Assembly (NCBI GenBank): GCA_002689465.1
Contig: NZGJ01000011.1
Location: forward strand, 59,414-95,965
Length of the DNA: 36,552 bases
Direction: 5' to 3'
Source: Rhodospirillaceae bacterium
Lineage (GTDB): Bacteria; Pseudomonadota; Alphaproteobacteria; MPNO01; UBA830
Positions 1-36,552 of the stretch are shown here, in pieces (the first letter of the stretch is position 1; every line of letters starts with the position of its first letter). Below the pieces are notes generated by a model. It did not search any database. It saw only the letters and a list, made by a program, of their open reading frames with translations, and had not been told where the DNA came from. The position numbers and the translations under genes are program-made.

Positions 1-213
1 GAAGGGGCGGCTAAAACGTTGGCGGACGCACGGGTGAAATCGGCAATGATCGAGCTTCAACCGACGGATAACGAGCCGAATACGCGCGCCTGTGCATTGA
101 TTTTGGCGGCGATGGAAAGTGCCGGCTTCACCCTGCGGAAAACCGTTCGGACATCGCCTAACGGTTCCGACGACCCAGCGGTGAGTCCAACAAATAATTT
201 TTTCTATAAATGA
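1..213 (+). CDS. FkbM-family methyltransferase, C-terminal fragment (cut by window start)
   Basis: The reading frame is open from base 1 to the TGA at 211-213, so this is the tail of a gene that begins outside the window. The visible 70 residues fit the end of an FkbM-type SAM-dependent methyltransferase: an EGAAKTL segment (the 'leGa...tL' helix after the conserved acidic strand), then KSAMIELQP, a helix ending ESAGF, and a closing TNNFFYK like the usual TNyiF end. FkbM enzymes O-methylate sugars or polyketides, which suits the glycan island. The catalytic motif I is not in the window, so the family call rests on the C-terminal pattern alone. A TTG at 19 is an internal codon and not a believable start. 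Confidence 0.6.
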   Translation, partial: EGAAKTLADARVKSAMIELQPTDNEPNTRACALILAAMESAGFTLRKTVRTSPNGSDDPAVSPTNNFFYK

Positions 214-257
214 ACTCTGCCGATCAACGCAGCTCGGGTCGATCCGTCGTTTGACGA

Positions 258-2054
258 ATGATTGATTCAGCTAGAAAGGCGCTACGTCTGTTTTCAGATG
301 TCGCGGGCCTGGAAACCTATGTCATCTTTTTCCTAATGGTGTGCATAGCGTTTCTCGAAATGCTCAGCATCGGCCTGGTGGTGCCGCTCATACATGTGGT
401 TTTTTTCGACAGTAGCCAAGCGGCAGAATCTTCGTTCCTGCAGGAAGCTTTAACCGATCTGACGGGCGGACAGTCGATCAGTAGCATCGCCATAATTTTT
501 TGTGCAGTCTTCCTCTTGAAAAACATAGCAATCATCGGAATCAACTACTATACGAACTGGAAGATATTCAAATACTGGGCGTTCGGTATCCGTAGGCTGT
601 TCAGCGTCTATATGCATAAAAATATCGCATTTCACGCCCAAACTAACAGTTCGATCCTGCTGCGTAATTTGACGAATGGGATCGGCCAATCTTTTGAAGC
701 GGCGCGACAGGTCTTTATGATCTTTCTTGAATCGGTGCTGTCGGTCGCGGCAATTCTGGCCCTGCTATTGGTTGACCCGTTCATTACGCTGATTATGGGG
801 ACGGCGCTGGGCACCGGTTCGGTGATTTATTATTTTGTGATGTCGCCTAAATTCCGCTGGTGGGGTCAACGTGCGATCGCGATCGAAGCCGATGTCATAA
901 AATGGATTACGCAATCGCTCGACAACATCCTGTTCGCCAAAATTGGGCACAAGGAAGAAATGCTTGCGGGTAAGCTGGGCGCACTAACCTACGAACGCGC
1001 AAAGTTTGAATCCCGGACTGCCACATCTTTGCAAATTCCGAGGTTATTCCTCGAGACGATCGCCGTGATCTGCCTCGTCGTAATCGTTGGTGTGCTCCTG
1101 CTAAGCGGCCGTCCGACGCAGGACATGATTGCGACAATCGGGGTTTTCGGTATGGCCGCGCTGCGCCTCCTGCCGTCGCTCAACCGGCTTTTGAACGCTC
1201 TGTCGGAACTACGGAGGCGTTCGGCGTTTATAGATGAAATTTATGGCGATCTGTATTCCGATCCGAAATCCGTTGATACCCCGCTATCGCCATCGGCCCC
1301 GAGAAACTTCCGAAAATCGCTGCAACTCGACGATGTGCAATATTTCTATGACGACGGTGGAGACGAAAGGGGACTGAACGGGATTACGCTCACCGTCGAA
1401 CCCGGAGAAACGATTGGTATCGTCGGGCCATCCGGTGCGGGCAAGACAACACTTATCAATATTATTCTTGGTCTGCTGACTCCGCAGCAGGGCGCTGTTC
1501 AAGTGGATGGTAACGATATCGCAGACGATATTCGAAATTGGCAATCTCTGATTGGCTACGTGCCACAGGATTCATATCTGCTGGACGACACACTTGAGCG
1601 CAACATTTCCTTCACTTTCGGCGAAGAGGAAATTGTGGCAACCCGTATCGCAAACGCGGTTGATCTGGCCCATCTAGACGACGTAGTAAGGCAATTGCCC
1701 CAGGGACTTAAGACGGTCGTCGGCGAACACGGTACCAGGTTATCCGGGGGGCAGCGCCAAAGGATCGCCATCGCGCGGGCGCTATACGCGGACCCTGCAA
1801 TAATTGTGTTCGACGAGGCGACCTCGTCGCTCGATAACGAATCTGAAAACGAAGTGTCGCGCGCCATTCAAGGGCTTGCCGGCATGAAAACTATGCTCAT
1901 CATCGCTCATAGGCTTAGCACCATTCGCCACTGCGACCGCATCATCTACATGGAAGCCGGACAAATTTCGGACACCGGCGATTTCGATACTCTCTATGCT
2001 CGATGTACGCCATTCCGTGAACTCGTAGACCTCGGAAATCTCAAGGTCGACTGA
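258..2054 (+). CDS. ABC transporter, fused permease and ATPase (PglK/MsbA-type lipid-linked glycan flippase)
   Basis: A 598-residue half-transporter, as in MsbA and PglK. The N-terminal 320 residues hold about six hydrophobic helices, and the rest is the nucleotide-binding domain. Visible motifs are Walker A GPSGAGKTT at residues 390-398, the signature LSGGQ at 495-499, Walker B IIVFDE at 515-520 followed by the D-loop SSLD, and a switch histidine in IIAHRLST near 553. Proteins of this type move lipid-linked oligosaccharides or lipids across the inner membrane as homodimers. No Wzx flippase is visible here, so this is the best candidate for flipping the glycan made by the cluster (inference). 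ATG at 258 starts 44 bases after the upstream stop and lacks a strong Shine-Dalgarno sequence. Confidence 0.9.
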   Translation: MIDSARKALRLFSDVAGLETYVIFFLMVCIAFLEMLSIGLVVPLIHVVFFDSSQAAESSFLQEALTDLTGGQSISSIAIIFCAVFLLKNIAIIGINYYTNWKIFKYWAFGIRRLFSVYMHKNIAFHAQTNSSILLRNLTNGIGQSFEAARQVFMIFLESVLSVAAILALLLVDPFITLIMGTALGTGSVIYYFVMSPKFRWWGQRAIAIEADVIKWITQSLDNILFAKIGHKEEMLAGKLGALTYERAKFESRTATSLQIPRLFLETIAVICLVVIVGVLLLSGRPTQDMIATIGVFGMAALRLLPSLNRLLNALSELRRRSAFIDEIYGDLYSDPKSVDTPLSPSAPRNFRKSLQLDDVQYFYDDGGDERGLNGITLTVEPGETIGIVGPSGAGKTTLINIILGLLTPQQGAVQVDGNDIADDIRNWQSLIGYVPQDSYLLDDTLERNISFTFGEEEIVATRIANAVDLAHLDDVVRQLPQGLKTVVGEHGTRLSGGQRQRIAIARALYADPAIIVFDEATSSLDNESENEVSRAIQGLAGMKTMLIIAHRLSTIRHCDRIIYMEAGQISDTGDFDTLYARCTPFRELVDLGNLKVD

Positions 2055-2066
2055 CCGTAGGCCCCA

Positions 2067-2876
2067 ATGAAGTTATCGATTTCCAATATTGCGTTACCCG
2101 CCTTCGAACATGACGATTTTCTGCCGCGCCTTGCGATGCTTGGACTGAGCGGCCTCGAGGTGGCACCCAGCCGTCGTTGGCGCAATACATGGCAAGAGCT
2201 CCGTGCGACGGATGTGGCGGCATATCGACAAGCGATCGAGACTGCGGGCCTGGAGGTTGTTGGCCTGCATTCCCTCCTTTTCGATCATCAGGAACTCGAA
2301 TTATTCGGGACTACTGAGCAGCGCAACGATCTGCTCGCTTTTTTCGCCCATCTGTCGGCTGTTTGCCGCGACCTTGGCGGCAGAACGCTGATTTGGGGTG
2401 GGGGTAGGCACCGCGGCGCGGTAGAACCCAAAGAGGCGGTTGACCGGACGGTTGAATTTTTTGGCGCCCTTGCGGACCGGATAGACGCGCACGGAACGTG
2501 CTTTTGCATAGAACCGCTCGGTGCGAACGACACAGATTTCGTTCATTCCGTGTTCGATTCCCTCGACATCGTAGGTGCGGTCGACCGGGCTTCGCTCAAG
2601 GTTCAGATCGATGCCAAGGCTCTGTATGACAACGACGAATTCGACATCGTGGCGTTTCGCGCCGGTGCCCATGCACTTGTCCACTATCACGCGAATGAAC
2701 CCGGGCTCGAGGTTCTTGGGGCCTCGGGAAAGATTGATCACCATGCAGCGGGCAATTATCTCCGGGAAATCGACTATGACGGATACGTTTCAATCGAGCA
2801 GAAAATGATTGGACCGGAGAACCCATTGTCGGCAATAGAACAGAGCGTCTCACTGCTGAAGGAGGCGTACGGATGA
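2067..2876 (+). CDS. Sugar phosphate isomerase/epimerase (xylose isomerase-like TIM barrel)
   Basis: A 269-residue protein with the layout of the AP-endonuclease-2/xylose-isomerase-like TIM-barrel family: an opening strand KLSISNIALPAF, then GLSGLEVAPS, GLEVVGLHSLLFD, FCIEPLG, LKVQIDAKALYD, LVHYHANEPG and YDGYVSIEQKM. The acidic and histidine residues in IEPLG, QIDAK and HYHANE sit where this family binds its divalent metal. Members isomerise, epimerise or dehydrate sugars and inositols, and the substrate cannot be read from sequence. It starts 12 bases after the ABC gene and its stop overlaps the next gene's ATG by 4 bases, so it is probably cotranscribed with the SDR and acts on the same sugar (inference). 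Confidence 0.82.
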   Translation: MKLSISNIALPAFEHDDFLPRLAMLGLSGLEVAPSRRWRNTWQELRATDVAAYRQAIETAGLEVVGLHSLLFDHQELELFGTTEQRNDLLAFFAHLSAVCRDLGGRTLIWGGGRHRGAVEPKEAVDRTVEFFGALADRIDAHGTCFCIEPLGANDTDFVHSVFDSLDIVGAVDRASLKVQIDAKALYDNDEFDIVAFRAGAHALVHYHANEPGLEVLGASGKIDHHAAGNYLREIDYDGYVSIEQKMIGPENPLSAIEQSVSLLKEAYG

Positions 2877-3646
2877 GTTCTGATTTCACGCGGCCGGATT
2901 GGGTACCGCAACTGCCCCGGGGAAAACGCGTTCTCGTGGCCGGGGCCACCGGGGGGCTTGGCGCCGCTATTGTCTCCATGTTGCTTGAAGGGCCCGATTG
3001 CGTCATCGGTGCACACGGGTCGTCGCGGATATTTGAAGTCGAAGACGGTCGGGTTATTCCCCTGCAAGCCGAGTTCGTCGATGAAGAAAGTTGTTCGGCG
3101 ATGGTCGAAGATTTTTGCGAACGGGCCGGTGGAATTGACGCTCTCGTCGTCCTGTCAGGGGCAATTCGGTTCAGCGGCCACTGGAATGATATGACCGGTG
3201 CGGATTGGGAACGCGAAATTGCGATCAATCTGAACCAGCCGGCATTCCTCGCCCGGGCGGCGCTGCGGCGGATGAAATCACAGGGGACCGGCGGTCGTAT
3301 CCTGTTGACGGGCACGGAATCCGCGCTGCATGGTGGCAGCCCGACATCTTTTCCATACGCGGTCGCAAAGCGCGGCACCGAGGCGATGGTTCAGGGCCTT
3401 GCACGCGAGGGCGCCCCCGACGGGATTCTCGTGAACGGGGTGCGCTTTGGGTTTATCGAAAGCGGGTTTCACCAACGGTGGCACAACCGGACCGACGCGG
3501 AGATGACGGAACGGGCCGAGCTCGTGCCGCTAAAACGCGGGGGCCATCCGGATGAAGCGGCGGCGTTGATGATCTATCTTATGTCGGATTGGAGTGCCTT
3601 TATTACTGGCCAAATGTTCCCCCTTACGGGCGGCGACTGGCTCTAG
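2873..3646 (+). CDS. SDR-family NAD(P)-dependent oxidoreductase
   Basis: A 257-residue classical short-chain dehydrogenase. The cofactor motif GATGGLG lies at residues 24-30, an LSGAIRF segment stands in place of the usual NNAG, a serine-containing strand ends LLTGTESA, and the catalytic Y162-x3-K166 (YAVAK) follows. The C-terminus FPLTGGDWL matches the usual 'dGG' ending. Such enzymes oxidise or reduce sugar hydroxyl/keto groups. The ATGA overlap with the TIM-barrel gene suggests translational coupling and a shared pathway, possibly keto-sugar formation followed by isomerisation (inference). Its stop codon lies in CTAG at 3643-3646, which is also read as TAG on the other strand by the convergent methyltransferase gene. 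Confidence 0.88.
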   Translation: MSSDFTRPDWVPQLPRGKRVLVAGATGGLGAAIVSMLLEGPDCVIGAHGSSRIFEVEDGRVIPLQAEFVDEESCSAMVEDFCERAGGIDALVVLSGAIRFSGHWNDMTGADWEREIAINLNQPAFLARAALRRMKSQGTGGRILLTGTESALHGGSPTSFPYAVAKRGTEAMVQGLAREGAPDGILVNGVRFGFIESGFHQRWHNRTDAEMTERAELVPLKRGGHPDEAAALMIYLMSDWSAFITGQMFPLTGGDWL

Positions 3647-4614
3647 GATCCGGGGTTAAAACGGCTCTGCGGCAGCGCTGCGCTGTAAACGTTTCGATCC
3701 TTATGACGATTCTCGAATTCGGGCCTGTTATTCGCGTAGGCGGCGGTAAGCGCTTCACGTGCGGACTGTTCGGCGGCGGTGTCCCCGCTAACCACTGCAT
3801 CAGCAAGGACCAGAGCTTCCGGTGCGAGCTCGGCAAGTCGCAAACGGTGGGCAAGCCATTCGTTAAGATACAAGCCACGTTCGTTGTCCGCCGTTGGCGG
3901 CATCATCGGCGCAAGACTGTTTTCCGGATCGCGCACCAGAACATGGATGCCGTTTAGCCATGTTGCTTCGAATGCCGCTTTTTCCGTGGATGCCAGATTG
4001 GCAGGATGGTCAGTGCTATATGAATCGAAAGCCAGTCGGTATTCGGGGAACGCGAGAAGAAAATCCCGGGTCGACCAGCGGACATCCGGGTAATTGGCAT
4101 CGTCAATGATGATCACGGCGTTTTCATGCAGAAACGGTTGCGCGAGCGTGAGGCAGATGAGTTGGCTACGGTAATCGTGTGGTCCGTCAACAAGATAGAT
4201 CCCGACGCGTCGGTCGCAGATGTGGTTGCCAAGTGATTCAAGCGCGACTTCGAAATCGCTGTTGATCAGTTCGGCGTTCCGGGCGCCGAACCGGTTGATG
4301 CGTTCATCAACGATCGCGCGGTTCTTGCCACCGGGGTCGAGCGTGGCAAAATTGTCGACTCCGAAACAGGCGAGGCCTGGTGCCTCGAGCGCCGTTGAAA
4401 CCAGGGTGAGACCCCGGAACACGCCAATTTCGAGATAGCAAGCGCCGGGAACATCTTCGTAAATTTTTGCCAGCCGCTGCAACAATCCGACGGTCCGCGC
4501 ACCCGAGAGACCGGACAGGCCTTCGGATTGCCTGTCGGTCAAATGACCGTCACGCTCAGTTTCGTGGATTGCATCAAAAATTTTCTGGTTCGTAATCGAA
4601 TTGGCGTTGGACAT
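3643..4614 (-). CDS. Class I SAM-dependent methyltransferase (Methyltransf_24/CmcI-like)
   Basis: A 323-residue protein. The SAM-binding motif I is LEIGVFRG at residues 61-68, followed by FGVDNF. A DGPHDY motif at 143-148 and IIDDAN around 169-174 match the acidic and histidine signature of the Methyltransf_24/cephalosporin-hydroxylase-like group, which often methylates sugars in glycan clusters. The last 100 residues are helical and have no recognised domain. It is the only - strand gene in the first 32 kb, so it must have its own promoter in the 83-base divergent gap before 4698. GAGGA lies 3 bases before its ATG. It converges on the SDR with a 4-base overlap. The substrate is unknown. Confidence 0.75.
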   Translation of the reverse strand: MSNANSITNQKIFDAIHETERDGHLTDRQSEGLSGLSGARTVGLLQRLAKIYEDVPGACYLEIGVFRGLTLVSTALEAPGLACFGVDNFATLDPGGKNRAIVDERINRFGARNAELINSDFEVALESLGNHICDRRVGIYLVDGPHDYRSQLICLTLAQPFLHENAVIIIDDANYPDVRWSTRDFLLAFPEYRLAFDSYSTDHPANLASTEKAAFEATWLNGIHVLVRDPENSLAPMMPPTADNERGLYLNEWLAHRLRLAELAPEALVLADAVVSGDTAAEQSAREALTAAYANNRPEFENRHKDRNVYSAALPQSRFNPGS

Positions 4615-4697
4615 TTTTCCTCACGGTAGCTTGAAAAGCGCCGAAACATGACACACGCAAGCTCAGCATTGAACCATTTTTCAAGACTCTGGATACA

Positions 4698-6326
4698 ATG
4701 ACAATCTTGTTACGCCAACCGTCGAATCTGCCGCCGTCAGACCGCTATGACCAGTGGCTAGCAATCGGGGGCATCGATCCGTCAGTACTGGACCTTCCGG
4801 CGACGCGAATGATGCCGAATGCTGCGGGCGCGCTTGAACACGCGTTCGAGGATTGCCGCGAACTTTGGTGGAGTATCGGCCGTGTTTTGGCAGGCCAGCC
4901 AACGGCTGAAATCTCGCATGCAGCTGCATGTGCGTCTTTCGGGTCCGATTTCGGGCTGATGCTTGCATGGGATCACCTGGTGCGATCGGCATCTGCCGAC
5001 AGGACTGTGACACTTGCGGTCTGTGATGACCCGCATCTCTTTCGGCATCTGTCGGAAATCCCGGGAGTAGACGCCGGGCGAAGGCCCGGAGTCCGGGTTC
5101 GATGCCTGCTTTCCGGCGCCCGTGGGCTCGTTGCCCGCGTATCCGTCGGCCTGCGCGTCGCATGGGCCGCCCTGGCGTGCCGCAATGATCGTGCGGTTTG
5201 CACGCCCGGTGCGCCCGCACTGATCGTTTATGGCCACCCAGGCAGTAGGGCCGACGGATACGACATCTATTTTGGTGATCTTCTTGCCCGTTTTCCCGAT
5301 GTCTGGCGGGTGCTGCATACCGATTGCGGGCTGAAGAGCGCACGCGAACTTACCGGCGGCGAGCGAACGGTCAGCCTGCACGCCTGGGGCAATCCGCTTT
5401 ACGCGATTTTTGGCCTGCCGTGGATGCGTTGGCGACCGGTGCCCGGTGGCCCCCTGTGCCGGGAATATGCCTGGTTGATTCGCCGCTCTGCGGTCGTCGA
5501 GAATAGCGGCGGCGGGCCTGCGATCAACCGGTGGCAGCAGCACTGCCAGGCTAGGTGGCTGGATGCCGCACGGCCACGCGCCGTTGCCTGGCCGTGGGAG
5601 AATTTTTCATGGGAGCGCGCTCTGGTTAGGGCTGCTCGCGCCAAAGGCGTCGTCACCACGGGGTATCAACATACCGTGATCGGGCCGCATCAGTTTAACT
5701 ACTCCGTTAACTGTAATCCTGACGGGTCCGCCTCGGTACCCGATAAGATCGCGGCCGATGGGCCCGCCTACCGTCAGGAGATGATCGACTGGGGTCTTGC
5801 CGAGGAGCGTGTCGTAGACGGTGGGTCGTTCCGTATTACCGAGCCTACCCGCCACATGTCACCTGCCGCCGATGCGCCGGTTTATATGGCGCTTTCCGCC
5901 AATCTTAAAATTGCCAACCGCCAGATGGATATCGCGCGGCGGATCGCGGGCGGTGGAATGAAGGTAGTCATTAAACAACACCCCATGTATCCGGTATCGT
6001 TCGCCGAAACCGAAAATCTGTCGCGGACCGAAACATCTATGGCTGAATTTCGGAAGCTGTCCTGCGTGATCTATTGCACCGGTGCTAGCGCATTAGACGC
6101 GCTGCTTGCCGGTTTACCCAGCGTTCGGCTCAGATTCGCCGATCAGGTGTCGATTGACGTATTGCCGAAAAACATCGGCGGGGCTGTGGCGGATACCGAC
6201 GGGATATTCGATTTTGTGAACAATCCGGCTAAACCGCCGGAAATTGTCTGGCGAGATATGTTTTCGCCTGTCGATTACGGCATATGGGCCAGTCTTCTGA
6301 AGACGACGGTCGATCTACGCCCATAG
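4698..6326 (+). CDS. Putative GT-B-fold surface-carbohydrate glycosyltransferase
   Basis: A 542-residue soluble protein. Three C-terminal clusters point to a GT-B-type transferase: WPWENFSWE at residues 298-306, GYQHTVIGPH at 322-331, and KQHP at 426-429, like the KxHP element of capsule KpsS/KpsC-like and sialyltransferase-like enzymes. CTGASALDALLAGLPSV then resembles a nucleotide-sugar-binding helix. The overall pattern recalls the leptospiral LIC13510-type surface carbohydrate biosynthesis family (TIGR04326); that match is from memory and not a search. The first 250 residues show no motif I recognise. It is divergent from the methyltransferase at 4614, with an 83-base gap. Donor and acceptor are unknown. 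Confidence 0.6.
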   Translation: MTILLRQPSNLPPSDRYDQWLAIGGIDPSVLDLPATRMMPNAAGALEHAFEDCRELWWSIGRVLAGQPTAEISHAAACASFGSDFGLMLAWDHLVRSASADRTVTLAVCDDPHLFRHLSEIPGVDAGRRPGVRVRCLLSGARGLVARVSVGLRVAWAALACRNDRAVCTPGAPALIVYGHPGSRADGYDIYFGDLLARFPDVWRVLHTDCGLKSARELTGGERTVSLHAWGNPLYAIFGLPWMRWRPVPGGPLCREYAWLIRRSAVVENSGGGPAINRWQQHCQARWLDAARPRAVAWPWENFSWERALVRAARAKGVVTTGYQHTVIGPHQFNYSVNCNPDGSASVPDKIAADGPAYRQEMIDWGLAEERVVDGGSFRITEPTRHMSPAADAPVYMALSANLKIANRQMDIARRIAGGGMKVVIKQHPMYPVSFAETENLSRTETSMAEFRKLSCVIYCTGASALDALLAGLPSVRLRFADQVSIDVLPKNIGGAVADTDGIFDFVNNPAKPPEIVWRDMFSPVDYGIWASLLKTTVDLRP

Positions 6327-6333
6327 CGAGATC

Positions 6334-6492
6334 ATGGGTCTTCATGATTTAACAAGAGCGTTCAGCGCTCGCACGATAGGTTGGAATATGGTAGCCAAGC
6401 AGTCAGAATTGGGTGCTGCGAACTGCAGCCCCGGCACACCGGCTATCGGATCGAATACAGCATCGGTGAACAGAGGTTTCCGCATTGACTAA
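6334..6492 (+). CDS. Possible small ORF (52 aa) just upstream of the radical SAM gene
   Basis: An ATG at 6334, seven bases after the stop of the GT-B-like gene, opens a 52-codon frame ending in TAA at 6490-6492. The end lies 8 bases inside the radical SAM gene (TTG start at 6485). The peptide ends VNRGFRID, contains one cysteine in ANCSPGTP, and has no clear signal or membrane segment. The tight placement is what one expects of a coupled operon gene. Several codons (TTA, ATA, AGA) are uncommon in neighbouring genes and third-position GC looks only about average, so it may be chance. No function is assigned. Confidence 0.25.
   Translation: MGLHDLTRAFSARTIGWNMVAKQSELGAANCSPGTPAIGSNTASVNRGFRID
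6472..6476 (+). promoter_or_regulatory. Ribosome binding site deciding the TTG start of the radical SAM gene
   Basis: AGAGG lies 8 bases before TTG at 6485. In this frame a TGA at 6467-6469 closes everything upstream, and no ATG or GTG lies between it and the TTG. The TTG is therefore the only start that keeps the N-terminal cysteine at residue 6. Confidence 0.55.
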
Positions 6493-7714
6493 ATTTATCT
6501 GCAAGCATCCCTGGGCACATTTCGAGGTGAATAACCCGAACGGTAACGTCACGATGTGCTGCAACAACGATACCGTTCTGGGTAACGTCAACGAGCAGCC
6601 GATTGAAGAGATCTGGAACGGTGACGGCTTCACCCGGATGCGCAAACGCATGGTCGAAGAGGGGGCGCATGCGTTCTGTCCCCATACATGTCCGGTGCTT
6701 CAGGGCGGCAAGAAATACGAGAATCTTGACTGGTACAAGGATCTCGATCCTGAGGGTCCGATCCGGATAAACGCCGAAGAGAATGAAGCCGAATACACCG
6801 AGCAGAAAACGGTTCTTGCTTCCAAGCCGCGCTGGGTCCGGTTTACCTATTCCTATGCCTGCAATCTCGATTGCTATCACTGCTATCAGCGCGAAGATGC
6901 GACCCTTAGCTATAAATTACCCGAAGATTTCATGGCGCAGCTGCCGGAATACGTCGAGACCGCTCAGATTGTTTATCCGTTTGGCGGAGAGCCGTTTTTC
7001 TTCTCGCCGGTTATCGAGTTTCTCGGAGATCACAACGCCAATACCGAAACGCGTTTCTTTCTGATTACCAACGCGACGCTGTTGACCGATAAGGTTTTCG
7101 ATATCCTGAACCGGTTGCCGATCAGCACGATGGCTGCATCGCTCGATGCGGCCAACGCGCTGAGCTTCGATCTGCTTCGCGTGCGCGGCCGTAATGCGAA
7201 CTGGGAACAGGTTATGGTCAATCTTGGGAAATTGTCGGATCTCAAGAAACGCAAAGGCTTTGAATTTACGGTCGCGATGACGCTGAATAGCGTGAACGCG
7301 CTTGAAATAGATGAATTTGTCGATCTCGCTCTTGGGTTTGATGCCGAACCCCTGATCATGCTGGTTGCAAATCCGTATCAGACAGGGGAGTTTCAGAAGA
7401 AATTCCTGACGTTTACGGACAAACAGTTCTCCGAAATGGAGCGTCAGATAGAAGCTGGCCTGGAAAAAGTTCGTGCACGCGGCTTTGCCGACGCGGAGGT
7501 TTGTCTCGAACAGCTCGCGCTTCATCTAAAACTTCACCGGGACGGCGACAACGACCCGCTTCGGTTCGTCACCAAGAGGGCGGCCCGCAAGGTATTCAAG
7601 CATTTGCCGGAACAGATACAGGATCCGCTTCGCCGGGTCGTCCAGAAACGCCGCCATAACGCAATGGACCGTGCCAAACGCGATACGGAGCGTTTTCTCG
7701 ATGGTAAACCCTGA
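6485..7714 (+). CDS. Radical SAM protein with N-terminal SPASM-like Fe-S domain
   Basis: A 409-residue protein. The radical SAM motif CNLDCYHC (C126-x3-C130-x2-C133) binds the catalytic 4Fe-4S cluster, and the following YPFGGEPFF segment supplies the 'GGEP' SAM-binding strand. A second cysteine set precedes it: C6 in CKHPW, C25-C26, a GNV...EIWN segment at 33-45, and C65-x3-C69. This is the typical content of a SPASM/auxiliary-cluster domain (C-x-x-PW...CC...GN...IW...C-x-x-x-C), but here it lies before rather than after the radical SAM barrel. The C-terminus is basic and helical. Related enzymes in glycan loci are poorly characterised, and the substrate could be a sugar or a lipid. It overlaps the next methyltransferase gene. 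Confidence 0.85.
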   Translation: MTKFICKHPWAHFEVNNPNGNVTMCCNNDTVLGNVNEQPIEEIWNGDGFTRMRKRMVEEGAHAFCPHTCPVLQGGKKYENLDWYKDLDPEGPIRINAEENEAEYTEQKTVLASKPRWVRFTYSYACNLDCYHCYQREDATLSYKLPEDFMAQLPEYVETAQIVYPFGGEPFFFSPVIEFLGDHNANTETRFFLITNATLLTDKVFDILNRLPISTMAASLDAANALSFDLLRVRGRNANWEQVMVNLGKLSDLKKRKGFEFTVAMTLNSVNALEIDEFVDLALGFDAEPLIMLVANPYQTGEFQKKFLTFTDKQFSEMERQIEAGLEKVRARGFADAEVCLEQLALHLKLHRDGDNDPLRFVTKRAARKVFKHLPEQIQDPLRRVVQKRRHNAMDRAKRDTERFLDGKP

Positions 7715-8633
7715 CGCGCCAGCCTCGATGACGGAGGAGCCGACGAAAAGCGACATCCAGCATTTTTGGAAGACCGTCTACAGGACGGCCTATACGGAGC
7801 ACGATTCCGGATTGACCCGTGACGCCCTGCTGGAAGCCATCGATCAGCTGGAAGATATGTTCAATTTTCGGGAACATATGGCAACTGTCGAAATGGATCT
7901 TTCGGCGCTCGCCGGACTGAGCGTACTCGAGGTCGGGTCCGGCGCCGGTGGACATTCGGCAATGTTTGCGCGCCACGGCGCACAGATGACCAGTTGTGAT
8001 CTTACGGACGTGCGCGCCGCCGAAACACAACGCAAATTCGATCTGTTGGGCAGTATGGTGGAGGGCTGCAACGCAATGCAGGCCGACGCGGAGAATCTGC
8101 CTTTTGCCGATAACGCCTTTGATATCGTTTATTCGAACGGGGTTCTGCATCACACCAACGATACCGACCAGGCAATCGCTGAAGTGTACCGGGTTCTAAA
8201 GCCAGGAGGGCGGGTCGTCATCATGCTCTATTGCAAAAACTCGTTCGATTACTGGTTCAATTTCTGGTTCTGTCGTGGCCTGCTGTGCGGTGCGATGTTC
8301 CGATCGCGGAACTGGTTGGGGCATGCATCTGAATGGATCGGGAGTAGCGAGCAAAAGGCGGTCAACCCGATCACCCGTTGCTACACCGGTGGCGAGATTC
8401 GCCGCATGTTCACAAAATTCGATAAACTCGCTTTCCGGAAATCGGAATTTTATTTCTATCTTATTCCCAAGCTTGGCAGGCTTTACCGCCGCTGGCAGAT
8501 CAAACATTACGGGACGCACCCTGGCGGCTCAATCGTCTACGGCGAGCCGTGGCCCATCTGGTCGCCGCTCGAACACTGGTTGGGCAAGCGCCTAGGCTGG
8601 GCGTGGTATATCTCTGCCGAAAAGAAAATATGA
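7701..8633 (+). CDS. Class I SAM-dependent methyltransferase (Methyltransf_11 type)
   Basis: About 310 residues. Motif I is VLEVGSGAGGHS, followed by an acidic strand end (SCDLTD), motif II DIVYSNGVLHH, and LKPGGRVVIMLY. This is the standard order for ubiE/Methyltransf_11-like enzymes. A tryptophan- and aromatic-rich C-terminal third (about residues 180-310) lies outside the core fold and could bind a lipid or membrane substrate. I prefer ATG 7701, with GGAG ten bases upstream and a 14-base overlap with the radical SAM gene. GTG 7671 would lengthen it by 10 residues inside that gene, and ATG 7728 is also possible. The overlap suggests the two enzymes modify the same molecule (inference). Confidence 0.82.
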   Translation: MVNPDAPASMTEEPTKSDIQHFWKTVYRTAYTEHDSGLTRDALLEAIDQLEDMFNFREHMATVEMDLSALAGLSVLEVGSGAGGHSAMFARHGAQMTSCDLTDVRAAETQRKFDLLGSMVEGCNAMQADAENLPFADNAFDIVYSNGVLHHTNDTDQAIAEVYRVLKPGGRVVIMLYCKNSFDYWFNFWFCRGLLCGAMFRSRNWLGHASEWIGSSEQKAVNPITRCYTGGEIRRMFTKFDKLAFRKSEFYFYLIPKLGRLYRRWQIKHYGTHPGGSIVYGEPWPIWSPLEHWLGKRLGWAWYISAEKKI

Positions 8634-8673
8634 TACTGCCTCAACTTCTAACCACCCGAGTGTCAGAATTCAC

Positions 8674-9774
8674 ATGACCGATCTCAATATCGCACTGATC
8701 GGGTGCGGCCGCATTTCCGGGCATCACGCGCAGTCGATAAACCAGGTAGAAGGAATCCGGCTGGCGGCCGTCTGTGATTTGGTTCCGGAGCGGGCGGCGG
8801 ATTACGCAACGGCTCACAATGTTCCCGCTTTTGAGAGCTACCACGAGATGCTCGCACAAGTGCCGGAGATCGATATTGTCTCGATCAACACGCCGTCCGG
8901 CATGCACCATGAACATGCGCTCGATATGATTGAACGCTACGGCAAACATGTTGTTGTAGAAAAGCCGACCTTTATGCGACCGTCGCAGCTCGATGCCGCG
9001 CTCGCCGCCGCCAACCGCGCCGGCGTCCGGGTTTTTCCTGTCTTTCAGAACCGGTACAACAAGGCGGTGGCCCGCGTCCGCAGCGCGCTGCAGAACCGCG
9101 AGCTTGGCGACATTCGAACCGTCTCGGTCCGACTGCGCTGGTGCCGCCCGCAGCGCTACTACGATATGGCACCGTGGCGCGGCACGTTTTCCCACGATGG
9201 CGGCGCGTTGACCAATCAGACGATTCACCATGTGGATCTGTTGCGCCACCTGGGCGGCGATGTGCGTCGCGTCAACGCCGTGATGCGGACCCTCGGTGCT
9301 GATATTGAAGTGGAAGACACGACGGTGGCCACAATTGAATATGCTACAGGTGCAATCGCGACACTGGAATCGACAACCGCAGCGAGGCCCGACGATTTTG
9401 AAGCGTCGATCTCTCTCGTCTGTTCAGAAGGTCTTGCTCAGATAGGCGGCATTGCCGTGAACGAGCTACAGATATTTTCCCCCGACCCGGGTGCATGTGC
9501 GCCGAGTAGTGAAGATTTCGTTGGTATCAAAGGTCACGGGGCGGTCTACGGCTATGGTCACCGCGCGATGTATGACGACATCGTCGGCGCGCTTAACAAT
9601 CGCGTCGACTATCCCGTTTCCGCCGCCGATTGCCGGGATACCCTGAGGCTACTGCACGCATTCTACTGCTCTGACGAATCCGGCGGCTGGGTCGATGTTG
9701 ATGGCGATGCTGAATCCGAGCGACTTGGCCGGTCTGACGAAGCGATCTCGGCCATATACAGGACGCCGCTGTGA
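8674..9774 (+). CDS. Gfo/Idh/MocA-family oxidoreductase
   Basis: A 366-residue NAD(P)-dependent dehydrogenase. The N-terminal Rossmann fold opens with IALIGCGRISGHH (glycines 10, 12 and 16) and the conserved EKP lies at 96-98. The middle segment ending NQTIHHVDLLRHLGG carries the catalytic-region histidines of the family (the usual GG...D.g.H.iD). Members oxidise C3 or reduce keto groups of nucleotide sugars, as WlbA/WbpB and KijD10 do. It ends in a 4-base overlap with a second member of the family, and such pairs often catalyse successive steps on one sugar (inference). Confidence 0.88.
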   Translation: MTDLNIALIGCGRISGHHAQSINQVEGIRLAAVCDLVPERAADYATAHNVPAFESYHEMLAQVPEIDIVSINTPSGMHHEHALDMIERYGKHVVVEKPTFMRPSQLDAALAAANRAGVRVFPVFQNRYNKAVARVRSALQNRELGDIRTVSVRLRWCRPQRYYDMAPWRGTFSHDGGALTNQTIHHVDLLRHLGGDVRRVNAVMRTLGADIEVEDTTVATIEYATGAIATLESTTAARPDDFEASISLVCSEGLAQIGGIAVNELQIFSPDPGACAPSSEDFVGIKGHGAVYGYGHRAMYDDIVGALNNRVDYPVSAADCRDTLRLLHAFYCSDESGGWVDVDGDAESERLGRSDEAISAIYRTPL

Positions 9775-10832
9775 CATCGCCGCTGCGTATCGGCATTGCC
9801 GGATATGGTGTCGTTGGCAAACGACGCCGAAATGTTGCGGATGCGCGAGACGATATGAACGTCGTTGCCGTCTGCGATCAGTATTTCGACGACAGCGGCA
9901 CAATGGAGGATGGCGTCCGGTATTACCGGCACTTCCGCGACTTGTTGACCGCAGATCTGGACGCCTTGTTTGTTAGCATCAGCAATGATATGGCCGCAGA
10001 GGTCACTGTTGCCGGCCTTGAACGCGGACTTCACGTATTTTGCGAAAAGCCGCCTGGCCGCAATCTGGACGATATCGCGCGGGTGAGGGCGGTTGCCGCC
10101 AAGCGACCTGACCAGAAGCTGAAATATGGCTTCAATCACCGCTATCACGATTCGGTCCGCGAATCGCTCGATATCGTGGCGTCCGGTGATCTTGGCCGGG
10201 TCATCAATATGAAAGGCCTTTACGGAAAATCCCAACTGGTTACGTTCGGCCAGACGTCGTGGCGCACTGATCGCGCGCTCGCCGGCGGCGGCGTTTTGCT
10301 CGATCAGGGGATCCATATGGTTGATTTGATTCGTCTGTTTGGTGGAGAATTCGAGGACGTTCACAGCTTCATCTCAAACGATTACTGGAAGCATGACGTC
10401 GAGGACAACGCCTACGCCCTGATGCGCAGCGCAAGCGGCGTGGTCGCGATGTTGCATTCCTCCGCGACCCAGTGGCGCCACCGCTTCAACCTCGACATCA
10501 CACTGGAAAAGGGATCGATCGTTCTGTCGGGCATCCTCTCGGGGTCGAAAAGCTACGGTGCGGAGACGCTGACGATCGCGCACGCTGGTGAAGATGACAT
10601 GGGTGACCCGCTCGAACAGAACACGCGGTACAATACCGATCCGTCCTGGGCAGCCGAGGTCGATGAGTTCGCCCGTGCAATTTCCGACAATGCCAAGATC
10701 GTTCACGGCTCCGTGGACGACGCCTATCAGACAATGGAACTGGTGTGCCGAATATATGCCGCTGATGCGGCGTGGCGGGATCGTTGGAATCTGACTGTTG
10801 AGCCGACCGTAAGCAGTGAAATCGCCCGATGA
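9771..10832 (+). CDS. Gfo/Idh/MocA-family oxidoreductase (second, overlapping)
   Basis: A 353-residue member of the same family: RIGIAGYGVVGKRR gives the GxGxxG at residues 11-16, CEKPPGRN carries the EKP at 92-94, and GGGVLLDQGIHMVDLIRLFGG is the catalytic-region signature with its aspartate and histidine. It is only distantly similar to the preceding copy by eye, so the two are diverged paralogues rather than a recent duplication. Its GTG start lies within the stop of the upstream gene (GTGA), which indicates coupling. A short ORF begins at its own stop (see 10829). Confidence 0.87.
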   Translation: MTSPLRIGIAGYGVVGKRRRNVADARDDMNVVAVCDQYFDDSGTMEDGVRYYRHFRDLLTADLDALFVSISNDMAAEVTVAGLERGLHVFCEKPPGRNLDDIARVRAVAAKRPDQKLKYGFNHRYHDSVRESLDIVASGDLGRVINMKGLYGKSQLVTFGQTSWRTDRALAGGGVLLDQGIHMVDLIRLFGGEFEDVHSFISNDYWKHDVEDNAYALMRSASGVVAMLHSSATQWRHRFNLDITLEKGSIVLSGILSGSKSYGAETLTIAHAGEDDMGDPLEQNTRYNTDPSWAAEVDEFARAISDNAKIVHGSVDDAYQTMELVCRIYAADAAWRDRWNLTVEPTVSSEIAR

Positions 10833-10945
10833 TGACCACCTGCGTTCAGGCGGCAGACGGCTTCGCGCCAAAATCCCTGCCCACAATTCGATCTAACGGA
10901 GCGGACTCTGAAGCGGGATACCTGAATGATGTTCCAATTGAATAA
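10829..10945 (+). CDS. Possible small or truncated ORF (38 aa) coupled to the Gfo/Idh gene
   Basis: ATG at 10829 overlaps the TGA of the preceding dehydrogenase (ATGA) and opens 38 codons ending at TAA 10943-10945. The peptide is hydrophilic, with GFAPKSLPTI and a final NDVPIE, and matches nothing I recognise. The coupled start looks like a real operon gene, but it runs into an AT-rich stretch where the frame closes. It may be the surviving front of a gene cut by insertion of the AT-richer FkbM gene downstream. Chance is also possible. Confidence 0.25.
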   Translation: MMTTCVQAADGFAPKSLPTIRSNGADSEAGYLNDVPIE

Positions 10946-10971
10946 AATAAATTCACGTTTTCACCCGATGG

Positions 10972-10977
10972 TATAAT
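10972..10977 (+). promoter_or_regulatory. Possible sigma-70-type -10 box upstream of the FkbM gene
   Basis: TATAAT is a perfect -10 hexamer in an AT-rich patch (about 10935-10990) within the longest gap of this region, 78 bases before the FkbM ATG. No good -35 lies 16-18 bases upstream, so this is tentative. It would start a new transcript for the block from 11056. Confidence 0.3.
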
Positions 10978-11055
10978 GGTGCGCGTTTCAAATACCGTTA
11001 GACCGAGCCGTACAGGATTCCAATTTGTTACCTGACATTCAGATAGTCGGCTGCC

Positions 11056-11988
11056 ATGTCGATTAAAAATTTAATCATCAATCTTATCGAGCGTCGGTGG
11101 CTAGGCGCCCCTCTGCGCGTTGTCGGGCGACTAACCCGTCGTCGGCGCTATCTGGGCGGATTGATCAATCCGTTCTATCTGCCCACAACACTGGTGGAGA
11201 ACGGAGTTGCTAGGCTTATTGCCTATCCCGATTCTTATATCGATCTAGTTTCCGGTCTAAGGGGCGCGGTCCGGCTTTCAACGCGAACCTTCGAACCTGA
11301 AGTCAGTTATTTGATCCAGACACTGATCGATGAAGATGACGTTATTCTGGATATCGGAGCAAACGTTGGGCTCCATACTGTCAGGTTTGCGCAGTTGGCT
11401 CACAAAGGACACGTGTATGCCTTTGAGCCAGTGAAAGAGATGGCGAAGCGCCTGTCGCAAAACTGTTCGCTCAACCGGGTCGAAAATGTCACGATCGTGG
11501 ATTGTGCTCTGGGTGTGCGCAACGAGACACTGCCTATCTCTGTGAATGTTGCCGGCATCGGCCTTGAAGGCACGAGCTCTCTAACCGGTAGTTTTCATGT
11601 TGAAGATCACCCAGAGAATTATGAAACGCGAAATGTTCCCGTTCGTAGGCTCGATGATTTGATCCAAGAGCTTGGTATCGACAGCCGTATTAGTTTAATA
11701 AAAATGGATACTGAAGGCTTTGAGACCTTCGTAATTGAAGGGGCGCTTGAGACACTGAGAAAAAATAACCCGGTCATGATTATTGAAGCCCATAGCCGTC
11801 GACTTAAGGCTGCCGGTAAGTCATTTGATTGGTATCTTGAAACTTTCCCCGATTATCACATATTTATTATGCCGGCTATAAGCCGAACCAACCCCTATCT
11901 CCGGCTGGAACCGCTTGGTCCAAACCAGCCTGAAATTGCGGTGAATTTGCTCCTGCTCCCGTCTGCTAAGTTTCATTCAGTCGGATAA
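11056..11988 (+). CDS. FkbM-family methyltransferase
   Basis: A 310-residue protein with the full FkbM pattern. Motif I is VILDIGANVGLHT, then VYAFEPVKEMAKRL, NVTIVDCALG, the acidic strand SLIKMDTEGFE, then GALETLRKNNPVMIIEAH. These enzymes O-methylate sugar hydroxyls or related groups. It is bounded by gaps of more than 90 bases on both sides and uses more AT-ending codons (TTA, ATA, AAA, AAT) than the genes around it, which suggests separate acquisition. The first 65 residues before the fold are basic and could be a membrane-associating extension. Confidence 0.88.
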   Translation: MSIKNLIINLIERRWLGAPLRVVGRLTRRRRYLGGLINPFYLPTTLVENGVARLIAYPDSYIDLVSGLRGAVRLSTRTFEPEVSYLIQTLIDEDDVILDIGANVGLHTVRFAQLAHKGHVYAFEPVKEMAKRLSQNCSLNRVENVTIVDCALGVRNETLPISVNVAGIGLEGTSSLTGSFHVEDHPENYETRNVPVRRLDDLIQELGIDSRISLIKMDTEGFETFVIEGALETLRKNNPVMIIEAHSRRLKAAGKSFDWYLETFPDYHIFIMPAISRTNPYLRLEPLGPNQPEIAVNLLLLPSAKFHSVG

Positions 11989-12082
11989 CGGTGGGCCCAT
12001 TCGTCGCCCTGCCGCACCCGCGTGAAGTAAAAGGGGTGTTAGCATTTTACAGAACGCTACTGTTCCAAAGAGAAGTTGATCA

Positions 12083-12847
12083 ATGACAACCTATGGGATC
12101 ATCCCCGCCCGGATGGCCGCAAGCCGATTCCCCGGGAAACCGCTTTATCCGATCGCCGGCAAACCCATGCTGGAGCATGTCTATGAACGCGCCAAGCTTG
12201 CCTGGGACTGGGATGTGCTGTGCATCGCAACCTGCGACGAGGAAATCCGGCAATATGCCGAGGGGCGTGGATATCCGGCGGTGATGACGCTCGATACACA
12301 CACCCGCGCACTCGACCGCGTCGCCGAGGCCTATACGGTAATCTCCGATACCGAATCGGAGGATGACATCGTTGTCTGCGTGCAGGGGGATGAGCCGCTT
12401 CTGGCGATGGATACGATTTCGGCAGTGATCGAACCGTTCGGCAGCGATCCTAACGTCGAAGGTACCATGCTTGCCGTGCCGATTACCGATGAAACGCTCT
12501 ACAGGAATCCGGATATCGTGAAGATCATTCACGATCTGAATGGCAACGTGCTCTATACAAGCCGCCAGCCGGTACCCTATTGCAAGGCGTTCACACCAGA
12601 AATAGGCGCGCTGCGTGTCGGCGGCATTTTCGGGTTCCGCTGGCATTTTCTGAAATGGTTTACCGACCTGCCGGAATCGCCGCTTGAGCAGGTAGAATCT
12701 TGCGATAGCAATCGGATACCTGACAATGGCCGTTTCCAGCGCCTCGCGCCTATTGCGGCCCGGCCCTATTTTTCGGTCGACAGCCCCGAGGACATTGCGC
12801 TGGTCGAAGCGGCTTTGCCCGACGATCCTATGTGGGGAAAGTATTAA
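12083..12847 (+). CDS. KdsB-like CMP-sugar (3-deoxy-manno-octulosonate-type) cytidylyltransferase
   Basis: A 254-residue nucleotidyltransferase. GIIPARMAASRFPGKPLYPI is the CTP-binding loop of KdsB/NeuA-like enzymes, CVQGDEPLL holds the metal-binding aspartate, NPDIVKIIHD and SRQPVPYCK match KdsB substrate-site strands, and SVDSPEDIALVE is the usual ending. The family activates Kdo or related 2-ulosonic acids as CMP-sugars. Between the PLEQVE helix and the end, the usual LEQLR stretch is replaced by SCDSNRIPDNG, so the substrate may not be plain Kdo. AGAGAAG upstream of ATG 12083 is a plausible ribosome site. It heads a block of tightly spaced genes through 17669. Confidence 0.8.
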   Translation: MTTYGIIPARMAASRFPGKPLYPIAGKPMLEHVYERAKLAWDWDVLCIATCDEEIRQYAEGRGYPAVMTLDTHTRALDRVAEAYTVISDTESEDDIVVCVQGDEPLLAMDTISAVIEPFGSDPNVEGTMLAVPITDETLYRNPDIVKIIHDLNGNVLYTSRQPVPYCKAFTPEIGALRVGGIFGFRWHFLKWFTDLPESPLEQVESCDSNRIPDNGRFQRLAPIAARPYFSVDSPEDIALVEAALPDDPMWGKY

Positions 12848-12853
12848 CCGCGC

Positions 12854-13894
12854 GTGATAGTGTTTCCTCCAGTGCTTAGCCGTTTCGTGCTGATTGTCGC
12901 CGCAAGTGCGTTTGCGCTTTTAGTGTCTGAATACAGCGTCCGGCTGGCGGTCCCGAAATACGACCCCGCCGGACATATTGCGTTTTTTGTGGACCCCGCG
13001 ACGGGAATCCAGCTTGGGAAGCCGAATAGCAAGACCCGACAGATTAAGAATTCCGGCGATTACGATGTCGAGGTTGTTTTCAATCGTCATGGTCTTCGCG
13101 ACAGTCGTGATGTTGCAAATGGCAGGGCGGAGAATCTCTACGTTGTCGGCGATTCATTCGCATTCGGGTGGGGCGTCAAGCAGGACGAACGGTTTTCCAG
13201 CGTGCTGGAAAATCTGACCGGGCGTCAGGTCTATAATATCGCCACGACCGAAAACTTTGATGGTTACGAACGACTTCTTGCTTATTCAGCCGGACAGGGT
13301 GCGAAAATTCGGGACGTCATTTTGGCAATCAACATGATTGATGACGTTCAAGATTATGGTGCGGCTTCCAAAAAAACCGCCAGGTCTTTGGCAAAACCTG
13401 TCCCTGAGCCGCCAGTGGCAATAACGCTGCAGCGCGTGAAACAATTTCTGATCACGCATTCGGCGCTCTATTTTTTGGCCACATCCGCTATCGGATCAAT
13501 CGATGTGTTGCGGCGGGTACTGATCCGGCTTGGGTTCGTGAAGACGCTGAACGCAGTGACCGGTGGGCGGCCTGGCGATCTCGCTGTTCGTTCGACAGCC
13601 GATCGTATTCTGGCGCTGTCAAAAAGGTATAATCTGACGGTTATGCTCATTCCCTCTCGTGGAATATGGGTCGGTGGCAACCGACAGGCGACGGCGGACG
13701 CGCACACAAAGTTCGGCGATGAACTTCGCCGACGGGGTCTGGCCGTGATTGATATGCGATCGGTGATGGAAGCGACGGGCAATCCCATGGGGTTTCATTT
13801 TCTGAATGATGGTCACTGGCGCCCCCGGGGGCATGCACTTGCCGCGCAGACTCTCGCCGACAAATTGAAATTGCGGCTGCAACGGCCGGAATGA
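12854..13894 (+). CDS. SGNH/GDSL-like hydrolase, membrane anchored (partner of MBOAT)
   Basis: A 346-residue protein beginning with an uncleaved-looking signal anchor (hydrophobic about residues 8-24). YVVGDSFAFG carries the SGNH block I serine (S101), NDGHW holds D319 and H321 of the catalytic Asp-x-His, and a second histidine follows at 327. AlgJ/AlgX-like proteins of this kind work at the periplasmic face and pass or place acyl groups on a polysaccharide together with an MBOAT protein. The MBOAT gene follows 13 bases downstream. The start is a GTG at 12854, six bases after the KdsB-like stop; a GTG at 12863 is the alternative. Confidence 0.8.
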   Translation: MIVFPPVLSRFVLIVAASAFALLVSEYSVRLAVPKYDPAGHIAFFVDPATGIQLGKPNSKTRQIKNSGDYDVEVVFNRHGLRDSRDVANGRAENLYVVGDSFAFGWGVKQDERFSSVLENLTGRQVYNIATTENFDGYERLLAYSAGQGAKIRDVILAINMIDDVQDYGAASKKTARSLAKPVPEPPVAITLQRVKQFLITHSALYFLATSAIGSIDVLRRVLIRLGFVKTLNAVTGGRPGDLAVRSTADRILALSKRYNLTVMLIPSRGIWVGGNRQATADAHTKFGDELRRRGLAVIDMRSVMEATGNPMGFHFLNDGHWRPRGHALAAQTLADKLKLRLQRPE

Positions 13895-13907
13895 CCTAAG
13901 CCCACAG

Positions 13908-15395
13908 ATGCTTTTCAGTACGCCCGAATTTCTGTTTCTTTTTCTGCCCGTGACGTTCCTTGGGTTCGCAATTGTCAGTGCGGCAATCTCGTTGCGCGCA
14001 GGAACATATTGGCTCACGGTCGCGTCCCTGTTCTTCTATGGCTACTGGGATACGTCCCTTCTGCCGCTGATTGTTCTGAGCATCGTCGCCAACTTTGGCC
14101 TGGGTCGGGTGCTGTTCGTCAACCGGTCGAAGGCTGTTTTGATCGTCGGCCTGTGTTTCAATCTTGGGCTGCTAGGCTATTTCAAGTACGCCGGGTTTCT
14201 TGTCGGGAATGTCGAGAGTCTCCTTGGCATGAGGATCGCCGAGCTAAATATCGTTTTGCCATTGGCGATTTCATTTTTCACGTTCCAGCAGGTCGCGTAT
14301 CTGGTCGATGTCTATAAACGACGCGCAGTCGAGCCCGATTTTCTGAACTACTGCCTGTTTGTTTCATTTTTTCCACAACTGATTTCTGGGCCGATTGTTC
14401 ATCACAGCGAAATGATGCCGCAATTCAGGGACGCGGCGCGTAAATGGTTCAGCCGGAAACTGTTCCTGGTTGCGATCGCGTTCATCGTCATTGGTCTCTA
14501 CAAGAAAGTCGTTCTTGCGAATGGGATTGCGCCAATAGCCGATGGGGTGTTCCTGGCCGCGCAGACCGGCGTTCCCGCTTTCTGGGATGCCTGGAAAGGC
14601 GCGCTCGCATACACCTTTCAGATTTATTTCGATTTTTCGGGCTACACGGATATGGCTGTAGGGATCGCCTTGCTGTTTGGGATTCGTCTGCCGATGAATT
14701 TCAATTCACCTTACAAGGCTGTCAGTATCATTGATTTCTGGCGTCGCTGGCACATGACGCTGTCACGCTTTATTCGTGACTATGTATATATCCCGCTGGG
14801 GGGTGGACGCGCCGGCAAGTCTCGTCGCTATGTAAATTTGATGCTCGCGATGCTGATTGGCGGTCTGTGGCACGGCGCTGGATGGACATTCGTTATCTGG
14901 GGTGGTTTGCATGGACTGTATCTGATTATAAATCATGGATGGCGCCGCTTCGGGCCTAAATCGGCGAAGCCGGGCTTGGTATCAGTGTGGAGCGGCCGGA
15001 TATTGACTTTTCTTGCGATCGTCGTCGCCTGGGTGTTCTTTCGGGCAGACGACATCGGAGATGCAACGCGGGTTTTGACGGGAATGTCAGGATTCGGTGA
15101 AGGAGGACTGTTCGCGGCCCGAGCCCAGGATGTCATGGTTCTAGCGGTGATGTTCCTGATAGTATGGTTCACGCCGAATTCATGCGAAATGTTCCGTTCT
15201 GTAAAGCCGGTTCTCATGCTTTATAGTGATGCGGATGCGGAACCACCGGTGGTTGCCGGCGCGCACTTACTAGCGGTGTTGCGCTTAAAGTATTATGCGC
15301 TTACGCCTCTTCTCATTGTGATCGGACTGGTTGGTTTGCTGATCGTTATTGACGGCGGTAAACAGTCTCAAAACTTTATCTACATGATATTCTGA
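13908..15395 (+). CDS. MBOAT-family O-acyltransferase (AlgI/PatA-like)
   Basis: A 495-residue polytopic membrane protein with about 10-12 hydrophobic segments. It has the AlgI-type core: SFFTFQQVAYLVDVY, FSGYTDMAVGIA, NFNSPYKAVSIIDFWRRWH, IRDYVYIPLGG, and GGLWHGAGWTFVIWGGLHG. The last contains H322 and H335, the conserved MBOAT histidines, of which one is catalytic. It would move an acyl (usually acetyl) group from a cytoplasmic donor to the periplasm for glycan O-acylation together with the SGNH protein just upstream. It starts 13 bases after that gene and ends 4 bases before the SIS gene. Confidence 0.9.
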   Translation: MLFSTPEFLFLFLPVTFLGFAIVSAAISLRAGTYWLTVASLFFYGYWDTSLLPLIVLSIVANFGLGRVLFVNRSKAVLIVGLCFNLGLLGYFKYAGFLVGNVESLLGMRIAELNIVLPLAISFFTFQQVAYLVDVYKRRAVEPDFLNYCLFVSFFPQLISGPIVHHSEMMPQFRDAARKWFSRKLFLVAIAFIVIGLYKKVVLANGIAPIADGVFLAAQTGVPAFWDAWKGALAYTFQIYFDFSGYTDMAVGIALLFGIRLPMNFNSPYKAVSIIDFWRRWHMTLSRFIRDYVYIPLGGGRAGKSRRYVNLMLAMLIGGLWHGAGWTFVIWGGLHGLYLIINHGWRRFGPKSAKPGLVSVWSGRILTFLAIVVAWVFFRADDIGDATRVLTGMSGFGEGGLFAARAQDVMVLAVMFLIVWFTPNSCEMFRSVKPVLMLYSDADAEPPVVAGAHLLAVLRLKYYALTPLLIVIGLVGLLIVIDGGKQSQNFIYMIF

Positions 15396-15399
15396 ACTC

Positions 15400-16029
15400 A
15401 TGAACAAAATTGATGAACTCACCAAAATGCATGCCGAAGATCCGGCTGGGTATGCTCGCGCCTATCTCGATTATCTTGCGTCGTGCTTCAAGGCGCTAGA
15501 CAGCGACGCCATTGAATCCTTTATCCGGCTGCTTCTTGCAGCCCGCGTCTCCGGGAATACGGTGTTCTTTATCGGCAATGGCGGCTCGGCTGCGACGGCG
15601 TCCCATTTCGCCAACGATATCTCGATCGGCACCCGCACCGGTGACCACTTGCCGTTTCGCGCGGCAAGTCTGACGGACAATGTCGCCGTCATGACGGCTC
15701 TCGCCAATGATGAAGGCTACGATCGAATGTTTGTGGATCAGCTTCGGGTACATATGCGCGACGGTGATTCTCTGGTGGCGATTTCGGCGTCGGGTAATTC
15801 GCCGAACCTGATTGAAGCTGTGGACTACGCCAAAACACGCGGCGCTACCGTGGTCGGTCTGACCGGTTTCGACGGTGGAAAGCTGCGTCGAAAATCAGAT
15901 ATTTCCCTCCACGTGCCGACCGAAAAAGGCGAGTACGGCCCTGTCGAGGACGTACACATGATCTTTGATCACCTGATCGGTAGCTACCTGATCGCCGAGG
16001 TTAAGCGCCAGGCCGCAGACTTGGCATGA
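15400..16029 (+). CDS. SIS-domain sugar phosphate isomerase, GmhA-like
   Basis: A 209-residue single-domain SIS protein without CBS domains, the length of GmhA/DiaA. FIGNGGSAATASHFAND and AISASGNSPNLIEAV are the two phosphosugar-binding segments, and EDVHMIFDH carries the histidine (H186) that matches the GmhA catalytic histidine. The GmhA catalytic glutamate (E65 in E. coli) aligns with D73 here and its neighbour with N72, so sedoheptulose-7-phosphate isomerisation is not assured. It sits between the MBOAT gene and a HAD phosphatase that it overlaps by 4 bases, suggesting isomerisation then dephosphorylation of a sugar phosphate (inference). Confidence 0.83.
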   Translation: MNKIDELTKMHAEDPAGYARAYLDYLASCFKALDSDAIESFIRLLLAARVSGNTVFFIGNGGSAATASHFANDISIGTRTGDHLPFRAASLTDNVAVMTALANDEGYDRMFVDQLRVHMRDGDSLVAISASGNSPNLIEAVDYAKTRGATVVGLTGFDGGKLRRKSDISLHVPTEKGEYGPVEDVHMIFDHLIGSYLIAEVKRQAADLA

Positions 16030-16706
16030 CTCAGGCGGTTATTTTCGATCTCGATGGAACGCTGATCGACAGCCTGCCTGATGTAATGAATGCGCTGAAT
16101 TCGGTGCTCGCCGATAACAACCGGCGCCCGGTCACGCGTGACGAGGCGAAGCTCATGGTTGGTGGTGGCGCGGAGCCTCTGTTGAACCGCGCATTCGCCG
16201 TCACCGGCGATGTGTTGGCGCCGGAACGGGCACAGTCCTATGTGGAGGCGTTCACGATATATTATCGCGCCGATCCGGCAACTAAGACGACAATTTTCGA
16301 AGGGGTTGTTCCCGCTCTGGAGGCGCTGAGCGCACGTGGGCTGCGGCTCGGTATCTGTACAAATAAACCGCATCAATCGGCGTTGCAGGTGCTCGAAGCG
16401 CTCTCGCTTGACGGTCATTTCTCCGCCTGTTTCGGCAAGGCATCGGTGCCGTTTCACAAACCGGACCGGCGTCATTACGATGAAGTGGCGCAGGCTCTTG
16501 GCGTGTTGCCCGAACACAGTCTGTATGTCGGCGATAGCGAGACCGATGTGGAGACGGCACGCAATGCAGGCGTCCCCATTATTCTTGTGCCCTTTGGGTA
16601 TAGCCGGGCGCCGGTGGGTGACTTGGGAGGCGATCGTGTGATCGAGCATTTCTCTGAACTGCCTGACGTGGTCGATGAATTATTTGCCCAGATAATGACA
16701 TTGTGA
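16026..16706 (+). CDS. HAD-superfamily phosphatase (phosphoglycolate phosphatase-like)
   Basis: A 226-residue HAD hydrolase. Motif I is FDLDGTLIDS with nucleophile D8 and acid D10, motif II lies in GICTNKP, motif III is the lysine of HKPDRRH, and motif IV is VGDSETDVETA. A helical cap of about 70 residues follows motif I, as in Gph, so it is longer than the capless GmhB and KdsC. Members remove phosphate from small sugar or acid phosphates. The ATGA overlap with the SIS gene suggests a paired function: the SIS product may be its substrate (inference). Confidence 0.85.
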   Translation: MTQAVIFDLDGTLIDSLPDVMNALNSVLADNNRRPVTRDEAKLMVGGGAEPLLNRAFAVTGDVLAPERAQSYVEAFTIYYRADPATKTTIFEGVVPALEALSARGLRLGICTNKPHQSALQVLEALSLDGHFSACFGKASVPFHKPDRRHYDEVAQALGVLPEHSLYVGDSETDVETARNAGVPIILVPFGYSRAPVGDLGGDRVIEHFSELPDVVDELFAQIMTL

Positions 16707-16718
16707 GGGCGCCTGCCA

Positions 16719-17669
16719 ATGACCCGAGTCGCAATCCCCTCTATTTCATTTTGTCAGACGGACATCCTCCGCGAAGAGACCCTGGCGAAATATCCGGACA
16801 CGCGCTTTAACGAAGAGCAGCGCCGGATGAGTGATGACGAGCTGGTGGACTTCCTGTCCGACCGGGATGCCGCGATCATGGGTCTTGAGAACCTGACCGC
16901 CGAGATGCTAGATCAGTTACCGGAGCTTAAAATCATCTCCCGAATGGGTGTCGGGCTCGACAATGTCGATCCGGCCCAGTTGCGAGCGAGGGGCATTCGC
17001 ATGGGCTGGAAGGGCGGTACTAACCGGCGATCTGTTGCGGAGTTGATGATTGCTTTTGCGATTTGTGCTCTCCGCCATGTCGGCCCGCTTTTTGCCGAAA
17101 TGCGCGACGGCACGCGCCCGCGTCACCAGATGGGTCGCCAACTTAGCGGACGGGTCGTTGGGCTGCACGGCTGCGGTTATGTCGGCAAGGAGGTGGTAGG
17201 CCTGCTGCGGTCCTGGGATTGTACGATTCTCGCCTGCGACCTGCGGGATTTCTCCGACTTCTACCGTGACCACGGTGTTGAAGCCGCATCGATGGATGAG
17301 CTGCTGGAACGATCCGAAGTCCTGTCGCTGCATCTTCCGCTGAATGACACGACGCGTGGACTTTACGGCGCGGATGTTCTGGATCGCATGCGTGACGACG
17401 CTGTTCTCATCAACACCTGCCGCGGTGGGATCATCGACGAGGCCGCTCTGAAGGTACGGCTTCTGGATGGCAGGCTGGCGGCTGCGTGTATCGACGCTTT
17501 TGCAGTCGAGCCACCTGTGGATGATGAGCTGCTTAACGCGTCCAATTTTCTGTGCACGCCCCATATAGGCGGCAGTGCCGTAGAGGCCCGGCTGGCCATG
17601 GGCCGCGCAGCGATCGACGGCATAGAGGATAATTTTCTGCCGAAACCCGGCGTTTCCCCGTTTGCCTGA
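16719..17669 (+). CDS. D-isomer-specific 2-hydroxyacid dehydrogenase (phosphoglycerate dehydrogenase-like)
   Basis: A 316-residue protein of the D-2-hydroxyacid dehydrogenase family. VGLHGCGYVGKEV gives the GxGxxG NAD site, and all three catalytic residues are visible: R235 in NTCRGG, E264 in FAVEPP and H282 in TPHIGG. It lacks the ACT/regulatory C-terminus of full-length SerA, so it is unlikely to be the housekeeping serine enzyme. In this setting it may oxidise or reduce the alpha-hydroxy/keto acid part of an acidic sugar or a glycerate-like substituent (inference). It starts 12 bases after the HAD gene. Confidence 0.87.
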   Translation: MTRVAIPSISFCQTDILREETLAKYPDTRFNEEQRRMSDDELVDFLSDRDAAIMGLENLTAEMLDQLPELKIISRMGVGLDNVDPAQLRARGIRMGWKGGTNRRSVAELMIAFAICALRHVGPLFAEMRDGTRPRHQMGRQLSGRVVGLHGCGYVGKEVVGLLRSWDCTILACDLRDFSDFYRDHGVEAASMDELLERSEVLSLHLPLNDTTRGLYGADVLDRMRDDAVLINTCRGGIIDEAALKVRLLDGRLAAACIDAFAVEPPVDDELLNASNFLCTPHIGGSAVEARLAMGRAAIDGIEDNFLPKPGVSPFA

Positions 17670-17704
17670 TGTTCTCTCTATGAGCATTCTGTCGTGACAC
17701 TGCC

Positions 17705-19402
17705 ATGATAGATGCCGTGATCAGGAAGGCGCGTCAGGTGCTGGGGGACCCCGTGCTCCGGCGTTGGCTGTTGCGGCGGATTGCCGGCCTGGAGAAATTG
17801 CCCGCCGGGTTCGTTTTAGGACAGCCCCCCTATTTGAGCGATGAATTGGAACCGCATTCACCTGCCGCGACTGATTTCCCGGCTGGTAGTTTTGCAGCTC
17901 CTACAGAAAACATCCGGATTTCCCTGCCGGGGCAATCCGTTGATCTGTCGCCCGATGATCCATCGGCGCTGTTCACCGAGCCCTATGCGGATATCGAAAC
18001 GCTTCTTGGCGCTCACCGGTTTGCTTGGGTGCCCGTCGCAGGGGAAGAACTCGATCCCGATTGGGTTGCTTCCCTTTGGCAATGTTGGTCGGACGGATTT
18101 GGCGACGGCGATTCAGGTTGGCCGTGGCACGCCTACACGGCGGCGGAGCGGGCGATCAACATCATCGATTTTTCGCGCCGCTTCGGATTGCCCGGCCCGC
18201 GCGATACCACGTCGGCGTTGCTTGTGCGTCATGCCAGGATCATTCGTGGCGGGCTGGAATATTTCGGCGAGCATTATACATCCAATCATCTGTCCAATAA
18301 TGGGCGCGGGCTGTTGCGGATCGGCACGGCGCTGGATCTCAAAAATTACGCTGATACCGGTGCGAAGATCATGGTGGCGGAGGCCGGGCGGCTATTCGGC
18401 CGGTCGGGTGTGCTGCGCGAAGGGTCAACCCACTATCATTTGCTGATCACCCGAAACTACATCGATGCCTGGCTGGATGCCCGCGCCGCCGGCCTCGATC
18501 AGACGGATACACTGCGCGAAGTCGCCGCGCGGGCAATCGCGGCCATACCCGGACTGTGTCTGCCCGGAGGACTTCCGCTTATCGGCGATATCTCTCCCGA
18601 TGTGAAACCGGAATATCTCCGAAAATTGTATGATGCAGGCAATCCGAATGCCTGGCCGGCAAACCTGCCGGCGTCCCGTCAAAGCGATGCCCTGTCCCTG
18701 CTAAGCGAGATACCACCGGTCTCGCCGGATCGGCTTGCGGCAGATGGCTGGCACAGGTTCGGTGGCCATGACTGGCAGGCGCTTTCATTTGTGCCGCCCG
18801 ATGGATGGCCACCGATGCCAGGCCACGGACACCAGGATCTCGGCAGTTTTGAGCTCCATGACGGAGATCTCCCCATTATTATCGATCCCGGCAGAGGCAG
18901 TTATGCCGACCCGCAATACGAAATGCCGGCGGCACATAATGGCGTGACGATCGACGGCCGTTCGCCTACACCGGCGAATCGGCCTTACTACGCGGTCGCA
19001 TTCCGGAATCTTATCTTCGCCTCGCCACCGGAAATGCAGCGGACGCGTGATGGCCGGGTGCTGCGGAATGCAGGGTTCCGGTATCTGAAAGCCGTGACGT
19101 CGGCGGAGCGGGAATGGCGATTTTCGGAAGCCGGTGTCAAGATATCAGACCATATCGTCGGACGGGGGCGGCACGGCATTTGCCGGCGTTTCTGTACGCC
19201 CCTGACCGTTAGGCGTGAGGCAGATGCCGTTATCATGTCCGCCGGTTTGCGGTCGTACCGTCTTTTGCCGGGCGCGGATTTCAGGCTTGAGGATATTACC
19301 TGCTGGTCTGCCTATGGCGAAGGAAGGCCCGCGACGCAGATAATTTCAGAAAGGCATGAATCCCTGCCTTTTGAAGCTGTGGTAACAATAGAACGAATTT
19401 GA
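17705..19402 (+). CDS. Heparinase II/III family protein
   Basis: A 565-residue protein. The first 330 residues are helical and tryptophan-rich, like the alpha-toroid of heparinase II/III and alginate lyases, with SNHLSNNGRGLL and REGSTHYHLLITRNY in the expected catalytic-face helices. The second half is a beta-sandwich opening with GHGHQDLGSFELHDGDLP, the clearest family signature. These proteins cleave uronic-acid polysaccharides by beta-elimination, and members inside exopolysaccharide operons are thought to trim or release the polymer. No signal peptide is evident, so a cytoplasmic or non-classical location is possible. Its TGA overlaps the TTG start proposed for the GtrA gene. Confidence 0.85.
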   Translation: MIDAVIRKARQVLGDPVLRRWLLRRIAGLEKLPAGFVLGQPPYLSDELEPHSPAATDFPAGSFAAPTENIRISLPGQSVDLSPDDPSALFTEPYADIETLLGAHRFAWVPVAGEELDPDWVASLWQCWSDGFGDGDSGWPWHAYTAAERAINIIDFSRRFGLPGPRDTTSALLVRHARIIRGGLEYFGEHYTSNHLSNNGRGLLRIGTALDLKNYADTGAKIMVAEAGRLFGRSGVLREGSTHYHLLITRNYIDAWLDARAAGLDQTDTLREVAARAIAAIPGLCLPGGLPLIGDISPDVKPEYLRKLYDAGNPNAWPANLPASRQSDALSLLSEIPPVSPDRLAADGWHRFGGHDWQALSFVPPDGWPPMPGHGHQDLGSFELHDGDLPIIIDPGRGSYADPQYEMPAAHNGVTIDGRSPTPANRPYYAVAFRNLIFASPPEMQRTRDGRVLRNAGFRYLKAVTSAEREWRFSEAGVKISDHIVGRGRHGICRRFCTPLTVRREADAVIMSAGLRSYRLLPGADFRLEDITCWSAYGEGRPATQIISERHESLPFEAVVTIERI

Positions 19403-19854
19403 AAATTGCAGATCGCATGAGCCTGATTGGCGAAAAAAGAAATAGTACGAAGTTTAATCTCGGTGCTTTCCTGGTGAGTGATTTCGGTCGTGCGGCGAAA
19501 CGTTATCTGGTGGTTGGCGGTGTTTCCGCGCTTGCCGACTGGTCCGTTTTTGCCGTGATGCTTTATGGCCTCGAACTACATTACATCGCTGCTGGTACTA
19601 TCTCTTTCATCCTCGCCACGGGGTTGAATTACTACCTGTCCGTGCGTTTTGTGTTCGGTGCCGGCAGCCGCGGCCCACGGCAGGCGATGGTACTAGTATA
19701 TATGGTGAGCACCGTCGGCATCGCCATAAATCTTGGCATTCTGACCGTTGGCATAGATGTCCTGGAACTGCATCCGCTTGTTGCTAAGTTTTTTGCAACG
19801 GGGGTTGCTGTGTTCTGGAATTTTCTGGCCCGTTACTTTTATATCTTTAAATGA
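19399..19854 (+). CDS. GtrA-like polyprenyl-phosphate-sugar flippase
   Basis: A 151-residue protein with four hydrophobic helices after a 30-residue polar lead. RYLVVGGVSALADWSVF is the GtrA opening helix, ATGLNYYLSVRFVF the conserved middle, and FWNFLARYFYIF the usual end. GtrA proteins are thought to flip undecaprenyl-phosphate-linked glucose or similar sugars for addition in the periplasm. Either TTG 19399 (TTGA overlap with the heparinase stop) or ATG 19417 could be the start. I favour neither strongly, and the fold begins well after both. The GT-C gene downstream and the DPM-like GT2 at 22915 complete the usual three-part machinery. Confidence 0.85.
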   Translation: MKIADRMSLIGEKRNSTKFNLGAFLVSDFGRAAKRYLVVGGVSALADWSVFAVMLYGLELHYIAAGTISFILATGLNYYLSVRFVFGAGSRGPRQAMVLVYMVSTVGIAINLGILTVGIDVLELHPLVAKFFATGVAVFWNFLARYFYIFK

Positions 19855-19979
19855 CTCCCGCCCGTTGTCAGCAAATTTTTGTTCTTGCATTCTGGGCTTG
19901 GATTGCGGCGATGCTGGCCCTTTACATAGGCTCGTTTGGCCCGGTGATCCGCATTCTTATTTCCAGGTTGACGCCATGA
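19851..19979 (+). CDS. Small single-pass membrane protein (42 aa)
   Basis: ATG at 19851 overlaps the GtrA stop (ATGA), and the frame runs 42 codons to TGA 19977-19979. It fills the gap that otherwise separates GtrA from the GT-C gene. The peptide starts MTPARCQQ, followed by a run of about 20 hydrophobic residues (IFVLAFWAWIAAMLALYIGSF region) and a short tail with two arginines, so it is a single transmembrane helix. Its position between a flippase-like protein and a membrane glycosyltransferase suggests a small accessory subunit (inference). It belongs to no family I can name. Confidence 0.55.
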   Translation: MTPARCQQIFVLAFWAWIAAMLALYIGSFGPVIRILISRLTP

Positions 19980-20005
19980 AGCGCCGGGCACTGGCTTTCA
20001 AATGA
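19976..20005 (+). other. Nine-codon mini-ORF bridging the small membrane protein and the GT-C gene
   Basis: ATG 19976 overlaps the TGA of the 42-residue ORF, and its own TGA (20003-20005) overlaps the ATG of the GT-C gene at 20002. Encoding MKRRALAFK, it is probably too short to be functional as a protein. Its two ATGA junctions would let ribosomes terminate and restart across the otherwise untranslated gap. It may serve only to couple translation, or be chance. Confidence 0.3.
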
Positions 20006-21927
20006 CAACGATTTTAGCGCTTGCTGCGGTAGTTATGCTCACGCTTGGCTGCATAGGTTACGGCAGTCTCCTCAGCCGCCTCTGCGGTGCCGACGGCTAC
20101 TTCACGAGCCCGCTTGAAAGGGCCGCCGTCACGTTCGCTGTTGGTCTGGGTACTTTGGGATGGATACTCTTCTTTCCGGGCGTGTGGGGCTATTTCATAC
20201 CGTTGGTGTTTTGGATTGTCTGCTTGCCTGGCGCCGGATATGCGGCTGTCTTGTGGGTTCGCTCCGGCATTTCGTTCCAGCGGATTGATTTCTCAAAGCT
20301 GGATATTCTGCTCGTGGCACTTATCGCGCTTGTTGCTGCAATCGATGTTCTTGAGGGGGTTTCGCCGCCCGCAGACGCTGACACGCTCGCCTATCATTTT
20401 GCTCATCCGAAGGATTTTATTGCGGCAGGGCAGGTATCGTTCGTGCCACGTGCAGTGAGCGGTGCTATTCCCTTGCTTATACATATGACCTACGCCGCCG
20501 CCCTCGGAACTGGCGGCGAACTGGCACTCACACTCTGGGTGATGGTGACCGGTTGGGTGGCTTCGTTACTTGTCTATGTGCTGGTGCGGAAGCATGTCGA
20601 TCGTAGCTGGGCTTTGGCGGTTGGGTTGATTTTTATGACCACGCCCGCGGTTCTGTATGGTAGCGGCAACGGCCAGGTGGAAATGCGGGGCGCCCTGTTC
20701 GCCCTCTCCGTTGTTTCTCTAATAATTTCAGGTCGAAGGAATACAGCGGTTGGGTTGTTTGTGCTTGGCGGACTCTGTGCCGGGTTTTTCCTTGGCGCCA
20801 AATTTTACGGCCTAATTTTTGTAGGGGCAGCTGGTCTCGTAATTTTGTTTCAGCGCGGTGGTGTGCGAAACGGGTTGATTTTTGGTGTTGCGGCTTTGGC
20901 AGCTGGGTTTCAATGGTATCTCTGGAACTGGATGAACACGGGTGATCCGATATTCCCGATTCTGACAAATTTCCTGCAATATCCTGACAGTCCAATCTGG
21001 ACACGGGAATTTGGTCAATATTTTGCCGTAATGCTCGCCGCCAGTGAACTCCCGCTTGATCGGACGGTTTTCAACTGGTTGAGCTATCCGGTGTTGTCGA
21101 TTTTTAATCTTGTTGAACCGTTGGAGGGTGGGCGAACCGGGTTTGGCATTTTCGCCATTTTGATTTTTCCGTTGGCGATCTATGGATTGAGCCGTCGCGA
21201 TCTCCGCAGCCACGAATTTGTCGTCCCACTAACGGTTGCGTTCATTTTTTTCACTGTCTGGTTCTTCAGCGGCACTGCACAACGCACTCGACACCTTTTG
21301 CCGATATACCCGCTGGTCCTGATCGGCTTTTTTCCGCTTGCCGTTTTCGTTGCCCGGCGTGCGTTGTTGCTGTTTCCCCTGGCAGCGGGCATTGCTGCTG
21401 TTTTGGCCATACAGATCGCCGGTCAGTTGGTATTCGGCGTGAACTACGCCACCCATGTTTTCAGCGGTGAGATGCGGACCGAGTTCCATCAGCGGAATGT
21501 GCCCGGTGCGAATTCTGCAGATTGGATTAATCGTGAGATGCCTGGAAACGGCAAGGTTGGGTTTATGAACCGGCAGCTCGCGTATTTGTTACCTTCTTCG
21601 CGCTTCATGATGCATCCGCACCTTCAGGTCCTCGTCGATAGTCGCGCCACCGCGACGGATGGACGCGTGTTCGTGGCACAAATTAGGCAGCAGGAGCTTA
21701 CGCATCTCCTGCTGTCGGGAGACTGGCAAAAACCTGACCTCGATCAAAGCGATCACACACCGTTCTTTGGGATGATAAATCATCTCATTCAAGAGCACTG
21801 TTTGAAACCGATTCGCAATTTCGATACCTTAGCGATTTCGTCGCGAACGCTCCAGCGTTTCGGGAGCAAGGACATCAAAAACAAAGATACATTCTTTGAA
21901 CTCGTGCCTGATCGTTGTCCGCAATGA
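20002..21927 (+). CDS. GT-C-fold polytopic glycosyltransferase (ArnT/PMT-like)
   Basis: A 641-residue membrane protein with about 12-13 hydrophobic helices, then a soluble tail of about 150 residues. The first long periplasmic loop holds PPADADTLAYHFAHP, with acidic residues where GT-C enzymes keep their catalytic Asp/Glu, followed by a helix-rich core and an RTRHLLPIYP segment typical of GT39/GT83-like proteins. It would transfer a sugar from a polyprenyl-phosphate donor onto a glycan or lipid in the periplasm. The GtrA and DPM-like GT2 genes near it would make and flip that donor. The family assignment is by architecture, so the exact CAZy family is uncertain. Confidence 0.72.
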   Translation: MTTILALAAVVMLTLGCIGYGSLLSRLCGADGYFTSPLERAAVTFAVGLGTLGWILFFPGVWGYFIPLVFWIVCLPGAGYAAVLWVRSGISFQRIDFSKLDILLVALIALVAAIDVLEGVSPPADADTLAYHFAHPKDFIAAGQVSFVPRAVSGAIPLLIHMTYAAALGTGGELALTLWVMVTGWVASLLVYVLVRKHVDRSWALAVGLIFMTTPAVLYGSGNGQVEMRGALFALSVVSLIISGRRNTAVGLFVLGGLCAGFFLGAKFYGLIFVGAAGLVILFQRGGVRNGLIFGVAALAAGFQWYLWNWMNTGDPIFPILTNFLQYPDSPIWTREFGQYFAVMLAASELPLDRTVFNWLSYPVLSIFNLVEPLEGGRTGFGIFAILIFPLAIYGLSRRDLRSHEFVVPLTVAFIFFTVWFFSGTAQRTRHLLPIYPLVLIGFFPLAVFVARRALLLFPLAAGIAAVLAIQIAGQLVFGVNYATHVFSGEMRTEFHQRNVPGANSADWINREMPGNGKVGFMNRQLAYLLPSSRFMMHPHLQVLVDSRATATDGRVFVAQIRQQELTHLLLSGDWQKPDLDQSDHTPFFGMINHLIQEHCLKPIRNFDTLAISSRTLQRFGSKDIKNKDTFFELVPDRCPQ

Positions 21928-21992
21928 TCGCTGCTATGCTTGTCGTGAACGGTATTGATGGATAAGAGTGCGGTCATGAATTGTACTGTCCA

Positions 21993-22736
21993 ATGAAACC
22001 TCCTGCACCGAATGCCGAAAATCCTTTCAGGGACCACTTTCCCGAGGAGGTTCTAGAAGACCTAGAGGATTTGCCGAATTACAATGACTGGATTGTGTCT
22101 CAGTTCGCACCGTTCCTGAACGGCAGCACCGCAGAGATCGGCGCCGGTCTGGGAACGATATCGGGGCGGCTGCTGTCTCAGGTGCAGTCTCTGGATCTGA
22201 TAGAGCCGGCACCGGTCATGGCCCGCCAGTTACAGAAAAAATTTATTGGTGAAGATCATGTTCGCATCTTCGACCGCTCTCTGGAAGATTGGCAACAGGC
22301 GGTTGGTCGCGATGAATACGATGGAGTCGTCCTCGTCAATGTCCTCGAGCATATAAAAGACGATCATGCTGCCGCCCAAGGTTTTTTTCGGAGCCTGAAA
22401 CCGGGTGGCTATCTGATGATTTTCGTTCCTGCGCTACCGTTCCTCTATAGCAAGATGGATTACGCCTACGGCCACTATCGGCGGTATACCCGCAATTCTC
22501 TGAAAGACTGTATTGCCGCCACCGGATTTGAGATCGAAAAGCTGCACTTTGTGGACCTCGCCGGGGTAATCCCCTGGTGGCTGTTGAACACGGTCCTCGG
22601 GAAAACGTCATTTCACGCGCCGTCGCTGCGATTCTATGACAGATGCGTCGTCCCGGTATCGCGCGCCTGCGAATCCCTTTTGCGGCCCCCTTTGGGAAAA
22701 AATCTGATATTGATTGCACGTAAAGAGGCAGGTTGA
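21993..22736 (+). CDS. Class I SAM-dependent methyltransferase
   Basis: About 247 residues. Motif I is AEIGAGLGTISGRLL, an acidic residue ends LDLIEP, DGVVLVNVLEHIKDD is the motif II/post-motif region with the LEHI typical of ubiG/Methyltransf_11/23-like enzymes, and LKPGGYLMIFVPAL follows. A tyrosine-rich stretch (KMDYAYGHYRRYT) after the last core strand is common in methyltransferases found beside DPM-like GT2 genes. ATG 21993 is preferred; an in-frame TTG at 21981 would add four residues, and neither has a strong ribosome site. Placed between the GT-C and GT2 genes, it may methylate the sugar they handle (inference). Confidence 0.82.
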   Translation: MKPPAPNAENPFRDHFPEEVLEDLEDLPNYNDWIVSQFAPFLNGSTAEIGAGLGTISGRLLSQVQSLDLIEPAPVMARQLQKKFIGEDHVRIFDRSLEDWQQAVGRDEYDGVVLVNVLEHIKDDHAAAQGFFRSLKPGGYLMIFVPALPFLYSKMDYAYGHYRRYTRNSLKDCIAATGFEIEKLHFVDLAGVIPWWLLNTVLGKTSFHAPSLRFYDRCVVPVSRACESLLRPPLGKNLILIARKEAG

Positions 22737-22799
22737 TCTGAGACTGATCCCAAACCAGCCTGTCCCCCAACACAATCGAGACCGGAAGCCTGCCGAGCA

Positions 22800-22898
22800 A
22801 TGCCGAATGTGACCATCCTGAACCCCGCGTATCACGCAAGCGCGACGATCATTCGGCTGCTGGAAAGCGCTAGCTTGCTAAGCCTCAGATCTGAATAA
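22800..22898 (+). pseudogene. Remnant of a family 2 glycosyltransferase N-terminus
   Basis: The gap between the methyltransferase and the intact GT2 gene contains a 32-codon frame from ATG 22800 to TAA 22896-22898. Its peptide, MPNVTILNPAYHASATIIRL followed by LESASLL, reads like the first strand and helix of a GT2 enzyme (V-[ST]-I-x-x-P-[AV]-Y-N-x-x-x-TI-x-x-x-LES), with the usual YN changed to YH. The frame then closes and no GT2 core follows. I read it as the stub of a deleted glycosyltransferase gene, although the similarity spans only about 25 residues. Confidence 0.4.
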
Positions 22899-22914
22899 TT
22901 AAATCAGTTTGGTC

Positions 22915-23625
22915 ATGAAATCTCTTACCGTCGTAATGCCATGTTACAATGAACAGGATACCATCCGCGATATTGTAGACAGTGTTTTGTCCGCCCCAAG
23001 GTTGGATTTGGACATTGAATTAATTATTGTTGATGACGGCTCCAAAGACCGTTCGCGTGAGATTATTGCTGAACTTGCAGATCTCAATCCGGCCATCAAA
23101 TCGGTTTTGCAGGATCAGAATCGTGGCAAGGGTGCTGCTGTCCGCACAGGCATCGGATTGGCGACCGGTGATATTGTTCTGATTCAGGATGCGGATCTTG
23201 AGTATGATCCCAACGAATACCCGAGCTTGCTTGCGCCAATTGTGGATGGCCATGCTGACGTCGTCTATGGATCTCGCTTCGCCGGGGGAAATGTGCATCG
23301 CGTGCTGTATTTTTGGCACAGCATAGCGAACCGGATGCTAACCCTGCTGTCGAATATGTTTACGAATCTCAACCTCAGCGACATGGAATGCTGTTTCAAG
23401 ATCTTCAGGAGAGAGATTGTTCAATCAATCGACCTCAAAGAGGACAGGTTTGGAATAGAACCTGAGATAACCGCTAAAATTGCCCGAATGAAGCCGGTGA
23501 TTAGAATCTATGAAGTCGGTATTTCCTATCAGGGGAGAACGTATTCGGAAGGTAAAAAAATCGGCTTGTCCGATGCATTCAGAGCACTCTATTGTATTGT
23601 TCGATATGGCCTGGGACGCTCTTGA
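22915..23625 (+). CDS. Family 2 glycosyltransferase, dolichyl/polyprenyl-phosphate mannose synthase-like
   Basis: About 236 residues with the GT2/DPM1 pattern: LTVVMPCYNEQDTI, LIIVDDGSKDRS, NRGKGAAVRTGI, QDADLEYDP (the DxD-type metal site), VYGSRFAGGN, DMECCFKIFRREI, and EVGISYQGRTYSEGKKIG, which is very typical of bacterial polyprenyl-phosphate glycosyltransferases. It has no C-terminal membrane helices, so it is a soluble or peripheral enzyme making a polyprenyl-phosphate sugar on the cytoplasmic side. GtrA could flip that donor for the GT-C enzyme. ATG 22915 gives the usual start; an in-frame TTG at 22909 adds two residues. Codons are AT-richer than in the neighbours. Confidence 0.88.
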   Translation: MKSLTVVMPCYNEQDTIRDIVDSVLSAPRLDLDIELIIVDDGSKDRSREIIAELADLNPAIKSVLQDQNRGKGAAVRTGIGLATGDIVLIQDADLEYDPNEYPSLLAPIVDGHADVVYGSRFAGGNVHRVLYFWHSIANRMLTLLSNMFTNLNLSDMECCFKIFRREIVQSIDLKEDRFGIEPEITAKIARMKPVIRIYEVGISYQGRTYSEGKKIGLSDAFRALYCIVRYGLGRS

Positions 23626-23738
23626 GCTCGCAGGCTGCGGGCGGAAACCGCTTAGATTTTAGGGACATCCGTGGCCGGTTACATCATGGCTTTCGGCCCC
23701 TGGAGGGCGCGCGGGTTCTATGCGGCCAAAAAACTTAA

Positions 23739-24938
23739 ATGGCGCGGATAACAGGTGCGGTGCGAGTATTAGATCCCGTGAAGGCCATTGGCTCCGTTGC
23801 TTTTCTGGCACCGCTGCTCACTGTGTATATTCCACTTTCGATGGCCATCGTGCTTCCTGTCGGGGCCGTTCTATTGCTGACCTGCCGGCGTATCAATGGT
23901 TTATCTCCGTTCCGGTTCGATTGGCCTGTCGTTGTCGTCCTTACCGGATTTTTGATTGTAGCGGCGCTTAGCGTCCTCTGGTCCCATTCGCCGGCATTGT
24001 CGCTCGATAAATTGTCACGAACCACAATGGCAATGATCGCCGGGCTGGTATTTATCACCGCTCTCAAGGGGCTGGACGGCGAGGTAGCGAACAGGGTGTC
24101 ATCCTGCTTCTTGGCGGGAATGGGTATCGCCCTGGTCCTGATCATAGCTGAGCGCCTTGCCGGGGGGCTTATGCTTCGTATTGAAGCCGACAAAACTCAG
24201 AACATGTTCATCAATCAGTTCAACCGGCCACTCGCAATTCTGTCGATCTTGATTTGGCCTGCCGTTGTCATTCTTGCGCAGCAGCGCAGAGTTTGGGGAA
24301 TCGGTGCCATAGCTTTGTTCGTCTGTATCCTGCTGGCTTTTTCAAGCGGCGCTGCAGCCGCAGCGATTGGCGCGGGCGCGGTGGTTTTTACGGCCGTTTA
24401 CATCTTTCCCAGAATGGGGGCGATTGTTGTTGGTATCGGCCTCGCCGCGGGTATTTTGCTTGCGCCCGCAATCGACAGTCAAATGCCGGCTCCGAAGCAG
24501 ATATTTGAATCGATTGACCTGCCCAGATCGGCCTACCATCGGCTCTTGATATGGGAGTTCGCGACGGCGCGTATCGACGAACGACCAATTCTTGGTTGGG
24601 GCTTGAATACATCCCGGGCCATACCAGGCGGCCAGAAAAATCTCGATGTCAGCGAGAAAGCCTTGCCATTGCATCCGCATAATGCGGCCCTTCAATGGCG
24701 GCTGGAACTCGGCATTCTCGGCTCTCTGTTCGGAGCGGCGCTATTCCTCGTTTCTACCGAAATGGCGCGGAGATACGCGGCTGGAAGGGTCGCCCGTGCC
24801 GGTGCCGTCGCCGCGATTGTGTCGACATCCGCTATCGCAATGCTCAGTTTCGGTGCGTGGCAGACGTGGTGGGTATCCTCGATTTTTTTGATTGCGGGTT
24901 TCACCATTCTGGTGTGTCGCCGCCGATCGCCCGGATGA
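23739..24938 (+). CDS. O-antigen ligase-like membrane protein (WaaL/Wzy family), copy 1
   Basis: A 399-residue protein with about 10-11 transmembrane segments and a large periplasmic loop in the second half. LGWGLNTSRAIPGG and LPLHPHNAALQWRLELGILG form the WaaL/O-antigen-ligase signature (conserved H..n..l....E.G..G), with arginines and histidines in the loop as expected for binding the undecaprenyl diphosphate-linked donor. It would join a lipid-linked glycan to lipid A-core or another acceptor, or polymerise it; sequence alone does not separate the two. A clear paralogue lies at 26889. By eye the second halves of the two proteins are much more alike than the first halves. Confidence 0.83.
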   Translation: MARITGAVRVLDPVKAIGSVAFLAPLLTVYIPLSMAIVLPVGAVLLLTCRRINGLSPFRFDWPVVVVLTGFLIVAALSVLWSHSPALSLDKLSRTTMAMIAGLVFITALKGLDGEVANRVSSCFLAGMGIALVLIIAERLAGGLMLRIEADKTQNMFINQFNRPLAILSILIWPAVVILAQQRRVWGIGAIALFVCILLAFSSGAAAAAIGAGAVVFTAVYIFPRMGAIVVGIGLAAGILLAPAIDSQMPAPKQIFESIDLPRSAYHRLLIWEFATARIDERPILGWGLNTSRAIPGGQKNLDVSEKALPLHPHNAALQWRLELGILGSLFGAALFLVSTEMARRYAAGRVARAGAVAAIVSTSAIAMLSFGAWQTWWVSSIFLIAGFTILVCRRRSPG

Positions 24939-24969
24939 CGCCAACCAAGTCCGGCGGCGCGGGGTGCCA

Positions 24970-25912
24970 ATGAAGGTTCTGGTCACCGGGGCCGGCGGGT
25001 TTGTTGGCGATTCACTCTGCCGTCGCCTGTTCGCGTCGGGTCACAGGCATATTGCGCGATCAGCCGTCACCCCGGGACTGGATGGAGACCCGGATTACGG
25101 GAGACCTGACACGGCTCTCCAATTTCAAAGACGTTGTTCAAAGCGCAGACGCGGTGATTCACCTCGCAGCACGCGTGCATATGATGCGCGATACCGCCAC
25201 TGATCCGGAGTTAGCTTTTCGGCAGGCTAATGCGGATGTCACGAAGCGTCTGGCACAGGCGGCGGCGGATGCCGGCGCTGGGCGGTTCGTTTTCCTGAGC
25301 TCCGTAAAGGTAAACGGTGAGGAAACCACCACCGCCCCGTTTTCCGAGCATGATATGCCGGCGCCCGGTGACGCCTATGGGCGGTCCAAGCAGGATGCTG
25401 AAGACGCGTTGCAGAAGATTGCGGCGACTACGAAGATGGCGGTGACGACATTGCGGGTGCCGCTGGTGTATGGCCCGACCGTCCGCGCGAATTTTGCTGC
25501 CATTATGCGGCTTTGCGATACCGCTCTGCCGTTGCCGCTGGATGGCGTAACGCGGAACCGACGCAGCCTTCTCTATCTTGGTAATCTTACTCACGCGCTC
25601 GAGACCATTGTCATGTCTGATAACGACATTTCCGGCACCTATCTGCTGAGCGATGGCGAAGATCTGTCGACGGCTCAACTTGTCAGCCATTTGCGATATG
25701 CCCTGAACCGGCACCCCCGGCGCCTGCCGGTTCCCGCGTCGGTAATAAAAATGATCGCGTCGCTTGCCGGTAAACAGGAAGCGGCCCGGCGGCTTTGCGG
25801 CAACCTCCAGGTCGATTCGACTGAATTCCAACAAGCCTTCGGCTGGGTGCCCCCGTTCTCTGCCGCTCAGGGAATTGCGGCAACCACCGCCGCGCATCGC
25901 GCTACCCGCTAG
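24970..25912 (+). pseudogene. NAD-dependent epimerase/dehydratase (WbpV/WreQ-like), copy 1, frameshifted
   Basis: The frame from ATG 24970 reads MKVLVTGAGGFVGDSLCRRL, the NAD-binding start of an extended SDR, and then loses homology at about 25048 and stops at 25203. The rest of the protein continues from ILRDQPSPRDWMET in another frame to the stop at 25912, keeping VIHLAARVHMM, FLSSVKVNGEE and the catalytic YGRSK. Against the intact paralogue at 28138 this copy is 8 bases shorter between the cag/agg and the ata codon (about 25045-25049), so the frame is broken. The downstream frame's own start codon (TTG 25001) would lack the nucleotide-binding glycines. A true mutation, a sequencing error and programmed frameshifting cannot be told apart here, but the multi-base length difference favours a real lesion. 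Confidence 0.75.
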
Positions 25913-25984
25913 CGCACCGTCGCTCCCCCCCTATTTCCCAATCTCTTCCAGACTCGGCCGCCGCTTGCGCAGGTGCGCGTGTCG

Positions 25985-26008
25985 GCCGCGCTGTATCTGC
26001 GCGTCGGA
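25985..26008 (+). other. Short stretch resembling the N-terminal membrane helix of the WbpM-like gene
   Basis: In one frame these 24 bases encode AALYLRVG, identical to eight residues in the first membrane helix of the dehydratase gene at 29188 (coding positions about 29290-29313). In copy 2 that gene follows the epimerase, so a remnant at the same place after the copy 1 epimerase would mean the duplication reached into it. The match is short and the two DNA segments differ at several third positions, so chance is not excluded. Confidence 0.3.
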
Positions 26009-26810
26009 CGATTGGCGAACTGCGGCGTCCCAAATCGACCTTGACGGTATATTGCTGGCTCTCAAGCCGGATCATCAGCCGAAAATTGCGGAACAGGTGA
26101 TGAAAGGCGGACTACCGCTGTTTCTTGAAAAACCGCTCGCACTGGATAATGAAAGTGCTAATCGGCTTATGCAGGTGGCTCGCATGCAGGGCTTTGTCGG
26201 GGTTGTTGACCATCTCCATTTGTTTGCGCCGGAATTTCAGGAAATTGTTCGACAGGGGCGGACCCGTGGTGCAGTTCGTGCAATTACATCCGTGTCTGGA
26301 AATTGTGGACCTTACCGCGGTTCTTGGTCGGCATGCTGGGATTGGGCGCCACACGACGTTGCCATGGCGTTGGCGGTCATGGATTCGTTCCCAGTCTCAG
26401 TCCTGGCTCGAGTTGTCGCGCGACGAAGGGATGAAGGGCAGATATTCGAGAACATTGGTCTAACTCTGACCTTTTCAGGCGGGACCACGGCTAATATTGT
26501 CACGGGTAACGCGTTTGATGGACGGCGGCGGGAATTTTCTGTTGTCATCGACGATCTCACCCTTTCCTACTTTGATGACCCCGATAACAAACGATCAGTT
26601 GTAATCGGACGGGGCGACGGTGCACAGCTAGTGCCTGTCGAGACATTCCCACCGTTAAAGGCAGCGCTCAACGAATTCGTTGCGAGGATTCGTCAGGGGA
26701 CGGGAGGCGAAACCGACCTTGCACTTGGTGTTAATGTCGTGTGGATAATCAGTGCCGCGGAGCGTTCTATGCATAGTGGAGTTGCAGTGCCTATTGAACC
26801 TCCTGTTTAA
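26007..26810 (+). pseudogene. Gfo/Idh/MocA-family oxidoreductase lacking its NAD-binding start
   Basis: From about DDWRTAASQIDLDGILLALK the frame reads as a Gfo/Idh dehydrogenase: PLFLEKPLALDN carries the EKP, GFVGVVDHLHLFAPEFQE follows, and WDWAPHDVAMAL is the catalytic-region segment. The remaining substrate domain runs to the TAA/TGA-bounded end at 26810. Roughly the first 60-65 residues, including the GxGxxG, are absent; upstream in this frame the codons are shadows of the epimerase tail and its trailer, with no start at the right place. It looks like a 5'-truncated gene whose break point lies near 26000. A 'full-length' ORF from 25764 is an artefact of open frame through the epimerase. 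Confidence 0.65.
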
Positions 26811-26888
26811 ACGGGACGGGTGCTGTCGCCGGGTGCTAGAATACCGTCTCTCTTCCAGTTTGCATCTAGATACATTTAAGCCGAGACA

Positions 26889-28106
26889 ATGAAAATCGTC
26901 TGTGTTTCAGGAAAAACCGGTCTATCGAGGTTGGCCACTCCCACGACCTTCATGGGCCTTATTGCGTTTTTGACGCCCCCATTTACTCTTTATCTCCCTC
27001 TGTCTTTAGCCATTATCCTTGCGGCAGGCGCAGTTATAATGATGATTTTTAGGATTTTGGGTTGGCTTCCAAGGCCCAATCTCGATCTGTTGCCTTTGTT
27101 AGCCATCGGGGGTTTGATGTTCATCGTCGCACTAAGCACGCTCTGGTCATATGCTCCGGAACATTCACTCGATAGATTGCCGCGCACATTGCTGGCGGTT
27201 CTTGCGGGTGTGATATTCATTAGCGCTGTCAAAGCGCTAGATGGTCATGTAACGAGAACTACCTCCCGATGTTTTCTGTCTGGAATGGCGATGACCCTTT
27301 TTCTGATCGGGGTCGAGACGCAGACGGGTGGGATGTTGCTGCGCAATTCCATTGACGAAGATACGTTGTCCTCCTCTCTCAATCAGCTCAACAGACCACT
27401 TTCCATTCTGTCAGTCCTCATTTGGCCCGCGGCAGTTATGCTGGCAGCGCGTCATTGGGCGCTGGCGTTTTCTGCGGTTGGGATCTTCGCTGCTTTTTTG
27501 CCGTTTTTTATTACTTCCGCTGCAATTGCCGCCGTCGTGGTCGGTGCCGTTATCTTCTCCATTGTGTATATTTTGCCCAAAACGGGCGCTGCCATCGTAG
27601 GATTTGTACTTGCGACGGGGGTGCTTGCAGCACCTACGATCGATCATTATCTCCCTCCGCCCGAAATTTTATTCGATTCTCTAAACCTGCCGCGATCGAC
27701 ATATCATCGATTGTTAGTATGGGAATTCACGACTCAGCGGGTTGATGAGCGCCCAATTCTGGGCTGGGGCTTCAATACGTCGCGTGTGATACCCGGCGGC
27801 GATGAAAATTTGGACGTTAGCGAAAAAGCCCTACCACTGCATCCACATAATGCCGCGCTTCAATGGCGATTGGAGCTCGGTGTCTTAGGTGTATTATTTG
27901 GAGCAGGCATAATTCTCATCGTGACCGAAATGGCCCGCAAACACTCGGCGGGGCGGGTCGCTCGCGCGGGCGCTGTCGCCACGATTGGCGCCACATTCGT
28001 CATTGCAATGATCAGTTTCGGTGCATGGCAGACATGGTGGATATCCGCCATTTTCCTTATTGCGGGATTCACCATTTTAGCGTGCCGGCGCTCCGTGCCC
28101 GGATGA
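26889..28106 (+). CDS. O-antigen ligase-like membrane protein (WaaL/Wzy family), copy 2
   Basis: A 405-residue paralogue of the protein at 23739, with the same topology of about 10-11 helices and large second-half loop. LGWGFNTSRVIPGG, LPLHPHNAALQWRLELGVLG and the C-terminus FGAWQTWW...IFLIAGFTILACRR are nearly unchanged between copies, whereas the first 200 residues differ a good deal. Conservation is concentrated in the catalytic loop and last helices, which suggests either shared acceptor chemistry with different donors, or recent gene conversion of the 3' half (inference). It starts 78 bases after the truncated Gfo/Idh gene and its codons are AT-richer than in copy 1. Confidence 0.83.
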   Translation: MKIVCVSGKTGLSRLATPTTFMGLIAFLTPPFTLYLPLSLAIILAAGAVIMMIFRILGWLPRPNLDLLPLLAIGGLMFIVALSTLWSYAPEHSLDRLPRTLLAVLAGVIFISAVKALDGHVTRTTSRCFLSGMAMTLFLIGVETQTGGMLLRNSIDEDTLSSSLNQLNRPLSILSVLIWPAAVMLAARHWALAFSAVGIFAAFLPFFITSAAIAAVVVGAVIFSIVYILPKTGAAIVGFVLATGVLAAPTIDHYLPPPEILFDSLNLPRSTYHRLLVWEFTTQRVDERPILGWGFNTSRVIPGGDENLDVSEKALPLHPHNAALQWRLELGVLGVLFGAGIILIVTEMARKHSAGRVARAGAVATIGATFVIAMISFGAWQTWWISAIFLIAGFTILACRRSVPG

Positions 28107-28137
28107 ATCGGTTCCCATGTCGCCGGTGGTCGGGCCG

Positions 28138-29088
28138 ATGAAAATATTAGTCACTGGCGCTGGCGGATTTGTCGGTGATGCGCTTTGCCGCAGGCTTTCG
28201 GCGTCGGGCTGTGAGGTTATCGGCCTCTTCCGCGATACACCTGCCCCACGGGATTGGATGGAAACCCGGGCACTGGGTGATCTGACGCAGCTTGACGATT
28301 TTGCCGATGTTGTTGGAACAACTGACGCCGTAGTCCACCTTGCGGCGCGCGTCCATATGATGCGTGACAATGCCGCCGAACTCGATCCCGCCTATCGGCA
28401 GGCTAATGCGTGTGTTACCCGGCGTTTGGCGCGAGCGGCTGCGGCTTCTGGTGCCGAGCGCTTTGTCTTCCTAAGTTCGGTCAAGGTGAACGGCGAAGAG
28501 ACATATGGCACTCCTTTTAGGGAGCAGGATGCGCCGGCGCCTGAAGATGCCTATGGGCGATCCAAGCGGGATGCCGAAGACGCCCTCCGGGAGATCGCAG
28601 CGACGACGTCCATGGCCGTCACGACGTTGCGGGTCCCGCTGGTATACGGCGCGGGCGTCAGCGCGAACTTTGGCCGGTTGCTGCGTGTTTGCGATACTGT
28701 TCTGCCGTTGCCACTCGACGGGATAAGGGAAAATCGCCGCAGTCTGCTCTATCTCGGTAATCTTACTCACGCGCTTGAAACCATTTTGAAAGCTAACCCC
28801 AACCCGGCGGGTACCTATTTTTTAAGCGATGGCGAAGATTTGTCGACGGCGACACTTATCTGCCATCTGCGACATTCCCTAAACCGACGAGCTCCGCGTC
28901 TGCCGATTTCCCCCTCCATTGTACGTGCCGCTGCAGCTTTCGGCGGCGAACAAGGCGCGGTTCGGCGGCTTTGTGGTTCTTTGCAGGTCGATTCAACCCG
29001 ATTCCGCAAGGCGCTTGGCTGGACGCCCCCGTTTTCTCCGGCCCAGGGAATCGCGGCAACTGTAGCCGCTCATCGCGCCAAGCGCTGA
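28138..29088 (+). CDS. NAD-dependent epimerase/dehydratase (WbpV/WreQ-like UDP-sugar 4-reductase), copy 2
   Basis: About 316 residues of an extended SDR. KILVTGAGGFVGDALCRRL is the NAD site, VVHLAARVHMM and FLSSVKVNGEE are family strands, and AYGRSK holds the catalytic Tyr-x3-Lys. The ARVHMM and SVKVNGEE pattern, with a WbpM-like dehydratase immediately downstream, matches enzymes such as WbpV and rhizobial WreQ that reduce UDP-4-keto-6-deoxy-GlcNAc to UDP-QuiNAc. That role is inferred from family and context. I choose ATG 28138 because it aligns with the copy 1 start and keeps the 31-base spacing; an in-frame ATG at 28117 would add seven residues. Confidence 0.82.
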   Translation: MKILVTGAGGFVGDALCRRLSASGCEVIGLFRDTPAPRDWMETRALGDLTQLDDFADVVGTTDAVVHLAARVHMMRDNAAELDPAYRQANACVTRRLARAAAASGAERFVFLSSVKVNGEETYGTPFREQDAPAPEDAYGRSKRDAEDALREIAATTSMAVTTLRVPLVYGAGVSANFGRLLRVCDTVLPLPLDGIRENRRSLLYLGNLTHALETILKANPNPAGTYFLSDGEDLSTATLICHLRHSLNRRAPRLPISPSIVRAAAAFGGEQGAVRRLCGSLQVDSTRFRKALGWTPPFSPAQGIAATVAAHRAKR

Positions 29089-29187
29089 GATCTCAACCTT
29101 TTTGTTTCTAACTACTATTTGCCGCTGGTCGCTTGTGCAGTGTGCGAGTCGGATAGGCTGTGATATCGTTGCACTGGAATTTAGACA

Positions 29188-31110
29188 ATGCGTCGATTGC
29201 CCGATTTAGAGACCTTCATCCTGCGCGGTAGACGAGCGCGCATAGCGTTCGCCCATGATATCATCGTGGCGGCGATTTCGTTCGTGGCAGCGCTGTACTT
29301 ACGTGTCGGCAGTGATCTTGACTACTTCCCCGCTGATTTTGTCGTCTTGGCGACAGCGGTTTACGCGTTCATTGCGGCGGCGGTTTTCTGGGGCATGCGG
29401 CTCTACGCGGGTGTCTGGCGTTATGCGTCGGTCGAAGATCTTGTAGCGATTATCCGCGCTGGCACCATCGTGGTGCTGGTTTTCCTCGCGACAATGTTTC
29501 TAGTCTCTCGATTAGAGTTCATTCCACGCTCGACTCTTCTGATAAACTGGCTCGTCCTCCTCGCCCTGCTCGGTGGCCCACGGTTTCTGTATCGCTTGTT
29601 TAAGGACCGCCGCGCAAACGCCTCCGCCGAGCGTGATGGCGAACGGCGTATCCCCGTACTGCTGATCGGGGCCGGCGATTCGGCGGAGCTGTTTATCCGG
29701 GCGATCAACCGGGCACGTCAATCCGCTTGGCATGCGGTTGGTCTGATAGATGAAAAAGGCCGCCGCGTTGGCCATAAGATTCACGGTGTCCAGATACTCG
29801 GAGATATCGGTGATATCCCGTCGATCGTGTCGCAGATGGACCACGAGGGCCGTCGCCCGCAGCGCCTAATTGTGACAAAGGCACGGATTGAAGGTGATGA
29901 AATCCAGCGATTATTATCTATCTCCGAAGAGCTGAAAATCGGGCTGGCCCGTATGCCGCAGCTGGACGATTTTCGTGAAGATATTGACGCTACGCCCGAG
30001 ATAAGGCCGATTAATATCGAGGACCTGCTTGGCCGCCCGCAGGCATCTCTCGACCGCGCCAGCATGGCGACGTTGATCGGTGGGCGTCGGATTCTTGTCA
30101 CCGGTGCGGGCGGTACGATCGGCTCCGAGCTCTGTCGCCAGATCGCGGCCTGCAAGCCTGCGACGATCGTTCTGCTGGACAATTCGGAATACCAGCTCTA
30201 TTCCGTCGACATGGAGATCGGTGAGACAGCTTCAGATCTCCCACGTCGTCCAATACTGGCGGATGTTCGCGATAAGGAGCGGATAAGCCGGATATTTTCT
30301 GTTGAACGGCCCGAGCTGGTTTTTCATGCCGCCGCACTAAAGCATGTGCCGATGGTCGAACTGCATCCAGACGAAGGCGCCTTGACCAATGTTGCCGGCA
30401 CCCGGGTCGTCGCGGATGCCTGCCGTGAACATGGCGTGCGTGCGATGGTATTGATCTCCACTGATAAGGCTGTGAACCCATCCAGCATGATGGGTGCGAC
30501 AAAGCGGCTGGCGGAGAGTTACTGCCAGGCACTGGACCTCGCAGAAGCGGGGAGCGAAGCGATACGAACGCGTTTCGTTACGGTCCGATTTGGAAATGTC
30601 CTAGGGTCCACAGGGTCGGTTGTACCGCTTTTTCAGCGCCAACTGGCAGCAGGTGGGCCGTTGACCGTAACACATCCTGATATGGCCCGCTATTTCATGA
30701 CGGTCCGCGAAGCCGTAGAACTGGTGCTGCAGGCCTCCGTGCAGGGGGCCGCCGATAGCGCAGACGAGGGTAAGATTTTCGTTCTAGATATGGGCGAGCC
30801 GGTCAAGATTATCGACCTCGCCCGCCAGATTATTTTGCTCGCAGGTCTGCAGCCTGACATCGATGTTGCGATCGAAATAACGAGTCCGCGGCCGGGCGAA
30901 AAATTGTTCGAGCAAGTTCTGCATGCATCGGAAGAACTTATCCCGACGCCGCATCCAGGCATCCTGCTTGCTGCCCCTCGTGCCAATAATATTACTCTGC
31001 TTGATCGCGCGATCGAAGAACTAACGGTTGCTGCCCGGCAGGGTCACATCGACGAGACTCGCACGATTATCCGGCGATTAGTGCCAGAATTTCAATCACT
31101 TAATGACTAA
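29188..31110 (+). CDS. WbpM/CapD/FlaA1-type UDP-sugar 4,6-dehydratase, membrane anchored
   Basis: A 640-residue protein, the length of the large WbpM-type dehydratases. Four N-terminal membrane helices (about residues 20-130) are followed by a first Rossmann-like domain (LLIGAGDSAELF, glycines 161 and 163) and the catalytic SDR domain with LVTGAGGTIGSELC (G306-x2-G309-x2-G312), FHAAALKHVPMVE, STDKAVNPSSMMGATK (424-439) and RFGNVLGSTGSV. Methionine 435 with lysine 439 replaces the usual Tyr-x3-Lys, as is typical of WbpM. It converts UDP-GlcNAc (or UDP-GalNAc) to the 4-keto-6-deoxy sugar. The adjacent epimerase/reductase would finish UDP-QuiNAc or an isomer (inference). Confidence 0.92.
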   Translation: MRRLPDLETFILRGRRARIAFAHDIIVAAISFVAALYLRVGSDLDYFPADFVVLATAVYAFIAAAVFWGMRLYAGVWRYASVEDLVAIIRAGTIVVLVFLATMFLVSRLEFIPRSTLLINWLVLLALLGGPRFLYRLFKDRRANASAERDGERRIPVLLIGAGDSAELFIRAINRARQSAWHAVGLIDEKGRRVGHKIHGVQILGDIGDIPSIVSQMDHEGRRPQRLIVTKARIEGDEIQRLLSISEELKIGLARMPQLDDFREDIDATPEIRPINIEDLLGRPQASLDRASMATLIGGRRILVTGAGGTIGSELCRQIAACKPATIVLLDNSEYQLYSVDMEIGETASDLPRRPILADVRDKERISRIFSVERPELVFHAAALKHVPMVELHPDEGALTNVAGTRVVADACREHGVRAMVLISTDKAVNPSSMMGATKRLAESYCQALDLAEAGSEAIRTRFVTVRFGNVLGSTGSVVPLFQRQLAAGGPLTVTHPDMARYFMTVREAVELVLQASVQGAADSADEGKIFVLDMGEPVKIIDLARQIILLAGLQPDIDVAIEITSPRPGEKLFEQVLHASEELIPTPHPGILLAAPRANNITLLDRAIEELTVAARQGHIDETRTIIRRLVPEFQSLND

Positions 31111-31152
31111 AACCTGTAATAGGCAATAACCGGCTGGGCCCGGCGACGCTTT

Positions 31153-31157
31153 GGAGG
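31153..31157 (+). promoter_or_regulatory. Ribosome binding site of purH
   Basis: A perfect GGAGG lies 7 bases before ATG 31165. This favours that ATG over the in-frame TTG at 31162, which immediately precedes it. Confidence 0.7.
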
Positions 31158-31164
31158 CTATTTG

Positions 31165-32748
31165 ATGACCGAAAGTTCTCCCGCCATACAGCGGGCTTTG
31201 ATCTCCGTGTCCGATAAAGCGGGCCTTGTGGAATTTGCTATGTTCCTTGCCGAGCATGGTGTTGCACTTCTTTCGACAGGCGGAACCGCAAAGGCGATGC
31301 GTGACTCTGGACTCGACGTGATAGACGTTGCCGATCACACCGGGTTTCCGGAAATGATGGATGGCCGCGTGAAAACTTTACACCCAACTGTGCATGGTGG
31401 AATCCTGGCCCGGCGAAGCGACGTTGGCCACCTTGCGGCCATGGAAGAGCACGGTATCGCACCGATCGACCTGATCGTGGTCAATCTGTATCCTTTCGAA
31501 GCGAAGGTGGCGGCGGGTGCCGACTATGACACCTGCGTCGAGAACATCGATATTGGCGGCCCGGCGATGATCCGATCTGCTGCTAAGAACCATGAAACCG
31601 TGACTATCGTTACCGATGTGGAAGATTACACAACTGTTATTGATGACATGGAACGTAATAACGGTGCGACAACGGCCGATCTGCGCCGCCACCTGGCTGG
31701 GATGGCATATGCCCGCACGGCGGCTTACGACTCCGCGATTGGCCGGTGGTTCGCCGAACAGAACGGAGAGTTGCTCCCGCGCCGGTTCTCGCTGTCGGGC
31801 GCGCGAGTGAAAAGCTTGCGTTACGGAGAAAACCCGCATCAGAATGCGGCATTTTATGCTACTGGCGATAACCGCCCTGGAGTCGCCACGGCCACGCAGA
31901 TACAGGGCAAGGAGCTCAGCTACAATAATCTAAACGATACCGATGCGGCGTTCGAACTCGCTGCCGAATTGGCGGCGCCCGCAATAGCGATCATTAAGCA
32001 CGCGAATCCTTGCGGTGTAGCGCTGGGCGATAAACTGGCCGATGCTTACGCCAAGGCGCTTAAATGCGATCCGGTCAGTGCATTTGGTGGGATCATCGCG
32101 GCTAATCGTGGGCTCGATGCCGATACCGCCGCGGCCATGCAGAATATCTTTCTTGAGGTGGTTATTGCGCCGGAAATTACGGCCGAGGCTAGAGAGATAT
32201 TTGCCGCGAAGAAAAACCTGCGCGTTTTGGAAACCGGCGGAATGCCTGACCCGGCTGCGCCTCGGCTGATGACCAAACTGTTATCTGGCGGTTTTCTGCT
32301 TCAGGACTGCGATTCCGGGCGGATCGGGGTGGATAATCTGAAGATCGTAACCAAGCGCGAACCTACGGACCAGGAAATCAGCGACCTGTTGTTCGCCTTC
32401 GCCGTCTGCAAGCATGTGAAGTCGAACGCGATTGTTTACGCCAAAGACGGCGCTACCGTCGGCATTGGCGCGGGCCAGATGAGCCGCATTGACTCATCGC
32501 GTATCGCGGCGCGAAAATCTGAAGACGCGGCTCAAGTTGCGGGTGCGCCGGAGGCGCTGGTTAAAGGCTCCGTCGTTGCATCGGATGCGTTCTTCCCTTT
32601 CGCCGACGGGCTGCTAGCGGCGGCGGATGCAGGCGCGACCGCCGTGATCCAGCCTGGCGGCTCCATCCGCGACGGAGATGTGATCGCGGCAGCCGACGAT
32701 GCAGGTCTCGCGATGGTGTTTACCGGGATGCGGCATTTCCGGCACTGA
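31165..32748 (+). CDS. purH: Bifunctional AICAR formyltransferase/IMP cyclohydrolase PurH
   Basis: About 527 residues, the normal bacterial length. The N-terminal cyclohydrolase (MGS-like) domain shows [49 protein letters not shown] and NLYPFEAKV. The transformylase domain shows [39 protein letters not shown] (catalytic Lys-His), [11 protein letters not shown] and GIGAGQMSR, ending [11 protein letters not shown]. It carries out the last two steps of de novo IMP synthesis in the cytoplasm. This is a housekeeping gene and marks the edge of the glycan island. It lies 54 bases after the dehydratase gene and probably has its own expression signals, though I see no clear promoter. Confidence 0.98.
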
Positions 32749-32763
32749 GAAATGAGTTGGCGA

Positions 32764-34041
32764 TCAGCCGGATTCTTGTACCTTTGCCAGCAGAATCAGC
32801 AAGCCTATGCCGAGAAAGACGATAATAGTCGCCATGCCGACGCGCTGTGAGTCGAACATCCAGGTCAGGGTGCCGAGTACGAATGGTCCAACATAGGCGG
32901 TCGCCCGGCCCGAAAAGGCGTATAAGCCAAACATTTCGGCGCGGACTTCCGCTGGTGCCAGCCGTGACATTAGCGACCTGCTCGAGGCCTGTGCCGGTCC
33001 CATAAACAGGCCTAGCGGCAGGCCGACAACCCAGAACCAGAGCTTGGTCTCAACGAGTAGCAGCGGAATGCCGAGGCAAATCAGCCCGGTAACTGAGATG
33101 ACGACGGTTCTCTTGGAGCCTAGATAATCGTCTATCCAGCCAAAGGACGCGGCCCCGATACCGGCGGCAACGTTCATTGCGATGGCGAAAATGATGACTT
33201 CTTCGGTCGACATACCGAATGTGCCGATAGCATAGATGGCGCCGAAGGCGAACATGGTATTCATTCCATCGACGTAGAACAGTCGTGCGCACAGAAACCA
33301 AGCGATATTGTGAGAGTTTCTGATCATACGGATTGTCATAATCAGGGTTCCGACTCCTTCCTGTGCTGCCCGCATCCAACTGACATTACGCGAAGGGGAA
33401 TCTGGCACTAAAAGGAACAACGGCAAACAGAACACCGAAAACCATGCCCCGACCAAGGGTCCAGTCACACGAACATGCTCGGCATGTTCTTTATCGAGGC
33501 CGAAAGGTGGTGGGTCAGCTTGGATAAAGATTGTGAGCAAAAGCATCAGACACGCGAGCCCGCCCATGTAGCCGAGTCCCCAGCCCCAGCCCGACAACCG
33601 GCCTATTTTTTCGTTTGAGACAATGGTCGGCAGCATGGCGTTATAGAAAACTTGGGCAACCTCGAACGATATATTGGCCATGCAGAACATAGCAAGCGCG
33701 TACAGGGCGAATGAGGGTTCCGGATATGAGAACCACAATAGTGAAGCACAGGCTGCGGTTAGAGCAGAAAATAGGGCCAGATACGGTTTGCGCCTGCCGG
33801 TTGCATCGGAAATCGAGCCGAGCACCGGGCTGAGCAGCGCGATTGCGATGCCCGATAGTGAGAGCGCATAGGCCCATTGCGTCGTTCCCGTTATTTTATC
33901 GATCGCTATCCCATCCACGAAATATACCGAGAAGACAAAGGTAACGACGACCGTCGGAAAAGCGGAATTGGCCCAGTCATATAAGCACCACGCGAATCTG
34001 GCGCGACGCAGGGTCGGGGAATCGAGGTCAGGATGGGTCAT
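32764..34041 (-). CDS. MFS transporter, UMF1/Atg22-like
   Basis: A 425-residue permease with about 12 hydrophobic helices. The opening [23 protein letters not shown] is the hallmark start of the UMF1 (Atg22-like) MFS family. [18 protein letters not shown] is the conserved MFS cytoplasmic loop, and [18 protein letters not shown] lies in the second half. Members are proposed exporters or uptake systems for amino acids or other small molecules, and the substrate is unknown. It converges on purH with a 15-base gap and is divergent from the cupin gene at 34147; the 105 bases between hold a small palindrome. Confidence 0.88.
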
Positions 34042-34088
34042 GCGGACACTCTAACATTCCCGTTCTTGCCTGCCATCCAGCGTGTTTC

Positions 34089-34102
34089 GTCGGATTTCCG
34101 AC
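34089..34102. promoter_or_regulatory. Inverted repeat in the divergent promoter region (possible operator)
   Basis: GTCGGATTTCCGAC is a perfect palindrome of two 6-base arms around TT. It lies midway between the start of the MFS gene (34041, - strand) and the cupin start (34147). Such a site could bind a dimeric regulator controlling both genes. There is no experimental or comparative support here. Confidence 0.35.
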
Positions 34103-34133
34103 CCGTCTATAGTGGATTTTTTGAATTCTATAT

Positions 34134-34138
34134 AAGGG
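34134..34138 (+). promoter_or_regulatory. Ribosome binding site of the cupin gene
   Basis: AAGGG lies 8 bases before ATG 34147. It supports that start over the far-upstream in-frame ATG at 34033, which would overlap the divergent MFS gene and add 38 residues with no family match. Confidence 0.5.
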
Positions 34139-34146
34139 TTATCGCC

Positions 34147-34689
34147 ATGAGCTATATGTTGCCGGATTTTTGCGCCGAAATTCATCAGATTCTAATGGCG
34201 GGGAATGACTCCGCCGGGCGAGAGAAGGTGCGCGCAAAGATGGAAAAACTGCTCGCTAATGAGAAGTTTATTGCACAGTTCTGCGGTCCGGAAAAAAAAC
34301 CTGGCGTGTACACGCTGAACGAAGACCCGACGACTGGAGCGGTTGTTCTCTCCCACGTGATGGGTGAAGGTCATGCCTCGCCGCCGCATGACCACGGGGT
34401 GTCATGGGCGATTTACGGACAGGCTACTGATCATACGGTGATGACCGATTGGGCCCGCGTCGATGACGGATCTGATGATCAAAACATTGAGATTAGAGAG
34501 ACCCGAAAATATCGGCTCAACGCCGGCCAGGTTGGTCTTTTTGACGTTGGCCAGATTCATTCCATCGAGTACCCCGATAACGCACGTTTTGTCCGGGTCA
34601 CCGGGGTGGATCTTAATGGTATCGACCGCAAAGCCTATAATCTGAAGCACAAAACGGTGAAGACGATCCGCGCTGAGAGCGCTGCCTAA
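34147..34689 (+). CDS. Cupin protein, cysteine dioxygenase-like
   Basis: About 180 residues. SPPHDHGVSWAIYGQATDH is a cupin motif 1 with the HDH iron ligands, GQVGLFDVGQIHSIEYPD is motif 2 with the third histidine, and the flanking strands fit the double-stranded beta-helix of the cysteine dioxygenase/thiol dioxygenase group. The short helical lead (residues 1-60) is also usual for that group. Such enzymes add oxygen to thiols such as cysteine or 3-mercaptopropionate, or in other cases act on unrelated small molecules. The product is uncertain. It shares a divergent promoter region with the MFS permease, which might transport its substrate (inference). Confidence 0.68.
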   Translation: MSYMLPDFCAEIHQILMAGNDSAGREKVRAKMEKLLANEKFIAQFCGPEKKPGVYTLNEDPTTGAVVLSHVMGEGHASPPHDHGVSWAIYGQATDHTVMTDWARVDDGSDDQNIEIRETRKYRLNAGQVGLFDVGQIHSIEYPDNARFVRVTGVDLNGIDRKAYNLKHKTVKTIRAESAA

Positions 34690-34708
34690 GACTAAGTCCG
34701 CGCGCCAA

Positions 34709-34840
34709 TTACTTCCCGACCAGCGCCCAGATATGGCGGGTCACGACTGACAGCATATGCAGGTTGACGTCCTTGGTCTGGCACACGTCAGCGAGCAGTA
34801 TCTTGCATCTCTCCGGGCACCGTGGGATGAAGGGTCCCAG
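34709..34840 (-). pseudogene. Possible 3' remnant of an unknown gene
   Basis: The 198-base gap after the cupin gene contains a 43-codon open frame on the - strand, bounded by stops at both ends (rc of 34709-34711 and 34841-34843). It ends in a regular-looking tail, LHMLSVVTRHIWALVGK, and has no convincing ATG start or ribosome site. It may be the end of a decayed gene. I cannot name the family and the frame could be chance. Confidence 0.2.
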
Positions 34841-34842
34841 TT

Positions 34843-34861
34843 AAACGCTGAGCGGCGTTTT
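34843..34861 (+). terminator. Weak stem-loop with T run (possible terminator)
   Basis: AAACGCT and GGCGTTT pair as a 7-base stem (one G-T pair) around a 4-base loop and are followed by one more T, then CCTC. It lies 27 bases before the next gene and could end transcription from the cupin gene. The T tract is short, so confidence is low. Confidence 0.25.
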
Positions 34862-34887
34862 CCTCAAACTCGCCCGGCCCTTTCCTT

Positions 34888-36234
34888 ATGAAGAAGTTTT
34901 CCCGGTTTTTTCGTTCAGAACCCCTGTTGTTAGTGCTTTGGGCGAATGAGCTTGTCCGGCTGGTGTGGTCGCCGCTGGAACTTCAGGAAGCTTCTGGCTG
35001 GTTGATGATCGTCTATGTCGTCATGTCGTTGACCCGCCTGCGCCGAGGTACCTTCATTCTTTGTGCACCGCTAGTGGTTTTGGCGGCGGTGCTGGCGATT
35101 TCGTTTGATGAGTGGCCCGCGGTCATGCGCGGGTTCCAGAATGGCGCTGTGTTCATGGCATTTTTCGGCACTATCGTCCTCCTCCGGGCTCTTGCCGATC
35201 AGCGAGCCGAAATATCGGAGGCTAGATTACTGTTTAACGGGATACGCCCCGAACAAACTAACGGTGCTTTTCTCGTGGGAGCGCATTTAATCGGTTCAGT
35301 CCTCGTAGTGGGTGTACTCGCCGTTCTTGCCCCCATAATAAAAGACGATGCTGATTATGCCGCGCGCCGCCGCGCCGCGGAAGTCAGCCAACGAGGGATG
35401 TGTCTGGCACCCCTCTGGTCGCCGTTCTGGGTCGCGGCCGCCTTCGCGGCGCAGCAGATTCCCGGGGTTCCCGCCTGGGAAATCATGTTGCTTGGCCTCG
35501 GCATGGCGGGGATCGGCCTGATACTTGCCCACGTCATGTTTGCGCGCGCGGTCGGCCTAGTTGATCTGTGGCACGCCGTTCGGGGGTTCGCGCCAATTGT
35601 TCCCTTAATTGCCGTTTGCGCTTGCATGATTGCGGGCCTGTCGAGCATTTTAGGCATGAGCACGTTGCAAGCGCTGATCGCGACCATTCCGCTGCTTTCC
35701 CTGGTGATGTTGCTGGCCACCCGAGGTGGTCAGATACGTGGTGCAAAGTCCCGAGCACTCGCCGTGGATACGTGGCGGGGAAGCAGTCGTGTCTGCGATG
35801 AGATCGTCGTGGTCACGATAGCTCTGACCCTAGGCCGGGTTCTTGAGGTGGCGGTCCAAGAGATAGGTGTCGGTGACATGGTCGGGGCGCTGTCATTACC
35901 GGGCTGGGGGGTGATTGCCTGCGTGATTAGTGGAATCACACTCGCGTCTCTTGCCGGAATCCATCAGGTAGTATCAATTATCGTAGTACTAGTGGTGTTC
36001 ATGCCGTTGCAGACGGGTATCAGTGATGTCGTGATGATGGAGGCTGCATTGATAGGCTGGGCATTTGCTTCAATGGTAGGCGTTGCTGCAGTATCGACAG
36101 CGACGGCTAGTGCCATGTTTGGGGTGCCACGCGTAAAGTTGATCTTCGGACCCAATCTGCTTTTTGTATGCACTTTTGGAGCGTTGTCAGTCGTCTTGCT
36201 GAGCCTCGTCAACAGCTTGATCTCTGACGTCTAA
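34888..36234 (+). CDS. Polytopic membrane protein, unidentified (ion-transporter-like architecture)
   Basis: A 448-residue protein with about 11-12 hydrophobic helices and few charged loops. Two blocks, one around RGMCLAPLWSPFWVAAAFA (about residues 168-186) and one around LASLAGIHQVVSIIVVLVVF (about 352-371), look like the paired re-entrant/helix elements of ion-transporter superfamily permeases, but I cannot name a family. The start MKKFSRFFRSEP is basic and positive-inside. No neighbour hints at its substrate: the cupin gene upstream is separated by 198 bases. A transporter is the most likely role. Confidence 0.6.
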   Translation: MKKFSRFFRSEPLLLVLWANELVRLVWSPLELQEASGWLMIVYVVMSLTRLRRGTFILCAPLVVLAAVLAISFDEWPAVMRGFQNGAVFMAFFGTIVLLRALADQRAEISEARLLFNGIRPEQTNGAFLVGAHLIGSVLVVGVLAVLAPIIKDDADYAARRRAAEVSQRGMCLAPLWSPFWVAAAFAAQQIPGVPAWEIMLLGLGMAGIGLILAHVMFARAVGLVDLWHAVRGFAPIVPLIAVCACMIAGLSSILGMSTLQALIATIPLLSLVMLLATRGGQIRGAKSRALAVDTWRGSSRVCDEIVVVTIALTLGRVLEVAVQEIGVGDMVGALSLPGWGVIACVISGITLASLAGIHQVVSIIVVLVVFMPLQTGISDVVMMEAALIGWAFASMVGVAAVSTATASAMFGVPRVKLIFGPNLLFVCTFGALSVVLLSLVNSLISDV

Positions 36235-36309
36235 CTTCCAAATGAAAGTACTTGTCTGTCTCGCTCTTTGGTTTTTGTATGACTGAGACATTCTTTGTAG
36301 GATAGGGCG

Positions 36310-36552
36310 ATGGGTCTCTTGCAAACTTGGGTTTCTAAAAACTTCAAGGTAAATGCGGCGGCTGATTTAATCAGTCCCGCCGGCATTCGCTGCGCGCTGG
36401 CCGTGGCAATTCTTTCTGTATTATTTGAAAAATTACCGCGACTTGAGGCTAATTTCTTTTTTGACCGGTACCACCTGCTTATCTCGACTGTTGGTATCGT
36501 AGTCTCTTGTGCACTTGTATTATCGGAAAAACAGAGTCGCCTTGGTTTATTT
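36310..36552 (+). CDS. Membrane protein, N-terminal part (runs off the window end)
   Basis: ATG 36310 opens a frame of 81 codons that is still open at the last base. A purine-rich AGGATAGGG stretch just upstream can serve as the ribosome site. The visible part starts MGLLQTWVSKNF and has two hydrophobic segments (about residues 27-40 and 56-70) separated by a polar stretch LEANFFFDRYH. Base composition is AT-richer than in the preceding genes. There is too little sequence to assign a family. Confidence 0.5.
   Translation, partial: MGLLQTWVSKNFKVNAAADLISPAGIRCALAVAILSVLFEKLPRLEANFFFDRYHLLISTVGIVVSCALVLSEKQSRLGLF

Follow-up and report, generated by a model that had tools for sequence, protein, structure and literature searches.

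A segment of a polysaccharide gene cluster holding two pairs of ligase-like and epimerase-like genes is probably a scar left when two alleles of a cluster for O-antigen (or a related surface polysaccharide), located beside purH, underwent exchange. The most economical account is that the tails of two clusters were joined by recombination and that the left tail later decayed, and the segment is most likely a clear instance of a process already known, not a new system. It gives a legible picture of the way in which a surface-polysaccharide cluster may be exchanged in an uncultured alphaproteobacterial lineage that has been little studied. The segment lies within a 36,552-nucleotide stretch of DNA (the window; positions 59414-95965 of a 124-kb contig) from a metagenome-assembled genome (MAG) that is 67% complete, with 1.34 Mb in 55 contigs.

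Anatomy of the segment

Profile searches identify the window as a polysaccharide cluster with its end at purH. The anatomy of the segment, its junction, its broken frames and its synteny with relatives are direct observations. All of the features from gt2 to purH lie on the + strand. As a preliminary description of this DNA had stated, there are two ligase-epimerase pairs: two Wzy_C (PF04932) genes, each followed by an SDR gene of the WbpV/GalE type. To their left is gt2 (22909..23625; PF00535), a polyprenyl-phosphate type family 2 glycosyltransferase (GT) that, within the family, is the left neighbour of a variable slot; in G004 and G005, genes that are 74% and 70% identical to it stand ahead of a GT-epimerase slot. 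The first ligase gene, lig1 (23739..24938), encodes an intact 399-aa Wzy_C (O-antigen ligase-like) protein with about 9 membrane segments and an HPHN motif. It is followed by epi1 (24970..25912), an SDR epimerase/4-ketoreductase-like pseudogene. The second ligase gene, lig2 (26889..28106), encodes an intact Wzy_C protein of 405 aa, and epi2 (28138..29088; PF01370, 114 bits) is an intact SDR epimerase/4-ketoreductase-like gene for which an alternative ATG at 28117 is likewise open. The locus closes with an intact gene for a wbpM/capD-like membrane nucleotide-sugar 4,6-dehydratase (29188..31110; PF02719, 355 bits), which is 84% identical to the G002 gene at the same position, and with purH (31162..32748; NF002049, 759 bits), a conserved core gene that bounds the locus.

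The similarity between the two copies is far beyond chance (blastn E ~0; 71% identity over 1,409 columns). The earlier view that a ligase-epimerase pair occurs twice nevertheless holds in full only for the ligases, both of which are intact; with epi1 a pseudogene, there is only one intact epimerase, together with one wbpM. Similarly, the pairs share the same order, but they are not side by side: 976 bp, comprising a wbpM spacer, a scrap of coding sequence and a truncated Gfo/Idh gene, lie between epi1 and lig2.

The junction between the pairs

In alignment with copy 2, epi1 is missing 8 bp after 25040, which shifts its frame. The frame beginning MKVLVTGAGGFVGD stops at 25203; the rest of the gene stays open as far as 25912 in a different frame, and the ORF at 25001-25912 is without the NAD-binding (Rossmann) motif. 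A loss of 8 bp would not be typical of a base-call error. The spacer that follows (25913..25994) resembles, by alignment and blastn, the epimerase-wbpM spacer of G002, a different species of the same genus, with a score of 88 against a shuffle maximum of 57. It has no clear match to the window's own epi2-wbpM spacer (score 49, shuffle maximum 54). It runs into a scrap of wbpM coding sequence (25988..26007; about codons 35-41, ALYLRVG), which is a 20-base exact match to the wbpM coding sequence of G005 and matches the G002 wbpM at 21/24 positions. Homology to a Gfo/Idh/MocA oxidoreductase gene (gfo, 26010..26810) is seen from 26010 on; this gene is without about its first 52 codons, its PF01408 match starting at profile position 33 and its homology beginning at residue 53 of the 314-aa protein of G006. 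Truncated genes of two alleles therefore meet at the junction, with the wbpM scrap ending at 26007 and gfo starting at 26010. Since epi1 is followed by an epimerase-wbpM spacer and then by a wbpM scrap, copy 1 must formerly have included a wbpM start of its own, which places the join at about 26008. Given these contents and the single tail order of relatives described below, the window reads as gt2-lig1-epi1-wbpM' joined to 'gfo-lig2-epi2-wbpM-purH.

In mechanistic terms, a crossover linking codon ~41 of one wbpM with codon ~52 of a Gfo/Idh gene would have joined the tail gt2-lig1-epi1-wbpM' to 'gfo-lig2-epi2-wbpM-purH, the tail of another allele. In relatives the site takes differing contents, each normally closing in a single epimerase-wbpM-purH. 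The left tail, redundant once the join had formed, would then have decayed, wbpM' having lost its start and epi1 having acquired the 8-bp frameshift; the frame of lig1 is still intact, and lig2-epi2-wbpM is the complete set. It is plausible that the conserved tail (the ligase C-terminal part, the epimerase, wbpM and purH) serves as a recombination anchor while the variable part changes, an incomplete swap leaving a doubled ligase and a decaying epimerase.

A tandem duplication in this genome, as had been proposed, is not supported, in view of the copy-1 spacer and wbpM scrap, the foreign gene fragment between the copies, and the match of both copy-1 spacers to G002. The segment is not made of adjacent repeat units with homologous spacers, and the sequences upstream of lig1 and of lig2 are unrelated. 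The identical intergenic length that had been pointed to is real, 31 nt from each ligase stop to the epimerase ATG (24970 and 28138). However, the two spacers are unrelated in sequence (11/31 identical when ungapped; a gapped score that 117 of 1,000 shuffles reach), so their equal length is weak evidence for a common duplication. The score of the copy-1 spacer against the 32-nt spacer of G002 was reached by 0 of 1,000 shuffles. Equal spacer length and a conserved half-gene should, as a warning, not be taken as evidence of duplication or gene conversion.

Content of the locus in relatives

In relatives the order gt2-[GT or ligase]-epimerase-wbpM-purH is present once, and every relative in which the locus was read carries a single epimerase, located upstream of wbpM. 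A single epimerase sits beside wbpM-purH in G002, G005 and G007; in G004 the epimerase is at a contig end, with wbpM-purH on a separate contig. The wbpM-purH adjacency is found in the same genus, family and order. Within the family, the order had-hacid-hepar-gtrA-u641-mt23-gt2-[slot]-epi is common to the window and G004, and u641-gt2-[slot]-epi-wbpM-purH to the window and G005, the slot being filled by a GT in both relatives; in G002 it is filled by a ligase, inside which the contig ends. Variable gene content at one site with shared flanks is thus found across G002, G004, G005, G006 and G007, with contig breaks in G002, G004 and G006. In a comparison of 27 genomes from the order, the window's genome alone gave two matches to this ligase.

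In relatives the gfo gene closes a sugar module within this locus. In G006, of the same family, a cupin-C-methyltransferase-SDR-gfo-GT4 module comes straight after a gt2-like gene, and in G079 a gfo module lies upstream of wbpM-purH. This placement indicates that gfo belongs to the alternative contents of the locus. In both genomes gfo is located with a C-methyltransferase, an arrangement that would fit a branched deoxysugar pathway. Homologues are rare: at E <= 1e-25 they occur in 6 of 385 genomes sampled from the class, a count that includes the window's genome.

The genus sample consists of three genomes, and the other two break at this locus. A scan of named genomes gave G002 (contig CAJQLI010000118.1) as the only close relative. 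Contigs C161 of G001, C118 of G002, C27 of G004 and C77 of G006 break off within one of the wbpM, ligase and epimerase genes or shortly past the epimerase; such contig ends fit strong strain variation at the site. A 45-aa epimerase scrap in G006 was considered as a second case of decay and rejected, being a contig end. G171 was likewise rejected as a further close full-length ligase, its 52,558-bp contig being equal in length to the L058 contig already in the profile.

Relationships among the two copies and the G002 allele

Over the 210 codons that are shared, lig1 and lig2 are 66% and 70% identical in amino acid sequence to the G002 ligase, and the three ligases are nearly equally diverged in this region (66-70%). 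For the epimerase body, identities are 69% (epi1/epi2), 72% (epi1/G002) and 70% (epi2/G002). In nucleotide resampling, a measure of unrooted similarity, the epi1 body is nearest G002 (0.987), as is the C-terminal part of lig1 (0.863), and the stretch 188-259 of the G002 ligase is nearest lig2 (0.9985). A maximum chi-square scan of the G002 ligase placed a single switch close to residue 266 (permutation p = 0.0005, or p = 0.016 with third positions alone), and this allele therefore looks mosaic, lig2-like in 188-259 and lig1-like after ~266. The pattern suggests that the start of the conserved ligase C-terminal part may be a recombination breakpoint.

On these comparisons copy 1 appears to be at least as like the G002 allele as like copy 2, and this closeness may partly stem from slow evolution of both. 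Similarity is not phylogeny, however, so that epi1 and epi2, and lig1 and lig2, stay compatible with the data as sisters. A rooted protein tree of the epimerases places epi1 and epi2 together (94/80), and the rooted ligase tree places lig2 with G002 (94/84). With rooted DNA trees, AU p values lie between 0.06 and 0.45; sister status of epi1 and epi2 is compatible (AU p 0.447), as are the alternatives. The preliminary description had tied its reading to the pairs being each other's closest relatives. That they are not is suggested by the similarities, but the rooted trees leave the two copies and G002 as a three-way split.

The conserved half of the ligases

The two ligases are indeed, as first noticed, much more alike in their second halves: overall identity is 56%, rising from 44% in the part before residue 260 to 78% in the remainder. 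Of the two causes that had been offered, domain-wise divergence agrees with the data, by way of constraint. The C-terminal part is as well conserved between species (lig1/G002 81%, lig2/G002 77%), and the same trend from N- to C-terminal part is seen in other ligase pairs (40% and 62% for G004/G005, 27% and 49% for G017/lig2, 24% and 43% for G007/lig2). From these alignments, the half-and-half pattern is best read as constraint on the C-terminal part, not conversion. Gene conversion would have homogenised the second half of both genes, for which the 78% against 44% identity might speak, but it is extremely improbable and was rejected on third-position identity, on the cross-species comparison and on the distribution of shared sites. 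Divergence at third positions is strong in the two halves alike (lig1/lig2 pS of 0.74 in the N-terminal and 0.66 in the C-terminal part), the putative converted tract had no raised synonymous identity relative to other alleles, and sites shared by lig1 and lig2 only are not enriched in the C-terminal part.

Alternative explanations

The main rival to an exchange is an old duplication within the lineage, in which lig-epi (with a wbpM start) was doubled in tandem in an ancestor; gfo would then have been inserted between the two copies, which diverged, and epi1 would have decayed. It would account for the shared order of the copies and for the epimerase protein tree, and the AU tests do not reject sister copies. 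Yet it needs a separate gfo insertion, truncated exactly at the wbpM scrap; the match of both copy-1 spacers is to G002 instead of copy 2; the ligase tree joins G002 to lig2; and the divergence of the copies is about as old as the genus. We consider it unlikely. The choice of exchange over old duplication, like any direction of transfer, is something we infer, and points against the exchange include the compatible sister grouping of epi1 and epi2, a wbpM scrap of only ~20 bp, and a source genome that is a 67%-complete MAG. An assembly artefact, in which the alleles of two strains were fused in one metagenome contig, might likewise be suspected in a MAG whose relatives' contigs break at this locus. 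However, the longest exact word common to the copies is 20 nt and lies inside the epimerase gene, away from the join, which makes a chimera very unlikely; in addition, the junction does not lie in a repeat, and the contig runs to 124 kb.

Compatible with an exchange scar, but rather unlikely, is that both ligases have been kept for different jobs, either as two acceptor or donor specificities, which had been suggested earlier and are possible because both ORFs are intact, or as a ligase and a Wzy-type polymerase. Each protein has a Wzy_C domain, the membrane-rich N-terminal part diverges most, and adjoining Wzy_C genes also occur in G300. Against this, the epimerase paired with lig1 is already defunct, and dN/dS values of 0.08-0.15 are long-term averages that cannot reveal constraint in recent times. 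A more specific version, which seems quite improbable, is that the doubled tail persists as a system of two ligases whose divergent membrane halves accept different undecaprenyl-linked chains, or of which one polymerises and the other ligates, both drawing on the single epi2-wbpM precursor pathway. If this were true, the cluster exchange would have made the cell able to display two surface glycans.

Putative functions of the ligases and sugar enzymes

A Wzy_C protein would ligate a chain to lipid A-core or polymerise the chain. Both proteins pass the curated PF04932 cutoff of 31.7 bits (lig1 at 50.7, lig2 at 33.6). A sequence search of both against solved structures gave zero matches. In a fold search with a lig2 model (pLDDT 70), the sole PDB match with E < 0.001 was the O-antigen ligase WaaL (7TPG; E 5.9e-4, TM 0.59). 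WaaL shares with these proteins the Wzy_C domain and many membrane helices, but it is only 16% identical to lig2. PF04932 also takes in Wzy polymerases and PglL enzymes, and because of the polymerases the role of lig1 and lig2, ligase or polymerase, stays putative.

The functions of the sugar enzymes we likewise infer from family and context. A WbpM-type dehydratase with an SDR would make UDP-6-deoxy-HexNAc (QuiNAc/FucNAc type). The window resembles WbpM/WbpV-type (WreQ-type) systems in having a wbpM-like dehydratase gene directly after an SDR gene, which suggests that epi2 and the WbpM-like dehydratase may carry out this synthesis. Among plasmid relatives of epi2 are a hybrid epimerase/sugar transferase and an SDR from P. 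aeruginosa. In contrast to the WbpM/WbpV-type assignment, the SDR reached no cutoff among NCBIfam equivalog models.

Relation to known cluster exchanges

O-chain clusters are replacement flexible genomic islands of aquatic prokaryotes, exchanged as blocks between lineages (PMC4033161). As in those islands, polysaccharide clusters of the same function but with different genes occupy one genomic site here, and a UDP-sugar epimerase gene lies at one boundary in Alteromonas. The islands differ in being clean swaps between close strains (typically >96% ANI) with SNP peaks at the borders, whereas in the window both tails and pseudogenes stand side by side. A hybrid O-antigen cluster is also known in Salmonella group D2, with wzy remnants in groups B1 and D1 (PMC3715488). 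There too, parts of two alleles are joined, gene remnants lie at the junction and a redundant polymerase gene is inactivated. The genes are different, however, and the D2 junction has an H-repeat remnant, none being identified in the window; the redundant gene is wzy in Salmonella and, in the window, a ligase-like gene of which there are two copies, still intact. No direct precedent for remnant pairs of ligase or epimerase genes emerged from searches of the literature.

Further observations

Adjoining ligase-like genes are not unique to the window: in G300, an unrelated alphaproteobacterial genome, contig C157 (L160:660-3154) carries two adjoining Wzy_C-type genes on the same strand that are 41% identical. 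Elsewhere in the window's cluster, a 542-aa ORF at 4698-6326 has zero Pfam matches. A protein with a heparinase II/III-like C-terminal domain is encoded at 17705-19402 and is kept in G004 (54%). At 19399-23625, gtrA, the gene for a Pfam-less multi-membrane protein of 641 aa (~11 segments), a methyltransferase gene and gt2 form a block that is conserved in the family and resembles a Gtr-like glycan decoration module.
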